From Actinopolymorpha singaporensis (GTDB lineage Bacteria > Actinomycetota > Actinomycetes > Propionibacteriales > Actinopolymorphaceae): a DNA stretch of 64,000 bases. The notes under the pieces were generated by a model. It made no database searches. It saw only the letters and a program-made list of their open reading frames with translations, and had not been told where the DNA came from. The translations under genes and the position numbers were made by a program. Each line of letters opens with the position of its first letter. Position 1 is the first letter of the stretch. Location of the stretch: positions 1,736,001 through 1,800,000 of the forward strand of contig NZ_LT629732.1 in the NCBI RefSeq assembly GCF_900104745.1. The letters run 5' to 3'. Shown here piece by piece: positions 1-64,000 of this stretch.

Positions 1-974
1 AAATCGGGGTCATGGACCGAAGGTGATAGCGGGGTTAGGCCGGAGTCCTTAACATGTGCCGCGAGGAGATTCTGAAGTCTTCGATGGGCCGACAGGCCGC
101 GGCCGTAGGAGTCTGGATCAGGGCTACGGGGTTCACTCAACTTGGGAAGGACGAGCTCGTCCTGGTGTCGGTACGGTGCCCCTAGGTCCTTCTTCGGTAG
201 TGACGTTGGAGGGGACGAGACCGGGCGCAGGCGGAAGATGATCACCTTTCTGAGCTTGTCGCTATCGGTCTGGGCGGCCATCGCATATTGATACGGCTGT
301 ACATCGTCGAGGACGAACTCGCCAACGTACGTGACAAATCCGCCGGCACCTTCAAAAAGCCGGAGGGCCCGACCATCCTCTGCGTGGTCCCGGATGGCTT
401 TATTGCCGCTAACGAACTGTTGATCGCCGCGTTGACCGCGGCCCGTGTAAAGGAAACTGCCGTCCGTGTCCCACTCGTCTTCGTAGCCATGTCGTGACCC
501 GGACCTGGGGTCAGTAAATAGGAAGACATTAGCGCTCTGGCGCGAAGGGCTTACTCCGTCCTGACCGGAACCACCATATTGGGCATGAAGCTCAGTTCGC
601 TTGATAATTTCGCCCGGCACCAAGTGCCACTCTTTTGCTGATGTGGAGAGGCGCGACTGTTCAAATGATCCTTGGAGTCCCTCGGGGTTAGCGACGGTGA
701 AACCGAGTTTCTCAAGGAGGGAAAGAACCGTCTTCTCGCCACCAGAGAATTCGGACGCAGTAAGCGCTCGCTCACCCGGGTACTGCTTCGAGTATGCCAC
801 TCCCACGATCGCCTTGGAAGGATATCTCCTGTCTCCCAAATAGAGTTCATATGACCTTGCTCGGCCAAAGCCATATCGCTTGTGGAACGTCTCTTCGCCA
901 AGCTCGTCATACTCAGCAGCTGCCGCAATAATCGCTGCCGAATCCGTGACATCCGATAGTCGACGCGTGCCCAA
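1..974 (-). CDS. ScoMcrA-type sulfur-binding-domain restriction protein (partial, runs off left edge)
   Basis: This minus-strand frame is open from about 1193 to the window edge without a stop, so its C-terminus lies outside. Residues about 10-95 carry the helical N-terminal module of ScoMcrA-like proteins (EYDELG, YGFGRARSYEL, YPSKAIVGVAY, SGGEKTVLSLLEKLGF). Residues about 116-250 match the sulfur-binding domain (VPGEIIKRTELHAQYGG, VSPSRQSANVFLFTDP, HGYEDEWDTDG, YTGRGQRGDQQ, GNKAIRDH, GRALRLF). This domain recognises phosphorothioated DNA and is normally joined to a nuclease. A further segment beginning RGLSAHRRLQNLLAAHV may open that nuclease domain, but it is cut by the edge. I chose the TTG at 974 because GGGGGGAA lies upstream with good spacing and the family N-terminus starts there; an in-frame ATG at 1193 would add 73 residues unlike the family. 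GC is visibly lower than in neighbouring genes, which suggests transfer. Confidence 0.8.
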   Translation of the reverse strand, partial: MGTRRLSDVTDSAAIIAAAAEYDELGEETFHKRYGFGRARSYELYLGDRRYPSKAIVGVAYSKQYPGERALTASEFSGGEKTVLSLLEKLGFTVANPEGLQGSFEQSRLSTSAKEWHLVPGEIIKRTELHAQYGGSGQDGVSPSRQSANVFLFTDPRSGSRHGYEDEWDTDGSFLYTGRGQRGDQQFVSGNKAIRDHAEDGRALRLFEGAGGFVTYVGEFVLDDVQPYQYAMAAQTDSDKLRKVIIFRLRPVSSPPTSLPKKDLGAPYRHQDELVLPKLSEPRSPDPDSYGRGLSAHRRLQNLLAAHVKDSGLTPLSPSVHDPD

Positions 975-1271
975 CTTAGGTTCCCCCCGGAACGCCCGTG
1001 CACCCCAGCAGCCAGGCGGTCCGGTTAGGCCAGCGCCAGCTGCTCCATGATCATCTTCGTTGATCTTACGGCACCGCTCCGCCAGAACGCCGTCTTTGTC
1101 AAGGTCCGATGACCGCCCCAGATACGTTGCGGGCGGCCACGCCGGGTTACCCGACGCGCTCGCCCTGCATGCGGTGTCAACGTCGTAGAGCATCCGAGCG
1201 ACCGCGTTCGTGGGGCGACTGCTATGGGCGCCCGCCGTTGACCGGTGAGCGCCTGTAGCTGCAGCGGAGGA

Positions 1272-2459
1272 CTACTGCTGGCCGAGCCAGAGGTCGGGGC
1301 CGAAGACCTCGTAGTGGATGGCTTCCGGAGTCAGGCCGAGGGCCAGCAACTGTCCTCGTACGGCTCGCAGGAAGGGCAGCGGCCCGCAGAGGTATGCGGT
1401 CGCGTCGGACGCGATCGACAGCCCGCTCAGATCGACGAACCCCGTCCGCTCAGCCGGCCACTCACCCTCAGGAACCTCGTACCACACCGCGGCCTGGGCG
1501 TTGCCCAGCTTGGCGACCAGCTGTTCCAGGTCGGAGCGGAACGCGTGCGTCGCGGGGGAGTAGTCGCCGTGGGCGACGGTGACGTGCCGGGCGGAGTTCG
1601 TGGCGGCGAGGTGGTCGAGCATGCTCATGATGGGCGTGCAGCCGATGCCCGCGGAGGCGAGCACCACCGGGCCGTCCGCGTCGTCCAGGCTCACGTCGCC
1701 GAACGGCGCGCTCACCCGCAGGACGGCGCCCTCGTGCACGCGGTCGTGCAGGAAGTTGGAGACCTCGCCGTCCGGGGCGCCGACGATCCGCTTGACCGCG
1801 AACCGCAGGGCGTCCGGCGCGGTCCCGGACAGGCTGTACTGCCGGATCTGGTGCGCACCGTCGGGCAGTTCCACCTGCACCGAGACGTACTGTCCCGGAC
1901 GAGCCGGCGGCAGCGGGCCCTCGTCCACCGGGCGTACGAGGAACGTCGCCACGTCCGCGGTCTCCTCATAGCGTCCGACGACGCGGTACTCGCGCCAGGT
2001 GTCACCGTTGACGGCGCCGGCCTCGGCGTAGAGGCGGGACTCGATGGCGATCAGTGCGTTCGCCATCAGCCAGTACACCTCGTTCCACGCCTGCGCGACC
2101 TCGGGCGTGACCGCCTCGCCGAGCACCTCCGCGATCGCCTCGAAGAGGTACCTGTGCACGATCGCGTACTGGTCACGGGTGATGCCGAGTGACGCGTGCT
2201 TGTGGGCGATCCGGGAGAGCATGGCGTCCGGCCGTACGTCGGGATGCTCAACGAGTGCCGAGGCGAACGCCGCGATGGAGCCGGCGAGCGCCTGCCGCTG
2301 GGTGCCGTTCGCCTGGTTGCCCCGGTTGAACAGGTCACGGAGCAGTTCGGGGTGGGCGGCGAACATCCTGTCGTAGAAGAGACCGGTGATGTCGCCGATC
2401 GCCGCGCCGACGGCGGGGAGAGTGGCACGAATCATGGCAGCCGACTGCTCGGACAGCAT
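1272..2459 (-). CDS. hmp: Flavohemoprotein, nitric oxide dioxygenase
   Basis: This cytoplasmic enzyme oxidises NO to nitrate using O2 and NAD(P)H. The 395 residues show the usual three parts. A globin domain (about 1-138) has the B10 tyrosine at Y29 (LFYDRMF) and the proximal histidine in IAHKHASLGI. An FAD domain (about 150-260) carries the RQYSLS flavin motif. An NAD-binding domain (about 265-395) carries GIGCTP, YLCGP and the terminal EVFGPD. Length is normal for the family. GGAGGTAGGCC precedes the ATG. The next gene upstream, 78 bases away and on the same strand, is an NsrR-like NO sensor, which fits NO-induced control of this gene. The identification is firm. Confidence 0.95.
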   Translation of the reverse strand: MLSEQSAAMIRATLPAVGAAIGDITGLFYDRMFAAHPELLRDLFNRGNQANGTQRQALAGSIAAFASALVEHPDVRPDAMLSRIAHKHASLGITRDQYAIVHRYLFEAIAEVLGEAVTPEVAQAWNEVYWLMANALIAIESRLYAEAGAVNGDTWREYRVVGRYEETADVATFLVRPVDEGPLPPARPGQYVSVQVELPDGAHQIRQYSLSGTAPDALRFAVKRIVGAPDGEVSNFLHDRVHEGAVLRVSAPFGDVSLDDADGPVVLASAGIGCTPIMSMLDHLAATNSARHVTVAHGDYSPATHAFRSDLEQLVAKLGNAQAAVWYEVPEGEWPAERTGFVDLSGLSIASDATAYLCGPLPFLRAVRGQLLALGLTPEAIHYEVFGPDLWLGQQ

Positions 2460-2537
2460 GGCCTACCTCCAAGGTGACTTTGGGTCGGGACAGTGGTGAA
2501 TCGCGTTGCGGTGTTGATGCTTCGCGCACATGCGCAC

Positions 2538-3008
2538 TCAGCTCGCCGCGGATCGTGCGGTCAAACTGAGAAGAACTGGGCCCGTGGGTGAGGCCACGAG
2601 ATCGTCGACAGTGACGGGATCGAGCGTGGCGTAGAACGCCTCCTGCGCCTTACGGAGCAGCGAACGCAGCCGGCACGCGGCACGCAGCGGACAGGGCGGG
2701 TCGTCCTCGCAACCCACGACATCGCGCACGCCTTCGAGTTCGCGAACGAGCCAACCCACGGAACTCGCGCGGCCGGCCTGGGTGAGTGTCAACCCACCGT
2801 TGCGTCCGCGCCGGGCGTCGACGACGCCGAGGTGCTGCAGGCGAGTGACGACCTTCGCGGCGTGGGTGTACGGGACCGCTACGGCATCCGCCACCTCGCG
2901 GGTGGTGGGCATCGAGGTTACGCCGCCGTTCCCGTCCTCGTCCCCGTTCGCCACGGCCAGCCGCATCACCACGCGGAGGGCCAGGTCGGTGCTCGCCGTC
3001 ATTCGCAT
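2538..3008 (-). CDS. nsrR: Rrf2-family NO-sensing repressor, NsrR-like
   Basis: This is a 156-residue Rrf2 regulator with an N-terminal winged helix (about 1-80; REVADAVAVPYTHAAKVVTRL, then RRGRNGGLTL). Three cysteines, C100, C106 and C112, have the C-x5-C-x5-C spacing that ligates the [4Fe-4S] cluster of Streptomyces NsrR (established for that family). NO attack on the cluster releases NsrR from DNA. Its position directly upstream of hmp on the same strand supports this role over IscR or a generic Rrf2. The product is slightly longer than usual because of an Asp/Asn/Gly-rich insert near residues 22-30. An inverted repeat over its own promoter suggests autoregulation. Confidence 0.9.
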   Translation of the reverse strand: MRMTASTDLALRVVMRLAVANGDEDGNGGVTSMPTTREVADAVAVPYTHAAKVVTRLQHLGVVDARRGRNGGLTLTQAGRASSVGWLVRELEGVRDVVGCEDDPPCPLRAACRLRSLLRKAQEAFYATLDPVTVDDLVASPTGPVLLSLTARSAAS

Positions 3009-3023
3009 GGCTTCAGTGTAGAT

Positions 3024-3048
3024 AAAGACGATTCTAGGATTCCACTTT
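3024..3048 (-). promoter_or_regulatory. Candidate NsrR autoregulatory operator over the nsrR promoter
   Basis: Two 11-base arms, AAAGTGGAATC and GAATCGTCTTT (minus-strand reading), are separated by 3 bases and match as an inverted repeat at 8 of 11 positions. TAGAAT at 3036-3031 lies inside and could be the -10 of nsrR, whose ATG is at 3008. The geometry suits a dimeric Rrf2 protein. That NsrR itself binds here is inference. I saw no equally clear copy in the 78 bases before hmp. Confidence 0.45.
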
Positions 3049-3097
3049 TGCTGAGTGTTGGGTACGTCACGCCCGGGTGGACGGCTGGCTGGGTGGG

Positions 3098-3589
3098 TCA
3101 GGCGCGGGCGAGCAGGCTGACGCCGAGGCCGAGCAGAGCGATCACTTTCACGACCTCACAGGCGACATACGCGAGGTGGCCGTGCGAGCGGGGCTGCTCG
3201 GATTCGGTGCGTACGTCCGTTCCTGTAGGGGTCTCCGCTTCGGCTCCTACGTCGAGACGAGCGCCGGCGAGAACCACATCCGAACGGCGGTTCAGCCGCG
3301 GACGGATCACGGCGAGCTGCACAGCTAGCAGTACCACCACGACTGCGGTGAACGCGACGACAACCGCCGAGGGGTCGCTCAAGGCCACTGCGACCACGAT
3401 CACCAGGGCGAGCACCGCCTCGACGGCGTTGAGCGCCCGGAAGACCAGCCTGCCAATGCCGAGCCCGATTGGAATCGTCACGCCGGGAGCGCGGAACTTC
3501 AACGGCGCCTCGAGGAACGAGATGGCGAGCACCATGCCCAGCCACACGAACGTCACGGCGCCCGCGACGGCAGCAGCAGTCGAGCTCAT
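3098..3589 (-). CDS. Small four-helix integral membrane protein
   Basis: The 163-residue product has about four hydrophobic segments (near residues 5-25, 55-75, 78-98 and 140-160). A polar Arg/Glu/Thr-rich loop (about 100-135) joins the last two. Recognisable stretches are FLEAPLKFRAP after the first helix and HGHLAYVACEVVKVIALL in the last, which resemble small uncharacterised membrane proteins of the DUF4149 type. No catalytic motif is visible. It stands alone downstream of a 416-base region without genes on its upstream side. The function is unknown. Confidence 0.65.
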   Translation of the reverse strand: MSSTAAAVAGAVTFVWLGMVLAISFLEAPLKFRAPGVTIPIGLGIGRLVFRALNAVEAVLALVIVVAVALSDPSAVVVAFTAVVVVLLAVQLAVIRPRLNRRSDVVLAGARLDVGAEAETPTGTDVRTESEQPRSHGHLAYVACEVVKVIALLGLGVSLLARA

Positions 3590-4005
3590 CAGGGGACCCG
3601 TCCTCGCTCTCGCCTTCCCGCATTCAGCCGTACGGCATCGAGATTACGTCCGTCATTCGGGGGGTGAAACAGGGCCCTCGCCCGCCCGACCCCGAGGCTA
3701 CGCCCCGCTGGTCGTGCGGCGGTGAAGGCCGACACGCTGTCAATCGTGGCTTTCCGCGATGCCGGTCAACTCCTGGTTGATCGACAAGGGCATCAAGGAG
3801 AAGATGTAGCCGCGTTGCCGAAGCGGTCAATCGCCGGTTGCGATGATGCTCGGACTGCGCTGTTCTGCAGCGGTCCGAACAGCACCGGAAAGGTCTCGCC
3901 AGTGCTCGCCTCGCCCGGTACGCTCGCGACGTTGTTCGAGGCCGGGAGTCGTGACGCTCGACGTGTGGCGATCCGGCGGTCCAGTTTGAACGTTAGGTTT
4001 CGTCA
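3590..4005. other. Region without a supportable gene
   Basis: Short open frames occur on both strands, but none has family-like sequence plus a ribosome binding site. One plus-strand frame ends in a protein-like tail (about 3723-3795, ending PVNSWLIDKGIKEKM), which may be a trace of a lost gene. The stretch should also hold the promoter of the membrane protein that starts at 3589. Confidence 0.4.
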
Positions 4006-4386
4006 ATGGCATGTCGGATCAGTGAGCTCGTACTCGGTTGTCGTGACCCTGAGACGCTGGCGAAGTTCTGGTGCGAGGTCCTGGACTTCGTCGTGCTCGA
4101 CCGCGAGGGCGACGACATGTTCGAGATCGGGCCGCGGGAAGGGTTCGGTGGCCCGCAGCCGACAATCATCCTCAGCCGCAGGGATGAACCGGAGAAGGGC
4201 AAGTCGCGGTTGCACATCGATGTCAACGCCACCGATCGCGATCAGGACGCCGAGCTCGAACGCCTGCTCAAGCTCGGCGCTCGCCGAGCGGACATCGGGC
4301 AGACGGGAGAGGAGTCCTGGCATGTCCTGGCCGACCCCGAAGGCAACGAGTTCTGCCTGCTGAGGGCCCGACTCGCTCCGCTCTGA
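4006..4386 (+). CDS. VOC (glyoxalase/bleomycin-resistance fold) protein
   Basis: The 126-residue product matches small single-domain VOC proteins. It opens with CRISELVLGCRDPETLAKFWCEVLDF, has the central RLHIDVNATDRD metal-site strand, and closes with WHVLADPEGNEFCLL. The fold forms paired beta-alpha-beta-beta-beta units that bind a metal or small molecule. Members include glyoxalases, extradiol dioxygenases and antibiotic-binding proteins, and the exact substrate cannot be told from sequence. It starts at ATG 4006 without a strong ribosome binding site. The next gene converges on it from the other strand. Confidence 0.8.
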   Translation: MACRISELVLGCRDPETLAKFWCEVLDFVVLDREGDDMFEIGPREGFGGPQPTIILSRRDEPEKGKSRLHIDVNATDRDQDAELERLLKLGARRADIGQTGEESWHVLADPEGNEFCLLRARLAPL

Positions 4387-4406
4387 CGCCCGCCGCTCAC
4401 AGGCGG

Positions 4407-4886
4407 CTACCCGGCGTCGTCCCGGAACCAGCGCCGGCCCCGCTCGCAGAACGCCTCCACCTGCTCGCGCGGCGCCTCGTAGTCCGTCACCATCATCGCT
4501 GCCTGCAGCTGCTCTGATCGCCGTCCGCCAAAGGCTCGTACGACGTCAGTCGTCACCGGCTGTACGACGAAGTGCAGGTGCTTGCGCGCGGGCTCACCAT
4601 GCGACCACTGGCACACGTACACCTGCTCGGGCTCGCACAGCGCCTCGACCATCCGCGAGGCGTCACGCAGCACCCGTCCCAGCTCCTCCGCGGCCTCGAC
4701 GGACAACTCGGCGACCGCCACCACGTGCCGGCGCGGCGCCACGACGAGCGTGCCGAGGTTCAGCGGGCCCACGACGTGGTTGACCACCCAGTGATCGGTC
4801 TGGTGGATCACCCCGCCGGGAAGTTCACGTCTGCCCGCCAGCAGGTCGCACCCGAGACATCCCGTTACGTCGTTCTGCGCGTCCAT
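4407..4886 (-). CDS. HIT-like (histidine triad superfamily) protein
   Basis: The fold is that of a HIT nucleotide hydrolase or transferase: CLGCDLLAGRRE near the start, then LNLGTLVVAPRRHVVAVAEL, and a C-terminal ARKHLHFVVQPV. The canonical triad is H-x-H-x-H, but the third histidine is replaced here by valine, with a glutamine two residues later, as in a subgroup of actinobacterial HIT-like proteins. Nucleotide hydrolase activity is therefore uncertain. I chose ATG 4886 because GGAAGG lies upstream and the family starts near the CxxC; an upstream in-frame ATG at 4925 is the alternative. Confidence 0.75.
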   Translation of the reverse strand: MDAQNDVTGCLGCDLLAGRRELPGGVIHQTDHWVVNHVVGPLNLGTLVVAPRRHVVAVAELSVEAAEELGRVLRDASRMVEALCEPEQVYVCQWSHGEPARKHLHFVVQPVTTDVVRAFGGRRSEQLQAAMMVTDYEAPREQVEAFCERGRRWFRDDAG

Positions 4887-5035
4887 GCCACCAAGCCTTC
4901 CACCGGCCACCCGGGTGCCGATCATGGGCCGGCACGCCGCTTGCGCGTGAGGCGAGAATCAGGCGCCCGCCCGAGGAAGACAGGTCCCTCCGACGAGCGA
5001 GCCGGCCAGCCCTCCGCTGGGAGAGGTTCGAGTGG

Positions 5036-5476
5036 TTGTCCATGGGAAGCCTCGTGGGAACCGCGGCCGGGAAGCTTCCGGAGTGGTTCGGACCCTGGGC
5101 CGGGGATCGCGCACGGTTCGACCTCGACGCGCACGGCGATCCGATGAACACCACCGGCACGTTCAGGGTGTTCCACGGCGTGGGTACGACCGACGAGGCC
5201 CGGGCCGAGTTCGAGGGCGACATCACCTGCCTCACGGTCGCCGGCCCGGCGGCCATCGCCACCGGCGTCATCACCCACGGCTACGCGGACCTTCCCCCAC
5301 TCCCTGACCCGGACGTGACGGGGAAGAAGGTCTCCTTCACGGTGCTCGACCACGGCGGCCGGGACCGGATGTACTGGGCGTGGGAGTTCGTCGGCGCGCC
5401 GATCAACGACTGCCAGGGGCTCGCTCCGATGTTCAGGCCCAGCCACGGTGGCTTCCGGGTAGGCACCGACGACTGA
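5036..5476 (+). CDS. Conserved hypothetical protein
   Basis: The 146-residue protein has no signal peptide or membrane helix. It looks like a beta-rich single-domain protein (alternating VxFTVxDHGG and TCLTVAGPAAIATGVI strands) ending in PSHGGFRVGTDD. I do not recognise the family. TTG 5036 is placed nine bases after GAGAGG; ATG 5042 is an alternative start. Codon bias is typical of its neighbours, so it appears to be a real gene. Confidence 0.6.
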   Translation: MSMGSLVGTAAGKLPEWFGPWAGDRARFDLDAHGDPMNTTGTFRVFHGVGTTDEARAEFEGDITCLTVAGPAAIATGVITHGYADLPPLPDPDVTGKKVSFTVLDHGGRDRMYWAWEFVGAPINDCQGLAPMFRPSHGGFRVGTDD

Positions 5477-5610
5477 CCGTCACCAGGACCAGCCCCGGCC
5501 ACGGGGGCTTCGCCACGGGTGCAAGTCCCGGCAGGTGTGGTAGCTTCGATCCCGGTTGGGCAGCTAGCCATGCGGCGTCGCCGCGGCAACTTCGAGCTGC
5601 GAGGCGAAGC

Positions 5611-5935
5611 ATGAGCGAGCCCGCCAAGTTCCGCGAGTCGGCCCGGATCCCTTTCTACGAAGGGAAAACTCTTCGCGCCGTCCTCGCCACGGACGATCGT
5701 CGACTCGGCTTCCGACGGCTCCGACGCCTACCTCGCCGATGCGCACCGAGACAAACCATGGCGCCCCGAGCGTCCGATCACCCACATCCAGACGTGCACC
5801 CAGACCCTGTGCCTACCCGGTGGAGACCCGAGCGGCGACGACGCCTCCCGGATGCAACCCGCCCATTGGGCAGCCGACCCGGACCCCGTCGGCTGCCCAC
5901 CCATCCCGATCGGGGTACCCGAGGAGTCGTTGTGA
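5611..5935 (+). pseudogene. Small hypothetical gene with one-base frameshift in an A4 run
   Basis: The frame opens at ATG 5611 (MSEPAKFRESARIPFYEGK) with GAGG upstream, then loses protein-like character after 5665-5668 (AAAA). The +1 frame from that point reads a convincing protein (TIVDSASDG, DAYLADAHRDKPWRPERP, ITHIQTCTQTLC, HWAADPDPVGCPPIPIG) and stops at TGA 5933-5935. That stop overlaps the GTG of the next gene by four bases, as in translationally coupled genes. Removing one A restores a continuous protein of about 108 residues. Sequencing error and true mutation are both possible. The family is not recognised. Confidence 0.6.
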
Positions 5936-6222
5936 CCGACCTCGACGAGCCCCGGCAGGGGAGCGCGGAGCCACGTTCGGCTCTCGCCGCCAGGAACGTG
6001 ACCGGGCATCAAGTTCTGCTGATCACCATCGACGAGGACCTCGGGACCGCCAAGTACACCTACGGCTATCGGGCAGTCTCCGACGTCATCACCGGCCCGG
6101 ACGGACGGCGGACAGTGCAGGTCACCCCGGACTCCACCCGTCCCACGCGCGCGAACAGCGTCACCTGGCCGGCCGAACTCGTGCTGGTCACCTGCGCCCC
6201 GGGATGCGCCTGCCAGTCCTGA
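5932..6222 (+). CDS. Small hypothetical protein with C-terminal cysteine pair
   Basis: The 96-residue product begins at GTG 5932, after GAGGAG, and overlaps the stop of the preceding frame as GTGA. Its core (NVTGHQVLLITIDEDLGTAKYTYGY, then a Pro/Thr segment) is followed by PAELVLVTCAPGCACQS, so three cysteines lie in the last eight residues. No known domain is recognised. The overlap indicates coupling to the upstream small gene, and the two probably work together. Confidence 0.6.
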   Translation: MTDLDEPRQGSAEPRSALAARNVTGHQVLLITIDEDLGTAKYTYGYRAVSDVITGPDGRRTVQVTPDSTRPTRANSVTWPAELVLVTCAPGCACQS

Positions 6223-6241
6223 CCGCCGGTCAGCCGGTCGG

Positions 6242-6981
6242 TCAGCCGAGCTCCTCGTCGTCGAGCGGGACCCGCCGGGCCACGACGTCGCGTGCGAGTG
6301 CGAGCAACGGCCGCTCCTCGGCGTAGGCGCGGGCGCGCAGCCGCGTGAACGCCTCGTCGAGTTCCACGTCCAGATGGGCGGCCAGCATCCCGGTGGCCAG
6401 ATGCACCTCGTGGTACGACAACGGCAGCTCGCCATTGTCCTGCGCGGGATCCGCTTCCTCCTCCGTGGATCCACTGCTGTCGGGTCAGCGACCTGACGCA
6501 GGAGCGCGGACGTTGCCAGGTCGGCGAAGATCGCGGCGTCGGTCAGCGCCTGAGCCGCCAGGCGGCCGGCCTCCCGGCTGTAGAGGTCGAGGGTGCCCAA
6601 CCGGATCGCACCGACCTGCATGGGAAACGCGAAAGCGGCACCCAGTCCGAGACCCGTCACCGCCTGGGTGAACGCCGGCCAGCGGGTTCGTTCGGAGGCG
6701 AGAAAGGGAGCGAGAACGACGTTCCCGCTCTTGAACGCCTCCTGCCCCGGACCTTCGCCGAGGGTGTACTGCAACTCCTCCAGGCTCGCCGCCCAGTCGT
6801 CGCTGGCACCCCAGGTCTCCTGGACACGCGAATCCACCCGCATGGTCAGCGCGGCGGCGTCCACACCGTCGACCAGCGACACTGCAGCCACACACACCGA
6901 ACCGGCCCAGTCGGCCGATCCGGAGGTCTCCGCCCGGTCGGCGATGGTGCGCCAGAGCTGTTGGTAGCGCTCCTCGTCCAA
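6242..6981 (-). pseudogene. GAF-ANTAR regulator split by a one-base frameshift
   Basis: From ATG 6981 the first frame gives a GAF domain (residues about 20-165: LEELQYTLGEGPGQEAF, LGAAFAFPMQVG, LGTLDLYS). After 6482-6484 (GGG) the sense shifts, and the other frame gives a full ANTAR RNA-binding domain (LSYHEVHLATGMLAAHLDV, ELDEAFTRLRARAYAEERP, LALARDVVARRVPL) ending at TGA 6244-6242. Adding one G restores a normal protein of about 246 residues. ANTAR domains bind tandem hairpins in nascent RNA and prevent termination; GAF would sense the signal. It is the last of three such genes in a row on this strand. Confidence 0.8.
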
Positions 6982-7127
6982 AAGACCTGCTCCTGACTGG
7001 TCAGACGGGCACCTTCCTTACCCGGCAAAACGCGTTCTCACAGGCGGTGCTCAGCGGCCCCAGACGGGGCAAAAGCCGCCACCGCTTGGTGGTTGGGTCG
7101 TGTCTCGTCTCCTCGACAGTTGGTGCC

Positions 7128-7865
7128 TCAGGCCTGCTCGGCCGACGGGTCCAGGTCGGCCGGACGCAGCGATCCGCTGGTGATGGCATGGGCCACGATG
7201 TGCAGGGCCACGTGGTGACTGCGCGCGTGGTGGCGGACGATGGTCCAGGCTCGGTCGACGTCGATGTTCAGGCCGCCGGCGACCATGCCTACCGCCTGGC
7301 CGAACTCTGCCCGGGCGTTGACCGCGGCCAGCGTGCGTTCGAAGAGTCTTTCCGTACGCCGCACACTGGGCTCCTGGGCAAGCCCCAGGGCGGCGAGGGA
7401 GGCCAGCGACCGCGCGGCGTCCAGGCGCCACTGCGGGGCCTCGCCGGGGTCGGCGAAGAGGAGGTTCAGGCCGCCGACCGGCTTGCCATCCAGCCGTAGA
7501 GGGACCGCCTCCACAGCATGGAAACCGGCCGCCATCGCCGCCGGGGCGAAGCTGGGCCATCTGGTGGTTTCGCGGGACAGGTCGGTCGCCACCACGAGCT
7601 CACCGGAGCGCACGCAGTCCACGCAGGGTCCCTGATCGATCTGGGCCTGCAGCAACTCCACGAACTCCGCCCGCTCGTCGGACGCGGTCACCAGCCGGAT
7701 GATCCCTCGCGGGTCGACCATGAGCAGGCCGGTGGCAGAAGCGCCCAGCACGTCCACGCAGGCGGTCGTGACCTGGTACAAAACTTCCGGATCGCCTCGC
7801 TCGTCAGTGAGGCCGTCGGTGATCTCCACCATGCTGGCGGCGAGACGATCCGTCATCTCAGACAC
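7128..7865 (-). CDS. GAF and ANTAR domain-containing transcription antitermination regulator
   Basis: The 245-residue protein has a GAF domain at about 15-165 (DVLGASATGLLMVD, QIDQGPCVDCVRSGE, AVPLRLDGKPVGGLNLLF) and a C-terminal ANTAR domain at about 172-235 (LFERTLAAVNARAEFGQAVG, then AWTIVRHHARSHHVALHIVA). The Asp-Gln-Gly-Pro-Cys stretch with a second Cys (CVDC) in the GAF domain is usual for this actinobacterial family and may be a sensing site. It lies between two paralogues on the same strand. The organisation is typical of family members that bind RNA hairpin pairs. Confidence 0.88.
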   Translation of the reverse strand: MSEMTDRLAASMVEITDGLTDERGDPEVLYQVTTACVDVLGASATGLLMVDPRGIIRLVTASDERAEFVELLQAQIDQGPCVDCVRSGELVVATDLSRETTRWPSFAPAAMAAGFHAVEAVPLRLDGKPVGGLNLLFADPGEAPQWRLDAARSLASLAALGLAQEPSVRRTERLFERTLAAVNARAEFGQAVGMVAGGLNIDVDRAWTIVRHHARSHHVALHIVAHAITSGSLRPADLDPSAEQA

Positions 7866-7922
7866 ACCTACCAGCCTACTCTGAGGCGCGGGCCGGTGAC
7901 CGGTCCGGCTTCGGAGCGGTTA

Positions 7923-8627
7923 TCACCGCGCACCGGGAATCTCGCCGGTGTAGATGATCTGGTGTGCCACCTCGCGCAACTTGATGTTGCGGTGCTGGGA
8001 GATCCGGCGCAGGACGTCGAAGGCTTCCTGGCTGTTCAGGCGATAGCGTTCCATGACTATTCCGACCGCTTCGCTGATGTCGGAGCGGGTCTTCAGCGCC
8101 TCGGTGAGCGTCTCCGCCCGGCGGGCCGCCGCGATCGCCACGCTCGCGTGTGCGGCGAAGATCGCGCCGACGGCCCGGGACTGCTCGGTGAACGCCAACG
8201 GCCGATCGGCGTACAGGTTGAGCGCCCCGATCACCTCGTCGCGCGCACTCAGGCGGAACGACAGCATGGCCGCCACCCCGAGCTTCGTCGCGGCCGGACC
8301 GAACCTCGGCCAGTGCGGATCGTTGGCCAGGTCGTTGGCGAGGTTCACCAGGTTGTCGTCCACCGAGGCCACGCACGGGCCTTCGCGTAGTGCGTACTGC
8401 GCCTTGTCGACCTCGGACACGAAATCGTCGGTCGCAGCCGCGGTGTCGAACCGGCCGCGGGCACGTCGCAACGAAACGCCTGCCGCGGAAGCCCCTGGAA
8501 CGCTGGTGGCGGCGGCCTTCACCACCGAGAGTAAAGTGGACTGTTCGGAGTCCGCCGCCCACAGCTGTTCCATCAGTTGGGCGAATCCCAGGGCCAGGCG
8601 TTCACCCTCGAATCCCTGCGCATCCAT
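7923..8627 (-). CDS. GAF and ANTAR domain-containing transcription antitermination regulator
   Basis: The 234-residue protein has a GAF domain (about 25-165: LLSVVKAAATSVPGASAAGVS, YALREGPCVASVD, FRLSARDEVIGALNLYA) followed by a clear ANTAR domain (about 170-225: LKTRSDISEAVGIVMERYRL, NSQEAFDVLRRISQHRNIKL). It is the first of three tandem paralogues. A SigB-type promoter lies ten bases upstream of the start codon, so transcription should begin almost at the ATG and respond to general stress. Confidence 0.9.
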   Translation of the reverse strand: MDAQGFEGERLALGFAQLMEQLWAADSEQSTLLSVVKAAATSVPGASAAGVSLRRARGRFDTAAATDDFVSEVDKAQYALREGPCVASVDDNLVNLANDLANDPHWPRFGPAATKLGVAAMLSFRLSARDEVIGALNLYADRPLAFTEQSRAVGAIFAAHASVAIAAARRAETLTEALKTRSDISEAVGIVMERYRLNSQEAFDVLRRISQHRNIKLREVAHQIIYTGEIPGAR

Positions 8628-8637
8628 AAGGCGGGAC

Positions 8638-8661
8638 TACCCGGCCAGTTGCCTGCAAAAC
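8638..8661 (-). promoter_or_regulatory. SigB/SigF-type stress promoter GTTT-N15-GGGTA
   Basis: On the minus strand, GTTT (8661-8658) and GGGTA (8642-8638) are separated by exactly 15 bases, the actinobacterial general-stress sigma consensus. The GAF-ANTAR start codon at 8627 follows closely. Two further matches in this window (near 10706 and 37325) precede stress-like genes. Confidence 0.65.
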
Positions 8662-8760
8662 GACAGCCGTGCCCACGAAGGAACGGGTCGCTATGCGTAC
8701 AGGGGTTGCTGGCGGGTAGCCACGGAGGTGATGTTCCCGCCGGCTCAGAAGGAGCGCCAG

Positions 8761-9276
8761 ATGATCAACGCCACTGCCGCCCTCGGCCGACTGGCGAACG
8801 AGGAGCACGCGTACGAACACGGCCACGAGCGGCCACTGCGCGGGTACCTCGCGGCGATGGCGGTGTTCGCCGGCGGCACCGGAGCCGTCGCCGCGCTGGC
8901 CCGGATGACCGGCCGGCAACTGCCCGAACGCATCGCGCTCACGGACGTGATCCTCGGCGGCGTGGCCACCCACAAGTTCGCGCGCATCCTCACGAAGGAC
9001 GCGGTGACCAGCCCGGCCCGGGCGCCCTTCACCCAGTACGAGGAGCCGGCCGGCTCGGCCGAGCTGAACGAGAGCCCGCGCAAGGACAGCGAGCTGCGGC
9101 ACGGGATCGGGGAACTCGTCACCTGTCCGTTCTGTCTCGCGCCGTGGATCGCGACCGGGTATGTCGCCACGCTGACGTTCGCGCCGCGGGTGGCCCGGGC
9201 CTGGTCGGCGGTGATGACCACCGTGGCGATCTCGGACGCCCTCCAGCACGTGTACGCGCGGATCCGCACGGAGTGA
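8761..9276 (+). CDS. DUF1360 membrane protein
   Basis: The 171-residue product carries the DUF1360 signature: ALTDVILGGVATHKFARILTKD, then VTSPARAPFTQYEEP, GIGELVTCPFCLAPWIA, and a last helix (SAVMTTVAISDALQHVYA). Two to three hydrophobic segments suggest membrane association, with the CPFC pair at the start of the third. DUF1360 proteins are known from Bacillus sporulation lists, but their biochemical role is not established. The start at ATG 8761 is supported by AAGGAG. Confidence 0.85.
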   Translation: MINATAALGRLANEEHAYEHGHERPLRGYLAAMAVFAGGTGAVAALARMTGRQLPERIALTDVILGGVATHKFARILTKDAVTSPARAPFTQYEEPAGSAELNESPRKDSELRHGIGELVTCPFCLAPWIATGYVATLTFAPRVARAWSAVMTTVAISDALQHVYARIRTE

Positions 9277-9333
9277 GGTGGACCACTGCCGCGAGTGCGG
9301 GTCGCGTCCTCGTGTACGGGGGTAGTCATTGCC

Positions 9334-10305
9334 CTACAGGGAACTCGACTGGATCGCGTCGACGAAGGATCCGTCCGGTGGAGCGAGGGCACGTCGGTGG
9401 AGGTTGTCGAGCTGGCACCGCGCGTTGTAACAACGCACCCAGGTGGCGGCGACCTCGGCCGTACTCCGCTCTGCCGCAGAGAACGCACGGCAGCGCTCGT
9501 AGTCGTCGAGAAACGCTCGGACCTCCGCCGCCGTCGGTGCGTCCGGCGGCACCGGTGACCCCTGTGTGAAGGCGCCGGCGCTGAGCCCGACCACCACTGG
9601 CTCGGGGGCGTACACGAGGCTGTCCCAGTCGTATCCGGCGACGAATGCACCGTCGACGACACAGACGTTCTGCCATACCCAGTCGCTGTGTCCGATCACG
9701 TTCGGACTGTGGTGGGTGGAACGCAGGACGGCCGCGGCGGAGTCGGCGGCTTCGTCCAGCCACTCGTATCCGGGGACCGGGGTGGAGAAGTCGAAGACAG
9801 AGTCGTGCGGCACTGGCCACGCGCCCCCACTCCAGTCCGCCCATGCCGGGCGGCCGGCGACGAGATCAGTGCCGTCCACAGTGCGCAGGGCATCGATCTG
9901 CGCCGCGAGCGCGGCCGCCATGGCGGTCCTTGCCCCCGGATCGTGCGGGCTGCCGGTCGAGGTGCAGGAGAGGCGTTCCTCGACCACCGCGAGTACGCCG
10001 TCCGTACGTGACGGGCCGTCGAGGACACGGGCGCAGCCGAATCCCGACACGGCAAGCGCGTTCTGGGCGCGTACGACGGCCAGCAGGCGACGGGCGTCCG
10101 CACCCGGCCGCAGTGCCTTGAGTACCACCTCTCGACCGTCGCGCAGCCTCAGCCCGAAGACCGCGCCAATGTCGCCGCCGGTGAACAGAACTCGGTCGAT
10201 GTCGGCGCCGAGATGCTCGCGCACGTGGCGGGTCAACCAGTCGGACACCTGCGAGGCGGCGTCCGCGCCGAGGACTGCCCGCTGCACACCGCTGACCTCA
10301 TCCAT
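9334..10305 (-). CDS. Aminoglycoside/choline-phosphotransferase family kinase-like protein
   Basis: The protein of about 323 residues has the APH fold. The N-lobe has FTGGDIGAVFGLRLRDGREVVLKAL, with the ATP-site lysine. The C-lobe has the catalytic loop VIGHSDWVWQNVC, in which the usual HGD reads HSD, and the metal-site GYDWDSL. The substrate is unknown, and many such proteins are not resistance enzymes. I took ATG 10305 as the start; an upstream in-frame start at 10368 would add 21 residues unlike the family. Confidence 0.8.
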   Translation of the reverse strand: MDEVSGVQRAVLGADAASQVSDWLTRHVREHLGADIDRVLFTGGDIGAVFGLRLRDGREVVLKALRPGADARRLLAVVRAQNALAVSGFGCARVLDGPSRTDGVLAVVEERLSCTSTGSPHDPGARTAMAAALAAQIDALRTVDGTDLVAGRPAWADWSGGAWPVPHDSVFDFSTPVPGYEWLDEAADSAAAVLRSTHHSPNVIGHSDWVWQNVCVVDGAFVAGYDWDSLVYAPEPVVVGLSAGAFTQGSPVPPDAPTAAEVRAFLDDYERCRAFSAAERSTAEVAATWVRCYNARCQLDNLHRRALAPPDGSFVDAIQSSSL

Positions 10306-10445
10306 GCTGCACAACGCTACGGCTTGCCCGAGCCGAGTGCAGGAGCGAGCACGACTGTCAACGAGCAATTGCGTGACGCCCAGCGCCCGGCACAGTCGAT
10401 GCGGCGGCGAGGCGGACCCTTGCCGCCCGGCACCGGAAAGCCGAA

Positions 10446-10475
10446 GGTGGGGAGCCCGTCTTCGGACTCCCCACC
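10446..10475 (-). terminator. Hairpin terminator after the KGG-repeat gene
   Basis: GGTGGGGAG and CTCCCCACC pair perfectly over nine G/C-rich base pairs around a 12-base loop, starting 28 bases beyond the stop codon at 10504. No long T run follows, which is common for actinobacterial terminators. Confidence 0.7.
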
Positions 10476-10503
10476 TGTCAGCAAGCGCGACAGCTCGCCT
10501 TAC

Positions 10504-10659
10504 CTAGCGGCTCTGACCACCCTCGCGGCCTGCTTCGCTGGCACGCTGCGGGTCGTTGGCGAAGTTGCCGCCGCTCGCGTGGCCGCCCTTGCTCGCGATG
10601 TCCTTCTGCTGCTCCTCGGACATCCCCGCAAAGCCACGGTTGCTGTTGTCCTGCGCCAT
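10504..10659 (-). CDS. KGG-repeat general stress protein
   Basis: This 51-residue hydrophilic protein carries the KGG stress motif (SEEQQKDIASKGGHASGGNF followed by DPQRASEAGREGGQS), as in the GsiB/YciG group of desiccation and general-stress proteins. It starts at ATG 10659 behind GGACGGAGG. A SigB-like promoter lies about 50 bases upstream and a hairpin terminator downstream, so it forms a single-gene stress transcription unit. Confidence 0.85.
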   Translation of the reverse strand: MAQDNSNRGFAGMSEEQQKDIASKGGHASGGNFANDPQRASEAGREGGQSR

Positions 10660-10705
10660 GGTTCGTGCCTCCGTCCTTCTGGACTTCAACTTGCTGACTC
10701 CCATG

Positions 10706-10729
10706 TACCTACGCTCATGATCGGCAAAC
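10706..10729 (-). promoter_or_regulatory. SigB-type promoter GTTT-N15-AGGTA
   Basis: GTTT (10729-10726) and AGGTA (10710-10706) are 15 bases apart, one mismatch from the GGGTA consensus. It faces the KGG stress gene, which begins at 10659. Confidence 0.5.
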
Positions 10730-11178
10730 GGGGGGATCCAGCGATTTCTGGTTCCTCTTTCTGGGAACGGGGACAAGCTGCCGAACAACCGCCCAGCAGC
10801 TCACGCAGGTGTTCTTTCCGTACGCAGATCTGTTGCCTGTAAGACGATCCGCCCGAGCGAACGCTCGGGGGGATCGTCATGGGTGGTGCGGGCAGCCGAC
10901 GGGGGCTTGAGCCGACTGCCCGGTCCTTGGGAGGAATCTCCGACCGGTCAGGTGGAGTGGAGTGGACGCCCTGCTCCGGTCGTGGAAATGGATATGGCCT
11001 CGCGTCGAGCGACCCCGGGGCCAGAAGGCGAGAAGCAATGTCGAGGCATGCCGACCTCACGCCCGTCGTGCGGGAGGAACCGCATCGGCTGACTGCTCAA
11101 CCAACAGCGCACCTACCCGGGTCGATCGATCACAACCGTTCGCGGCGGAAAAAGATCGCAGCGGTTCGCGAACGAGCG
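10730..11178. other. Non-coding stretch holding a large hairpin
   Basis: No frame here has family-like sequence. The main structure is the long inverted repeat at 10843-10878, described separately. The rest separates the KGG unit from the end of the hsp18-regulator gene. Confidence 0.4.
10843..10878. terminator. Long inverted repeat, probable terminator
   Basis: GACGATCC pairs with GGATCGTC, and after one G-G mismatch CCCGAGCG pairs with CGCTCGGG, giving about 16 pairs in 36 bases. It lies about 300 bases downstream of the RheA-like gene on the minus strand and away from any start codon. There is no clear T tract. Confidence 0.5.
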
Positions 11179-11967
11179 TCACATCCGCTGTTCGGACACC
11201 TCGCTCGGGCGGGCCGCGGGGTTGCGCCGGCTGCGGTCGGCGTTCCGGATCCGGACGGTCGTCTCGTCGAGGGAACTGACGCGTTCGGCGAGGGCCCGGT
11301 GCTTACGCCGCAGCGCCGGCTCGGTGGCGCGCAGAGGTGCGAGGAGTGCGGCGGCGTCGTCGTGACCGAGCGCGGTGTGGATGGCCTCGCGAGTGGCCCG
11401 TCCACCCTGGTCGCGTACCGGGAGCGCGCTGATCTGCCCGGCCAGCTCGCGAAGTTGCGCGGCGTTGGCTCGGGCCCACGCGGCGACGGCCCGGTCGCCC
11501 GAACGCCGGTCACGGGTGGTCTGGACCCGCTGCTCACGGGTCGTTGCGGCCTGGTCCCCGGCCTGGGGGTTGAGCCGCAGGAAGCGGCGTTCGGCGGCCT
11601 GGCGGCTGGCGAGGCCGAGCGCCGGCGCGATCTCGGTCCAGGTCAGGCCCTGTGCACGGGCAGCCTCGATGAGGGCCGGCTCCCAGGTCGCCAGCTGCTC
11701 GCGGAGGCGGCGGAGCGTGCCCAGAGCGTCCAGGATCGCCTGCCCGTCGGGCACCTCGTCGGGCACCCCCTCGGGAGCCCCCTCGACTGGCCTCGGCCCG
11801 CCGGCTCCCGGCGCGTACGCCTGGTCGAGCCGGGCCATCACCTCGACCAGGCCGGCCAGCGCCTCCGTCGCGGCGCCCTCCCCGGCACCGGTCGCTGCCG
11901 CGACCGGTGCCGAGCGCCGGGTCCGCCGCGGCGTCGTCCGCCTGGGTGAGTCTGGCGTTCGGACCAT
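11179..11967 (-). CDS. RheA-like HSP18 transcriptional regulator
   Basis: The 263-residue protein is divergent from the hsp18 gene. Its centre contains a helix-turn-helix (WEPALIEAARAQGLTWTEIA, then ALGLASRQAAERRFLRL), and the C-terminal half is helical and Arg/Ala-rich. Streptomyces RheA represses hsp18 and loosens on heating by a change in its own conformation (established there). Here the shared intergenic region carries the published RheA operator form TGTCATC-N5-GATGACA. The protein is longer than S. albus RheA because of an N-terminal basic and Gly/Pro-rich extension. ATG 11967 was chosen because upstream in-frame codons overlap the operators. Confidence 0.75.
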   Translation of the reverse strand: MVRTPDSPRRTTPRRTRRSAPVAAATGAGEGAATEALAGLVEVMARLDQAYAPGAGGPRPVEGAPEGVPDEVPDGQAILDALGTLRRLREQLATWEPALIEAARAQGLTWTEIAPALGLASRQAAERRFLRLNPQAGDQAATTREQRVQTTRDRRSGDRAVAAWARANAAQLRELAGQISALPVRDQGGRATREAIHTALGHDDAAALLAPLRATEPALRRKHRALAERVSSLDETTVRIRNADRSRRNPAARPSEVSEQRM

Positions 11968-11990
11968 CGGCGCTCCCGGGATCGAGGAAT

Positions 11991-12009
11991 TGTCAGCGCG
12001 ATGCTGACG
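11991..12009. promoter_or_regulatory. Second, weaker hsp18-regulator operator
   Basis: TGTCAGCGC-G-ATGCTGACG is an imperfect 9-1-9 inverted repeat. Its GTCAGC and GCTGAC arms pair, and it shares the TGTCA/TGAC ends with the perfect operator, whose centre is 27 bases away. It sits 24 bases before the regulator's ATG, so it could give autoregulation. Confidence 0.5.
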
Positions 12010-12017
12010 TACGGGGT

Positions 12018-12036
12018 TGTCATCGATTCGATGACA
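12018..12036. promoter_or_regulatory. hsp18 operator (RheA-type)
   Basis: TGTCATCGA-T-TCGATGACA is a perfect 9-base inverted repeat around one base. It contains TGTCATC-N5-GATGACA, the operator form described for RheA at Streptomyces hsp18. It lies between the divergent regulator and hsp18. Confidence 0.8.
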
Positions 12037-12102
12037 TGGTACAAGGAACTCGTGCATTGACGAACTCCCGTCCAAGTCGACGATCAGGAGGTGCAGGGGA
12101 CG

Positions 12103-12549
12103 ATGTTGATGCGCACAGACCCCTTCCGGCAGTTGGACCGGCTCGCCCAGCAGGCCTTCGGTGGGGGTAACTCTCCCGGTACGTGGTCCCGGCCGAACCC
12201 GATGCCGATGGACGCCTACCGCTCCGGCGACCACTTCGTAGTCGCGTTCGACCTTCCCGGCGCCACCGCCGACGCGATAGAAGTCGACGTCGAGCGCAAC
12301 GTTCTGACCGTGCGTGCCGAACGCCGCCCGCCCGAGGTGGGCGAGGATGTGGAGATGCAGGTCTCCGAACGGCCACTCGGGGTGTTCTCCCGGCAGCTGT
12401 TCCTCGGTGACACGCTGGACACCGACCACCTCGAGGCCTCGTACGAAGCCGGCGTTCTCACATTGCGGATCCCCGTCGCCGAGAAGGCCAAGCCCCGCAG
12501 GATCTCCATCTCCAGTGCCGATTCGGAGAAGAAGCAGATCAACGCCTGA
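12103..12549 (+). CDS. hsp18: Hsp20-family small heat shock protein, HSP18
   Basis: The 148-residue protein has the alpha-crystallin domain at about 40-130: [32 protein letters not shown], then [18 protein letters not shown] and [14 protein letters not shown] (the AGVLTLRIP motif). These ATP-independent chaperones form oligomers that hold unfolding proteins. AGGAGG lies 11 bases before ATG 12103. The RheA-type operators upstream imply heat-induced derepression. The identification is firm. Confidence 0.93.
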
Positions 12550-12611
12550 GTGAGCACTCCGGCGCTGATCGATGAGGAGACGACCCGCAGCGGACGTGGT
12601 GAGAAGGGCTG

Positions 12612-12934
12612 GTGCGGACAGTGGCTGGTACGCACATCGCCGGCGAAACGGCGGCTTTCCTTGACCTCATCTGCGACGACCCGGCCCTGCTCCGCGCGGA
12701 GTTCGACGAGCTGATGGCGGCGTGCTGGGAGGATCCCCCCTCTCCGCCCGCACGCCGCCCCAGCCCACCACGGCGGCCGCCTCGGCGACCGCGAGGGCCG
12801 AGCGGTGTGCGGCGGCGGACGCGCCCAGGTGGGTACGACTCCTCGGCAGCGACCCGTCGCCCAGGTGGCCGGCAACGAGGCCCGCCGAGCGCGGTTCGCC
12901 TGCGGATGCACAGGTGAAGAGCGATGACCAGTGA
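12612..12934 (+). pseudogene. Small hypothetical gene downstream of hsp18, frameshifted in a C6 run
   Basis: From GTG 12612 the frame reads a protein-like N-terminus (VAGTHIAGETAAFLDLIC, DDPALLRAEFDELMAACW). Past 12735-12740 (six C) the same frame becomes Pro/Arg-rich noise, while the adjacent frame continues (LSARTPPQPTT, RAERCAAADAPRWVRLL) to a TGA at 12932-12934. Adding one C gives an intact protein of about 107 residues. Its family is not known to me; the N-terminus resembles small actinobacterial proteins of unknown role. Confidence 0.55.
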
Positions 12935-13137
12935 CGACCCGTGATGAACCGGGAGGTGATGTCCACCCGTCCGAGAACCTCTCAACGCACATGATTCCGA
13001 TCCTGAACGCGATGCGGTGCCGGCCGGGTCTCGCGCGACCCGAAGGCGACGACGCGCACAGCTCTCGCTCATCTGTCCAGAACTCCCGGACGCCGGCCGG
13101 CCCCGCATCGCGCGCGAATAGCCGAGGCAGTCCATAT

Positions 13138-13159
13138 CCATGGGTGCGCGTGCCCATGG
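13138..13159. repeat. Perfect inverted repeat upstream of the 13197 gene
   Basis: CCATGGG and CCCATGG flank an eight-base loop and end 38 bases before the start codon. It could be an operator or an mRNA leader hairpin. No regulator is adjacent. Confidence 0.4.
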
Positions 13160-13196
13160 CAGTCACGACCCGTCAGGTCCACGGAGGAAGCTCGAC

Positions 13197-13649
13197 ATGG
13201 CCGTCACCGATCTTGCCCCCGCCGCGAAGTCGCGGACCACGAACGCCGAGCCCCTCGCGCGTCGCCTGCGCTGGCTCGAGGACGTTCTGGACACCCTCGC
13301 GGCCTGGGAGGACGCTGACGACTTCCTGATCCTGCCCGAGCCACTGGCCGGACAGCAGACACTGCACGCCGTGCGCCGCGTCCAGGACGGTCTGGTCACC
13401 GGCCGGCCCGTTCGGAACGCCGACGTCCACCTGCTACGCCGCGCGCTGCACGTCCTGCGAGACGGTGCCGCTGACGGTGACGAGAACCTGGCCGAGGCGC
13501 TGCGCGTTCACGCCCCTCTCGGCCGGTCACCCGTCCACCCGCTCGCCGAACTCCTCGGCGACCTCACCGACCTGGGCGCGCTAGCCGACCTGTCCGCACT
13601 CTCCGACTTCGCGGCCGTCGAGCCCGCGCTCACTCGGTCGGCGGCATAG
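13197..13649 (+). CDS. Conserved hypothetical helical protein
   Basis: The 150-residue acidic protein is predicted mostly helical and Leu/Ala/Asp-rich (ARRLRWLEDVLDTLAAWEDA, VHLLRRALHVLRDGAADGD, LAELLGDLTDLGALADLSAL). It has no signal peptide, membrane helix or recognisable domain. It starts at ATG 13197 behind GGAGG. It is in the same orientation as hsp18, but an inverted repeat in the 260-base gap suggests separate transcription. Codon bias supports a real gene. Confidence 0.6.
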   Translation: MAVTDLAPAAKSRTTNAEPLARRLRWLEDVLDTLAAWEDADDFLILPEPLAGQQTLHAVRRVQDGLVTGRPVRNADVHLLRRALHVLRDGAADGDENLAEALRVHAPLGRSPVHPLAELLGDLTDLGALADLSALSDFAAVEPALTRSAA

Positions 13650-13806
13650 TCGGCCACCGGGTCGACCAGTCGTCGTGAAGGCTGCGACCCCAGCCCGGGG
13701 CACCTGTGGCTCACCACATTGGAGGAGGCAGAGTGTCGATCGGCGGACACCTCGTTCGTCACTGTCGTGAACGGGCCGACCGGGCCCCACCCGAAACGGA
13801 CAAGTC

Positions 13807-14163
13807 ATGGCGAAGTATCTGGTTCTCATCTACGGCGACGAGCAGAAGTGGGACGCGTTGACGGCCGAGGAAGTGCAGGACTACATGAGGGCGCACGGCG
13901 AGTTCGCCGCCGCGGCCGGGTCCGGCCTGCTCGGCGGGAACGAGCTGGAGTCGACCAGCGCGGCGACCAGCCTGCGGAACGATTCCGCCGGGCGGCTGAT
14001 GGTCACCGACGGGCCGTTCGTGGAGACCAAGGAGGTGCTCGGCGGCTACTACCTGCTGGAGGCCGCCGACCTCGACGAGGCGATCAAGCTTGCCTCCCAG
14101 CTGCCGGAGGTGCAGACGCGTCACGGCGGGGTCGAGATCCGGCCGGTCCGCGTCCGGAGCTGA
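13807..14163 (+). CDS. YCII-related (DGPF domain) protein
   Basis: The 118-residue protein opens with KYLVLIYGDEQKWDAL and has the DGPF motif that names the family (MVTDGPFVETKEVLGGYYLL), ending with EVQTRHGGVEIRPVR. The fold is ferredoxin-like. Relatives are often encoded beside ECF sigma factors, but none is here. The function is unknown. A hairpin terminator overlaps its stop codon. Confidence 0.9.
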   Translation: MAKYLVLIYGDEQKWDALTAEEVQDYMRAHGEFAAAAGSGLLGGNELESTSAATSLRNDSAGRLMVTDGPFVETKEVLGGYYLLEAADLDEAIKLASQLPEVQTRHGGVEIRPVRVRS

Positions 14164-14193
14164 CGCCTGCCTGACCACACGAGCCGGCGTCAG
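14160..14193. terminator. Bidirectional terminator between convergent genes
   Basis: CTGACGCC (14160-14167) pairs perfectly with GGCGTCAG (14186-14193). It spans the ends of the YCII gene on the plus strand and the DUF1345 gene on the minus strand, so it can serve both. Confidence 0.6.
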
Positions 14194-14858
14194 CGGTTCA
14201 GGCCGGCGACGAGGTTGATCAGAAGTGCCAGGATGACCGCGCCGAACAGGTAGGACATCAGTGCCTGGCGCAGCACGTAAGCACGAAACGCGGAGTTGCG
14301 CAGTTCGGTGTCGGAGACCTGATAGGTCATCCCGACGGTGAAGGCGATGTAGGCGAAGTCGACGAAGCGCGGCTGGGCTTCGGGGTCGCTGTCGTGGAAG
14401 TTCACGCCACCGCGGCCGTCCGAGTAGTACAGGCGGGCGTACCGCAGCGTGAAGATCGTGTGCACCACCACCCACGAGACGATCACGCTGACGACCCCGA
14501 GCCCGACGTGCAGGACGACATCGAGCGGGTGCCGGTCGTTCGCCGTGACGATCATCCAGCCGATCGCCACCAGGCTGGCCAACGCGGCGACGAGCAGCGT
14601 CAGGTCCGCGACAGCTCGCGTGGGGTCCTCCCGGCTCGCGTCGGCAGCGGTCGCCGGGCCGTCGAGCGGTCCGATGCGCCGCCAGATGACGAACAGGAAC
14701 ACCAACGCCCCCACGTCCCAGCCGATCAGCGGCAGATACGGCGCCGGCAACGCGACCGAGGCGATCGCCGCTGCCGCCAGGCCGCATCCGGTCGCAACCA
14801 GCACGGCCCGGCGTGCCGAAGCCCCGGCCGCTTCCGACACCTGCCTGGACCGCGTCAC
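14190..14858 (-). CDS. DUF1345 integral membrane protein
   Basis: The product has about five membrane segments (AVLVATGCGLAAAAIASVAL, GWDVGALVFLFVIW, LTLLVAALASLVAIGWMIV, VGLGVVSVIVSWVVVHTIF, LFGAVILALLINLV). The DUF1345 landmark is RYARLYYSDGRGGVNFHD, followed by FVDFAYIAFTVGMTYQVSDTE. The role is unknown; relatives resemble potassium-channel-like small membrane proteins. I chose GTG 14858 because GAGAGG lies eight bases upstream; other in-frame starts exist up to 14942. A SigB-like sequence lies at 14944-14921. Confidence 0.85.
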   Translation of the reverse strand: MTRSRQVSEAAGASARRAVLVATGCGLAAAAIASVALPAPYLPLIGWDVGALVFLFVIWRRIGPLDGPATAADASREDPTRAVADLTLLVAALASLVAIGWMIVTANDRHPLDVVLHVGLGVVSVIVSWVVVHTIFTLRYARLYYSDGRGGVNFHDSDPEAQPRFVDFAYIAFTVGMTYQVSDTELRNSAFRAYVLRQALMSYLFGAVILALLINLVAGLNR

Positions 14859-14920
14859 CCGCACCGCCTCTCGAAGATCATCTGAACGCCTGCCGGCGCA
14901 GACCTGTGGCATGCAGTACC

Positions 14921-14944
14921 TACCGACCAGGCGGCAGGGCAAAC
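14921..14944 (-). promoter_or_regulatory. Possible SigB-type promoter GTTT-N15-CGGTA
   Basis: GTTT (14944-14941) and CGGTA (14925-14921) have the 15-base spacing seen at the other candidates, with one mismatch in the -10. It points toward the DUF1345 gene. Confidence 0.3.
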
Positions 14945-14999
14945 CAGCGCGGCGGTCACGGGAGAACGGCAGGGTGTTGACGGGCAGATCCGGACCGCG

Positions 15000-17900
15000 T
15001 CACCGCAACGCCGTGGAGATCCGATGCCGCCCGGAGCCGAGTTCGTGCCGCCGTCCGTTCGGCAACGTCACCTCGGCGACCGCGTTCACCGGCACGCCGA
15101 CGTACAACACGACGAGGTCTCCGTCGCGCCGCCAGCCGACGAGGACCCGGCCGCGTACGGTGTCCAGAGTGACCCTGGCCCACGGGAGTCGACCGAACGC
15201 TGTCGGAGCGACCCTGAACCGTGCCCATCCCGGCTCCAGCACTTCCACACCCGCGACCCGCTCCACCAGCCAGGCCACCGGCCCGCTGAGCGTCGCGTCG
15301 TTGTGCGCCCGGGCGTCTGCCTCCCAGGACTCCCAGAATGTCGTCGCTCCCAGGCCGCGCAGGTAGCCGTAGGAGGGGTGGTCCTGCCGGTCGAGGACGG
15401 CCAGCGCCAGGTCGGAGCGTCCGTGGTCGGACAGTGCGTACGGCAGCGTGGCAGTGCCGACGTTCCCGGTGTTCAGATGCCGGCCCCTGGCTTCGATGTC
15501 GGCAGCGAGGTTCGCCACCACCGCGTCGACGTGTGCCGTCGGGACGAGGTCGAACGCGAGTGGAACGGCGTTGCTGGTCTGGCGGTATCCGGCGTCGGCG
15601 ACCTCGGTCCGGTACAAACCGGCCTTCCGATCAAGGAAACGGTCGTTGAACTGCCTGACGAGCTCGTCGGTCCTGTCCCGCCAGGCGGCGGCCCGTCGAG
15701 TCCTGCCCAGGAGCTCGGCGAGTGCGGTGCCCTGGCGCAGACTCTGGATCACGAACGCGACGCCGACCAGGCTGCCGCCCTCGCGACCGCGCGGGTACTC
15801 CTTCGGCGGATTCGGCGGGTACCAGTCACCGAACTGGTCGTCGCTGACGCCACTGTCCAACTTTGCCACGCACCAGTCGACATACTTCCGCACACTCTCG
15901 AAGTGCCTGGCCGGCAGCGTGCGGTCACCGTAGGCCAGCCAGTAGCGGTGGACGAGGTAGGGGTACACACCGGTCGAGCTCGGTGTGAACAGGAATCCGC
16001 CGGTCGTCGCGGCCGGCGGTGCGATCAGCGGGATCTCACCGTCAGGTGCCTGGCCGAGCCGAAGGTCGTCGAGCCACTTCGCGAACACCGTCTGCATGGC
16101 GAACCGGTAGAGCATCGGCTGCGACGACCAGTGCGTCATGCCGGTCCAGCCCACCTTCGCCAGCGGCGACCCGTCCGGGAACCCGTGCAGGCCGTTCGCT
16201 GCGGTCCGGGCGAACGTGTCGACGATCCACTGCAGTACGGGATCGCCGAGCTGGAGGTTCATCGTGTCGGCGACGTCGCTGTTGAGCTGGACGGCGACCA
16301 GCTCGAGCGACTCCGATGCACCGCTCACCTCTACGTACTGGAAACTCTTGTAGGTGAAGGAGGGCTGCCAGGTCTCCTCGCCCGCACCGCTCGCTGTGTA
16401 CTCGTCGAGCTGCAACCTGCCCTCCACCGAGGGGTTCTCGTTGCCACCGGGCACGCCCACGCTGACACGGCCGTCCGCAGCCAGTTTCTCGCCGTACTGG
16501 ATCCGGACGATCGTTCCTCTGGGCAGTCGTCCACGCAGCCGCACCCGGCCGCTCATGACGGCGCCGAAGTCGAGCTGCCGGACGCCACCGGGAAGCAGTT
16601 TGTCGCCAACGGGGCGGACGATCCGGGTTGCCCGTACCGGTTCGCCCGCGAAGGCTTCCAACCTGCCGCCGGGTTCCCTGGCGAGGATGACCGGCTTCCA
16701 GCTCGTCTCGTCGAAGCCTGGTGAGCTCCAGCCGGAAAGGTCGGCGGCACGCCTGGCGTCGTGGGACTCGCCGTTGAACACGCCGTCGTAGGTGGTGGGC
16801 CCCTCGATGTAGTGCCAGGTCCGGTCGCTGCCGATCGTCACCCGGCGCCCGCCGGCAAGGCGTACCTCCAGTTGCGCCCTGACCTGGGGCTCGGACACCC
16901 ACGGCTGCAGGTTGCTGCCGTCGGTGTCGGGCGCGCGGGTGGCGAAGAATCCGCGGCCGAGTGCGACGCCGATGGCGTTGTTTCCTCTGCGCAGCAAGGA
17001 CGTGACGTCGTGGGTCGTATAGAGCAGTCGGCGGTCGTAGTCGGTGGTCGCCGGTGAGAGTTCGGCATCGCCCACCCGTCTGCCGTTGACCCAGGCCACC
17101 CCGTGGCCCAGCCCGCAGATGTAGAGCCGGGCTGACATGACGGCCCCGTCCAGGTGAAACTCCCTGCGGAGCAAGGGATCTGCGGGCGGTGGCGGTGGGA
17201 TGGTGCAGGTCCAGCGATCGACGTTCACAGGTTCGCCGTCGGCGTAGCCGGTGCCGTCGGGATACGGGTCCTGCCGCGGATCGTCGTGGCGTACGCCCAA
17301 CCAGTGCACCGATCCGCGCGGTTCGGACAGTTCGAGGTAGTAGGTCCCGGCGCCGACAGGTTCGCCGAAGTCGAGCCTGCCCTGCGCGTTGCCGTACCCG
17401 TCGGCGGTCAACCCGGTGAGCGCTCTGCGCGCGATCACCGCGCCGGTCGGCCCGGCTGCCCGCAAGGTCATCACGCAGTCCGCAGTGCCGGGCCCGATCG
17501 ACAACAGGACGGCTGCCGCGACCGACGGGCCAGGAGTGACGAAGGTCTGCCCGAGGGTACTGCCCGGCCGGAGAGCGAAGTCCTCGAAGCCTGCCGGGCC
17601 CAGTACGCGGACGGCGGACGGGATGTCCAGTCCGCTCCCGATCCACTCCGCGGCCCAGTCGCCGGGTGACAGCATGGCCGTCTCGAACCACGCGATCCTG
17701 CCGTATGGTCCGGGCCGACCGGCCTCGTCCCATGCGCGCACCGTCCAGTAGTAGCGAGTACGGGCGCGTAGCACCGGTCCCCCGTAGACCTGCGCGGTCT
17801 GTTCGGTCGACTCCACCCGCCCGGAATCCCAGACGTCTGCCCGGCCCGAGCGCAGCAGTCGTCGTCGGCTGGCGACCAGGATCTGGTACGCCGTCTGCGC

Positions 17901-18122
17901 GCGGCCGGTCCCTGTTCCCTCGAGTCGCCAGCCGAACCGTGGCGCGGTGGCGTCGATGCCGAGCGGGTCGACGAGATGTTCGGTGGTCAGTCGCACCGAG
18001 CGAAGTCCCCGTTTCGGAGTCGACGTCGATGCGGACGGAACCCCCGGCAGGGTCGGCAGGGCCGTGAGCGCAGCCGCTCCGGCTATTCCTCCCACCACGG
18101 TCCTGCGGCCTACCTCGGTCAC
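15000..18122 (-). CDS. Secreted GH78 alpha-L-rhamnosidase-like protein
   Basis: The 1040-residue protein starts at GTG 18122 behind AAAGGA. A Tat-like signal (GRRTVVGGIAGAAALTALP) leads a GH78 layout: N-terminal Ig-like domain (TAYQILVASRRRLL, RYYWTVRAWDEAG), rhamnosidase N domain (RLYICGLGHGVAWVNGRRVG, SPATTDYDRRLLY), middle beta domain, (alpha/alpha)6 catalytic domain and C-terminal beta domain (TLDTVRGRVLVGWRRDGD). GH78 enzymes release rhamnose from pectin and plant glycosides. The base-side motif TTFWESWEAD (near 15330) is present. In the acid-side motif near 16135-16180, PDGSPLAKVGWTGMTHW, the usual acidic residues before and after GWTG are replaced by Ala and Met. Activity may therefore be changed or lost. 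It is transcribed alone. Confidence 0.85.
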   Translation of the reverse strand: MTEVGRRTVVGGIAGAAALTALPTLPGVPSASTSTPKRGLRSVRLTTEHLVDPLGIDATAPRFGWRLEGTGTGRAQTAYQILVASRRRLLRSGRADVWDSGRVESTEQTAQVYGGPVLRARTRYYWTVRAWDEAGRPGPYGRIAWFETAMLSPGDWAAEWIGSGLDIPSAVRVLGPAGFEDFALRPGSTLGQTFVTPGPSVAAAVLLSIGPGTADCVMTLRAAGPTGAVIARRALTGLTADGYGNAQGRLDFGEPVGAGTYYLELSEPRGSVHWLGVRHDDPRQDPYPDGTGYADGEPVNVDRWTCTIPPPPPADPLLRREFHLDGAVMSARLYICGLGHGVAWVNGRRVGDAELSPATTDYDRRLLYTTHDVTSLLRRGNNAIGVALGRGFFATRAPDTDGSNLQPWVSEPQVRAQLEVRLAGGRRVTIGSDRTWHYIEGPTTYDGVFNGESHDARRAADLSGWSSPGFDETSWKPVILAREPGGRLEAFAGEPVRATRIVRPVGDKLLPGGVRQLDFGAVMSGRVRLRGRLPRGTIVRIQYGEKLAADGRVSVGVPGGNENPSVEGRLQLDEYTASGAGEETWQPSFTYKSFQYVEVSGASESLELVAVQLNSDVADTMNLQLGDPVLQWIVDTFARTAANGLHGFPDGSPLAKVGWTGMTHWSSQPMLYRFAMQTVFAKWLDDLRLGQAPDGEIPLIAPPAATTGGFLFTPSSTGVYPYLVHRYWLAYGDRTLPARHFESVRKYVDWCVAKLDSGVSDDQFGDWYPPNPPKEYPRGREGGSLVGVAFVIQSLRQGTALAELLGRTRRAAAWRDRTDELVRQFNDRFLDRKAGLYRTEVADAGYRQTSNAVPLAFDLVPTAHVDAVVANLAADIEARGRHLNTGNVGTATLPYALSDHGRSDLALAVLDRQDHPSYGYLRGLGATTFWESWEADARAHNDATLSGPVAWLVERVAGVEVLEPGWARFRVAPTAFGRLPWARVTLDTVRGRVLVGWRRDGDLVVLYVGVPVNAVAEVTLPNGRRHELGSGRHRISTALR

Positions 18123-18342
18123 GACGGTGTCCTTTCGCTCGCGGTGCCGGCCCTTCGGATCCTGGCCCTCAGCGAACCTGCGCACATCGCCCCGGCGGCG
18201 ACATCCGCGCTACGTCGGCCGACGTACGCACCGAGACGTCTTTGTCGGGCGGGAGGGCCCCGGTAGGTCGATCGCTCACGGGGTGCTGGGGTTGCGAGGA
18301 ATGGAGTTGCCCGCTGTACGCCGCCGCAGGCATGCTCACCCG

Positions 18343-18865
18343 ATGACGGCTCCACGGCTGGTGATGGTGGAAGGCGTCGCGCCCGGGATCGGGAAGTCGA
18401 CCCTCGCCACTTCGCTTGCCCGCGTCCTGCAGGCGGACGGCACGCCTGTCGACCTCTTTCCGGAGGAGGAACCGCGGGCATGGCGAGCGACCTACCGTGG
18501 GCGACGTCGGAACCGCCAGGCTCCGGAGTTTGGTGCGAGACGTACGCCGGCTCGCCGACGACATGATGCCGTTGCTCCTGTTCCTGCATGGCGACGTTCG
18601 GGAGTCCACCAGACGGGCCGTGCCCGAACGCGGCCGGAGCTGGGTCGACTACTGGTCTCGTGTCGCCGAGGAGGACCACGCGGTCGGCGGGCCGGCGCTC
18701 GAGCGCATAGTCCACCACCAAGAACGCAGCCAGGCGCAGAAGCAAGCTGACCTCGACATTCTTCGGTCCACCGGCTGGTTCCTCCTCGACCTGGACGCGA
18801 CGGCACCCGCTGAGGACGTACTAGCTCAGGCGCTGGCGGGTCTCGGGCTGTGGAGACCGGCATGA
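18343..18865 (+). pseudogene. Decayed P-loop kinase-like gene
   Basis: ATG 18343 begins an intact Walker A (VEGVAPGIGKSTLATSLARV) and reads to VDLFPEEE. Then the match breaks: a short piece in a second frame (AGMASDLPWAT, near 18474) and the C-terminal part in a third frame (RLRSLVRDVRRLADDMM, LLLFLHGDVRESTRRAVPER, FLLDLDATAPAEDV) end at TGA 18863-18865. Compared with related kinase-like ATPases, a segment is missing between the first two pieces, so at least one deletion and one frameshift occurred. This is a true pseudogene. Its 3' end abuts the truncated DUF222 gene. Confidence 0.7.
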
Positions 18866-20216
18866 GCTCACCAGGCTGGGCGGACAGTCCCATCAGGGTG
18901 GTCAGTGGCACGTTCAGCTGGATCTTCGCGCGTGTTCGTATGGGCCTCCAGCTCGGTTGTGAGGAGCACCAGGGTGGTGTTGGTGGTGTCGGGTTGCCTG
19001 TCGGTGGATCAGGCGGACCCGGCGGGTCGGCCGTTTCGTCGGGTCGGCGGTTCTGCCGCGGGATCTGACCCACGGCTGCGTTCGTTGCCGCGTGGCGCTC
19101 CGCGGCGTCGTGTGCTGCGCTGTCGTGGGCGGTGGAGCAGTGGCAGGGCGTGTAGTCAGCCGTTGCATTCCCGGCTCCGGCGGGAGCGCAGTCACCGCAG
19201 TCACAGCCGGCACTGTGCAGGTCGTGGTCGGGGTACCGGTGTACCGCACAGCACCCCTGCTTGGTCTCACCCTGCGCCTCCTCGTCCGGCTCCTCAGCCT
19301 CGTCCTGCTCGGCCTCGTCCTGCCCAGCCTTGTCCTGCTTGGTTTCGCCGTGCGTTTGTTCAGCGAGCGGTGGGGCGGGGCAGTCTTTGATGTCGGCGGT
19401 GCCGGTGAGTAGGGCGGCGGCGACGTCGGCGCGGAGTTGGCTGAGGGTGCGTGGGTCGCCGGTTGCTTTGGCTGCGCGGGCGATGGCGTCGATGTAGCCG
19501 TACGCTTCGGCGGCCTGGTCTGCGGACAGGCCGCGGATGGCGAGGTCGGCGACGCCGTCGACGGCGGGCCAGATCGCCACGTTGCGCCCGGACCTGGCCG
19601 CCCGGTGACGTTTGGCGGCGGCGTCGGGGTCTGCCGTGACGACCTCGGCCTCCACCTTCGCCCGCAACAACCCGCCCCGCAGTTCCAGGACTTTGGGGAA
19701 GATCGCGTCCTCGATGGCACCCCACACATCGGGTTCGGCATCGGTGATGCGATCCACGATCACCCGCACATCGTTGAGCTCCAACTGCCCGCTGGCCAAC
19801 GCCTCACGTACCCGCGGCAGCCAGGGCAGCGTGGTGGCCAGGGCCACGTACTGGTGCGCCCGGTAGCCGGTCCACCCCAGCAACGGCTCCAGGACCTCCG
19901 GAGTCATCGGATCCGGCGTCACCCTGCGTCCGGCCGGCCCGTCAACCCTTCCGGGCTCGGCGTAGACCAGCGCGTTCACATCGGACAGGCACTCAGCCTC
20001 CAGCCAGCAGCCCAGCCGCCGTGCCTTGATCAGCTCCTCCAACTCGAACCCGTTACACCCAGCCACGTCGACCGACGCCACCGCCGCCGCCAACCCAGGA
20101 CCCGCCGGCAGATCAGCAAACCCCGCGGGCAGCACCCGACGGCCACCGGGCTGCCCGCCCAGGTGGCCGTCGAAGCACTCACCGCCATCGCTCACGCGTT
20201 CGATTCTACCGAACAA
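18864..20216 (-). pseudogene. DUF222 protein truncated before its HNH domain
   Basis: From ATG 20216 about 450 residues follow the DUF222/13E12-repeat family (ELEELIKARRLGCWLEAE, TPEVLEPLLGWTGYRAHQY, DIAIRGLSADQAAEAY-like LAIRGLSADQAAEAYGYID, KIQLNVPLTTLMGLSAQPGEL). Homology stops at about 18864, where the C-terminal HNH nuclease module should begin. Downstream the open frame runs antisense through the P-loop pseudogene to 18492 as noise. The middle has an acidic Gln/Glu/Asp repeat (about 19270-19380) and a Cys/His-rich stretch. Full-length members are multi-copy HNH endonucleases in actinobacteria. The truncated product probably lacks nuclease function. Confidence 0.75.
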
Positions 20217-20482
20217 GATCGGCTCATGTGAGCCGGAAGCCCCTTACCCACAAGGAAAACTGATGTCAATCACAACCTGCGAGCCGTTCGGGTCGCGCCA
20301 TCCCGCGTGCACGAACTGGCGCGTGACCGGCGGACTCGCCATGGCCTGACGTATGTCGCTGTCGAAATCGATCGATTGCCGAGGTCGGCCGCAAACAACG
20401 GCCGCCCTTTACACGCAGATTCCGTACGGACACGATGGGCGCACGCCAGCGGGGGTCCCGACTCCGACGAGGAGCGTGCGTC

Positions 20483-22555
20483 ATGAGAACAGCCGGAACA
20501 CCGAACCACCGGCCGGGCCGTACGCCGGAGCGAGCGCCGGATCGCGCGCCGGAGCGAGCACCAGCCCATACGCCGCAGCGAACGCCGAGCCGGCGCGACC
20601 TGTTCCGGTTCGGGCTCACGTCGGTCGCGGCGTTCTCCGTCGCCGGATGCTCCGCGCTCTCGCTCAACCCGTCGGACAAGTCCGGCGGCAAGGGCGGAGG
20701 CAAGGACGCCGGCAAGGCCGGCACCGGGCTCAAGGAGGCGCCGGAACTCAGCGACCAGGTCAAGGCCGGCAAGCTTCCGCCGCGCGCCAAGCGGATGCCG
20801 GCCAAGCCGATGGTCATCCGCCCCACCGAGCCGGGCGGTGTGTACGGCGGCACGTGGAACACCATCCTGACCTCGGTGGACGCCGACCCGCACCTGGTCG
20901 GTTCGTTGTCGTACGAGCCGCTCGTGCGGTGGGACGTCGACCAGACCAAGATCTCGCCGAACGTCGCCGAGTCCTGGGAGATCGGCCAGGACGGCCGCGT
21001 CTACACGTTCAAGCTGCGCGCGGGCATGAAGTGGTCGGACGGAAAGCCCTACACAGCAGACGACCTGGTGTTCGGATACGAGGACGTGCTGAGCAACACC
21101 GACCTCTACCCGGTGATGCCCTCGCAGTTCGCTCCGGACGGACAGCCGGCGAAGCTGGAGAAGCTCGACGACACCACCGTGCGGTTCACCTTCCCCAAGC
21201 CGCAGGGTTTGTTCCTGGACCAGGTAGCGTCCTCCGGTGGCGCCGTCCTGCACTGCCTGCCGAAGCACTACCTGAAGCAGTTCCACAAGAAGTACAACCC
21301 GGACGCGGACAAGCTGGCGAAGCAGGAAGGCCAGCCGGACTGGACCAAACTCTTCCTGAACAAGGGCGGCAACGGCCCGACGGAGTTCGGTTCCTGGCAG
21401 AACACCGACCTGCCGGTCATCTACCCGTGGAAGCTGTCCTCCCAGTCCGGCAACCGCCTGGTGGTCAGCCGCAATCCGTACTACTGGAAGTCCGACACCG
21501 AGGGCCGGCAGCTTCCCTACCTCGACCGGGTCGTGTTCGACATCATCACCGACCCACAGGTCAGCACGCTCAAGCTCAGCCAGGGCGACTACAGCCTGGT
21601 CACACCCGGGCTGGTCACGCTCCAGAGCAAGCCGGTCTTCGCGCGCGGGCGGGAGAAGGGACGCTTCCACTTCATCGCGATCGGTTCGTCGCGGATGAAC
21701 GACGCGACGTTCCTGCTCAACCAGACGCACAAGGACCCGGCGATGCGGCAGGTCATGCAGAACAAGGACTTCCGCATCGGTCTGTCGTACGCGCTGAACC
21801 GCCAGGAGATCATCAAGGTCGTACTCCTCAACCAGGGTGAGCCGTGGCAGACCTCGCCCCGCAAGGAGTCCGGGCTCTACCTCCAGCAACTCGCCAAGCA
21901 GTACACCGAGCACGACCCGGCGAAGGCGAACCAGCATCTGGACAAGGCCGGTTACCGCCAGCGCGACAGCGACGGGTTCCGGCTGCGCCCGGACGGGAAA
22001 CGGCTGGGATTCACCGTCGAGGTGCGGACGAACTTCAACCCGCTCTGGGCCGACGTCGCCCAGCTCGCGTCCGGTTACTGGAAGAAGGTCGGCGTCGACG
22101 TGCAGGTGAAGGTGGAGGACGCCACCCTGTTGTTCAACCGGGTGGCCGCCAACAACCACGACGCGGTGATGGACGACGGCGACGGCGGTGACCTGCCGAT
22201 GCTCGGCCCCGGGTGGTACTTCCCCGTGGACGCCGGTGCGGCATACGCGGTCGAGTGGGGCCGGTGGTACGAGTCGAAGGGCAAGGAAGGGGAGAAGCCA
22301 CCGGCCGGCCCGCTGCGGCAGATGCGGTTGTTCGACCAGATCAAGGTCACACCGGACAAGCAGAAGCGCGACGAGCTCTTCATGCAGATCCTGCGCATCT
22401 CCCAAGAAGAGTTCTACGTGATCGGGACCGTGCTGCCCGAGGCGAGGTACAACGTCGTCCAGAACGACCTGCACGGTGTCGGCGGGGAGATGATCGACGA
22501 CTGCTGCGAGCCCGGCCCGTCCGCTCCGGAGCAGTACTTCTGGAAGAAGACGTAG
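20483..22555 (+). CDS. ABC transporter family-5 solute-binding lipoprotein
   Basis: The protein has 690 residues and starts at ATG 20483 behind GAGGAG. An unusual Arg/Pro/Ala-repeat leader precedes a Tat and lipoprotein signal (SRRDLFRFGLTSVAAFSVAGC), so it should be anchored outside the membrane. The rest follows the SBP_bac_5 fold (PNVAESWEIGQDGRVYTFKLR, GMKWSDGKPYTADDLVF, NPYYWKSDTEGRQLPYLDRV, FRIGLSYALNRQEIIKVVL). Such proteins capture peptides or oligosaccharides for Dpp/Opp-type importers, but no DppB/C-type permease follows. Instead two ATPases and two FtsX-type permeases do, 184 bases on. A related protein is encoded at 60561. Confidence 0.88.
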   Translation: MRTAGTPNHRPGRTPERAPDRAPERAPAHTPQRTPSRRDLFRFGLTSVAAFSVAGCSALSLNPSDKSGGKGGGKDAGKAGTGLKEAPELSDQVKAGKLPPRAKRMPAKPMVIRPTEPGGVYGGTWNTILTSVDADPHLVGSLSYEPLVRWDVDQTKISPNVAESWEIGQDGRVYTFKLRAGMKWSDGKPYTADDLVFGYEDVLSNTDLYPVMPSQFAPDGQPAKLEKLDDTTVRFTFPKPQGLFLDQVASSGGAVLHCLPKHYLKQFHKKYNPDADKLAKQEGQPDWTKLFLNKGGNGPTEFGSWQNTDLPVIYPWKLSSQSGNRLVVSRNPYYWKSDTEGRQLPYLDRVVFDIITDPQVSTLKLSQGDYSLVTPGLVTLQSKPVFARGREKGRFHFIAIGSSRMNDATFLLNQTHKDPAMRQVMQNKDFRIGLSYALNRQEIIKVVLLNQGEPWQTSPRKESGLYLQQLAKQYTEHDPAKANQHLDKAGYRQRDSDGFRLRPDGKRLGFTVEVRTNFNPLWADVAQLASGYWKKVGVDVQVKVEDATLLFNRVAANNHDAVMDDGDGGDLPMLGPGWYFPVDAGAAYAVEWGRWYESKGKEGEKPPAGPLRQMRLFDQIKVTPDKQKRDELFMQILRISQEEFYVIGTVLPEARYNVVQNDLHGVGGEMIDDCCEPGPSAPEQYFWKKT

Positions 22556-22739
22556 GGCGCCCGCTCCCCGGCCCTCTCCAGGCTCCCTTGCCGGCCCTGC
22601 CCTTTCCGGCCACGCGTTGTCCTGGATGGGGCATCTCCGGGCATCGCGCGGGGGCCGGTATCCGGGTAGCGTGCAGCACAGTTTCCCGGGGCGTGGTCGA
22701 CCCATGCCCTCATGGCCCGAGGTGATACGAGGGGCAGCT

Positions 22740-23453
22740 TTGCGAACCGTCTCCGTGAACCGGCTGACCGCCGCGTACGACGTCGGCCGACCGGTCCTGC
22801 AGGACGTGACGGTGACCGTGGAACCGGGCCACATGCTGGCGGTCAGCGGACGCTCGGGCGCGGGCAAGTCCACGTTGCTGTCCACCATCGCCGGCCTGCT
22901 GCGCCCGGCCGAGGGAACTGTCAGTCTGGACGGCGAGCCGCTGCGTGACCGCGACCACGCCGTCTCCCAGGGCGTGGTGCTGGTGCCGCAGGACAACGGC
23001 CTGGCCACGTTCCTGACCGCTGGTGAGAACGTCGAGGTGGCGCTGCTGGCCAACGGCCGCGGCCCGGCGGAGGCGCGCCGGCTCACCGTCGAGTGCCTGA
23101 CGGCACTGGGGCTCGCCGGACAGCGCGACCAGTTGGTGGAGGAGCTGTCCGGCGGACAGCAGCAGCGCACCGCGATCGCCCGCGGTCTCGCCCTGCGCGG
23201 TGACGTCCTCCTCGCCGACGAGGTGACCAGCGAGCTCGACGCGGTGTCGCGGCAGACGGTGATGGACCTGCTGCGCAAGGAAGCCGATCGGGGCGCGGTC
23301 GTGGTGTTCGCGACCCACGACCCGGACGCCGCCGCCTTGTGCGACGCCGAGCTGCACCTGGTCGACGGGCGCGCCGAGATCGTCCGGTCCGAACCCGTGG
23401 TGGACGCGCCGACGGTGAACCGGCCGAACGCCTCCACGACGGCAAGGGCGTAG
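22740..23453 (+). CDS. ABC transporter ATPase, MacB/LolD type
   Basis: This is a full nucleotide-binding domain: Walker A GRSGAGKST, Q-loop VLVPQDNGL, signature LSGGQQQRTAIARGLAL, Walker B DVLLADE, H-loop FATHDPDA. The size and sequence suit the ATPases that pair with FtsX/MacB permeases rather than sugar importers. TTG 22740 follows GAGGGG at good spacing; an in-frame ATG at 22704 is possible. The giant permease begins nine bases after its stop, so the two are one operon. Confidence 0.88.
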   Translation: MRTVSVNRLTAAYDVGRPVLQDVTVTVEPGHMLAVSGRSGAGKSTLLSTIAGLLRPAEGTVSLDGEPLRDRDHAVSQGVVLVPQDNGLATFLTAGENVEVALLANGRGPAEARRLTVECLTALGLAGQRDQLVEELSGGQQQRTAIARGLALRGDVLLADEVTSELDAVSRQTVMDLLRKEADRGAVVVFATHDPDAAALCDAELHLVDGRAEIVRSEPVVDAPTVNRPNASTTARA

Positions 23454-23461
23454 GCCACGGC

Positions 23462-26400
23462 ATGTGGGCAGTACTTCGGGGCGCACTGGCTGCCCGGCGC
23501 GGGCCGGCGATCGTGGTCATGTTGGTGGCGCTGCTCGCCGGCGCGGCGGTGACGGCCGCACCCTTCTACGCGGTGAAGGCCCAGCAGCAGGTCGGGGTGG
23601 CCGCGGTCGGGAGCGCCCCGGTCGCGCAGCGGCTGGTCTCGGTGAGCTGGCTGTCGGCCTGGCGCGGCACCAACGACACCGCGTCCGAGGCTGCCATGAA
23701 GGACGCCCGGAAGGCCTTCCGCCCGCCGGGGTTTGCCTCGATCGACGGCGCGTTCGCGCCGGGCGGCGTGCGGCGCGCGGGGTCCAAGGCGCCGGCGGCG
23801 GTGGTCAAGGTGGCCTACCGCGACGACGTCTACCGCCACCTCACGATCACCGGGGACCGTCCCACCGGTGCCGGTCAGGTCGTACTCCCGGCGGCCTTCG
23901 CCGGCCAGCTCTCCCTGAAGGTCGGTGACGACCTCACGCTCACGGGCGGGAAGAAGCCGAGCCGGGCCCGGCTGGTCGGCGTCTACCGCGTGATCGACCC
24001 GAGCGAGCCGTACTGGGCGGACGGTTACCTCGTCGGCCTCGGTTCGGACGACCGCAGCAAGCAGGCAACGGCGTTCACCGTCCCGGCGACGATGCGCGGC
24101 TGGGAACAGACCACCTACACCTACGACCTGCTGGCCTCACCCGCGGCGTTCGCCACGATGAACACCGACGGGCTCGCCGGCCAGATCAACGCCGACCTGT
24201 CCACGCTCGGGCAGCAGGGATTCTCCACCAGCATCACCGGGCTGGACGGCCTGCTCGACCGGATCACCCAGGACCGGCGCAACGTCCTAGCCGGCGTGGG
24301 GGTCGGCGTCGCGGTGCTGTTGCTGCTGACGTGGTTCGCCCTGGCCGTGGTGGTCCGCGAGGCGGCGGTGCAGATTCGTGGCGACGTCGGCTGGTGGCGG
24401 CTGCACGGTGCGCCGTCGGGCCGAGGGTGGGTGCTCGTCCTCGGCCAGAGCGTGGTGCCGCTGGTGGGTGGAGCGGTGGTCGGTGCCGCCGCGGGCTTCG
24501 CCGTCGGCCGCTCGATGGCCGGCACCCTCGACCCCGCCGGTCAACGTACCGCGCTACTGCTGTCGCTGTTGCTGCTCGGGCTGACCCTGGTGGGCGGGCT
24601 CGTCGCGGTGGTGGCCGCCCAGGTCGGCACGTTGCTGACCCCGGCGCGCGACCTGCTGCGGCGCATTCCCGTCCGCCGTCCCGGCTGGCGGCGTTCGCTG
24701 GTGGACGTCGTGCTCGTCGGCCTCTCGGTGTACGGCGTCGTCCAGGCCGTCGTGGTGGGCGGCAGCGTGGAGGGACTCCCACTCCTCGCACCCGGCCTGG
24801 TCGCGCTCGCCGTCGCATTGGTGGCCGCCTGGGGAGTGCCGCCGCTGGCCAACTCCCTGACCCTTCGCGCCCGCCAGGCCGGGCGCCCGGCGATGGCACT
24901 GATCGCGGCGCTGACCGCGCGGCGGCCGGAGACGCATCGGCTGTTCGCGTTGGTGGTGGTGGCGATCGCCCTGGTCACGACCGCGTTCGTCGGCTGGGAC
25001 ACCACCACCCGCACCCAGGAGCAGCGGGCCGCCCTCGAACTCGGTGCCGACCGTGTGCTCACCGTGGACGCCGACGATCCCGCTCAGCTGATGGCCGCGG
25101 TGCGTGCCGCCGACCCGAGCGGGAAGTACGCCATGGCCGTCGTCGATCAGCCGGGGGAGAGCACCGGCGACCCGTCGGTGCTGGCGATGGACACCACCCG
25201 GCTGCCGGTGGTCACCGGATGGCGTAAGGAGTACGGCGGAGACCCTGCGACGGTCGCCGCTGCGCTGCGGCCGTCCGCGCCGCGCCCGGTCACCCTGCAC
25301 ACCGGCCGGCTCGTCGTCGACGCGTCCGGGCAGGACCCCGACGGTGAGCCGCTGCACCTGCGGGTCCGGTTGCGGACCGCCGAGGACGGCAAGCCGGTCG
25401 ACGCCATCGTCGGCCCACTGACCGGCACCCGGAAGGCGTACTCCGCCGACGTACGCAACTGCACCGCCGGCTGCCGGCTGGTCGGCGTCCAGGTGCTCGG
25501 CGACCGGCGGGCCGACGGGGCCACCGGTGACGTCGCCGACCCGACCGGCGTGGGGTACGAACCGGCGACCGCGGGCGCGCGGGTCGACCTCTATCCGGCG
25601 GGCGGCGGGAGTACGGCCGGCGCCGCCGGCACCGGTGTCCGCGCCAACGACTCCGCAGCCGCGCGCGGTTCGTCGCTGCCGGCGGCCCTGCTCGCCGCGC
25701 CCGAACGCTGGCGGCCCGCGGTCGGTCCCCGCGACCTCGGCCCCACCATCGCCGCCGGGAAGGGCAGTCTGCGCCTCACCGTGTCCCAGCCGCCGGAGAA
25801 CGTCCCGCTCGACCGCAACGACTGGGCGTTCGTCGCGGACACCCCGGTGCTGCTGCCCGCTCTCGTCGCCGGCTGGCGGCCCGACCCGGCGGAGGAGACC
25901 CGGCTGATTCCGCTGCCCGGCGCGGCGGTGCCCGCCCAGATCGTCCGCACCGGCTCACTCGTACCCCGCCACGACAAGGTCGGCACGATCGTCGACCTCA
26001 CCTACGCCGAGCGGCTGGTGCCGTTCCCGCTCGCGGGCTCGGGGTTCCCGCAGGTGTGGCTGTCCGCCGACGCGCCCGCGTCCGTCGTGGCGGGCCTGCG
26101 CGACCACGGGCTCACGACCCTGCGGGAGGAGTCGATGTCCACCCGACTGACCCAGCTGCGCGCGGAGGGCAGTGCGGTCGGCGTACGGTTCCAGGTCGCG
26201 GTCGCGCTGGTCGGCCTGCTGCTCGCGGCCGGTGCCGTCCTGATCGACGCCGCCCGCGAACGCCCCGGCCGGGCGGCCGAACTCGCCTCCCTGCGCGCCC
26301 AGGGCGTCGGCGCGCGCGCCATCCGTGCGGTCGGCTACGGCTCGCTCGGCGCCCTCGTCGGTACGGCAGCGGTGATCGGGCTCGCCGCCGGAGTCGCCGG

Positions 26401-26572
26401 CGCCGCGGTCGACAGGATCCTGTACCCCGGCTTCGTCGACGGCTGGAACGTCCTGCCCACCGTGGACACGCGCGGCTACCCGGTCCTGGCCGCCGCGCTG
26501 GCCGCCGTCGTCGTCCTGGGCTCGGTCGTCGTCGCGTCCGGTTCGGCTCTCGTACGCCGGGCGCGGCCATGA
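23462..26572 (+). CDS. Large FtsX-family ABC permease
   Basis: The 1036-residue protein has an N-terminal helix (AIVVMLVALLAGAAVTAAPFYAV), a long outer domain (about 40-270), helices at about 280-520 (AGVGVGVAVLLLLTWFALAVV, AALTARR region), a second outer domain (about 540-880) and four helices near the C-terminus (VRFQVAVALVGLLLAAGAVLI). This is the doubled layout of actinobacterial FtsX/MacB-like permeases. Such systems drive outer-face conformational work or export rather than classic import. It starts nine bases after the ATPase and ends in an ATGA overlap with the next permease. The substrate is unknown. Confidence 0.85.
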   Translation: MWAVLRGALAARRGPAIVVMLVALLAGAAVTAAPFYAVKAQQQVGVAAVGSAPVAQRLVSVSWLSAWRGTNDTASEAAMKDARKAFRPPGFASIDGAFAPGGVRRAGSKAPAAVVKVAYRDDVYRHLTITGDRPTGAGQVVLPAAFAGQLSLKVGDDLTLTGGKKPSRARLVGVYRVIDPSEPYWADGYLVGLGSDDRSKQATAFTVPATMRGWEQTTYTYDLLASPAAFATMNTDGLAGQINADLSTLGQQGFSTSITGLDGLLDRITQDRRNVLAGVGVGVAVLLLLTWFALAVVVREAAVQIRGDVGWWRLHGAPSGRGWVLVLGQSVVPLVGGAVVGAAAGFAVGRSMAGTLDPAGQRTALLLSLLLLGLTLVGGLVAVVAAQVGTLLTPARDLLRRIPVRRPGWRRSLVDVVLVGLSVYGVVQAVVVGGSVEGLPLLAPGLVALAVALVAAWGVPPLANSLTLRARQAGRPAMALIAALTARRPETHRLFALVVVAIALVTTAFVGWDTTTRTQEQRAALELGADRVLTVDADDPAQLMAAVRAADPSGKYAMAVVDQPGESTGDPSVLAMDTTRLPVVTGWRKEYGGDPATVAAALRPSAPRPVTLHTGRLVVDASGQDPDGEPLHLRVRLRTAEDGKPVDAIVGPLTGTRKAYSADVRNCTAGCRLVGVQVLGDRRADGATGDVADPTGVGYEPATAGARVDLYPAGGGSTAGAAGTGVRANDSAAARGSSLPAALLAAPERWRPAVGPRDLGPTIAAGKGSLRLTVSQPPENVPLDRNDWAFVADTPVLLPALVAGWRPDPAEETRLIPLPGAAVPAQIVRTGSLVPRHDKVGTIVDLTYAERLVPFPLAGSGFPQVWLSADAPASVVAGLRDHGLTTLREESMSTRLTQLRAEGSAVGVRFQVAVALVGLLLAAGAVLIDAARERPGRAAELASLRAQGVGARAIRAVGYGSLGALVGTAAVIGLAAGVAGAAVDRILYPGFVDGWNVLPTVDTRGYPVLAAALAAVVVLGSVVVASGSALVRRARP

Positions 26573-29500
26573 TCGCGGTCGTTCTCGCCCAGCTGGCCAC
26601 CCGCTGGGGTCAGGCGCTGACGCTGTTCGTCCTGTCCATGGCAGCCACCCTCGCGGCCGTGTGCGTACCCGCGTTCGCGGTGGCCATCGACCGGGCCGCC
26701 ATCCGCAACGAGGTCGCCGTTGCCGACAACGCCGACCGCACGGTCTCGATGCCGCCGCTGTCGGTGGACTCGCCGAACCCGCGTACCGACGTGCTGGAGT
26801 CGGCCGACGGCCTGCAGACCCTGACTGACGCGCGCTCCCGGCTGAAGGGCTTCACCCCGGTCACCACGGCGCAGGTCCACGTTCGCGGGATCGAGCGCGG
26901 CCGCCCGAACGCCGAACCGCGGAGCCTGCTCGCCCGGGACGGCTTCTGCCGGCACGTGACGTTCAGGCAGGGCCGGTGCCCGGTGGGCAGCCGGGAGGTG
27001 GCACTGCCGGCCTCGCTGGTTCCCGAGGCCAAGGTGCACGCAGGCGACGAGGTGACGCTCACTCCCGTACGCCGCAAGGACCAGACGTGGGAGCCGGACG
27101 GTCCGCCGGTCGCGCTCACCGTCGTCGGGGTGTTCGAGGCCGACCATCCGAAGTCGGCGTACTGGTCGCTGGAGGACCCGCTCGGCCGGCTCGGACCGGC
27201 CGCGATCATGACCAACCGGGCCACGACCGGGAGCCTGCTGCACCGGCAGGAGACGCTGTACCTCGACTCGGTCATGCCCACCGGCCTGCTCACGCCCGAC
27301 CGCGTTCCTGTGGTCAGGGCCCAGCTCAACGCGGCAGAACGCCGGCTCCTCGAGGACGACCCGTACGGCGGCGGCCTGCTGTCCACCCTGCCGTCCCTGC
27401 TGGACCGGATCGAGTCCCACGGCAAGCATGCCCGCGCACTGCTGCCCATCGCCGCGGCGCCGCTGATCGCCCTGTGCTGGTTCGTCATCCACCTCGCCGT
27501 CGGGCACGGCGTGTGGGGGCGCCGCCAGGAGATCGGCGCGGTCGCGTTGCGGGGTGCCCGCTGGCCGACGCGGGCGCTGAGCATCTCCGCGGAGAGCCTG
27601 CTGCCGCTGCTGGCCGGCGTACCCGTCGGCCTGCTGGTCACCGGTGCGCTCGTCGCGCTCACCGTGTCGGGGGAGGCCGGCCCGGTCGGCGTCGACCGGG
27701 CCCAGTTGCTCGCCGCCGCAGTAGCGGCCGCCGGAACGATCGTCGCCGCCCTGCTCGCACTGCGCCGTGAGCTCTCCGCGCCGGTCGGCACGCTGCTGCG
27801 CCAGGTGCCCTCCCGCTCCCGTCCCGTGGTCGTGGCGGCGGTGGAGGTCGTCGTGGTCGCGCTCGGCGTCGTGGTCGTGGCCGAGACGCGCTCCCTCGGC
27901 GGCTCGCTGGTCGGCGTCATGGTCGCCGCTCCGGTCGTGGTCGTCCTCGCCGTGGCGATGCTGGTGTCGCTGGCGGTCCGCCCGCTGATCGGCATGGCCG
28001 GCCGTTGGTCCCTGCGCCGTGGGCGGATCGGGCCAGCGGTGGCGGCGTTCTACCTCGCCCGCCGGCCCGGCTCGGTGCAGCTGCTGGTCGTACTCGCCCT
28101 GGCGTTCGGCACCTTCGGCTTCGCGGTGACCACGACGGACGTGGCCGCGCAGGGACGGCAGGCAACCGCCGAGCAACTGCTCGGAGCCGAACGGGTACTG
28201 GAGGTGCAGGACGTCGACCGGACCGAACTCCTGCGTGCGGTGCGGGCCGCCGACCCGTCCGGCCGGCACGCGATGGCGGTGGTCTCCGCGCCGAGCGGTG
28301 ACGGTTCCCAGCCTCCGGTGCTCGGTGTCGACGCCACCAGGCTGGCGAAGGTCGGCCGGTGGCCGGAGGGCACCGGCAACGGCGACGGGCCGAGCCCGGC
28401 GAAGCTCGCGAGCCTGCTGCGCCCGCCCGCGCCGGAGACGATCATGGTGGGCAACGGCGAGTTGACAGTACGACTGGAGCCGGACCCGTTCACCGCCGAC
28501 AGGACGCTCTCGGCCACATTGCTGCTGCGTACCCCGAAGAACGACCAGGTGGCGGTCAAGTTCGGGCCGGTCTCCGGCGGGCAGCCCCTCTACCGCGCCA
28601 CGCTCAGCGAGTGTCAGGACAAGTGCCGGCTGGCCGGGATCAGCATCAGCACCACCGCGGTGGGAGCTCAGCGGATCGGGGTGAACCTCGCCGCGCTGCG
28701 GCTGGACGGCCGAGACGTACTGACCCGCGCCGAGCTCGCCGACCCTCGCCGCTGGCGTACCTCGGGCAGCGGACCGGTCACCGACCAGCTCCGCATCATC
28801 GGCGACCAGGACGGCCTGCTGATGACCCAGTCGTCGCCACGGCCGGGCCACGACTACGTACTCCGCGCGGTCGACGTGCCGTACCCGCTGCCCGCGATCA
28901 CCGCCGGCACCATGCCCGGCAAGCAGTTGCCCAACATCGACGGCGAACCGGTCGACTTCGTGGCGAAGGCGAAGGTGGCGACCCTGCCAGGCGTCGGCGC
29001 GAAGGGCGCACTTATCGACCTCACCTACGCCGAACGCCTGACCGCAGAGCCCGGCTTCGCGACGACACCACAGGTCTGGCTGGCACCCGGCACTCCCAAC
29101 ACGGTCCTCGACCGGTTGCGCAAGGAGGGGTTGGCGGTCGTCACCGACCGGACGGTCGGCGGGGTACGTGACTCGCTGGAGAAGTCCGGGGCCGCGATGG
29201 CGTTGCACGCCTACCAGCTCGCGGCCGGGGTGACCGTCCTCGTCGGGCTCGGCGCCCTGGCGCTGGTGGTGGCCGTCGACCGCCGGACGTGGAACCCCGG
29301 CATGCGCGCGCTTCGCATCCAGGGGGCGACCGAACGCCTGACGACGGGCGCGGCGCTGTGGTCGTACGGCGGCATCGTGGTGACCAGTGCGGTCACGGGT
29401 GCGATCGCCGCGGTCGTGGCGTGGTTCGCCACCAGCAGACGGCTGCCGCTCGGCGTCGACGCGTCCCTGCTGGCGAACTGGCCGCGGTGGCCGCACGTCG

Positions 29501-29634
29501 CGGTGCTGGAGCTGCTGGTGGTGGGAGTACTCGTGGCGGGTGCGGTCGCCGGCGGCTGGTGGCAGCGCCGCCTGGTCGAGGGACGGCTGGTCGAAGGGCG
29601 GCTGGTCGAGGGACGGCAGGAGGCTGGTGGCTGA
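26569..29634 (+). CDS. Second large FtsX-family ABC permease
   Basis: The 1021-residue protein is a paralogue of the preceding permease. It has an N-terminal helix (LFVLSMAATLAAVCVPAFAVA), an outer domain, a central helix bundle with VWGRRQEIGAVALRGA, a second outer domain sharing the ADPSGRHAMAVV and LIDLTYAERL motifs with its partner, and C-terminal helices. The two probably form the heterodimeric membrane part of one transporter. Its ATG overlaps the upstream stop (ATGA). The last codons are a 15-base tandem repeat coding VEGRL/VEGRL/VEGRQ, and TGATG joins it to the next ATPase. Confidence 0.85.
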   Translation: MIAVVLAQLATRWGQALTLFVLSMAATLAAVCVPAFAVAIDRAAIRNEVAVADNADRTVSMPPLSVDSPNPRTDVLESADGLQTLTDARSRLKGFTPVTTAQVHVRGIERGRPNAEPRSLLARDGFCRHVTFRQGRCPVGSREVALPASLVPEAKVHAGDEVTLTPVRRKDQTWEPDGPPVALTVVGVFEADHPKSAYWSLEDPLGRLGPAAIMTNRATTGSLLHRQETLYLDSVMPTGLLTPDRVPVVRAQLNAAERRLLEDDPYGGGLLSTLPSLLDRIESHGKHARALLPIAAAPLIALCWFVIHLAVGHGVWGRRQEIGAVALRGARWPTRALSISAESLLPLLAGVPVGLLVTGALVALTVSGEAGPVGVDRAQLLAAAVAAAGTIVAALLALRRELSAPVGTLLRQVPSRSRPVVVAAVEVVVVALGVVVVAETRSLGGSLVGVMVAAPVVVVLAVAMLVSLAVRPLIGMAGRWSLRRGRIGPAVAAFYLARRPGSVQLLVVLALAFGTFGFAVTTTDVAAQGRQATAEQLLGAERVLEVQDVDRTELLRAVRAADPSGRHAMAVVSAPSGDGSQPPVLGVDATRLAKVGRWPEGTGNGDGPSPAKLASLLRPPAPETIMVGNGELTVRLEPDPFTADRTLSATLLLRTPKNDQVAVKFGPVSGGQPLYRATLSECQDKCRLAGISISTTAVGAQRIGVNLAALRLDGRDVLTRAELADPRRWRTSGSGPVTDQLRIIGDQDGLLMTQSSPRPGHDYVLRAVDVPYPLPAITAGTMPGKQLPNIDGEPVDFVAKAKVATLPGVGAKGALIDLTYAERLTAEPGFATTPQVWLAPGTPNTVLDRLRKEGLAVVTDRTVGGVRDSLEKSGAAMALHAYQLAAGVTVLVGLGALALVVAVDRRTWNPGMRALRIQGATERLTTGAALWSYGGIVVTSAVTGAIAAVVAWFATSRRLPLGVDASLLANWPRWPHVAVLELLVVGVLVAGAVAGGWWQRRLVEGRLVEGRLVEGRQEAGG

Positions 29635-30461
29635 TGGGCTTGGCGGTGGCATGCCGAAGGGTCGTGCACATCTACCGGATCGAGGGCTCCGACGTCGTCG
29701 CGCTGTCCGGTGTCGACCTGTCGATCAACTCCGGTGAGATGGTCGCGCTGGTCGGCCCGTCCGGGTCCGGGAAGTCGACGCTGATCTCCTTGCTGTCCGG
29801 GCTGATGCGCCCCTCGGCGGGGCGGATCGTGGTCGGCGGGTACGACATCGGGAAGCTGAGCGACGCGGAGCTGAACCGGCTGCGCGGCACCGAGATCGGC
29901 GTCGTGCTGCAGGGCTCCGCGCGCAACCTGCTGCCGTACGCCACTCTGGTGCGCAACGTCTGGCTCGCCCAGCGCAGGGCCGCCGCGACCAAGGGCATCG
30001 AGCTCGCCGAGCCCGAGCAGATCCTCGACCTGGTGGGGCTTTCGGCGATGGCCAGGTCGAAGCCGCCCGAGCTCACGCGCGGGGAACAACAGCGCGCTGC
30101 CCTGGCCGTCGGCATCGCCGCCGGACCTGGCCTACTGCTCGTGGACGAGCCGACCAGCCAGCTCGACACCTCCGGCCGCGACGAGGTGGTGGCCGCGCTG
30201 AAGTCGGTGAACGCCGTACGCGACACCACCGTCGTCGTCGTCACCCACGACCCGGAGGTGGGCACCCAGCTCGGCCGGGTGGTCACCATTCGCGACGGCC
30301 GCGTCGGTGCGGAGGGACGCGACGGGCAGGACTTCGCCGTCGTCGCCGGTGACGGCACCGTCCAGCTGCCGCCGGAGACGCTCGGCGAGTTCCCACCCGG
30401 GACGCTCTTCCTGGTCGACCACGAGGAAGGGGTCGTTCGCCTGCACTCCGACGGCGACTGA
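29634..30461 (+). CDS. ABC transporter ATPase, MacB type, with degenerate signature
   Basis: The 275-residue ATPase has Walker A GPSGSGKST, Walker B LLLVDEPTS, D-loop SQLDTSGRDEV and H-loop VVTHDPEV. The ABC signature reads LTRGEQQRAALAVGI where LSGGQ is usual, so this site may be weak. A C-terminal extension of about 50 residues (DFAVVAGDGTVQLPPETLGEF) is not part of the core fold. It starts within the TGATG of the second permease and so completes the operon. With the other ATPase it probably forms an asymmetric pair. Confidence 0.87.
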   Translation: MGLAVACRRVVHIYRIEGSDVVALSGVDLSINSGEMVALVGPSGSGKSTLISLLSGLMRPSAGRIVVGGYDIGKLSDAELNRLRGTEIGVVLQGSARNLLPYATLVRNVWLAQRRAAATKGIELAEPEQILDLVGLSAMARSKPPELTRGEQQRAALAVGIAAGPGLLLVDEPTSQLDTSGRDEVVAALKSVNAVRDTTVVVVTHDPEVGTQLGRVVTIRDGRVGAEGRDGQDFAVVAGDGTVQLPPETLGEFPPGTLFLVDHEEGVVRLHSDGD

Positions 30462-30508
30462 CCCGGGGAGGTCTCGGGCGAGGGCTCCCGGTGCCGTTCC
30501 GACCGGGT

Positions 30509-30514
30509 GATAAT
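30509..30514 (+). promoter_or_regulatory. Possible -10 element GATAAT
   Basis: GATAAT, preceded by GGGT, stands out in this GC-rich context 55 bases before the start of the propeller gene. No convincing -35 is seen. Confidence 0.3.
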
Positions 30515-30568
30515 TCGAGCCATCGTCCGTACCTGTGCGTCTCGGCACACGTTCGCCTGGAGTACGCG

Positions 30569-32592
30569 ATGGGCTGGAAAGCGACCGACCTCACCACACC
30601 TGTCACCCCGCCGGCTTTCGCCGACCCGACCGCCAACGCGGCCGGTGGAACGCAGCGGATCTTCTTCGAGGCGATGAGGTGCAGGGTGCCGTTGCCACCC
30701 TGGTTCACCGACCTGGCGAGCTACTACTTCCCGGCCGAGAACAGCCAGCATCTGGACTACAGGTCCGGCGGGCACGTTCACGAGATCCTCTTCGACGAGA
30801 ACGGCTGGAGCACCCACGACCTCAGCAGTGACGCCAGCGCGCGGGTTCCGGTGCTCGAGGGGCCCTCGGCGATGGAGTTCGAGGGACTCCAGCAGGCGTT
30901 CTACCGAGGCCTCGACTCCCACGTTCACGAACTCTGGTGGGACATCGCCGGATGGCACCACCGGGACCTGACCGCGCTGACCGGCGGTCCGTTGGTGCAT
31001 GCGAGTGGCCCGGCCTGTTACGGCTTCCTTTCCCAGTCCACCCAGCACGTCGTCTACGTCGCGAGCGGTCAGATCACCGGCGGCCACGTCCACGAACTCT
31101 GGCGCGACAGTCATGGAGGCTGGCACCACGGCGGCAGCCTCACCGGCATCACGGGCGCGCCCCTTGGCGACGGCCAGCCGACCGGGTACGCCTACGAGGC
31201 GCAGTACACCCAGCACGTCCACTACCGCGGTGTCGACGGCCGCGTTCACGAACTCCGCTGGGGTACGGACACCAACGGCTGGCACTACTGGGGCAGCCCG
31301 AGCGACCTGGCCGGCGCGCCGGCGGCGTCGAGCGACCCGAGGGGTTACGTCTTCGCGCCCCAGGACACCCAGCATGTCGTCTACACGGGCGTGGACGGGC
31401 ACGTCCACGAACTGTGGTGGGACGGCGCCTGGCACCACAACGACCTGACCGCCGCGACCGGCGCACCGATCTCGGGCAGCGCTCCGATCGGCTACCCTTC
31501 GATTTCCTGCGCGACACCCAGCATGTCGTGTACAACTCCGACGACCACCACGTCGTCGAGCTCGCCTGGACGCCCCTGGCGACGAACCCGAAGGCGCTCG
31601 CCCGCCTTACCAGGAACGAACGATCCGACATCGTGGGGTTCGGCGATGCCGGGGTCTACGTCGCGCTGAGCCGTGGGGACGGGACGTTCGACTACACGCC
31701 CGCGCCGGTGGTCGGTGATCTGGGATACGTCAACGGTGGCTGGCGGGTGGATCGGCATCCGCGGCTGCTCGGTGATCTGACGGGTGAGGGCCGGGCGGAC
31801 GTCGTGGGGTTCGGCGATGCCGGGGTCTACGTCGCGCTGAGCCGTGGGGACGGGACGTTCGACTACACGCCCGCGCCGGTGGTCGGTGATCTGGGATACG
31901 TCAACGGTGGCTGGCGGGTGGATCGGCATCCGCGGCTGCTCGCCGACGTGACCGGCAACGGCCGGGCGGACATCGTCGGCTTCGGCGACCACGGGGTCTG
32001 GGTGGCGCTCAGCCGCGGCGACGGCACCTTCGAACCACCGCGGCTGGTCATCCCCGACTTCGGCTACGTCGCCGGCGGTTGGCGGGTCGACCGGCATCCG
32101 CGGTTCCTGGCCGACCTGCGGGGAATCGGGCGTGCGGACATCGTGGGTTTCGGCGACGCCGGAGTCTACGTCGCGCTGAGCCGTGGGGACGGGACGTTCG
32201 ACTATTCCCCGCAGCCGGTGATCGGTGATCTGGGATACGTCAACGGTGGTTGGCGGGTCGACCGGCATCCACGGTTCCTGGCCGACCTGCGGGGAATCGG
32301 GCGTGCGGACATCGTGGGTTTCGGCGACGCCGGGGTGTATGTGGCGCTGAGCCGTGGGGACGGGACGTTCGACTACACACCGCAGGTGAGGCTCGCGGAC
32401 TTCGGTTACGCCGAGGGCTGGCGGGTGGACCGCAACCCGCGCTTGCTCGCCCAGCTGACCGCCACCGGGCGCGCGGACATCGTGGGCTTCGGCGACGTCG
32501 GCGTACGCACCTCGCTGAGCAACGGCGACGGCACGTTCGCGCCGAAACGGCTCGCGGCACCGGACTTCGGCTTCGAGGTCCGGTCCTGGTGA
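30569..32592 (+). pseudogene. Two-part beta-propeller (lectin-like plus FG-GAP/VCBS repeat) gene with one frameshift
   Basis: ATG 30569 (after TGGAG) opens a first half of about 45-50-residue repeats with HVHELWWD, WHHNDLTAATGAP and TQHVVY motifs, like fucose-lectin-type or DUF346 propeller blades. After 31495-31497 (CCC) the frame shifts. The adjacent frame continues the same repeat (DFLRDTQHVVYNSDDHHVVEL) and then six FG-GAP/VCBS blades (RADIVGFGDAGVYVALSRGD, YVNGGWRVDRHPR) to TGA 32592. One extra C gives a single protein of about 674 residues. No export signal is visible. A carbohydrate-binding role is likely by fold. Confidence 0.75.
31630..32590 (+). repeat. Six tandem coding repeats of 168-171 bp
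   Basis: Units begin near 31630, 31801, 31972, 32140, 32311 and 32479, each 56-57 codons. Units 1 and 2 are nearly identical in DNA, as are units 4 and 5. This indicates recent duplication or gene conversion, not just protein-level similarity. Confidence 0.85.
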
Positions 32593-32633
32593 GTGAACGC
32601 CCCGCCCTCTACGAGGAGTGAAGCGTTTGGTCG

Positions 32634-33608
32634 TCACGCGTTGTTCAGCCGGTCCAGCTGCTCTGCGTCCAGGCTGATCTCGACCGCGCCCAGCGCCTCC
32701 TCCAGCTGGGCCAGGGACGAGGCTCCGAACAGCGGTACGACCACCGGGTCGTGGTGCAGCATCCACGCCAGCACGACCTGGTTGGTGGTGGCGCCGACTT
32801 CCTGGGCGACCTCGCGCAACACCTGGAACCGCGCGTACGCGCTCGGGTGTGCGTACCCACGCGCGGCCGGGAAGGGGCGCTCGGGCCGGCCGTACGAGCC
32901 GGTCAACAACGGCTGGTACGCGACCAGCGTCAGATCCCGGTGCTCGCCGAGATAGTCGAAATGCTCGACCCCGGCGTGCTGGTAGTTCGGGCTGCCGAGC
33001 CGTTGGGTCCGGCCCTGCACCAACGGGCTCGGCCACAGGTAGGTGTAGTGCTGCTGGATCACCGAGTAGGGCTCGACGCCCTGGTCGGCAGCCAGCCGCC
33101 GGGCGCGTTCCAGTCGCCAGGTCGCGGTGTTGCTGCAGCCGAGCACGTCGACCACCCCCTCGGCGGCGAGACGCCCGAACGCGCCGACGGTCTCCTCGAG
33201 CGGCGTGGTCCGGTTGTCGATGTGCGCGTAGTACAGGTCGATGCGGTCGACGTCCAACCGGTTGAGGCTGCCCTTGACGGCGGACTCGACGGCCGCCGCG
33301 CCGAGTCCTTCCCAGTTGTCGTTCGGGGTGCCGGGCACGGTCGTCCTGGCGCCGCACTTGGTGGCGATGACCAACTGGTCCCGGTTGCCGCGGGATCGCA
33401 TCCAGCGACCCAGGAGTTCCTCGCTCTCGCCGCCGTTGGCCATCCACTGGTTGTAGTTGTTCGCGGTGTCCACGAACGTTCCGCCGGCCTCCACGAACCG
33501 GTCGAGAATCGCCGTCGAGGTCTCCGGGTCCGTCGTACTGCCGAAGTTCATCGCGCCCAGGCACAGCGCGCTCACGGTCCGGCGGCCTCCGATGGTGCGT
33601 TGCAGCAT
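32634..33608 (-). CDS. Aldo/keto reductase
   Basis: The 324-residue TIM-barrel oxidoreductase has the AKR tetrad in place: Asp in FVDTANNY, Tyr in the same motif, Lys in VIATKCGA and His in LYYAHIDN. The C-terminal NADPH-binding part carries VVPLFGASSLAQLEEALGAV. It reduces carbonyls with NADPH; the substrate is unknown. It lies 57 bases downstream of a MerR gene on the same strand, and the pair looks like one operon under MerR control. Confidence 0.9.
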   Translation of the reverse strand: MLQRTIGGRRTVSALCLGAMNFGSTTDPETSTAILDRFVEAGGTFVDTANNYNQWMANGGESEELLGRWMRSRGNRDQLVIATKCGARTTVPGTPNDNWEGLGAAAVESAVKGSLNRLDVDRIDLYYAHIDNRTTPLEETVGAFGRLAAEGVVDVLGCSNTATWRLERARRLAADQGVEPYSVIQQHYTYLWPSPLVQGRTQRLGSPNYQHAGVEHFDYLGEHRDLTLVAYQPLLTGSYGRPERPFPAARGYAHPSAYARFQVLREVAQEVGATTNQVVLAWMLHHDPVVVPLFGASSLAQLEEALGAVEISLDAEQLDRLNNA

Positions 33609-33665
33609 TCGGTGCTTCCCCTCAGCTGGTGGACTGTCGAGTCAGGATGTGAACGGCGTGAACGA

Positions 33666-34103
33666 CTACGCCGGCTTCGCCGACGATGCCCCTTGCCGGT
33701 ATCCCGCGATCTTGCGGTCGACCACTTCCAGGTCGCGGTGGAGGTCGGCGATGTGGCTCAGAACCCGATCGCGGTGGACCTCCAGCAGCCGCATCCGCTC
33801 CGGTTCGGTCAGCGAACCGGCGCGTACGAGTTCGGCGTAGCGCTGCATCTCGCTGACCGGCATACCGGTCGCGCGCAGCCGCATGAGCATTGTCAGCCGC
33901 ACCAGGTCGGTGCGCGTGTACCGCCGGTGGCCCGACGGGCCGCGGGTCACGCCCTCCAGCAGACCCACCCGCTCGTACCAGCGCAGCGTGTGAGGCGACA
34001 GGCCGGTCAGCTCCGCGACCTGGCTGACGGTGAGCGGTCCGTCGACGTCCGGTACGAGTTCGTCGACACCGCAGGTTTCGGCTTGCGAGGCGTCGGAGTT
34101 CAC
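33666..34103 (-). CDS. MerR-family transcriptional regulator
   Basis: The N-terminal winged helix is clear (LTVSQVAELTGLSPHTLRWY, ERVGLL, GHRRYTRTDLVRLTMLMRL), followed by a dimerisation helix (RMRLLEVHRDRVLSHIADLH). The single early Cys precedes the DNA-binding domain, so this resembles the AdhR/NmlR-like group without metal-binding cysteines. I chose GTG 34103 because an earlier GTG at 34130 lies inside the promoter palindrome. A -10-like CAGTCT ends six bases before it, so the mRNA may be leaderless. It probably controls itself and the aldo/keto reductase. Confidence 0.85.
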   Translation of the reverse strand: MNSDASQAETCGVDELVPDVDGPLTVSQVAELTGLSPHTLRWYERVGLLEGVTRGPSGHRRYTRTDLVRLTMLMRLRATGMPVSEMQRYAELVRAGSLTEPERMRLLEVHRDRVLSHIADLHRDLEVVDRKIAGYRQGASSAKPA

Positions 34104-34109
34104 GCCGTC

Positions 34110-34140
34110 AGACTGCTCCTTGGAGTGCACTCCAAGTCAA
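34110..34140 (-). promoter_or_regulatory. MerR-type promoter with palindromic operator
   Basis: TTGACT (34140-34135) and CAGTCT (34115-34110) are 19 bases apart, the long spacer typical of MerR-activated promoters. The perfect 18-base palindrome CTTGGAGTGCACTCCAAG (34136-34119) fills the spacer. It faces the MerR and aldo/keto reductase genes. Confidence 0.75.
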
Positions 34141-34171
34141 GCCGCTTTTGCCCGTGCGGCCGGGCAGGCGT

Positions 34172-34954
34172 TCAGTCCGGAAACGGCAGTGGGTCGTAGC
34201 CGGCGCCGTACGGTGCGTCGGGCCGTTCGAACTCGCCCATCAAAGCCCGGCGCATGGGTGTGGTGCGTTCCAGGAAGTCGGCCGAGTTGCTGAACCGGTC
34301 GGCCGGGCGTACCCATGGCGGGCTGTAGACGTAGTGCGCGGTGTAGCGGTCCCGGTCCCCGTCGTGGCGGTACGTCCGGTGCCAGACGCCGTTGTGGAAC
34401 ACCAGTACAGATCCGATCGGTGCGCAGATCACGTGCCCGATCGGCGTGTCCCCACGAGCCGCACGGATGCCGGCGGGCAACGGTACCGAGCTGCGGTGGC
34501 TGCCGGGGATCAACTCCATGTTGCCGCTGCCCGGCCTGGTCTGGTCGGTCAGCAGGAACGACACCCGCAACTGGATCAGCGGCACCGGGCAACCGAGCTT
34601 GCCGAAGTCGTACGCACCCGAACCGTCCTGGTGCCAACCGCCCGTCCCGCCGTGCGCGGGTTGCATCGTGTTCCAGCTCGCCTGCAGGACGAACCGGTCG
34701 CCGAACAACCCACGGATCTTGGGGAGTACGGCCGGATGGTCGATCAGGCGCTCAAGACTGGGCTCGGTCTCGTAGCCGCGACCGAGCTGGCCGAACTCCC
34801 TGTCCCGCGTGGCGTGCAGGCGCTCCGAAGCGTCGTAGCACTCCTCGGCCTCCGCGGCGGTCAGTACGTCCGGGATCACCAGGTAACCCCACGACTCGAA
34901 CACGAACCGGTCCAGCTCGGTGAACGCTCCCGGCGCCACCTCGGGATTCAGCAT
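34172..34954 (-). CDS. Phytanoyl-CoA dioxygenase (PhyH) family protein
   Basis: The 260-residue Fe(II)/2-oxoglutarate oxygenase has the HxD iron site in GGWHQDGSG and the distal His in VLVFHNGVWHRTYRHDGDRD, with ELIPGSHRSS between them. PhyH proteins hydroxylate varied substrates, including lipids, osmolytes and natural products. It lies 74 bases downstream of a sugar-isomerase-like gene on the same strand, so a shared role in a catabolic or small-molecule pathway is likely. The substrate is not predictable. Confidence 0.9.
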   Translation of the reverse strand: MLNPEVAPGAFTELDRFVFESWGYLVIPDVLTAAEAEECYDASERLHATRDREFGQLGRGYETEPSLERLIDHPAVLPKIRGLFGDRFVLQASWNTMQPAHGGTGGWHQDGSGAYDFGKLGCPVPLIQLRVSFLLTDQTRPGSGNMELIPGSHRSSVPLPAGIRAARGDTPIGHVICAPIGSVLVFHNGVWHRTYRHDGDRDRYTAHYVYSPPWVRPADRFSNSADFLERTTPMRRALMGEFERPDAPYGAGYDPLPFPD

Positions 34955-35028
34955 CGTCCGAAACTCCTTGCCCAGCAGGGATCTGGCGAAGACGTGGACC
35001 TGGTGCCCAGGCTCCGGCGGTCGGCGAC

Positions 35029-35829
35029 TCAGCCGAAGACGCCGGTCGCGATGGCGTGCTCCTGCTCAAGACAGTCCCACTCGTTGGCGTTGGCCCCGTC
35101 GTAGACGAGGGCGAGCGGCCCGGTGTAGTCGGCCTGGCGGAGCGCCTGCAGGGAGCGCGTGAAGTCCTCGCGGTCGGGACCGTCGGCGTCGAAACGGCAC
35201 TTGGCGTGACAGGTCTCGCTGCGCGGTGCGACCGCGGCGAGCTGGTCGTACTTGTCCGCACCGGTCCAGTTGCCGAGGTCGACGAGCAGCCCCACCTGGC
35301 GGTCGGCCGCGTCCAGGATCGCGTGCACCTCGTCGGCACCGGCGGTGAGCGCGAACCAGTTCTCGGTGACGACGCGGATCTCGGGGTGATCCCCGGCGAG
35401 CTTGCCCAGCCGGCGGCCGCTGTCCTCCAGCCGCGACGGGCTCGGCGACTGCTTTCCGGCGATGACCCGCGCCCGGCGTGCGCCGAGCGTGATGGCAACG
35501 TCGAGCCAGCCGTCGATCCAGTGCTGGTGGGCGTCCGCGTCGGCCGGGTGGGTGAGATCGCCGTCGTCGACGAGTACGGCATCCAGGGTGAGGTTCTCCG
35601 ACTCCAGGGCCGACCGGAGCTCACCCAGGTAGCCGGGATCGCGGCTGGGAAGGTGGAAGTGGCACAACTGGACGGTGTCGTAACCGCGGCGTCGCAGCTC
35701 CGCCGGTAGGTCGAGCAACGCCATCCCGGCATCGGGTTTCGCGAGGTCGTCAGGCCCGCCGTCGGCCTGGTCGCCGGACATGTACGAGCCGAGGGTGCGG
35801 TGGAGGGACCAGCTGGAAACAGCTTTCAC
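35029..35829 (-). CDS. Sugar phosphate isomerase/epimerase-like TIM barrel protein
   Basis: The protein of about 266 residues belongs to the xylose-isomerase-like AP2EC barrel family: KAVSSWSLHRTLG at the start, RGYDTVQLCHFHLPS, IRVVTENWFAL with a likely metal Glu, GLLVDLGNWTGADKYD, CHAKCRFDADGPD and a C-terminal LALVYDG. Metal-ligand Glu/Asp/His positions appear conserved. The starts GTG 35829 and GTG 35838 cannot be separated; the first gives the family N-terminus. It is probably co-transcribed with the PhyH gene downstream. Confidence 0.85.
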   Translation of the reverse strand: MKAVSSWSLHRTLGSYMSGDQADGGPDDLAKPDAGMALLDLPAELRRRGYDTVQLCHFHLPSRDPGYLGELRSALESENLTLDAVLVDDGDLTHPADADAHQHWIDGWLDVAITLGARRARVIAGKQSPSPSRLEDSGRRLGKLAGDHPEIRVVTENWFALTAGADEVHAILDAADRQVGLLVDLGNWTGADKYDQLAAVAPRSETCHAKCRFDADGPDREDFTRSLQALRQADYTGPLALVYDGANANEWDCLEQEHAIATGVFG

Positions 35830-35906
35830 GGCTCCCACTCTGGGTGGTGCGGCGCCGATTCAGGCGGGAGCTGTCCTCAACCGGCCGGTCCGATCCCAGT
35901 CCCGGC

Positions 35907-36296
35907 TCAGACGTGTGCGGCCTTGCGCAGTTTGCGAACGCGGCGGCCCGCGTTCTTGCGGGCCTTCCGGGCACTCTTGGCCGCGCCCTCGAACTGGTCA
36001 CCGGCGCCCTTGCGCGCCTTCCGGAAGCTCTTCCGGGCTCCCTTGACCTCGCTCGCGGTGTCCTTGCGTACCTGCTTGGTCTTACGCCCCCACAGCTTGT
36101 GCAGCCCGCGCTGCACTTCCTGTGGACGCGGCAGCAGCATCTTCGTGCCCTTGCCGTACAGCCGCATCGCGAGCAGCGCCAACGGAATCCCCAACGGGAG
36201 CAGCACCACGGTCACGCAGCACACGAGCGAAACGATCATGAGGACGGTGGCGAGCAGGAACACGCCCGCGGCGCCAATCCCTCGCGCGAGTCTCAC
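35907..36296 (-). CDS. Small membrane protein with long basic tail
   Basis: Two adjacent hydrophobic segments (GAAGVFLLATVLMIVSLVCC and VTVVLLPLGIPLALLAMRLY) are followed by about 75 residues extremely rich in Lys/Arg (KTKQVRKDTASEVKGARKSF, RKARKNAGRRVRKLRKA). The tail should lie in the cytoplasm and could bind nucleic acid or acidic lipids; that is inference. GTG 36296 follows GGGAGGTG at good spacing. I do not recognise the family. Confidence 0.7.
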   Translation of the reverse strand: MRLARGIGAAGVFLLATVLMIVSLVCCVTVVLLPLGIPLALLAMRLYGKGTKMLLPRPQEVQRGLHKLWGRKTKQVRKDTASEVKGARKSFRKARKGAGDQFEGAAKSARKARKNAGRRVRKLRKAAHV

Positions 36297-36401
36297 GGCA
36301 GAACACCTCCCTGTGCGTCCCCGGTGTCCCCCGATGGCCACCCTACGCCGAGCGTCCGCCCGAGTTCGGTTGGGCTACTTCGCCCTCGACGGAGGAAGGG
36401 G

Positions 36402-36812
36402 CTACTGCCTGACCACGCTCAGGCGCTCGGCGAGGACCTCCCGGGCGATGGCTGACAGGTCCTTGCGGCCGATCTCGTTCATCGGCACGAAGACCATCGC
36501 CTGACCCTCGCCGAGCACGATGTCCTCGTCCTTGGCGTCCGTGGTCCCGGCGAACACGTGGTAGCGCACCGAGGCCGGGCCATGGAACTGTCGCTCGATC
36601 ACGCGTTCCAGCGACAACTCGGCGCACCGAAGGCCGGTCTCCTCCCGCAACTCCCGGTGGGCGGCGGCCTCGGGGTCCTCTCCGGGCTCGATCATGCCGC
36701 CGGGAACGGTCCATTGGCTGGGATCGGTCGGCGCGTCGTCGGTCCGGTGCTGCATGACGATCCGCCTGCTTCGGTCGGTCAGAATCACCAGCGCAACCTC
36801 GACCAGTCCCAT
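36402..36812 (-). CDS. NUDIX hydrolase
   Basis: The 136-residue protein has a complete Nudix box, G-x5-E-x7-REUxEExGU, in GMIEPGEDPEAAAHRELREE followed by TGL, which binds the metals needed to cleave nucleoside diphosphate-X bonds. The preceding TVPGG is also typical. The start at ATG 36812 gives the usual family N-terminus (GLVEVALVILTDRSRR). The substrate is unknown. It is a single gene. Confidence 0.9.
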   Translation of the reverse strand: MGLVEVALVILTDRSRRIVMQHRTDDAPTDPSQWTVPGGMIEPGEDPEAAAHRELREETGLRCAELSLERVIERQFHGPASVRYHVFAGTTDAKDEDIVLGEGQAMVFVPMNEIGRKDLSAIAREVLAERLSVVRQ

Positions 36813-37103
36813 GTCGATCACCCTAGTCGGCGCGGGAGATCGCCACGGCCGAGCCGGTGCGACTCGGGTCCGAGGTAGGTCGGATCGGGGGCCCAAGCAG
36901 GCCCAGGTCGCGGCGGCGTCACTTGGTGTGGAACGCCGCGATGCCCCCAGGATGAGCTGGATCAGGTCCAGCAACTGCCGCCTGGATGTAGATCTCGGCG
37001 GTCTACACGTCCGGGATCCTGCCCCGCTGTCGTACGGCGAAGCGGGTCGGACGGAACGCCGGCGGGCTCTGGTGGGAACCCGCCGGAACGGATCGGCCGT
37101 CGG

Positions 37104-37313
37104 TCAGAGACCGAGCTTGCCTCCGATGTCCTTCGCCGCGCCGCCGAGGCCGCCCTCGGTGAGCTGACTCGGGTCGACCCCGTGCTTCTTCAGGAGGTCG
37201 GCGTGCTGGTCGGTGTCGATGGTGTCCGGGAGGTGCTGCTCGACGGCCTGGGCCTTGTCGGCCTGACCGTGCTGCTTGAGGAGGTCCACGACCTGACTCT
37301 TCTGAATCTGCAT
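37104..37313 (-). CDS. Small stress-type hypothetical protein
   Basis: The 69-residue soluble protein has two similar helical halves (QVVDLLKQHGQADKAQAVEQ and HADLLKKHGVDPSQLTEGG) and a Gly-rich end (GLGGAAKDIGGKLGL). The repeated LLK-HG unit suggests an internal duplication. No family is recognised with certainty. An exact SigB-type promoter lies just upstream of ATG 37313, so it probably belongs to the general stress response. Confidence 0.65.
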   Translation of the reverse strand: MQIQKSQVVDLLKQHGQADKAQAVEQHLPDTIDTDQHADLLKKHGVDPSQLTEGGLGGAAKDIGGKLGL

Positions 37314-37324
37314 GGGCCCGGGCC

Positions 37325-37348
37325 TACCCTGCCCACCCGGTCGCAAAC
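37325..37348 (-). promoter_or_regulatory. SigB-type promoter GTTT-N15-GGGTA
   Basis: GTTT (37348-37345) and GGGTA (37329-37325) are exactly 15 bases apart, a full consensus match, directed at the small gene starting at 37313. Confidence 0.65.
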
Positions 37349-37368
37349 GGTGGCTCGCCACCGCTCGG

Positions 37369-38304
37369 TCAGCGGTAGAGGTGGGCGGCGGGCGGCTTGC
37401 CGGCGTCCTGGACCTCCACGATGTAGCGCCACGCGTCCGGGACGCTGCCGTCCAGGTCGGTGAAGCCGTACTCCTTCGCCAACTGCCCCGACGACAGTGA
37501 CGCCTGGTTCCACCGGGCGACCTCCGGGTCGGCGGCCAGCGCGGCGACCGCCCGGCCCACGAAGTGCGGGGTCTCGGAGATGCCGAAGTGCCCCGGGTCC
37601 GGGAACGCCGGCTGGACCGGACGGTCGAGGACCTCCCGCCAGGACTCCTCGGTGACGCCGTAGTGCTCGAGCATCATCTCCGAGCGCAGCCAGCCCGGAG
37701 TGAGCGCGACCGCCGTACACCCGTGCTCGGCGAGCTCCTTGCCCTGGATCCAGGCCAGCCGCAGCACCGACCACTTCGCCAGGTCGTAGAACGCGGAGAC
37801 GCGGTAGGTCTGCGCGTTGTAGTCGTACGTCCCGTCGGTCATCTCCACCACCAGGCCGCCCGGCTTCCGGGTGAGCAGCGGCAGCGCGTGATGGCTGGTG
37901 ATCAGATGCGTCTCCACTGCCAGCCGGAGCAGCCGCAGACCGTTGTCCAGGTCGTGGTCCCACAGCTTCGCGTCCCAGTCGAACAGCAGCTCGCCGCCCC
38001 AGATGTCGTTGACCAGGACGTCCAGCCGGCCCGACTCGCGCTCGATCCGGCGTACGAGGTCGGCCACCCGGTCCGGCTCCTGGTGATCCACGGCCACGGC
38101 GGTGGCGGTGCCACCCGCGGCGGTGACGAGCTCGGCGGTCTCCTCGATCGTTTCCGGTCGGTCGTACTCCGATCTGCGCTCGCGGGTGGTGCGCCCGGTG
38201 ACGTAGACGTGCGCTCCCGCGGCGCCGAGCTCGACCGCGATGCCGCGCCCGGCGCCGCGGGTACCGCCGGCGACCAGGGCGACCCTGCCGTCCAGTGCGT
38301 TCAC
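37369..38304 (-). CDS. Short-chain dehydrogenase/reductase
   Basis: The 311-residue SDR has the nucleotide motif AGGTRGAGRGIA (TGxxxGxG type), the adenine-side VAVDHQEP, NDIWGG in place of NNAG, and the catalytic YxxxK in FYDLAKWSVL. The longer C-terminus and HLITSHHALPLL resemble a subgroup annotated as SDR oxidoreductases of unknown substrate. A TetR gene is divergent from it across 60 bases, and that regulator is the likely controller. Confidence 0.9.
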   Translation of the reverse strand: MNALDGRVALVAGGTRGAGRGIAVELGAAGAHVYVTGRTTRERRSEYDRPETIEETAELVTAAGGTATAVAVDHQEPDRVADLVRRIERESGRLDVLVNDIWGGELLFDWDAKLWDHDLDNGLRLLRLAVETHLITSHHALPLLTRKPGGLVVEMTDGTYDYNAQTYRVSAFYDLAKWSVLRLAWIQGKELAEHGCTAVALTPGWLRSEMMLEHYGVTEESWREVLDRPVQPAFPDPGHFGISETPHFVGRAVAALAADPEVARWNQASLSSGQLAKEYGFTDLDGSVPDAWRYIVEVQDAGKPPAAHLYR

Positions 38305-38335
38305 GAGACTGTTCCTCCTACCCGACGTATGTGAC

Positions 38336-38345
38336 CGACCGTTCG
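38336..38345. promoter_or_regulatory. Candidate TetR operator between SDR and tetR genes
   Basis: CGACCGTTCG is palindromic at 8 of 10 positions and lies within GACCGACCGTTCG, a sequence type often bound by actinobacterial TetR proteins. It is followed by an A/T-rich TTTATATATG, a likely -10 for the TetR gene. Confidence 0.45.
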
Positions 38346-38364
38346 TTTATATATGGTGGCTGCC

Positions 38365-38949
38365 ATGCCCCGCAAGCGAACAGTCCCCGATGAAGCGCTC
38401 CTGTCCACCGCGCTGTCGATCGTGCGGACCTCGGGTCCGGACGCGCTCTCCTTCGGCTCGCTGGCCGCCCGGGTCGACCTCGCCGCCTCGACGTTGGTGC
38501 AGCGGTTCGGGTCGAGGGCCGACCTCCTGCGGGCGGCGTTGCTGTTCGCCTGGGACCGGCTCGACGAGGAGACCGCGCGGGCGTGTGCCGAGGCGCCGTC
38601 CGGTGCGGCTGGGGTTGTCGACCTGCTCGTACGGCTGAGCGGGCAGTACGACGCCGGCGACAGCGACGACTTCGCCGACCAGTTGATGTTGCTCCGTGAG
38701 GATCTGCGCGATCCGGTACTCCGTGCTCGTGGGCAAGCCTGGCTTGACACCCTTTCCGCGGCCGTCGAGGAACGCCTGGATGACGGGTCCGGTGACGTGC
38801 CGGGTGGCGTGCCCGGCCTCGGTGAGCTCGTGGTCGCCCAGTGGCAGGGATCGCTTACTTTGTGGGGATTCCGGCGTCAGTCGGACGCGGTGACGGCCGT
38901 TCGCCGGGCACTGGATACGCTCCTGGCCAGGATCTCGGTGGCTTCGTGA
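38365..38949 (+). CDS. TetR-family regulator
   Basis: The 194-residue protein has an N-terminal helix-turn-helix (LLSTALSIVRTSGPDALSFG, SLAARVDLAASTLVQRFGSR, ADLLRAALLFAW) and a variable ligand domain. It faces away from the SDR gene, the usual layout in which the TetR protein represses both genes until its ligand binds. ATG 38365 follows GGTGG; an upstream ATG at 38353 overlaps the probable -10. Confidence 0.87.
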   Translation: MPRKRTVPDEALLSTALSIVRTSGPDALSFGSLAARVDLAASTLVQRFGSRADLLRAALLFAWDRLDEETARACAEAPSGAAGVVDLLVRLSGQYDAGDSDDFADQLMLLREDLRDPVLRARGQAWLDTLSAAVEERLDDGSGDVPGGVPGLGELVVAQWQGSLTLWGFRRQSDAVTAVRRALDTLLARISVAS

Positions 38950-39060
38950 CCGAAGTCCTGGAACCGATTCCACCTCATGACGACGACACCTCATACGACG
39001 ACACCTCATGAGGACGATGCTCCAAGGCGACGGCACCGGATGCGGTGTCAAGGAGGACGC

Positions 39061-39453
39061 ATGACCTCGCACGCGACCGGCCGGCACGCTGGTTCTCCGA
39101 TCGAGAACCGCGTGGGCATGGTGTTCATCCCCGTGCGGGACATGCGGCGGTCGATCGAGTGGTACTCCGCGTTGCTGGGCCTGCCGGTCGGGGACGCCTC
39201 CCACGAGGACACCATCTACGACCTGCCGACCTCCGGCGAGGTGGGCCTCGCGCTGGACGCCAACAAGCCCGACTTCGACACCGCCGGGCCGCCGCGGTTC
39301 TTCTGGTGGTCGACCGACCTCGAGGCCTGCCTCGCGCACCTCGAGGCCAACGACGTCAGGGTCGAGAGCGACATCGAGGACATCGGCAGTGTGTCGTTCC
39401 TTCAGTTCCGCGACCCGGACGGCAACCTCCTGATGGTCTGCAAGCGCAACTGA
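39061..39453 (+). CDS. VOC (glyoxalase-like) family protein
   Basis: The 130-residue protein reads IENRVGMVFIPVRDMRRSIE, then WYSALLGLPVG, FFWWSTDLEACLAHLEANDV and FLQFRDPDGNLLMVCKR, the standard VOC strands with a metal-site His replaced at some positions. ATG 39061 is preceded by AAGGAGGA. A 15-base direct repeat (ACGACGACACCTCAT twice, near 38979-39009) lies in the leader. The substrate is unknown. Confidence 0.85.
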   Translation: MTSHATGRHAGSPIENRVGMVFIPVRDMRRSIEWYSALLGLPVGDASHEDTIYDLPTSGEVGLALDANKPDFDTAGPPRFFWWSTDLEACLAHLEANDVRVESDIEDIGSVSFLQFRDPDGNLLMVCKRN

Positions 39454-39467
39454 GTACGGTCAGGTGC

Positions 39468-40664
39468 TCAGCCGGAACGCCCGGCCAAGGTCGTCGGGTG
39501 CGTGTAGTCGGGCAGTCTGATCCCACTGCTGACGTTCTCACCGGCCTTCAGCATCAGGTTCAGCAGAAACCTGTTGCTCAGCATCCCGTTGCGCATCCTC
39601 GCGCCGAACCGGCTCGCGGGGGCGAGGAACTTGCCGGTCCGGTTGCCACCCACCTGACACCCGCGCGCGTAGTCGCGCACCAACGCCTCGTACCGACCGA
39701 ACGCCATCCGGTGGTCGTTGCCCGCGGTCGCCAGCTCACCGGCCAGGACGTACGCCGCGACGATCCCGGTGCCGGTGCCCATGCCGCCGATGGTGGCACC
39801 ACACGCGGCGTCGCCGACCAGGCCGATCCGTCCTCGTGACCACGGCTGGATGTCCACCCGGCTGATCGAGTCGAAGTAGAGCTCGGTCGCATCCCGCAGG
39901 GATGCCAGCAGTCGCGGTGTCTCCCAGCCGACCCCTTCGTAGGCATTCGTGATCAGAGCGCGTTGCCGGTCGAGGTCGTGCCGGGCGTACGCCAGCTTCG
40001 GCGACTTGAAGATCATGAACGCCCCGGCCCGGTCTGCGTCACGGAAATCGCAGGCGATGGAAGCCAGTCGGCCCGGCACGTTGTAGCCCAGCGAGCCCGG
40101 CGGCAGCCCGAGGTAGTTGGGCAGATCCCACGTCGCGGCGTAGTAGCCGAGATGGCTGACGAACTGGTCCTCTTCGCCGAAGGTGAGCCGGCGAACCTGG
40201 GAATGCAGGCCGTCGGCACCGATCACCAGGTCGAACCGGTCCTCGGTGCCGGACGCGAAGGTGACCTCCACGCCGTTCGGCGTCTCGACCAGTCGGCTGA
40301 TGGAGTCCCCGAAGACATACTTCGCCCGCTCCCTGCTGTGCTCGTAGAGCACCCGCGACAGGTCCGAACGCAACACCTCCACCTCGCCGCCGGCGAAGTC
40401 GGCCGGCAGGTGCAGGAGAGTGCGTCCGCGCTCGTCGACGAACGTCATCGGAGAGCCGCCGGTCTGGATCTCGCGCAGGCTGTCGAGCAGACCCATCCGT
40501 CGCAGGACGGTCAGGTGTGCCTCGCCCCGGAAGTCGACAGCGCGGCCGCCGCCGCGCAGCGCGGGCGCGATCTCGACCACGGTGGGTTCGAATCCGTAGT
40601 GGCCCAGCCAGTAGGCCAGGGCGGGCCCGGCGACGCTGGCGCCGGAGATGAGGACCTTGCGCAT
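39468..40664 (-). CDS. FAD-dependent monooxygenase (PHBH fold)
   Basis: The 398-residue flavoprotein has the Rossmann motif LISGASVAGPALAYWLGHYG, the middle DLVIGADGLHSQVRRL (DG motif) and the second FAD site GRIGLVGDAACG. Such enzymes hydroxylate aromatics or tetracycline-like compounds. A TetR gene of the tetracycline-like C-terminal type is divergent upstream, which suggests ligand-induced detoxification. The last 60 residues are longer than in the shortest members. Confidence 0.9.
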   Translation of the reverse strand: MRKVLISGASVAGPALAYWLGHYGFEPTVVEIAPALRGGGRAVDFRGEAHLTVLRRMGLLDSLREIQTGGSPMTFVDERGRTLLHLPADFAGGEVEVLRSDLSRVLYEHSRERAKYVFGDSISRLVETPNGVEVTFASGTEDRFDLVIGADGLHSQVRRLTFGEEDQFVSHLGYYAATWDLPNYLGLPPGSLGYNVPGRLASIACDFRDADRAGAFMIFKSPKLAYARHDLDRQRALITNAYEGVGWETPRLLASLRDATELYFDSISRVDIQPWSRGRIGLVGDAACGATIGGMGTGTGIVAAYVLAGELATAGNDHRMAFGRYEALVRDYARGCQVGGNRTGKFLAPASRFGARMRNGMLSNRFLLNLMLKAGENVSSGIRLPDYTHPTTLAGRSG

Positions 40665-40779
40665 GTGCCTGCTCCGTTCTCGCGGAACTGTGTCCGGTGG
40701 AATCAGTTAAGTTCTGTGTACTCTAGACGCAGTTTCTTCGCCGGGGCAAGAAGGTTGGCCGAGCAAGCCGGAGGTGCCG

Positions 40780-41505
40780 ATGGACATCCAGGTCGCCGAC
40801 CAGGCAAGAACCGTCGAAATCCTGTGGGGTAGGCGACCCGGGCCCCGGCGCGGACCCAAGCCCGCGTTGAGTCTGGAGGTCGTCGCGCGGACCGGCATCG
40901 GGATCGCCGACGCCGAAGGTCTGGCCGCGGTCTCCATGCAACGGGTGGCCGCCGACCTCGGCTTCACCAAGATGTCGCTGTACCGCTACGTGCCGGGCAA
41001 GGCCGAACTCGTCGCCGTGATGGCCGATTTCGCGATCGGTGCACCGCCCGCGGGCACCCGTGCGAAGGACTGGCGTGATCGGCTGGACGAGTGGGCGCAC
41101 GCGTTGCTGCCGAGATTTCGGCGTCACCCATGGGTGGTGGAGGCCACCACGGGCCCGAGGGTGTTCGGTCCGAACGAACTGGCCTGGATGGAGCGGGCGG
41201 TGTCCGCGCTCGAGGGCATCGGCCTACGTGGTGGAGAGCAACTGGACGCGGTGGTCGTTCTCGTCGGGCACGTCCGCAATCTCGCTCACCAGACGCGGGG
41301 CGGCCCGGATGCGAACCGAACCGAACGGCGGATCAGTGCGCTGATGAGTGAGCTGATGCGCGAACACGGCAGCGAATACCCGGCCGTCCAGGCTGCGTTG
41401 ACGGCGGCTGCCGAAGGTGGGGGACAGGACCAGGCGCTCGACTTCGGTCTCGATCGGATCCTCGACGGAATCGCGGCCCTGGTCGACCGTCGGGCCAAGT
41501 CCTGA
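40780..41505 (+). CDS. TetR-family regulator with TetR_C-like ligand domain
   Basis: The 241-residue protein has an HTH (IADAEGLAAVSMQRVAADLG, FTKMSLYRYVPGKAELVAVM) and a longer ligand domain (WRDRLDEWAHALLPRFRRHP, WVVEATTGPRVFGPNELAWM). It is divergent from the FAD monooxygenase, so it is probably its repressor. GGAGG precedes ATG 40780. The 115-base gap between the two genes is A/T-enriched (around 40705-40730) and should hold both promoters. Confidence 0.88.
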   Translation: MDIQVADQARTVEILWGRRPGPRRGPKPALSLEVVARTGIGIADAEGLAAVSMQRVAADLGFTKMSLYRYVPGKAELVAVMADFAIGAPPAGTRAKDWRDRLDEWAHALLPRFRRHPWVVEATTGPRVFGPNELAWMERAVSALEGIGLRGGEQLDAVVVLVGHVRNLAHQTRGGPDANRTERRISALMSELMREHGSEYPAVQAALTAAAEGGGQDQALDFGLDRILDGIAALVDRRAKS

Positions 41506-41510
41506 ACCGC

Positions 41511-41548
41511 ACTGACCCCCGTCGCCAGTCGCGAACGGGGGTCAGTGT
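41511..41548. terminator. Strong bidirectional terminator
   Basis: CACTGACCCCCGT and ACGGGGGTCAGTG form a perfect 13-base-pair stem around a 12-base loop. It lies between the convergent TetR and fabF genes, 6 and 29 bases from their stop codons. Confidence 0.85.
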
Positions 41549-41576
41549 GTGGGTCGGATGCGTGGTCGACGTCAGG

Positions 41577-42800
41577 TCACGGCGCGGTGGTGAACACCAG
41601 CGCAGCGTTGTGGCCGCCGAAGCCGAACGAGTTGGCCAGTGCGGCGTTCAACTGCATCTTCCGCGCCTCGCCGGCCACCACGTCGAGCTTCACCTGCGGG
41701 TCGAGCTGGTGCAGGTTGATCGTCGGGGGAACGACCTGGTCGCGCAGCGCGAGGATCGCGGCCATCGCACCGATCGCGCCGGCGGCCCCGAACGTGTGGC
41801 CGGTCATCGACTTCGTAGCGGTCACGGCCGGGTGGGGACCGATCGCCTCGGTGACCGAGCCGGCCTCGGTGACGTCACCCAGCGGCGTGGAGGTCGCGTG
41901 CGCGTGGACGAGCCCGATGTCTTCCGGAGCCACCCCGGCGGACCTGACCGCCATCCGGATCGCGCGGGCCTGACCTTCCTGGCTACCGGCGGTGATGTGC
42001 CCGGCGTCGGAGGTGAGGCCGGACCCGGCGAGAGCGGCGTGCACGCGCGCCGACCGGGCCGCGGCGAAGTCGGCGCGCTCCAGGACGAGGACGGCGGCGC
42101 CCTCGGCGAAGACGAAGCCGTCCCGGTCGACGTCGAACGGACGGGAGGCCTCCTGCGGTGCGTCGTTGCGCATCGAGTGGGCGCGAGCGTTGGCGAACCC
42201 GACCAGTGGCAGCGCGTTGATGCAGGCTTCCGTACCACCCGCGATCACCACGTCGGCGCGGCCGAGCCGGATGAGGTCGAGCCCGAGGGCGATCGCCTCC
42301 GCGCCGGACGCGCACGCACTGACCGGGGTGTGCGCGCCACCGCGGGCACCGAGATCCATGCTGACGTACGCCGCGGGGCCGTTCGGCATCAGCATCGGCA
42401 CCGTGTGCGGGGAGACCCTGCGTACGCCCGACGTCTCCAGCACGTCGTCCTGGGCCAGGGTGGTGAGCACGCCGCCCACGCCGGTACCGATCGCCACCGC
42501 CAGCCGCTCCGGCTCCACCTCGGGGCGGCCGGCGTGCTCCCAGGCCTGCCGGGCGGCGATGAGGGCGATCTGCTCGCAGCGGTCCAGCCGCCGGGCCTCG
42601 ACCCGGCCCATGACTTCGCTGGGGTCGACCTTCAACCGGCCCGCGATCCGTACCGGGAGGTCGGCCGCCCACTCGTCCTCGAGCGGGGTGATCCCTGATT
42701 CGCCCGCGAGCATGGCCGCCCACGTCGAGTCGACGTCCCCTCCGAGTGGTGTCGTCGCGCCGAGTCCGGTTACCAGGACGGCCTCGTTGCCAGCAGTCAT
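41577..42800 (-). CDS. fabF: Beta-ketoacyl-ACP synthase II
   Basis: This condensing enzyme extends acyl chains by decarboxylating malonyl-ACP. The active site is complete: Cys in VSACASGAEAIALG, His in AHATSTPLGD, Lys in VTATKSMTGHTFGAAGA and His in NSFGFGGHNAALVF. The 407-residue length is normal. ATG 42800 follows GAAGGGG. No acpP, fabD or fabH lies next to it, so this is either a stand-alone FabF or a paralogue outside the main fatty acid cluster. Confidence 0.93.
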   Translation of the reverse strand: MTAGNEAVLVTGLGATTPLGGDVDSTWAAMLAGESGITPLEDEWAADLPVRIAGRLKVDPSEVMGRVEARRLDRCEQIALIAARQAWEHAGRPEVEPERLAVAIGTGVGGVLTTLAQDDVLETSGVRRVSPHTVPMLMPNGPAAYVSMDLGARGGAHTPVSACASGAEAIALGLDLIRLGRADVVIAGGTEACINALPLVGFANARAHSMRNDAPQEASRPFDVDRDGFVFAEGAAVLVLERADFAAARSARVHAALAGSGLTSDAGHITAGSQEGQARAIRMAVRSAGVAPEDIGLVHAHATSTPLGDVTEAGSVTEAIGPHPAVTATKSMTGHTFGAAGAIGAMAAILALRDQVVPPTINLHQLDPQVKLDVVAGEARKMQLNAALANSFGFGGHNAALVFTTAP

Positions 42801-43064
42801 CAGCGCACCCCTTCTTCGTGAAGCTCCACTATCCGCCACTTTGCCAACTCGTTCACGCCTCATCAGCGCGGCAGCCCACGGAGTCGGCCGCGCGGATTTG
42901 TCCGATCCTCACAAACGGCCACGCTTGGCGCGGCAGGCGGGCACCAGGGGCTGCGTCGCGGTGCCTGCGGAGCGGCGGCGACAGTGGGTCCGGGGTAGAC
43001 AGTACGGTCGAGCGGGCGACCGGCGTCGAAGCCCCCCACCTGCACGTGACCAGGACCGTCTATG

Positions 43065-44240
43065 TCAACGCTGCATTGACGGGTGGAACCGCACCTCGCG
43101 GTACTTCCGCGACGGGCCGTCGAGCAGCGGCCGGTCCCGCCCGCGCAGGTGCTGGTCGAAGAACGCACCCACGTAGGCGTTCGTGATCCGCACCGCCCGG
43201 GCTCCGGCGATGGTCTGCCCGATGTCGACACCGAGCTGGTCGGCCAGCGTCGCGTAGTCGGTGAAGGAGGAGTGCGCACTGCCGCTGACGGTGATCCAGC
43301 GCTTCCATCCGGTCAGCCGTTGCCAGTCCCGGTCCCAGGTGGTGTCCTCGCCACCCGGGGAGTGCCCGTCCTCGGTTCCCAGGAACATGAAGGGCACCGC
43401 CAGGCCGCTCTCCGGCAGTGGGTCGAACTGCGTGCCGTCCAGGTTCACCGCCGCCCGGACGCGCGGGTCGCGGACCGCGGTGGGTCCGCTGGAGGCGCCG
43501 CCGACGGAGTGGCCGGCCATCCCGATCCGTGCCGGGTCGATCAGGTGGGCGAGCCGCCAGGCCGGGCGCGGCCCGACGAGTTCGTCCAGCACGAACGAGA
43601 CGTCGGCCGCTCGTCCCTGGATGATCCGTTGCGGTGTCGTGTCCGTCTCACACGCCATGCAGGTGGTGACGCGGCCGTCCGGGAAGGTGGTGGCCACCGA
43701 CTCGTAGGTGTGCTCCACGGCGGCGACGACGTAGCCGCTGCTCGCGAGGTCCTCAGCCAGGGCGGTGAGGGAGGTGCGCGGAAAGCTGAACCCGGGCGAG
43801 AGGACGACCAGCGGGTAGTTGCGCCTGCCCGCCCGGGGCGCCGCGCCGGATCTGGCGTACGTACGAACAGTGCTCAGGGCGTCCGCGGGTACGTCGGTGA
43901 CGCCCTGGCTCTCGAGGAGCAACCCGGACTCGCGCGGTGTGACGTACCTCGCCGGCGTCCCCGACGCTCGGCGAGCGGGGTAGTACATCGAGACCATGAG
44001 CTCCCTCGGCCCCGACTCCGGCACCCACGGATCCGGCCGGTCGGCGTCGACGAGGTGCAGTGTGTCCGTTCCCACGCCGTACGGTCCGGATGGTCGCGGG
44101 AGGGTGAGGGAGGTGGCGGGAAGCTGGTCGACGGGGTGGTCGGTGGTCCCCGCCTGGGCGACACCGGGCGCGAGGAGCCCCAGGGCCGCGAGACTGACGC
44201 CGGCGGTGAGGGCCGCGCGCCGAAGAGTCGTGGTGATCAT
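43065..44240 (-). CDS. Secreted alpha/beta hydrolase (PAF-acetylhydrolase-like)
   Basis: ATG 44240 begins an export signal (RRAALTAGVSLAALGLLAPG, cleaved after VAQA). The mature part is an alpha/beta hydrolase with the nucleophile in GMAGHSVGGASS, Asp in LGTEDGHSPGG and His in SGSAHSSFTDYATL. Like PAF acetylhydrolases it has MVSMYYPARR and PLVVLSPGFSFPRT. Two cysteines in TTCMACET may form a disulfide. It likely cleaves esters or lipids outside the cell. It is transcribed alone. Confidence 0.85.
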   Translation of the reverse strand: MITTTLRRAALTAGVSLAALGLLAPGVAQAGTTDHPVDQLPATSLTLPRPSGPYGVGTDTLHLVDADRPDPWVPESGPRELMVSMYYPARRASGTPARYVTPRESGLLLESQGVTDVPADALSTVRTYARSGAAPRAGRRNYPLVVLSPGFSFPRTSLTALAEDLASSGYVVAAVEHTYESVATTFPDGRVTTCMACETDTTPQRIIQGRAADVSFVLDELVGPRPAWRLAHLIDPARIGMAGHSVGGASSGPTAVRDPRVRAAVNLDGTQFDPLPESGLAVPFMFLGTEDGHSPGGEDTTWDRDWQRLTGWKRWITVSGSAHSSFTDYATLADQLGVDIGQTIAGARAVRITNAYVGAFFDQHLRGRDRPLLDGPSRKYREVRFHPSMQR

Positions 44241-44352
44241 GAAACTCACCCTGCCGACAGAACGCGGCTGCCACATCGTCCGGAGGTCGCGGCCGACCCC
44301 ACCGCAGGGTGCGGTCGCCGCCCCGGGTCAGGGACCCGTGGGGGATGGACTG

Positions 44353-44724
44353 TCAGGGCTGGTAGTAGCCCTGCACTGACCTCCGGCTCGTCGTTCGCCG
44401 CCGGCTCATGACGGCGGTGGCGACGATCGCGATCGCACCGGCGACCATCAGGATGGCGCCCATCGCGTCGTCGGCGATGTAGGGGAGATCGGCGTCGACC
44501 GCGAAGTACAGGATCGCCCCGGCCGCGAGCAAGAGGATGCCGGTCCCCACGCCTGCCTCCGGCCGGTCCGCCCGCAGCACCACGGCGACGATGACGACGG
44601 CGAGGCCGGCCAGCAGCAGGATCAGTCCGAGCGCGTCGTCGTCGACGTAGGGAAGATCGACGTCGACGGCGCCGTACAGGATGGCGCCGACCACGATCAG
44701 GAAGATGCCGCTTCCCAAGCCCAT
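44353..44724 (-). CDS. Tandem DUF6458-like membrane protein
   Basis: The 123-residue protein is an internal duplication. The unit MGLGSGIFLIVVGAILYGAV with DVDLPYVDDDALGLILLLAG returns as VGTGILLLAAGAILYFAVDA with DLPYIADDAMGAILMVAG. Each unit gives two membrane helices joined by a short Asp-rich loop. Single-unit DUF6458 proteins are common in actinobacteria and of unknown role. GGAGG precedes ATG 44724. Confidence 0.8.
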   Translation of the reverse strand: MGLGSGIFLIVVGAILYGAVDVDLPYVDDDALGLILLLAGLAVVIVAVVLRADRPEAGVGTGILLLAAGAILYFAVDADLPYIADDAMGAILMVAGAIAIVATAVMSRRRTTSRRSVQGYYQP

Positions 44725-45047
44725 TGCTTCCAGCCTCCACAGGGGTAGGACCACGAGATCCGCCGGACTCTACCGAGATCCGCGGCGTCCGCCCAGCCTG
44801 GGACGCCGGCCCGGTCGGGCGGCCTGGTCGGCGGCCCGGTCGGCGGCCCGGTCGGCGGCCTGGTCGGGCCGCTCGCAAGGGGGTTGGTCGTGCCCGGCGG
44901 CTCGCTCACCTAGACTTTCCGGCGGCACACAGAGCGTACGGCGGTAAGCCCCGCTTCACCGCTCGTACGACGGGGGCCGCGCTGCGCGGGTGACCAACTG
45001 CTCTCGGTGACGAGGCACACAGTGACGTCGATGATCGGACAGCGAGG
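44725..45047. other. Intergenic region with 12-bp tandem repeats before the kinase gene
   Basis: No gene is supportable here. The region contains the G/C-rich tandem repeat at 44808-44868 and should hold the divergent promoters of the DUF6458 and kinase genes. No clear consensus promoter was seen. Confidence 0.5.
44808..44868. repeat. Five tandem 12-bp repeats
   Basis: The unit is GGCCYGGTCGGS, four exact-length copies from 44821 to 44868, preceded by a 13-base copy from 44808. It is non-coding and could be a slippage-prone minisatellite. Confidence 0.75.
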
Positions 45048-46949
45048 ATGACCCCCAACGACCGGGCACAGTCCGGCCCCACCGACGACGCGGAGCGTAC
45101 GGTTCCGCGGCGCATACTCGGCGGCCGGTACGAGCTCCACGAGGAGCTCGGGCACGGAGGCATGGCCGTGGTGTGGGCGGGTATCGACCTGCGGCTGGGT
45201 CGCCGCGTCGCGGTGAAGACCCTGCGCCCCGAACACGCCGCCGACTCGACGTTCCAGGCGAGGTTCCGCCGGGAGGCGCAGTCTGCCGCGTCGCTCAACC
45301 ACCACTCGATCGTGGCGGTCTACGACAACGGCGAGGGTGACCTGAACGGCATCTCCGTGCCGTACATCGTGATGGAGTACGTCGAGGGCCGCACGCTGCG
45401 CGACATCCTCCGCGAGGGCCGGCCGATCCTGCCCGAGCGCGCCCTGGAGGTGGTGGCGGAGATACTCGACGCCCTCGAGTACAGCCACCGGGCCGGGATC
45501 ATCCATCGCGACGTGAAGCCGGCCAACGTCATGGTGACCCCCGCGGGCGACGTCAAGGTCATGGACTTCGGTATCGCCCGGGCGATCAGCGACGTCTCGG
45601 CCGGGCTCACCCAGACCTCCGCCGTGATCGGCACCGCGCAGTACCTCTCCCCGGAGCAGGCCCGCAGTGAGCAGGTCGATGCCCGCAGTGACGTCTACTC
45701 CACCGGCTGCCTGCTGTACGAGCTGCTGACCGGCCGGCCGCCGTTCACCGGTGACTCGCCGGTCTCGGTCGCCTACCAGCACGTACGCGAGGAGCCGCGT
45801 CCGCCGTCCGCGGTCTCGCCCGGGGTGCCGCCCGAGGCCGACCGGATCACGATGCAGGCGCTCCGCAAGGACCCGGCCGACCGCTACCAGAGTGCCGCGC
45901 AGATGCGCGCCGACATCGAGCGCGCGCTGGCCGGGGAGAACGTACTCGCCTCGGAGGCGCCGACCGTGGCGGCCGCGACCGCTGTCGCCCCGATGCCGGC
46001 GGACGCGACCGCGCAGTTCGCGCCCGCCGCGGACCCGGAGCCCCGGTGGGGCGAGACCGCCGAGCAGCGGCGGTGGGCGCCCGACGACCGCGACGGCCCC
46101 GACGACCGTGACGAGGAGAAGCGCCGGGCGCTGCCGTGGGTGCTTGCCCTGGTGGGACTCGTGCTGCTCGGCATCCTGGCCTTCGCGGCGTACCGGCTCA
46201 TCGACGGCGGGTCGGCGCAGACCACCAGCGCACCCAGCCTGATCGGCAAGACCGAGTCGCAGGCCAAGGCGGCTCTGGCGGCGAAGAACCTCAAGCTGGG
46301 CGACACCTCGGAGAAGCCCAGCGAGGACGCTCCGAAGGGCCAGATCATCGCTCAGGATCCCGCCCCGGGTGGCTCGGTGCGGGTCGGCGGGGCGATCGAC
46401 GTGACGCTGTCCAGCGGGAAGCCGGAGGTTCGGATCCCAGAAGTGGTGGGCGACCAGGCGGCCGACGCGCGCACGAAGCTGGAGGAGGCCGGGTTCCGCG
46501 TCCGGGACAAGGAGGACAAGCAGTCCAGCAAGCCCGGCGGTGAGGTGACCAGGGTCGACCCGCCGGAGGGTTCGCTGGTGGCCAAGAACTCCCTGGTGAC
46601 GATCTACCACTCCACGGGCCTGACCGAGGTGCCCGACGTGAGCAAGAAGGACGAGGGCGAGGCGAAGGCGATCCTCGAGGACGCCGGCTTCAAGGTGCGG
46701 GTGATCCGGGAGGAGAACGCCGACGCCGACCCCGGAACGGTGGTCTCGCAGATCCCCGATGCCGGTTCGCGCAGGGAGGCCGGGACCCGGGTGACCATCG
46801 TGGTGGCGAAGGAGCCCAAGGCCACGTCGGAACCGACCCCGACGGACACGCCGACGCCCACGGACTCCCCGTCGCCCTCCCCGTCCCCGACCGACGACAA
46901 ACACGACAACAACGATCACGGGTTCCCCGACCTGCCCGGGCTCCCCTGA
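45048..46949 (+). CDS. PASTA-domain Ser/Thr protein kinase, PknB-like
   Basis: The 633-residue protein has a kinase domain at about 28-290: Gly loop LGHGGMAVVWAG, Lys57 in VAVKTLR, catalytic HRDVKPANVMV, metal DFGIA, activation-loop Thr residues, GTAQYLSPEQ and DVYSTGCLLYELLTG. A juxtamembrane linker leads to one helix (WVLALVGLVLLGILAFAAYR, about 362-385), then three outer PASTA domains (about 395-600) that bind peptidoglycan or lipid II, and a Pro/Thr/Ser tail ending in DHGFPDLPGLP. PknB couples wall state to growth control. It is not in the pbpA-rodA-pknA-pknB cluster, so it may be a paralogue. The start at ATG 45048 is clear. Confidence 0.92.
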   Translation: MTPNDRAQSGPTDDAERTVPRRILGGRYELHEELGHGGMAVVWAGIDLRLGRRVAVKTLRPEHAADSTFQARFRREAQSAASLNHHSIVAVYDNGEGDLNGISVPYIVMEYVEGRTLRDILREGRPILPERALEVVAEILDALEYSHRAGIIHRDVKPANVMVTPAGDVKVMDFGIARAISDVSAGLTQTSAVIGTAQYLSPEQARSEQVDARSDVYSTGCLLYELLTGRPPFTGDSPVSVAYQHVREEPRPPSAVSPGVPPEADRITMQALRKDPADRYQSAAQMRADIERALAGENVLASEAPTVAAATAVAPMPADATAQFAPAADPEPRWGETAEQRRWAPDDRDGPDDRDEEKRRALPWVLALVGLVLLGILAFAAYRLIDGGSAQTTSAPSLIGKTESQAKAALAAKNLKLGDTSEKPSEDAPKGQIIAQDPAPGGSVRVGGAIDVTLSSGKPEVRIPEVVGDQAADARTKLEEAGFRVRDKEDKQSSKPGGEVTRVDPPEGSLVAKNSLVTIYHSTGLTEVPDVSKKDEGEAKAILEDAGFKVRVIREENADADPGTVVSQIPDAGSRREAGTRVTIVVAKEPKATSEPTPTDTPTPTDSPSPSPSPTDDKHDNNDHGFPDLPGLP

Positions 46950-47096
46950 GCGGACCACCTCCCAGGTCTCTCTGGCTACTCCCGGACGGCCGTCCCCACG
47001 GTCGGCCGAGCGGCGGACCATGGTCGGCAGTGCTTACCCTGCGCCGTGCTGGTGGTGCATACTGTGGCGGCATCACCTCGTACCCGCCACTTCCGT

Positions 47097-47172
47097 GTCG
47101 CCGTTCTGTCGCCGTTCTGCCGTAGCTGCCGTAGCTGCCGTCGCTTCCTGTCGCTTCGCCGTCGCTTCGCCG
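47097..47172 (+). repeat. Short tandem repeats in the PL8 leader
   Basis: GTCGCCGTTCT occurs twice in tandem, then GCCGTAGCT twice, then GTCGCTTCS three times, ending just before the lyase start. All units share GYCG, which suggests serial slippage. The effect on translation is unknown. Confidence 0.7.
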
Positions 47173-47191
47173 CCGCCGTCCAGGAGTGCCC

Positions 47192-49783
47192 ATGGGGATC
47201 AGCCGTCGTCAGTTGTTGTCCCTCCTGCCGACCGCCGGACTGGTGACGGCCATCACGCCCGAGGTCGCGCAGGCGCAGCCGACCGCCGCCGGTGACCCGG
47301 GTTCGGGTGCCGCGGATGCCGATGTCGCCCGGCTGCTCGCCAACACCGTCGCGATGTTCGCCGGCGATCCCGAGGTCAACGGCCGGGCCGAGGTCGCTCC
47401 CAAGCTGGCCGCCATCGACAAGACCGCACGCACCTGGCTGGCCGCGATGAAGGACACCGACGGCCCGGGCGGCGAACTGTTCGCAGGCATTCCGCTGGGC
47501 ACCAGCGACCCCAACCTCACCGCGTCGTTCCAGCACCTGTACGAGATCGCGCTCGCGACCGCCGTTCCGGGTGGCCCGGGTGGCCCGGCTTCGGACCTGG
47601 CCGGCAACACCGACGTGCGACGCCGGGTGCTCGACGGCCTGGCCTGGCTGCACGAGCACTACTACGGCGACCAGGCCCAGGGCTACTACGGCAACTGGTT
47701 CAACTGGGAGATCGGCATCTCCACCCACGTCAGCAGGACGCTGGTGCTACTGGCCGAGGAGGTACGCGCCTACCGTCCCGCCCTCGCGCGGACCTACGTC
47801 GCGTCGATGGACGCCTACCTGCGCAACGGCAAGGAGGGAGACGTCGACCTCGACTCCCGCTTCCACACCGGCGCCAACCTCGCCGACATCACCACGAACC
47901 GCATCCTGCAGGGTGCGGTGCTCGCCGACGAGGCCCGGGTGGGCAAGGCGGTCGCGGACCAGCTGACGGTCTTCGCCACCGTGGATCCGTACCACCTCCA
48001 GCACGGCGTGACCGACGGCTACTACGCCGACGGTTCGTTCGTCCAGCACGACTCGGTCGCCTACACCGGTTCCTATGGCAAGGGCCTGTTGACACGGGTC
48101 GTGCAGACGCTGAAGATCCTCGACGGTACGAGCTACATGCACGGCGACGGTCTCGTGTCGGTGGTGGACGGCTGGGTGCGTAACGGCTTCGCGCCGTTGA
48201 TCTTCGAGGGCTGGATGATGGAGGTGGTCAAGGGGCGCGCGGTCTCCCGGACCACCACCGGGTACGCCGACGTGGCGGTGGTGGTCGAGGCGGTCGTCGA
48301 CCTGTCCGGCTGCGCCGGCGGCGACGCCGCCAGGGCGTTGAAGAGCTACGTGAAGTTCATCGGCGAGACCTCGCGGGCCGCGCTCGACCCGACCCGGTTC
48401 GTCTCACCTGTCAGCATCGCGCGGTACGCCGACATGGTCGCGGACGACACCATCCCTGCCCGTGATCTCAACCCCGCTTCGCGAAGTGTGGCGTTCAACG
48501 CGATGGACCGGCACGTCCACCTGCGGCCCGGCTACGCCTTCGCGCTCGCCCGCAGTTCCAATCGGATCAGCAAGTACGAATACATGAACGGCGAGAATCT
48601 CCAGCCGTGGTTCTCAGGTGACGGCGCCTACTACCTCTACCTGTCCGGCCAGGACCAGGCCCAGGCGTACGGCGTCGACTACTTCACCACCGTGTCGCCG
48701 TACGCGCTGGCCGGCGTCACCTCGCCGGTCGAGCATCGGCGGACGATCCCCGAGTTGTACGGAACGCCGTACTACGACAACCCCGACCACCCGCTCCACT
48801 TCACCTCGTCGTCGGAGTCGCAGAACACCTACGTGTACTTCCCGCGCGGCACGAACCGGCACTCCGGCGGTGCGGTCCTCGGTGCTTTCGGCGCGGCCGC
48901 GATGGTCCAGTCCGACGACGTCGCCTGCGCGGCCAAGCGGGAGGGCCTGCTGCCGGAGGACTTCGTGGCCTACCAGAACGCCACCGCGCACAAGTCGTGG
49001 TTCATGCTGGACGAGGAGATCGTCGTACTGGCGGCGGGAGTCGGTGACCTGTCCGGTCGGGCGGTTCTCACCACGGTGGACTCCCGGACCGCGGCGCCGA
49101 CGGACTCGATCACGATCAGCGGGGCGCGGCGCGACGGAAGCGCGTGGGCGGGTACGGGCACCGCCGACCTGGCGTGGTTGCGGTACGCCAACGCCGACCA
49201 GGGCACCTCGGTCGGGTACGTCTTCCTCGACACCACCGGACCGGTGCGCGTCGCGAACGAGCAGGTCACCCGCAGCCGGCGGGTCGTGCGTACCGCCAAT
49301 CCCGACACCGCGGTGACCAGGTCGGTGTTCGGGGTCCACCTGGACCACGCGCCCGGAGTCGCGCCTTCCTCACTGGCGTACGCGATGGTGCCGAACGCGA
49401 CGGAACGCCAGTTGGGCTCCTACGGCGAAGGCCGCGTCGTCGTGGTGGCGAACACCACGCAGGTGCAGGCCGTCCGGCACACCGGGCTCGGGCTGACCGC
49501 GGTGAACACCTTCGGTGCAGGCCCGCACAACGTCGCGGGCCTGCGGGTCTACGGCGCGGCGTCGGTGCTGGTGCACCGACGCCGCGCCGGGCGGACCGAG
49601 GTCGCCGTCGCCGATCCCACCACGGACCGGGAGACGATCTCGGTGGTTCTGCGCGGCCGGTCGCTGACCCCGGTCGCGCCGGCCGAGGGTGTACGGGTGA
49701 GTGCGGTCGCGGGTGGTACGCGGCTGGACGTCGACACCTACCAGCTGTACGGGCGCAGCTGCACGGTCGCGCTGGAGCTTTGA
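47192..49783 (+). CDS. Secreted polysaccharide lyase family 8
   Basis: The 863-residue protein starts at ATG 47192, behind AGGAG. A Tat signal (GISRRQLLSLLPTAGLVTAI, cleaved near VAQA) directs export. The (alpha/alpha) barrel has PL8 active-site motifs: NWFNWEIGIS, the catalytic His and Tyr in DGSFVQHDSVAYTGSYGKGL, and GRAVSRTTTGYAD with Arg. It is followed by the central and C-terminal beta domains (YEYMNGENLQPWFSGDGAYY). PL8 enzymes cleave hyaluronan, chondroitin, alginate or xanthan by beta-elimination. The exact substrate cannot be assigned from sequence alone. It is monocistronic with a repetitive leader. Confidence 0.92.
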   Translation: MGISRRQLLSLLPTAGLVTAITPEVAQAQPTAAGDPGSGAADADVARLLANTVAMFAGDPEVNGRAEVAPKLAAIDKTARTWLAAMKDTDGPGGELFAGIPLGTSDPNLTASFQHLYEIALATAVPGGPGGPASDLAGNTDVRRRVLDGLAWLHEHYYGDQAQGYYGNWFNWEIGISTHVSRTLVLLAEEVRAYRPALARTYVASMDAYLRNGKEGDVDLDSRFHTGANLADITTNRILQGAVLADEARVGKAVADQLTVFATVDPYHLQHGVTDGYYADGSFVQHDSVAYTGSYGKGLLTRVVQTLKILDGTSYMHGDGLVSVVDGWVRNGFAPLIFEGWMMEVVKGRAVSRTTTGYADVAVVVEAVVDLSGCAGGDAARALKSYVKFIGETSRAALDPTRFVSPVSIARYADMVADDTIPARDLNPASRSVAFNAMDRHVHLRPGYAFALARSSNRISKYEYMNGENLQPWFSGDGAYYLYLSGQDQAQAYGVDYFTTVSPYALAGVTSPVEHRRTIPELYGTPYYDNPDHPLHFTSSSESQNTYVYFPRGTNRHSGGAVLGAFGAAAMVQSDDVACAAKREGLLPEDFVAYQNATAHKSWFMLDEEIVVLAAGVGDLSGRAVLTTVDSRTAAPTDSITISGARRDGSAWAGTGTADLAWLRYANADQGTSVGYVFLDTTGPVRVANEQVTRSRRVVRTANPDTAVTRSVFGVHLDHAPGVAPSSLAYAMVPNATERQLGSYGEGRVVVVANTTQVQAVRHTGLGLTAVNTFGAGPHNVAGLRVYGAASVLVHRRRAGRTEVAVADPTTDRETISVVLRGRSLTPVAPAEGVRVSAVAGGTRLDVDTYQLYGRSCTVALEL

Positions 49784-49824
49784 GGTCCCTGCTCGGTACT
49801 CCGAGATGCGTGGATAGGGCTTGA

Positions 49825-49834
49825 CTTATATAAG
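49825..49834. promoter_or_regulatory. A/T-rich palindrome upstream of the PhnB-like gene
   Basis: CTTATATAAG is a perfect palindrome within TTGACTTATATAAGG, very A/T-rich for this genome, about 60 bases before the start codon. It probably marks the promoter or an operator. Confidence 0.45.
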
Positions 49835-49892
49835 GCCAGGGTGAAACGCTCGGTCGCACACGTCGTTCGACCCTGGAGGAGAGCAGCTCGCC

Positions 49893-50297
49893 ATGATCGT
49901 CAGTACGCAGAAGATCACGACGTTCCTCATGTTCACCGGGCAGGCCGAGGAGGCGATGACCTTCTACACCTCGCTGTTCCCCGACTCCGAGGTGCGGTCC
50001 GTCACCCGTTACGGCGCGGACGGCCAGGGAGCCGAGGGAACCGTGCAGCACGCGACGTTCACCTTGGCGGGGCAGGAGTTCATGTGCATCGACAGCCCCG
50101 TCGAGCACGCGTTCGGGTTCACCCCGTCGGTCTCGTTGTTCGTGACCTGTGAGACCGAGGAGGAACTCGAACGACTGTTCGCCGCGCTGTCGGAGAAGGG
50201 TCAGACCCTCATGCCGCTGGGCGCCTACGGATTCGGTACGAGGTTCGGCTGGGTGAATGACCGGTTCGGTGTCTCCTGGCAGCTCAACCTGCCGTAG
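49893..50297 (+). CDS. PhnB-like VOC protein
   Basis: The 134-residue protein matches the PhnB/3-dmu-9_3-mt group: ITTFLMFTGQAEEAMTFYTS, LFPDSEV, ATFTLAGQEFMCIDSPVEH, SLFVTCETEEELERLFAALS and GWVNDRFGVSWQL. The fold is VOC. The role is unknown, and the old methyltransferase label is not supported by mechanism. GGAGGAGAG is close upstream of ATG 49893. Confidence 0.9.
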   Translation: MIVSTQKITTFLMFTGQAEEAMTFYTSLFPDSEVRSVTRYGADGQGAEGTVQHATFTLAGQEFMCIDSPVEHAFGFTPSVSLFVTCETEEELERLFAALSEKGQTLMPLGAYGFGTRFGWVNDRFGVSWQLNLP

Positions 50298-50317
50298 GAG
50301 GCTTGGGTCGGTCCGCC

Positions 50318-50719
50318 CTAACCGCCGGCGCCCTGGGTGAGTTCGGCCATGGCGTCGTCGACGTCGACGTCCCCTCGCGCCACGGCGTCGAGCAGTTGGC
50401 GCCGCCTGGTCTGCCGGTCGACCGGCGGGGTGGTGGCCACGCCGAGTGCCGTGAGGAGTTCGTCCAGCCGGGCGCGCGCGGTGGGGTAGCTCACTCCCAG
50501 GTGGCGTTCGAGTTCCTTGGTGTTGCCGCGGGCGGCGAGGAACACCCGCAGCAGGTCGCGCTGGGAGTCGTCGAGGGCGCAGAACTCGCAGTGCCGGAAG
50601 TGCCCGCGAACCTCGGTGTCGCAGCGGTCGCAGTGCAGCCCCGAGACGGACAACGGTGCGTGGCAGGTGGGGCACGCGCTCGGCGGGGTGTGCTGGGTGG
50701 GCTGGGTACGCGTTGCCAT
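50318..50719 (-). CDS. DUF2089 zinc-ribbon and HTH protein
   Basis: The 133-residue protein has zinc-binding cysteine pairs (CPTCHAPL, CDRCDTEV, CEFC), then an HTH-like part (LLRVFLAARGNTKELERHLG, VSYPTARARLDELL) typical of DUF2089, and a C-terminal helix (LLDAVARGDVDVDDAMAEL) similar to the N-terminus of its neighbour. It begins four bases after the stop of the DUF4097-like gene, so the two are one operon. The family is thought to regulate its partner. Confidence 0.87.
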   Translation of the reverse strand: MATRTQPTQHTPPSACPTCHAPLSVSGLHCDRCDTEVRGHFRHCEFCALDDSQRDLLRVFLAARGNTKELERHLGVSYPTARARLDELLTALGVATTPPVDRQTRRRQLLDAVARGDVDVDDAMAELTQGAGG

Positions 50720-50723
50720 CGGC

Positions 50724-51488
50724 TCAGCCCACCCTGACCGAGACCTCGGCGAGGTTGCCGTCGATCTCCAGAAGGGCGGTGCCCTCGCCGAGTACGTACT
50801 CGCCCCGGCCGGCCTTGGTCAGCCGGTCGTCCATGCCGTACTCCGCCGGGCACCGAACGACGACACGTACGTCCGAGTCCGGTGAGAGGACGACGGTGAC
50901 GTTGCCGGCGTTGGCGTCGAGGTGGGACTCGCCTTCGGTCAGCTCGGCCTCCAGCCGGACGTCGCCCACGTTGAAGTCGCCGTGGAAGGATCCACGTAGT
51001 CCGCGGACCAGGGCGTCGCCGCCGTTGAGCTCCAGGTGCAGCTGGGCATTCGCCGGTACGACGAGAAGGGTGTCGTCGCCGACCTGGCCCTCCACGTGCA
51101 CGTTGTCGCCGTCCCGCTCGATCGAACCGCGGTACGGACCCTCGAACCAGACGTCGTCGGCTTCCCCGTCGCAGGCAACCTCGATCGTCCCGGCCGCGTT
51201 CAGGCTGGCGTGGACCGTCAGGGTCGACGACTCGGTGGTCGACTGCTCGACGGTCGCCGGCGCGGCGGGCATCGGGGGAGCGGCCGGCGCCGCCGGGGTG
51301 GCCGGCGTGGCCGGCGTCGGGGGAGCGGCCGGCGCCATCGGGACCGGCGGGACCGGCGGGACCGGCGGATCGCTCGGGTTCGGCTGCTGACTCGGGTCCA
51401 GGGACGCCAGCTCACGCTCGGCGTCGTCGGGCGAGATCTCGCCCCGTGCCACTCTCTCCAGAATTGATCTCTGCTGCGCAACAGTCAT
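50724..51488 (-). CDS. DUF4097-like beta-helix protein with SHOCT-like N-terminus
   Basis: The N-terminal helix (QQRSILERVARGEISPDDAE) is the short YvlB/LiaX-type module. A Pro/Ala-rich linker (about 35-80, with PVPPVPPVP and TPATPATPA repeats) leads to a right-handed beta-helix-like domain of short strands (about 85-254: DDVWFEGPYRGSIERDGDNV, VRGLRGSFHGDFNVGDVRLE). No signal peptide is seen. In Gram-positive bacteria such proteins belong to envelope-stress circuits. The partner DUF2089 gene follows directly. Confidence 0.8.
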   Translation of the reverse strand: MTVAQQRSILERVARGEISPDDAERELASLDPSQQPNPSDPPVPPVPPVPMAPAAPPTPATPATPAAPAAPPMPAAPATVEQSTTESSTLTVHASLNAAGTIEVACDGEADDVWFEGPYRGSIERDGDNVHVEGQVGDDTLLVVPANAQLHLELNGGDALVRGLRGSFHGDFNVGDVRLEAELTEGESHLDANAGNVTVVLSPDSDVRVVVRCPAEYGMDDRLTKAGRGEYVLGEGTALLEIDGNLAEVSVRVG

Positions 51489-51565
51489 GGCAGGTAGTAA
51501 AGCGTGAATTTCCAGATTGTCAACCAGTTGCGCCTGCTACTTGCCAACTTGTCCGCTGCCCCCCG

Positions 51566-52772
51566 CTACGGGTGTGCGGGGGACCGGTTGGGGTCGGTGC
51601 TCAGTTCGGCGAGGTTCATCGCCACCGCCTGGCGGACGGCGGGGATCCGGTCGAGTACGCGCAACCCGGCGTTGCGAACCTTCTGCAGCGGCCGGCTCCG
51701 CATCGTGGCGAGGCGCGTCAACCGGTCCGTCATGGTGAGCACCCGGGCGGCGACCGGTCGCCGTTCGGCCTCGTACGCGTCAAGCTCCCCTTGACGGGTG
51801 TCGTCCTCGACCAGGGCGCTCAGGTGAGGGGCAAGGGCGACGGCGTCCTGGATGCCGGTGTTCATGCCCTGTCCGCCGGCCGGGCTGTGCACGTGCGCCG
51901 CGTCGCCGGCCAGCACCAGCCGCCCTGAGTGGTAGTGGTCGGCCAGCCGGTGGTGCACGTGGAACCGCGAACCCCACACCACGTCCCGTACGCGCGCCGG
52001 GGTTCGCTGTGGCCCCCGGGCGTCCAGAACGGCCTGGATGTCGTCCGGCGTGGGGTCTTCGGGCGCGGGGTCGAGCGGAGCGACGATCCGGTGCCGCCCA
52101 CCTGGGAGCGGTGCCACGACGAGCAGGCCGGCGGAGTCGAAGAAGAGCTGGGTCTCGTCGGTGGGCAGATCCCAGTCCAGGTGGACGTCTGCGAGCACGA
52201 ACGACACGGCGTAGGCCGTGCCGGGGAAGGCGATGCCTGCCTGCGTCCGCACCGTGCTGTGCATGCCGTCGGTCCCCACGACATAGGCGGACCGGATGGT
52301 CTGCCCATCGGCCGTGGTGACGACCACGTGGTCGGCAAGCTGCTTGACGTCGACGACCTGGTGTCCGTAGTGCACCTGACCTCCGAGCTGGTGCAGCCGC
52401 TCGGTCAGCACGTGCTCGGTGACGTCCTGCGGAATCATCAGCGTGTACGGGTGGGTGCTCGGCAGTCCGCCGAAGTCGACCGACAGCAGGGTCCGGTCGC
52501 GGTCGCGCACGGTGAACCGAGGCGCGATCAGGCCGAGCCGTAGCAACTCGTCGTTGACGCCGAGGTCGGTCAGGACCTCCAGCGTACGGGCGTGGATCAC
52601 GGCGGCCCGCGAGGTGTCGGCGGGACCGCTTCGCTGGTCGACGACGGTCGCGTCAACGCCGCGAACCCGCAGGGCGACGGCCAGGGTCTGGCCGACCGGT
52701 CCGCCGCCCACGACCAGGACCTGGGTGGAGGCGGGTAGCGGGGCGCTGGTGGGGTGGTGAAGGGAGTTCACG
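51566..52772 (-). CDS. FAD-dependent monooxygenase (PHBH fold)
   Basis: The 402-residue flavoprotein has VLVVGGGPVGQTLAVALRVR at the N-terminus, the central YVVGTDGMHSTVRTQAGI and the second FAD motif GRLVLAGDAAHVHSPAGGQ with NTGIQDAVAL. It is close to 3-(3-hydroxyphenyl)propionate or polyketide hydroxylases. GTG 52772 follows CGGAGG; a longer in-frame extension upstream overlaps the divergent tetR gene and is not credible. It is probably repressed by the adjacent TetR protein. Confidence 0.9.
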
Positions 52773-52812
52773 GCTGCCTCCGGGAAGTCCGGCAGAAGTC
52801 CAACGATTGTTT

Positions 52813-52828
52813 GCCAACGCTTGTTGAC
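52813..52828. promoter_or_regulatory. TetR operator copy 1 (GCCAAC-N4-GTTGAC)
   Basis: The inverted repeat GCCAAC-GCTT-GTTGAC (one mismatch) lies in the divergent promoter region and shares its form with a perfect copy at 52856. Confidence 0.6.
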
Positions 52829-52855
52829 TCCACCGTAGTCCGGCTCGGCTGGATT

Positions 52856-52871
52856 GCCAACACCCGTTGGC
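52856..52871. promoter_or_regulatory. TetR operator copy 2 (GCCAAC-N4-GTTGGC)
   Basis: A perfect inverted repeat, GCCAAC-ACCC-GTTGGC, 43 bases centre-to-centre from the first copy and 14 bases before the tetR ATG. Two similar sites between divergent genes suggest binding by the encoded TetR protein. Confidence 0.65.
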
Positions 52872-52885
52872 CTACATTTGTGGGC

Positions 52886-53476
52886 ATGCCTTTCACCACA
52901 CGTTCGGACCAGACCCGGGAGGCGATCCTGCGGGCCGCCCGCCGCCGTTTCGCGGCGGAGGGATACGAACGAACCACCATCAGGGCCGTGGCGGCGGACG
53001 CGGGGATCGACCCGTCGATGGTGATGCGTTACTACGGCTCCAAGGACGGCCTGTTCGCGGTCGCGGCGGACATCGACCTGCGGCTGCCCGACCTGTCCGA
53101 GGTTCCCCGGAGGAAGGCGGGTGAGCGGTTGGTCCGCCACTTCTTCGAACGCTGGGAGGGTGAGCTCGCCGACGACGTGCTGGTCGTGGCGTTCCGGTCA
53201 GCGGCGACCAACGAGGCCGCGACGGAGCGGCTGCGCGAGGTGTTCGGCAACCAGGCACAGGTGGCACTGGCACGCGTGGTGGCCGACCCGGAGGAGGCAC
53301 CGGCGCGTGCGGCGCTGGTGACCTCCCAACTGCTGGGGCTCGCCATGTGCCGTTACGTTCTCAAGCTGCCGCCGATGGTGGCGATGGACACCGAGACCCT
53401 GGTGGCCTCCGTCGCACCCACGGTGCAGCGCTACCTCACCGGTCCGTTGCCAGGTTCGAGACCGCGGACATCGTGA
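52886..53476 (+). CDS. TetR-family regulator
   Basis: The 196-residue regulator has a canonical N-terminus (QTREAILRAARRRFAAEGYE, RTTIRAVAADAGIDPSMVMR, YYGSKDGLFAVAAD) and a C-terminal domain of the TetR_C_33-like type (GERLVRHFFERWEGE, FRSAATNEAATERLREVF). ATG 52886 fixes the start just after the second operator. It is divergent from the flavin monooxygenase and is probably its repressor. Confidence 0.9.
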   Translation: MPFTTRSDQTREAILRAARRRFAAEGYERTTIRAVAADAGIDPSMVMRYYGSKDGLFAVAADIDLRLPDLSEVPRRKAGERLVRHFFERWEGELADDVLVVAFRSAATNEAATERLREVFGNQAQVALARVVADPEEAPARAALVTSQLLGLAMCRYVLKLPPMVAMDTETLVASVAPTVQRYLTGPLPGSRPRTS

Positions 53477-53537
53477 GCCAGGAGAATTGTCGGCCCGTCA
53501 GAATGTGCGGGTACTGCCACGGCTTCGAGGGGTGAAC

Positions 53538-54887
53538 GTGCCGGACACCACGAGTCCCAACGTCGTCGTCATCTACGCGGACGATCTCGGGTGGGGAGAC
53601 GTCGGGTGCTTCGGGGCGGACGACCTCGAAACCCCGGTGCTCGACAGCCTGTGCGCCTCGGGTGTCCGGCTGCCGCAGTGGTACTCCAACTCGCCTGTCT
53701 GCTCTCCCTCGCGAGCCTCGCTCCTGACCGGGAAGTACCCCGCGCACGCCGGAGTCGAGACGATCCTCGGAGGCGCGCGCGGCACGCGGGGCCTCCCTCG
53801 ACAGGAGACGCTGGCCACCCAACTTCGCCGCCGTGGCTATCGGACAGGCATCTTCGGCAAGTGGCATCTCGGGGTGGCGGAGGAGTTCGGTCCCACACGC
53901 CACGGATTCGACGAGAGCTTCGGCTTCCGGGCGGGATGCGTCGACTACTACTCACACATCTTCTACTGGGGCAGGCACAATCCCGTGCACGACCTCTGGG
54001 AGGGCGACGAGGAGGTGTGGCTCAACGGCGAGTACCTCACCACCGTGATCGGCGAGCGGGCGGCCCGCTTCGTCGCGCAAGAAGACGATCGGCCGTTCTT
54101 CTGCTACGTGCCGTTCAACGCGCCCCACTATCCGCTGCACGCGCCCCCCGAGTACGTGGATCGGTTCGCCCACCTCCCCGAGGGCCGCAGAACGACGGCC
54201 GCCATGATCGCGGCGATGGACGACGCGATCGGGCTGATCGTCGACGCGCTGGACGAGCGGGGCCTGCGGGAGAACACCCTGGTCTTCTTCTCCTCCGACA
54301 ACGGTCCGTCCAGGGAAAGCCGAAACTGGCTCGACGGCGAGGAGATCTCCTACGACGGCGGGTCCACCGGCGGGCTCCGGGGAGCGAAGGGGTCCGTGCT
54401 CGAAGGCGGAGTTGCGGTACCCGCGATCATGTCGTGGCCGGCGGAACTGCCGGCCGGAGTCGACTACCCGGGTGCCGGCCTGATGATGGACCTGCTCCCG
54501 ACGATCCTCGAAGCCGTCGACGGCGCACCTGCCGAAGTCGCCGACGTCGACGGCCGCTCGCTCCTTGCGGGGTTGCGGAAACCCAGCACACCCGCCGCCC
54601 TCGACGACCGTGCCGTCTTCTGGACGTACGACGGGCAGTGGGCGGTGCGCCGCGGACGGTTCAAGCGGGTCCATCGCGCTCGCGAAGGAATGACGCCGCC
54701 CCACGTCGTCGAACGCGCCCTGTTCGATCTCGCCGAGGACAGAGCGGAGGAGGTCGACGTCGCCGAACGGTTCCCGGAGACGGCCGACGAACTCGACCGC
54801 GACCTGGCGGGTTTCCGGAGGCAGCACGGGAACTGGAGCGGTGCTGCTCCAGGACAGACCCTAGGAGGTCGCCAGGACGCGCCGTAG
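53538..54887 (+). CDS. Sulfatase (formylglycine-dependent)
   Basis: The protein of about 449 residues has the sulfatase signature CSPSRASLLTG, where Cys55 is turned into formylglycine. The metal Asp pair is in IYADDLGWGDVG, and the second signature is GIFGKWHLG. It also has FFSSDNGPSRESRNW and GGLRGAKGSVLEGGVAVP, typical of arylsulfatase/GalNAc-sulfatase-like members. No signal peptide is seen, so it may act inside the cell on imported sulfated sugars. GTG 53538 follows GAGGGG. A formylglycine-generating enzyme is not in the window. The C-terminus overlaps the convergent phosphotransferase gene by 27 bases. Confidence 0.9.
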   Translation: MPDTTSPNVVVIYADDLGWGDVGCFGADDLETPVLDSLCASGVRLPQWYSNSPVCSPSRASLLTGKYPAHAGVETILGGARGTRGLPRQETLATQLRRRGYRTGIFGKWHLGVAEEFGPTRHGFDESFGFRAGCVDYYSHIFYWGRHNPVHDLWEGDEEVWLNGEYLTTVIGERAARFVAQEDDRPFFCYVPFNAPHYPLHAPPEYVDRFAHLPEGRRTTAAMIAAMDDAIGLIVDALDERGLRENTLVFFSSDNGPSRESRNWLDGEEISYDGGSTGGLRGAKGSVLEGGVAVPAIMSWPAELPAGVDYPGAGLMMDLLPTILEAVDGAPAEVADVDGRSLLAGLRKPSTPAALDDRAVFWTYDGQWAVRRGRFKRVHRAREGMTPPHVVERALFDLAEDRAEEVDVAERFPETADELDRDLAGFRRQHGNWSGAAPGQTLGGRQDAP

Positions 54888-55865
54888 TTCGTGCCAGCGC
54901 CGGTTGAACGGTACGAACGGCCCGGGCCGGACGAACTGGCGTACCCGGTCGTTGCCGTGCAGGTAGATCTCCTCGGGCAGCCAGGTGGAGTGCGCGGCGT
55001 CGAACGTGCGGATGTCGGCAGCCAGGTCGAGGTCGTCGATCGCGAGCGGGCTCACCGAGCGGTAACCGTCGACGAAAGCGGAGCACAACTCGGGGGCGAG
55101 AAGCAACGAGTAGTCGAGCGCCCGCAAGATCTCCTCGGCCGGCCACCGCACCTCGGCTTTGTCCCAGTCGATCACCGCGGCCACCCGTACCTCGGAGGAG
55201 GCGCCGGCGCCGGCGCCGGCGAAGAACACGTTGGTCTCCTGGTAGTCGCCGTGGGTCAGCCGGGCCGCACCCGCCGGGGCCTCGGGCAGTGTCAGCTGGG
55301 CACCCTCCGACGCGAGCCAGGTCATCCTGCTGCGCAGCCGGTCCACCATCCAGGCGTCGCACTGATCGAAGGTGTGCTCGCGGTCCCGGCGTTCGATCAG
55401 CGCGACGAGATCCTCCATCCGGCGCAGGGACTCCTCCGGCGTGGGCGCCGGCTGGTTCTTCGCGGGCGGAGGATGCGGGACGTCGGCCAGTGCGTGGTGG
55501 ATGTGGGCCAGCGTCGTCCCCATCGCCCGGGCATGACCCGGGCGTAGGCACGTCCTCTCCACCTGCTCGCCGTCGGCGTACGTGAACAACGAGAACCACC
55601 GGCCGCCGTGACCGACGACGAACTCGCCGTCGGGTGTGGAGATGGCAGCGGGCACCGGCACGCCGCCCGCACGGACGTGCGCGACGACCTCGTGCTCCCA
55701 TTCGATCTGGCGGCGGTCGGTGCGGCGGTGGCGACGGAGTACGACCCGGCGGCGCGCGGTGGTGACGACGTAGGTGTCGTTCATCGTGCCGGACTCGGTG
55801 CGCTCGATCGTGCCGGCGGGTTCGAGTCCCCAGCGGTCGAGGACCAGGTGGAGCTCGGACGTCAC
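54861..55865 (-). CDS. APH-family phosphotransferase
   Basis: The protein of about 334 residues has the kinase-like APH fold: TYVVTTARRRVVLRRHRRTD (N-lobe strand with basic residues), catalytic LTHGDYQETNVFF and metal AAVIDWDKAEVRWPAEEI. It resembles homoserine-kinase or choline-kinase-like members and is not clearly a resistance enzyme. Its GTG overlaps the stop of the upstream SRPBCC gene (TAGTG), indicating coupled translation. Confidence 0.87.
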   Translation of the reverse strand: MTSELHLVLDRWGLEPAGTIERTESGTMNDTYVVTTARRRVVLRRHRRTDRRQIEWEHEVVAHVRAGGVPVPAAISTPDGEFVVGHGGRWFSLFTYADGEQVERTCLRPGHARAMGTTLAHIHHALADVPHPPPAKNQPAPTPEESLRRMEDLVALIERRDREHTFDQCDAWMVDRLRSRMTWLASEGAQLTLPEAPAGAARLTHGDYQETNVFFAGAGAGASSEVRVAAVIDWDKAEVRWPAEEILRALDYSLLLAPELCSAFVDGYRSVSPLAIDDLDLAADIRTFDAAHSTWLPEEIYLHGNDRVRQFVRPGPFVPFNRRWHELRRVLATS

Positions 55866-56503
55866 TACAGCGGCTGTCCGGTGTAGAAGGCGGTGGTGCG
55901 GGCGGCCGCCTCCGCCGCGGTCGCCTCGTCCTCGCCGTTGGCGGCGTTGGCTGCGCCCCACCGCTCACTCGACGACGCGATGAACTTCCGGCCCTCCTCC
56001 GACAGCGGCCAGGCCGCCGCCTCGGCCGGGTCGAGGTCGCCGGCTCCGGACAGGTGCGTCGCCAGGCCGAGCAGGGCGAGATCCCAGCCGACACCCACGG
56101 CACCCGGGCCGAACTGCTTCCAGCGTCCCGGGTCGACGTGGGCGGAGTGCTCGAGGTCGAGCCGCGTCCGGCCGGGCTGCTGCTCGGTCAACCGGACCTC
56201 CAGCCAGGTGACCTCCTCGGCGGACTCCCAGGTGGCCGCCAGATGCGACGGCGGCGCGCACGCGAGAATCTCGCCCGAGGCGTTCCCCTCGAGGTGGTAG
56301 CGCCCGCCGACCCGCAGGTCGCCGGTGACCGGAAGGAACCAGCGGGGGAGCCGCTCGGGATTGGTGAGCGCGTCCCACACGTCGTCGACCGCGCCGTCGT
56401 AGGTCTGGCTCACCGCCACCACCCGGGTGGGGAGGCCGTCACGCTCTCCGCTGCGCACGGTGCGGTCGACCGCGCCGAGGTGGTGGGTCACGTCGTCGAT
56501 CAC
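55865..56503 (-). CDS. SRPBCC (AHSA1-like) domain protein
   Basis: The 212-residue protein has the START-like fold: VAVSQTYDGAVDDVWDALTN, PERLPRWFLPVTGDLRVGGR, YHLEGNASGEILACAPPSHL and GWDLALLGLATHL near the end. It makes a hydrophobic cavity for small ligands. GTG 56503 follows AAGGAG. It is joined to the phosphotransferase gene by a one-base overlap; a joint role is likely but unknown. Confidence 0.87.
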   Translation of the reverse strand: MIDDVTHHLGAVDRTVRSGERDGLPTRVVAVSQTYDGAVDDVWDALTNPERLPRWFLPVTGDLRVGGRYHLEGNASGEILACAPPSHLAATWESAEEVTWLEVRLTEQQPGRTRLDLEHSAHVDPGRWKQFGPGAVGVGWDLALLGLATHLSGAGDLDPAEAAAWPLSEEGRKFIASSSERWGAANAANGEDEATAAEAAARTTAFYTGQPL

Positions 56504-56917
56504 GTCGACTCCTTCGACTCCTGCTGTGGGACCGATTGCCGACCGCTCAGCCTGCCAGGCGGCACTGTATCGGCCAAGCCGATCCACCGCTTGTCGGGCA
56601 GAACCCGACTGCTCCACCCGCCGGCCAGAACCGCGCTGTCGACGCTTTCCACGACAGGCCCAGCTTGTTAGCCGTCGCGAGACCCATGGGTACGAAGAAG
56701 ACGCCCGGTGCGGCCACGTCGTGCCCCTACAAGGCCACGTTGGACGAGCCGCAGAACGGGCTGACCAAACGGGCTGCAGATATTGGCGGGGGGATTCCAA
56801 TGAGGCGTTTCGTACGCCGGTTAGGGCTCACGGCCGCGCTGAGCGCGGTCGCTGTCGCAATCGCGGCCGGGGGTGCGCAGGCGGCGACGGTGCACACCCA
56901 GTAGTCCTGTCCGGCAA
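56504..56917. other. Intergenic region with only a very short possible gene
   Basis: Nothing with family-like sequence is seen except the short signal-peptide-like frame at 56801-56904, described separately. The region also contains the promoter side of the SRPBCC gene. Confidence 0.4.
56801..56904 (+). CDS. Possible signal-peptide-only small protein
   Basis: ATG 56801 follows a G-rich stretch and gives 34 residues, MRRFVRRLGLTAALSAVAVA then IAAGGAQAATVHTQ. It is a textbook Sec/Tat signal with cleavage after AQA and only a few residues beyond it. The frame could be the start of a broken longer gene: the adjacent frame continues VVLSGNYLVPLN to a stop at 56940. It could also be a small secreted peptide or chance. 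Confidence 0.3.
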
Positions 56918-57631
56918 CTACCTCGTGCCGCTGAACTGAGCTCCTGCCGCCGAGCTGAACTCGGCCCGCCACCGGCCCGGATCGTCGGCGTCGTTGCGTA
57001 CGCGCTCGATGCGTACCGGCCGCAGGTCTCCGGTCGCGAACGCGTCGATCTCGGCTCGGCTCAACGGCCACGGCGGACCCTGCTGGTGATCGCTGTCGCC
57101 ATCCCCGGCGATTTCGATCACCAGCAGCGTCCCGCCCGGGGCCACCAGCGCCCCGATCCGGGCGATGGCGTCCGCACGCGGCGGGTCGGGAAGTGCCTGG
57201 ACGTTCATGCTCTCCACCACCAGGTCGTACGCACCCACCCACTCCGGCGGCAGGTCCAGCAGGTCGGCGGTGACGTAGCTGACGGGTGAGGTCGGGTGCC
57301 GGCGCCGCGCCTCCTCGACGGCCGTCGCGGACACGTCGAACGCCACGGTGTCGTACCCAAGTCGCGCGACGAACTCCGCGTCCCGCCCGAAGCCGCAGCC
57401 CACCACCAGTGCACGCCGGCCCTCCCCCGCCAGGCGCCGTCCCTGCGCCCAGTCCACCAGCAGCGGGTGCGGAGTGCCGCGGTCCCAGGGGATCGCGGAT
57501 CCCTCACCCGGCTCGGAGCGGCCCGCGCTCGCCGCCTCGGCGTACAACCGCTCGAACCAGCCGATCGGGTCGTGCGCGGTCAGCGACTCGGCGGCCAGCC
57601 GGCGTATGCGTTCCTCGGGGCGTTCAGGCAT
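56918..57631 (-). CDS. SAM-dependent methyltransferase (TPMT-like)
   Basis: The 237-residue class I methyltransferase has ALVVGCGFGRDAEFVARLGY (SAM motif I), VAFDVSATAVEEARRR, VTADLLDLPPEW and YDLVVESMNVQALP, resembling thiopurine-methyltransferase-like enzymes. ATG 57631 overlaps the stop of the upstream reductase gene (ATGCCTGA), so three minus-strand genes from 59137 down to 56918 appear to be linked. The substrate is unknown. Confidence 0.87.
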   Translation of the reverse strand: MPERPEERIRRLAAESLTAHDPIGWFERLYAEAASAGRSEPGEGSAIPWDRGTPHPLLVDWAQGRRLAGEGRRALVVGCGFGRDAEFVARLGYDTVAFDVSATAVEEARRRHPTSPVSYVTADLLDLPPEWVGAYDLVVESMNVQALPDPPRADAIARIGALVAPGGTLLVIEIAGDGDSDHQQGPPWPLSRAEIDAFATGDLRPVRIERVRNDADDPGRWRAEFSSAAGAQFSGTR

Positions 57632-58079
57632 CGACGTCGGTGACGGGTTCGAGAACGACAACTGGAATCCTCCGGGTCGTGCGGGTCTGGTAGTTGGCGT
57701 ATCCCCGGTAGGAGGCGACGATCCGCGGCCACAGAGCCGCGCGCTCCTCCTCTCCGGCGGTCCGGGCCCGCATCGTACGGGTGGTGCCGAACCCGGTCAC
57801 GCGGACGGTGGGGTGGGCGCGGAGGTTGAGGTACCACGCCGGGTGGCGGTCGTCGCCGCCGAACGACGCCACCAGGACCAGCCGGTCCCCGTCCACGACG
57901 GGGACGGTCAGCATGGTGGAGCGCTCCTGGCCGGAGCGGCGCCCCACGGTGATCAGCTCGATGGCCGGCATGCCGAGCGTCCGGCCGAGGACCCGACCCT
58001 TCGTGGCGGTGAAGAGCGCCCGGTGCGCGCCGGTGGCCATCCGGAAGAGGCGGTCCTTGACGGCCGTACGGGTCTTCAT
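57624..58079 (-). CDS. Deazaflavin (F420)-dependent nitroreductase-like protein
   Basis: The protein of about 151 residues matches the DDN/Rv3547 family: LGMPAIELITVGRRSGQERS, VPVVDGDRLVLVASFGGDD, HPAWYLNLRAHPTV and ARIVASYRGYANYQTRT-like IVASYRGYANYQTRTTRRIP. Members bind F420 in a split-barrel and reduce quinones or nitro compounds. ATG 58079 follows GAAGG; GTG 58109, overlapping the protease stop, is an alternative. The downstream methyltransferase gene overlaps its end. Confidence 0.9.
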   Translation of the reverse strand: MKTRTAVKDRLFRMATGAHRALFTATKGRVLGRTLGMPAIELITVGRRSGQERSTMLTVPVVDGDRLVLVASFGGDDRHPAWYLNLRAHPTVRVTGFGTTRTMRARTAGEEERAALWPRIVASYRGYANYQTRTTRRIPVVVLEPVTDVDA

Positions 58080-58105
58080 CGCGGCGCCCTTCTCGGCTGC
58101 TCGGG

Positions 58106-59137
58106 TCACTTCGGCCCGTACTGCACCACCATCGCGCGGACGAGCTTCTCGGCGTCGTTGATCGGGATGGCGAAGCCCACGCCGATGGAGCTGCCGCTGG
58201 TTCCCTCGAAGACCGCGGAGGTGATGCCGACGACCGTCGCGGTCTGGTCGACGAGCGGGCCGCCGGAGTTGCCCGGACTGAGGGCGGCGTCGGTCTGGAT
58301 CGCGCGGTAGGTGACCGGTGGGCCCTGGCCGGCCAGGCCCAGGCTCGGCCCGGCCACCCGCACCAGCCGGTCCAGCGCGCTGACGATGCCGAAACTTGCC
58401 GTGCCCTGAAGACCGGACGGCGCGCCCATCGCGATCACCGGATCGCCCACGGCCAGCCGGTCGGAGTTCCCCAGCGGTGCCGGCACGAGGCCGCTGGCGT
58501 TGTTGACCCGGATGACGGCGAGGTCGGCCTTCGGGTCCGCGCCGATCAACGTGGCCGGTCGGACGGGGCCGGACGTGGCCGCGGTGCCGGTCTGCACGGT
58601 GATCCGGCCGGCGGGGGAGGCGCCGGAGATGACGTGGAAGTTCGTCAGGACCAGCCCGTTGGAGGTGAGGACGATTCCACTGCCGATGCCGCGGCCGCCG
58701 AGGGAGGACGTACGTACCTCCACCACGGCCGGGCTGATCCTTTGCACGATCCGCGGCAGCCCTTCCGCCAGGACGACCGGCCGGCCCGTCGGCTCCTGGG
58801 AGGGCCGGCTGCCGAGTCGCGAGACGGCTGTCGCGCCCACGGCGCCGCCGACCACGCTGCCGAGTACGGCCGCCAGTACGAGAAGGACGGCGAGGTGTGC
58901 GCGGACCCAGGGGAGGAGGGTACGGCGTACGCGGCCCTGATCGGGTCCGGGCGCGGGCTCCAACGGCCGGTCATCCCGTGCTGGTGTACCCGCCCGGCCG
59001 GTCGCACCGGGTGGGGTGGTTTCCGCACCCCTCGGCCTGCGTGCCTTCGGAACCCACAGTTCGCGGCGATTGTCCGATCGCTCACTCGGGGGAGCGTCGG
59101 CAGGGTGTGCGGAAGGCTTGTTCCGCCACCTCCACAC
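58106..59137 (-). CDS. Membrane-anchored trypsin-like serine protease (HtrA-like, no PDZ)
   Basis: A basic, Pro-rich cytoplasmic N-terminus leads to one membrane helix (AHLAVLLVLAAVLGSVVGGA) and an outer protease domain. The catalytic triad is His in VLTNFHVISG, Asp in DPKADLAVIRV and Ser in LSPGNSGGPLVDQ. The chain ends about 50 residues after the Ser motif, so there is no PDZ domain, unlike DegP or PepD. Such enzymes act in envelope quality control or on surface substrates. The start is uncertain (GTG 59137, or ATG 59221 in the same frame). Confidence 0.85.
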   Translation of the reverse strand: MWRWRNKPSAHPADAPPSERSDNRRELWVPKARRPRGAETTPPGATGRAGTPARDDRPLEPAPGPDQGRVRRTLLPWVRAHLAVLLVLAAVLGSVVGGAVGATAVSRLGSRPSQEPTGRPVVLAEGLPRIVQRISPAVVEVRTSSLGGRGIGSGIVLTSNGLVLTNFHVISGASPAGRITVQTGTAATSGPVRPATLIGADPKADLAVIRVNNASGLVPAPLGNSDRLAVGDPVIAMGAPSGLQGTASFGIVSALDRLVRVAGPSLGLAGQGPPVTYRAIQTDAALSPGNSGGPLVDQTATVVGITSAVFEGTSGSSIGVGFAIPINDAEKLVRAMVVQYGPK

Positions 59138-59387
59138 TCTGCCAGTATCCCCGCCTCGTCCGCCGATCTGGCGAGCTGTGCGTGGGCGGTTTCCTACCAG
59201 GAGGCCAGAGCCGAAGGGCATCCGTCACGTCACCCGGCTCACCGCGGCGCCGCGCGGGGACCATGGCGGGACCATCGACCCTTGGTGCCCGGACCGGTCG
59301 GTGGACAGGGTGCAGTCAGCACCCGAGATGTCTGTGCCGCCGGCGGGAGCCCTCGGCGCGCACCCCGGACCGGAAAGCGAGGCGGCC

Positions 59388-60029
59388 ATGCACGCGATAG
59401 TCGGCGACCGGATCATCGTGCAGGCGGAGGTGACCGACCGGCCCAACCGGCTGGGAACGGTGCGCGAGGTGCTGGGTACGAAGGGCGCCGAGCACTATCG
59501 CGTCGACTGGGACGACGGACACGAGTCCCTCCTCTACCCGGGCCCGGACACCCGGGTGCTGCCCCGGCAACGAGCCGGGGAGGAACCGACGGCGAGACCA
59601 GCGGAAGCGCCCGCGAGACCGGTGCGGCCCGACGATCCGGTCGAGCGGATCATGGGCGCGCCGGTCGCCAACGTCGACGCGCACGACTCGCTGCGCGTCA
59701 CCGCGGTGTCCCTCGCCGACGCCGCGGTGGGAGCGCTGGTGGTGATGGACCAGGGTTCGCCGTTGGGGATGATCTCCGAGCGCGACGTCGTGCACGCCCT
59801 GGCCGCCGACGCCGACCCGGAGGAGGTCCAGGCGCACAACCTGGTCGGCGCCACCACCGTGTGGGCCAGCCCCGCCGACAGCATCAGCCGGGTGGCGGCG
59901 CTCATGCGCGACAGCGAGGTACGCCACATCCCGCTGCGCCAGGAGGAAACGGTCGTCGGTGTCGCCTCGATCCGCGACGTGCTGCGCGTCCTGCTGGACT
60001 ACGCCGGCGAGACCCACCGGTTCGGCTGA
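59388..60029 (+). CDS. DUF1918 and twin-CBS-domain protein
   Basis: The 213-residue protein has an N-terminal DUF1918 barrel (HAIVGDRIIVQAEVTDRPNR, GTVREVLG, YRVDWDDGHESLLYPGPD), a short Pro/Ala linker, then two CBS motifs (DPVERIMGAPVANVDAHDSL, GSPLGMISERDVVHALA; VGATTVWASPADSISRVAAL, EETVVGVASIRDVLRVLLD). CBS pairs bind adenine nucleotides or similar ligands. A stress or energy-sensing role is likely. ATG 59388 follows GCGAGG. Confidence 0.88.
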   Translation: MHAIVGDRIIVQAEVTDRPNRLGTVREVLGTKGAEHYRVDWDDGHESLLYPGPDTRVLPRQRAGEEPTARPAEAPARPVRPDDPVERIMGAPVANVDAHDSLRVTAVSLADAAVGALVVMDQGSPLGMISERDVVHALAADADPEEVQAHNLVGATTVWASPADSISRVAALMRDSEVRHIPLRQEETVVGVASIRDVLRVLLDYAGETHRFG

Positions 60030-60080
60030 CCCACCGGGCCTTCTCGGCTCGGCGTGCTCAGGCAGCGCGAGCGGTAGGCA

Positions 60081-60466
60081 GTGGGGACGCCGAGTTCGCT
60101 CCGGCCTGGCAACACCTGCTGGCGCGAGCGGACGAAGCTGTCAAGGCAGGCTTGCGGACGTGGGCGCCGACTGGGGACACGCGTACTACTGCCCGGACCA
60201 CATTGTGCTGCTGGACTTCGACCCCGCCCGGCCACACGAGCACCGATGCCCCGGCGGGTCGCGTGCGCTGGTGGCGACCTCGCCGTCGAACCCGCCGGCC
60301 GAACGGCAGTCGACGTTGCTGCGCCGGTCGCACGGGCCGTGGGTGAGCTACGCGGCGGTGGTGGAGCCGTTCGCCGCCGACCGACGGTAGGCCCGGCTCG
60401 GTGGCCGAGCAGCGCGCCGACGGTGACGTGACCACGTACGCCTGCGTCCTCCCCGACTCGTGGTGA
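60081..60466 (+). pseudogene. Heparinase II/III-like gene remnant
   Basis: Three frames carry scattered pieces of one family: DAEFAPAWQHLLARADEAVK (start of the helical domain), then ADWGHAYYCPDHIVLLDFDP and ARPHEHRCPGG (a hallmark of N-terminal heparinase II/III lyases), then HGPWVSYAAVVEPF and finally DGDVTTYACVLPDSW (C-terminal beta domain), in two further frame positions. Most of the catalytic region is missing, so an internal deletion and frameshifts are needed. It cannot be functional. The next gene is a solute-binding lipoprotein, which fits an old glycosaminoglycan-like uptake locus. Confidence 0.6.
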
Positions 60467-60560
60467 ACGCCACGGCGGAATCCGGACGTCCGGAACCGGC
60501 CCGGCCCAGGCGGGACGGCCCGCGCTCGCCATAACGTGAGCGCGAACTGATTGGGGTCGC

Positions 60561-62702
60561 ATGAGCAGTGAGCAGGCGCAGCACCCGTCCCGGCTCAGCC
60601 GCCGGGCCTTCCTCCATGGTTCCGCCGTCGCTGCCGGTGCGGCGATGCTGGCCGCGTGCTCGGGTGGCGGCGCCACCCCGGCCGCGAAGGGCGGACCGGC
60701 CACATCCGCCGCCACCGGCAAGGGGTCGAGTACGAAGGCGTTGCCGACGCCGAAGAAGTTCTCCGAGTCACCGCTGCTGGCCAAACAGGTGAAGGCCGGA
60801 TCCCTGCCCGAGGTGAGCGAGCGGTTGCCGGCGAACCCGTACGTGATTCCGCACAACTGGCTGCGGCGCGGCAAGTACGGCGGCAACCTGCGCCTCATCG
60901 TGGACGACACCGCCAGCGGCGTGGTCAAGGAGTTCATGTACGGCCACTCGCCGCTGCGCTGGCTGAACGACGCCCTCGACGTGGGACCTGGACTCGCGGA
61001 GAGCTGGGAGACCAACGCCGACCAGACCGAGTGGACCCTGCACCTGCGCAAGGGGCTGCGCTGGTCCGACGGCGAGCCCTGCACGGCCGCCGACATCATG
61101 TTCTGGTGGAAGGACATGGTGCTCGACGAGCGCCACCCGGAGGTCGCGCCGGCCGAACTCGTCGCCGCCGACGGCAAGACCGCGGAGCTCTCCGCGCCGG
61201 ACGACCTCACCATCACCATCAGGTTCAGCACCTCCGCGCCGCTGACCGCCGCGTACATCGCCAACTGGGTGAAGAACGGCAACGGCCCGACGTGGATCGT
61301 GCCCAAGCACTACCTGGTGAAGTACCACCCCGCCTACACCGGCGGGCTCGGCGAGAAGTGGGCCGACACCTTCGAGTCCAAGCGGAACTTCGGGATCAAC
61401 CCCGACTGCCCGACCATGACCGGATGGCGGCTGAAGTCCTACCACGAGGGCCGCATCATGGTGTGGGAACGCAACCCGTACTACTGGTGTGTCACCCCCG
61501 ACGGCGACCAGCTTCCCTACGTCGACACGCTGACGTTCACCGCGGTGAAGGACCCCCAGGTTTCCAAGCTGCGCGTACAGAACGGCGACGTCGACTACGC
61601 GCACGGCACGTTCATGGGCATCTCGCTGGCGGACGTGTCCGGGCTCAAGGCGGTGACGAAGAAGAGCAAGCTGAACGTGCTGTTGTGGGACAGCGGTTCC
61701 GGCTGCGGTTCGCTGTTCTTCTTCAACCTGAACTACAAGGATCCGGCCATCCGCAAGGTGCTGAACGAGCCGAAGTTCCGGCAGGCTCTGTCCCACGGTG
61801 TCGACCGGGACGAGGTGCAGAAGGCGGTGTTCTTCAACACCGGTTACAAGACGACCGGCACCTACAACCTGAAGGCGTCGGACTGCCTGGCCGATCCCAA
61901 CGGCAGGAAGACGTTCGAGTCCTGGCGGGACAGCTACGTCACCTACGACGTGGAGAAGGCCAAGAAGCTACTGGACGAGATCGGCGTCGTGGACCGCGAC
62001 GGCGACGGGATGCGCGAGCTTCCCGACGGCGGACGGTTCAGACTGCGGTTGGACCAGGCGGCCGACGCCAACGAGGACGGCGACAAGATGGGCAACCTTC
62101 TGCAGAAGTACTGGAAGGCGCTCGGACTTGACGTCATCCGCAACCCCGTCCCGCCGGCGCAGTGGAGCGTGAAGTGGCAGGCCGGTGAGCTGATGGCCTA
62201 CACCGCCTGGATGAACCCCGCGATGCCGGTACACGAGTGCCTGGTCAGCCCGGAGCTGATGGTTCCGGTCGGCAACGGGCTGAGCGCCGCCTTCTGGGCG
62301 CCGCTGTACGCGAACTACGCCATGATCCGCAACACGCCGGAGGAGGCGAAGGTCGCGAAGGTCGCTCCGTACGAACGCAACCCGCCCAGCATGAAGCCGC
62401 CGGCCGACGACCCGGTGACCCGCCTGTGGGAGATCTACGACAAGGCACGGGTGGAGACCAACGCAATGAAGCGGTACCAACAGGTGTGGGAGATGATCAA
62501 GATCCACATCTCCGAGGGCCCGTTCTACATGGGCGTGGTCGGCAACTATCCGTGCGTGGAGCTCGCCCACCAGGAGCTCGGAAACGTCCCTGCGCGGGAG
62601 AACCTCAAGCTGAACGGCCTGATCGCGCCGTGGCAGCACCCCACGCCCGCGGCGTACGACCCGGAGGCTTTCTACTGGACGAACCCGGCACAGCACTCCT
62701 GA
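60561..62702 (+). CDS. ABC transporter family-5 solute-binding lipoprotein
   Basis: The 713-residue protein has a twin-arginine and lipobox signal (RLSRRAFLHGSAVAAGAAML followed by AAC), a Gly/Ala/Ser/Thr linker, then the SBP_bac_5 fold: VGPGLAESWETNADQTEWTL, LRKGLRWSDGEPCTAADIMF, ERNPYYWCVTPDGDQLPYVD and FRQALSHGVDRDEVQKAVFF. The leader of the mature part (KQVKAGSLPEVSERLPANPY) parallels that of the lipoprotein at 20483, so the two are paralogues. Large family-5 proteins of this type often serve oligosaccharide importers. No permease gene is seen in the remaining window. Confidence 0.9.
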   Translation: MSSEQAQHPSRLSRRAFLHGSAVAAGAAMLAACSGGGATPAAKGGPATSAATGKGSSTKALPTPKKFSESPLLAKQVKAGSLPEVSERLPANPYVIPHNWLRRGKYGGNLRLIVDDTASGVVKEFMYGHSPLRWLNDALDVGPGLAESWETNADQTEWTLHLRKGLRWSDGEPCTAADIMFWWKDMVLDERHPEVAPAELVAADGKTAELSAPDDLTITIRFSTSAPLTAAYIANWVKNGNGPTWIVPKHYLVKYHPAYTGGLGEKWADTFESKRNFGINPDCPTMTGWRLKSYHEGRIMVWERNPYYWCVTPDGDQLPYVDTLTFTAVKDPQVSKLRVQNGDVDYAHGTFMGISLADVSGLKAVTKKSKLNVLLWDSGSGCGSLFFFNLNYKDPAIRKVLNEPKFRQALSHGVDRDEVQKAVFFNTGYKTTGTYNLKASDCLADPNGRKTFESWRDSYVTYDVEKAKKLLDEIGVVDRDGDGMRELPDGGRFRLRLDQAADANEDGDKMGNLLQKYWKALGLDVIRNPVPPAQWSVKWQAGELMAYTAWMNPAMPVHECLVSPELMVPVGNGLSAAFWAPLYANYAMIRNTPEEAKVAKVAPYERNPPSMKPPADDPVTRLWEIYDKARVETNAMKRYQQVWEMIKIHISEGPFYMGVVGNYPCVELAHQELGNVPARENLKLNGLIAPWQHPTPAAYDPEAFYWTNPAQHS

Positions 62703-62745
62703 GCGACCGCTCGGCGCCCACCGCGCCGCGTGGCAGACTACGACG

Positions 62746-62811
62746 ATGACGCCAGAGCTTCTCCCCGTGGCAGTGCCGTCGCCGGCGACTGTCCCGGCCG
62801 GTGCGGCGTGA
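62746..62811 (+). CDS. Possible 21-residue leader peptide
   Basis: ATG 62746 opens a short frame of Pro/Val/Ala-rich sequence (MTPELLPVAVPSPATVPAGA) whose TGA overlaps the GTG of the next gene as GTGA. The overlap would let ribosomes pass directly to the next start. It may equally be chance. Confidence 0.3.
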   Translation: MTPELLPVAVPSPATVPAGAA

Positions 62812-64000
62812 GCCGCGACATCCGGCCGGCACGCGCGGTCGCTGCGTTCGACTCCGCGTCGGCGATGCTGCGCGCGACCACGCGGGCACTGTGCGGAAAG
62901 GACTTCCCTCACCTGGGCCAGGGTGCCGCCCGGGCGCTGCCGGTGCGAATGTCACGTCTGCTGCCGGTCGAGCAACGGCGACGGATGTACGCCTGGAGCG
63001 GGGCGGCGGAGGGTGTTCCGGCGGACCGGCTCGGTGACGTCGACCTGGACGCGATCGCGCGCTGGGTGGTGGGGCAGTACTCCCAGTCCCCGGACCGCCG
63101 GTATCCCGGTGTCGTGGTCGGCTCGTCCAACGGCGCGGCCGTCCACCTCTACGCCGCGACGGGGATGGCCTGGCTGCCGCAGACCGTCCTGGTGCCCGTG
63201 CGCTGGGCCGGCAACGATCCCGACGATCCGCAGGGCGCGATGGAGTTCGGCCGGGAGGTGGCCGGCCCACTGCTGAAACGCAACCCGCACGTCGTCCTGC
63301 ACCACATGCACGACGGCAACCAGGACCGGCTGATGGTCGCCGGCATGACGTACTTCCGGTTGAAGTGGACGAAACTTCCGCCTGCGTACGTGGAGTTTCT
63401 GGCCGGGCACCTGGAGCCGGGTGCTCCGGTGGTCACGTTGGAGGACACCTCCACCTGGCCGACCACGACGGTGGCGGAGCGGCACGTGTTCCAGACCGGT
63501 GCGCAAGGCGGGCTTGACGCGGCGGACTACCTGAACGGCTCGCCTCGGGTGACCGCCTTCCTGCACGAGCAGGGCTCCCCGCGCAGCCGCTTCGCCGCAC
63601 CCGAACCCGACGGCCGGAGTCCTGAGGCGGAGTGGGGATTCGACCCCCTCCTCGGTCAGGACGTGGCCGACTGGGCGGAGCGCCACGGTCGCTCGCACGT
63701 GCGCGTCCGGATCCCTTCCCCGCAGGCGCTTTCCGGCCCGGTAGCCAGGTTGTTCCGGCGCCGGATCAGGGAAGCGGGGGGCAGCGGCGACCGGATGCTG
63801 GTCGAGTCGTTCGTCATGCTCGACCCGGTCCAGGCCGAGCGTACGGCGTCGGTGCCGTACTGGACGTTCTTCGGCGTCGAGCGCGCGCGTCAGGACGTGC
63901 TCCGCCACCTCGCCGCTGCCGCCGCCGCGGGGGACCCGTACGCCGACGTGGAGGTTCTGCTGTTCCCGCACGGCGTCGCCTCGTCCGGGGCGACGCCGCC
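62808..64000 (+). CDS. Conserved hypothetical protein (partial, runs off right edge)
   Basis: GTG 62808 opens a frame of at least 397 codons with no stop before the edge. It shows YPGVVVGSSNGAAVHLYAAT (a GxSxG-like turn, as in alpha/beta hydrolases), PQTVLVPVRWAGNDPDDPQG, NPHVVLHHMHDGNQDRLMVA, and a long C-terminal part (VESFVMLDPVQAERTASVPY, WTFFGVERARQDVLRHLA). Codon bias is typical of real genes here. I do not recognise the family. No export signal is visible. Confidence 0.65.
   Translation, partial: MSRDIRPARAVAAFDSASAMLRATTRALCGKDFPHLGQGAARALPVRMSRLLPVEQRRRMYAWSGAAEGVPADRLGDVDLDAIARWVVGQYSQSPDRRYPGVVVGSSNGAAVHLYAATGMAWLPQTVLVPVRWAGNDPDDPQGAMEFGREVAGPLLKRNPHVVLHHMHDGNQDRLMVAGMTYFRLKWTKLPPAYVEFLAGHLEPGAPVVTLEDTSTWPTTTVAERHVFQTGAQGGLDAADYLNGSPRVTAFLHEQGSPRSRFAAPEPDGRSPEAEWGFDPLLGQDVADWAERHGRSHVRVRIPSPQALSGPVARLFRRRIREAGGSGDRMLVESFVMLDPVQAERTASVPYWTFFGVERARQDVLRHLAAAAAAGDPYADVEVLLFPHGVASSGATP

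Follow-up and report, generated by a model that had tools for sequence, protein, structure and literature searches.

A candidate restriction endonuclease for C5-modified cytosine in Actinopolymorpha singaporensis: a ScoMcrA-type head, an SRA-like domain and a PD-(D/E)xK nuclease in one predicted chain

Introduction

ScoMcrA (SCO4631) of Streptomyces coelicolor is a type IV restriction enzyme whose domains run in the order head, sulfur-binding domain (SBD), SRA-like domain and HNH nuclease, the contacts made by its SBD being residues between 109 and 191 (PMC6224610). It prefers DNA containing 5mC or 5hmC, with 5hmC favoured, cuts near methylated sites and displays strong non-specific activity in Mn2+ (PMC7461809). 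MspJI and AspBHI possess an SRA-like N-terminus and a Mrr-type PD-(D/E)xK C-terminus, a precedent which establishes the pairing of an SRA-like domain with a PD-(D/E)xK nuclease as a working plan, and SauUSI acts on 5mC and 5hmC DNA (both PMC3874153). How a domain of the SRA type holds its base is illustrated by SUVH5, in which Tyr416 and Tyr428 flank the flipped base and Asp418 holds it, a trio that contacts 5hmC and also 5mC (PMC4740795).

Here we describe a gene at the left edge of a 64,000-nucleotide stretch of the A. singaporensis genome (G000:C1:1736001-1800000, referred to below as the window; the genome is 6.4 Mb in a single contig). A preliminary description of this DNA saw a ScoMcrA-like restriction protein directed against phosphorothioate-modified DNA. 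The relationship to ScoMcrA and the low GC content of the gene stand, and the protein is most likely modification-dependent; the assignment of sulfur as its target is not supported. Our studies suggest that the gene product is quite probably a modification-dependent (type IV) restriction endonuclease that unites reader and nuclease in a single chain and targets C5-modified cytosine, a reading that draws on sequence comparison and structure prediction.

Results and Discussion

The gene and its frame

On the minus strand, a frame described earlier as running off the left edge of the window is indeed open there: the ORF list places no stop inside the window, and extension of the frame into the genome puts the stop at L002:15730, 270 bases left of the window. 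Read from a TTG codon at window position 974, which is preceded by a GGGGGGAA stretch and is likely the start codon, the frame is intact over 414 codons and yields a protein (P0002) of about 414 aa. Because the frame stays open upstream of this TTG to an ATG at 1193, the start position is not certain. The gene has a GC content of 57.5% versus 69.8% for the window, in agreement with the earlier remark that this DNA is less GC-rich than its surroundings, and a GC3 of 0.62 versus 0.73-0.94 in the 13 other predicted ORFs of L002. It is an accessory gene, matched at E 0.001 in 0 of the 7 other genomes of the family, and an inspection of short repeats around it revealed no convincing borders. Its domains and surroundings are collected in Table 1.

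Table 1. Positions of the gene, its predicted domains and residues, and nearby features
Feature	Position	Strand	Basis or remarks
5' part of gene for Head-SRA-PD-(D/E)xK protein	1..974	-	aa 1-324 of ~414 if the start is TTG 974; remainder left of window
ScoMcrA-type head domain	684..950	-	aa 9-97; phmmer, PADLOC, head profile built in this analysis
SRA-like domain, predicted reader of C5-modified cytosine by base flipping	210..662	-	aa 105-255; profile and fold searches
Predicted pocket residues	Y164, window 483-485; D166, 477-479; Y176, 447-449	-	comparison with SUVH5
Start of PD-(D/E)xK nuclease domain	3..119	-	~aa 286-324, including most of the RGLSAHRRLQNLLAAHV stretch
Flavohemoprotein, hmp-like	1272..2459	-	right flank; named by reading only
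gdhA	L002:13735-15102, left of window		named by reading only
Defence cluster and element genes	genome C1, about 1693600-1716100 (L082:3621-9213, L003:40-15071)		left of window

Head and SRA-like domains

The N-terminal head domain of the ScoMcrA architecture is present, as the preliminary description had it: aa 9-96 match residues 7-93 of the ScoMcrA chain 5ZMM (phmmer, i-E 1e-8), and the PADLOC model mREase_IV matches at 7.6e-15, with its best stretch at aa 12-95. Single-sequence alignment of the region that follows is weak, aa 128-216 pairing with 5ZMM 272-360 at i-E 0.058 and with 5ZMN at 0.027 (phmmer). The position of this pairing is nevertheless informative, since residues 272-360 fall after the SBD in the order of ScoMcrA domains, which identifies the middle stretch with the SRA-like domain. 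With a profile of 45 middle-domain sequences, these matches strengthened to 1.1e-8 (5ZMN) and 2.3e-8 (5ZMM), and the SUVH5 SRA domain was recovered as well, at 0.0011; Pfam SAD_SRA is matched at E 0.0025 and 18 bits, below its cut-off of 30.7.

Predicted structure led to the same place. An AlphaFold2 model of the part of the protein encoded in the window (mean pLDDT 74.2, with blocks of residues 111-250 at 79-97) matched in Foldseek ScoMcrA (2.5e-9), the SUVH5 SRA domain (4e-6), AspBHI (5.7e-5), MspJI (3e-4) and the UHRF1 SRA domain (3.9e-3), and there were no SBD-only chains among the best 50 of its 161 Foldseek rows. Alignments in the top rows, for this model and for that of the relative L022 described below, have a large rmsd of about 4 to 21 A. 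On the concordant evidence of profile and fold searches, the middle domain is the counterpart of the SRA-like domain of ScoMcrA and not of its SBD.

When SUVH5 was compared through the 45-sequence profile alignment, with residue numbers matched by hand, Tyr416, Asp418 and Tyr428 aligned with Y164, D166 and Y176 at equal spacing. Both tyrosines are invariant over 34 sequences, in which D166 reaches at least 90%; in the larger set of 45, invariance holds for Y176, while Y164 and D166 are each conserved in at least 90%. The feature that marks the general class of SRA-based modification-dependent restriction endonucleases, an SRA-like domain with a predicted base-flipping pocket, is thus present by fold, by profile and by the Tyr/Asp/Tyr trio.

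The C-terminal nuclease domain

A single open frame spans the SRA-like domain and a tail of about aa 286-414, most of which is encoded beyond the window. The segment behind the binding domain had been thought unlike the HNH domain of ScoMcrA and possibly the start of a different nuclease, and the extended protein agrees: D326, E339, K341 and Q358, encoded just left of the window, belong to a PD-(D/E)xK motif, and an alignment of 12 proteins shows D326, E339, K341, G357 and Q358 to be invariant. No Pfam HNH model matched P0002 at E up to 1, and the HNH reading was rejected. Judged from these residues, the C-terminus is a PD-(D/E)xK nuclease and not an HNH nuclease. The nearest Pfam model is XisH, at 19.5 bits against a cut-off of 25 and so below it.

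As a stand-in for the nuclease part of the window protein, we modelled whole the relative L022, which is 52% identical over aa 106-402 (mean pLDDT 75.7). Among PDB folds this model matched AspBHI first (5e-7), followed by ScoMcrA, plant SRA and EVE structures; the weak matches EcoO109I (0.057) and the XisH-like 2OKF (0.11) ranked lower.

The nuclease domain is found once more in this genome, in the gene at C1:1697402 (locus L020), 44% identical over aa 263-404. It is also fused to a methylase-associated MTaX1 domain in L011 and L012 and to a weak BRCT match in L013; L016 looks alike by eye and has no Pfam match.

Proposed action and the mark that is read

We propose that the SRA-like domain would flip C5-modified cytosine (5mC and/or 5hmC) from the helix and take it up in the Tyr/Asp/Tyr pocket, and that the C-terminal nuclease, through D326, E339 and K341 with Q358, would then cleave close by. 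Cleavage would probably involve a dimer or larger assembly, with the head at the N-terminus as a putative accessory module. The presumed targets are phage or plasmid DNA. Because the host genome yielded no C5-cytosine methyltransferase (PF00145 had no match there and matched in 10 of 14 control genomes), incoming DNA with a C5-cytosine mark would be foreign to this host.

Whether relatives avoid such methyltransferases more widely was addressed in the class sample, where PF00145 is matched in 8 of the 23 genomes that carry an SRA-type relative and in 204 of the 371 that do not (Fisher two-sided p 0.083; p 0.12 when the own genome is removed). The 23 genomes are hand-picked class rows, own included, with an SRA-region match of E 6.2e-19 or better; four weaker SRA rows (G599, G649, G675, G696) and head-only or nuclease-only rows were left out, and with the four weaker rows added the counts become 10 of 27 versus 202 of 367 (p 0.075). 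We regard a class-wide anti-association of SRA-type relatives with C5 methyltransferases as a trend only. Within the family (8 genomes), comparison of the window gene and SauUSI-like genes, the latter sought at an E limit of 1e-20, shows one or the other in G000, G754 and G755, which have no PF00145 match; G752, G753 and G756 have PF00145 and neither enzyme, and G757 and G758 have none of these. The SauUSI-like gene of G754 is in pieces and lies elsewhere in the genome. This pattern (Fisher two-sided p 0.20) fits a modified-cytosine target, eight genomes being too few to prove exclusion.

The same machinery, cutting at a distance from its recognized base, could serve another mark, such as a hypermodified phage base or N4-methylcytosine. 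SRA-like domains vary in preference (PMC7461809), our pocket comparison is confined to the Tyr/Asp/Tyr trio, and relatives combine the SRA-like domain with SBD or EVE-like readers, all of which leaves room for an alternative mark. Since the protein keeps the very residues with which SUVH5 contacts 5hmC and 5mC, and the host genome has no C5 methyltransferase match, we consider a mark other than 5mC or 5hmC improbable.

More improbable still is that the gene is an inactive remnant of a once mobile gene, or that such a gene now specifies a DNA-binding regulator that lacks nuclease activity. The GC and GC3 values, the lack of a match in the other seven family genomes and the TTG start would all suit a remnant, but decay is hard to square with a frame that has remained intact over its whole length while the invariant pocket and catalytic residues were kept.

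The least credible reading is the one first advanced, a phosphorothioate-dependent enzyme whose middle domain is an SBD binding the sulfur of dnd-modified DNA. It draws on the head domain common to the window protein and ScoMcrA, on the existence of relatives with the order SBD-SRA-nuclease, such as L060, and on the absence of a dndC match (TIGR03183) in the own genome, as expected of a phosphorothioate-restricting host, which is a weak negative because the control genomes matched in 5 of 14 cases and exceeded the cut-off in 0 of 14. P0002 found no match to SBD-only chains at E up to 1 in phmmer, the matched parts of ScoMcrA being its head and SRA-like domain, whereas the SBD part of L060, serving as a positive control, matched 7CCJ at 2.9e-11 and 5ZMN at 3.4e-10. 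An SBD profile built in this analysis and seeded from L060 and L078 matched 12 of the 2845 ORFs of the fetched loci, the window gene not among them; with E allowed up to 10, it matched none of the 1222 six-frame segments drawn from L002, L003, L082 and the window. With the SRA fold of the middle domain, these searches led us to reject an SBD in this protein, and an attack on phosphorothioate-modified DNA is left unsupported, the domain taken for an SBD being SRA-like. The target assignment is accordingly corrected from sulfur to modified cytosine.

A modular set of relatives

Some part of the protein is matched at E 0.001 in 16 of the 396 genomes of the phylum sample and in 51 of the 394 genomes of the class sample, the own genome included in each; among the places listed for the two samples, no match besides the own gene covers the full query. 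Loci were fetched from the phylum, class and further relative searches, only part of the class matches becoming loci, and in their ORFs an SRA-like domain over at least 80 aa occurs 64 times, in ORFs of which 62 are distinct. A PD-(D/E)xK domain follows the SRA-like domain in 55 of the 62. Nothing else was recognised in 43 of these 55; an EVE-like domain stands in front in three (two Streptomyces, one Nonomuraea), an SBD in front in six and between the SRA-like and nuclease domains in one (L068:529-1968), and two, the window protein and L042 from an Erythrobacter MAG, have the head. Because the domain profiles were seeded from loci later counted on, seeds account for part of the EVE-like and nuclease counts. 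The L074 gene, whose SBD and SRA-nuclease parts lie in different frames, was counted without its SBD. The remaining seven ORFs lack a PD-(D/E)xK nuclease, and two of them have NOV_C instead (L006, L055).

Several arrangements were seen alongside these counts. In L055:3838-5244, from a Bacilli MAG, the SRA-like domain is fused to NUDIX and NOV_C. Nonomuraea fuscirosea has two SRA-nuclease genes within 5 kb (L022:4557-5921 and 8337-9323), one with the EVE-like front domain. On contigs classed as viral, six of eight relatives (L111, L113-L115, L117, L118) carry SRA and nuclease, so that the pair does occur on such contigs, and L112 and L116 carry the nuclease only. Gene 63 of Gordonia phage Sidious (L119:3052-3948, annotated hypothetical) matches in both SRA and nuclease (28.8%, aa 96-383) and has no Pfam match; it adjoins two methyltransferase genes, with an ASC-1-like gene near. 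Among plasmids 1194 records matched, and of 40 listed (e.g. hits H25-H62), 38 match only the head (query 5 or 21 to 94); the listed head-only matches are mostly annotated DUF3883 and come mostly from enterobacteria.

Current models barely see these proteins: for the window protein, Pfam stays below cut-off, NCBIfam has no match up to E 1, and PADLOC detects it mainly via its head. Provided that they are active, enzymes of this sort would add to the means of mapping modified cytosine, and the SBD-SRA and EVE-SRA relatives would offer a direct test of whether one enzyme requires two DNA marks.

The hmp-gdhA gap and the wider neighbourhood

The window gene sits between the 3' ends of hmp and gdhA. 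In the congener G755 the same gap, with flanks 93-94% identical, holds a 1047-aa PLD-helicase-DUF3427 protein (L093:9255-12398) that scores 1221 bits with PADLOC mREase_IV and has SauUSI (7CLG) as its best PDB match at 6.5e-77. In G753 and G756 (L106:2031-16158 and L107:1327-14332) the gap is filled by a 1586-aa helicase protein, whose sacsin-like match falls short of the Pfam cut-off, together with a UvrD-like helicase protein, DrmA, DrmB, a C5-methyltransferase and Vsr, and with an additional HNH protein in G753. The gap methyltransferases are the only full-length PF00145 matches of these two genomes, G753 also having an 84-residue piece. In the other four family genomes, hmp and gdhA either were not located as neighbours or had no close match. 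By its gene content, the gap is a variable defence spot in the genus, occupied in three congeners by other defence genes (SauUSI-like in one, DISARM-like in two). The hmp gene itself has a partial duplication in G753 and is fragmented in G756.

Combining this gap with the relatives described above, we offer a conjecture that may well prove wrong: that the protein belongs to an undescribed modular family with a core of SRA-like and PD-(D/E)xK domains and a slot for a second reader (EVE-like, SBD or head), so that two marks may be checked, and that the hmp-gdhA gap is, in this genus, a site of epigenetic conflict, holding either a modified-cytosine restrictor or a C5-methylating DISARM-like system, never both.

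A defence island to the left had also been suspected, and this fits only in a loose sense. The adjoining left neighbours, named by reading only, look like gdhA, a small ORF, an AraC-like regulator, a dioxygenase-like gene and an MFS-like gene, with hmp on the other side, and a defence island directly around the gene is not supported. At about 30-42 kb left of the window lies a defence cluster of a NACHT ATPase, the L020 protein with the same nuclease domain, a SNF2 helicase and an MmeI-like type IIG enzyme; the genes that separate it from the window gene were surveyed by reading. Beyond it are a pSAM2-type RepSA gene and a phage-type integrase, which suggests an integrative element.

Comparison with known systems

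The literature searched yielded no description of a head-SRA-PD-(D/E)xK protein, which is weak evidence of absence given that subscription papers lay mostly outside the search. ScoMcrA shares with the window protein both the head and the SRA-like domain, and differs from it in that the window protein has no detected SBD and has a PD-(D/E)xK nuclease in place of HNH. The MspJI/AspBHI family follows the same SRA-then-nuclease plan, with AspBHI the best fold match of L022, although its members matched the window protein in fold searches and not in sequence searches, and the head is an extra domain of the window protein. The predicted EVE-PD(D/E)XK type IV enzymes (PMC7641849) are, like the window protein, fusions of a reader to a nuclease, whereas the window protein has the head N-terminally and the SRA-like domain in the middle; in the relatives L021-L023 an EVE-like domain takes the place of the head, the evidence in L022 being Pfam EVE at E 0.0011, below cut-off, and fold matches to the EVE structures 2AR1 (0.003) and 2EVE (0.016). 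SauUSI, whose likeness fills the same hmp-gdhA gap in a congener, is unrelated in architecture and includes a helicase. Viewed against these systems, the window protein is most likely a new combination of known parts within the known class of SRA-based modification-dependent restriction enzymes.
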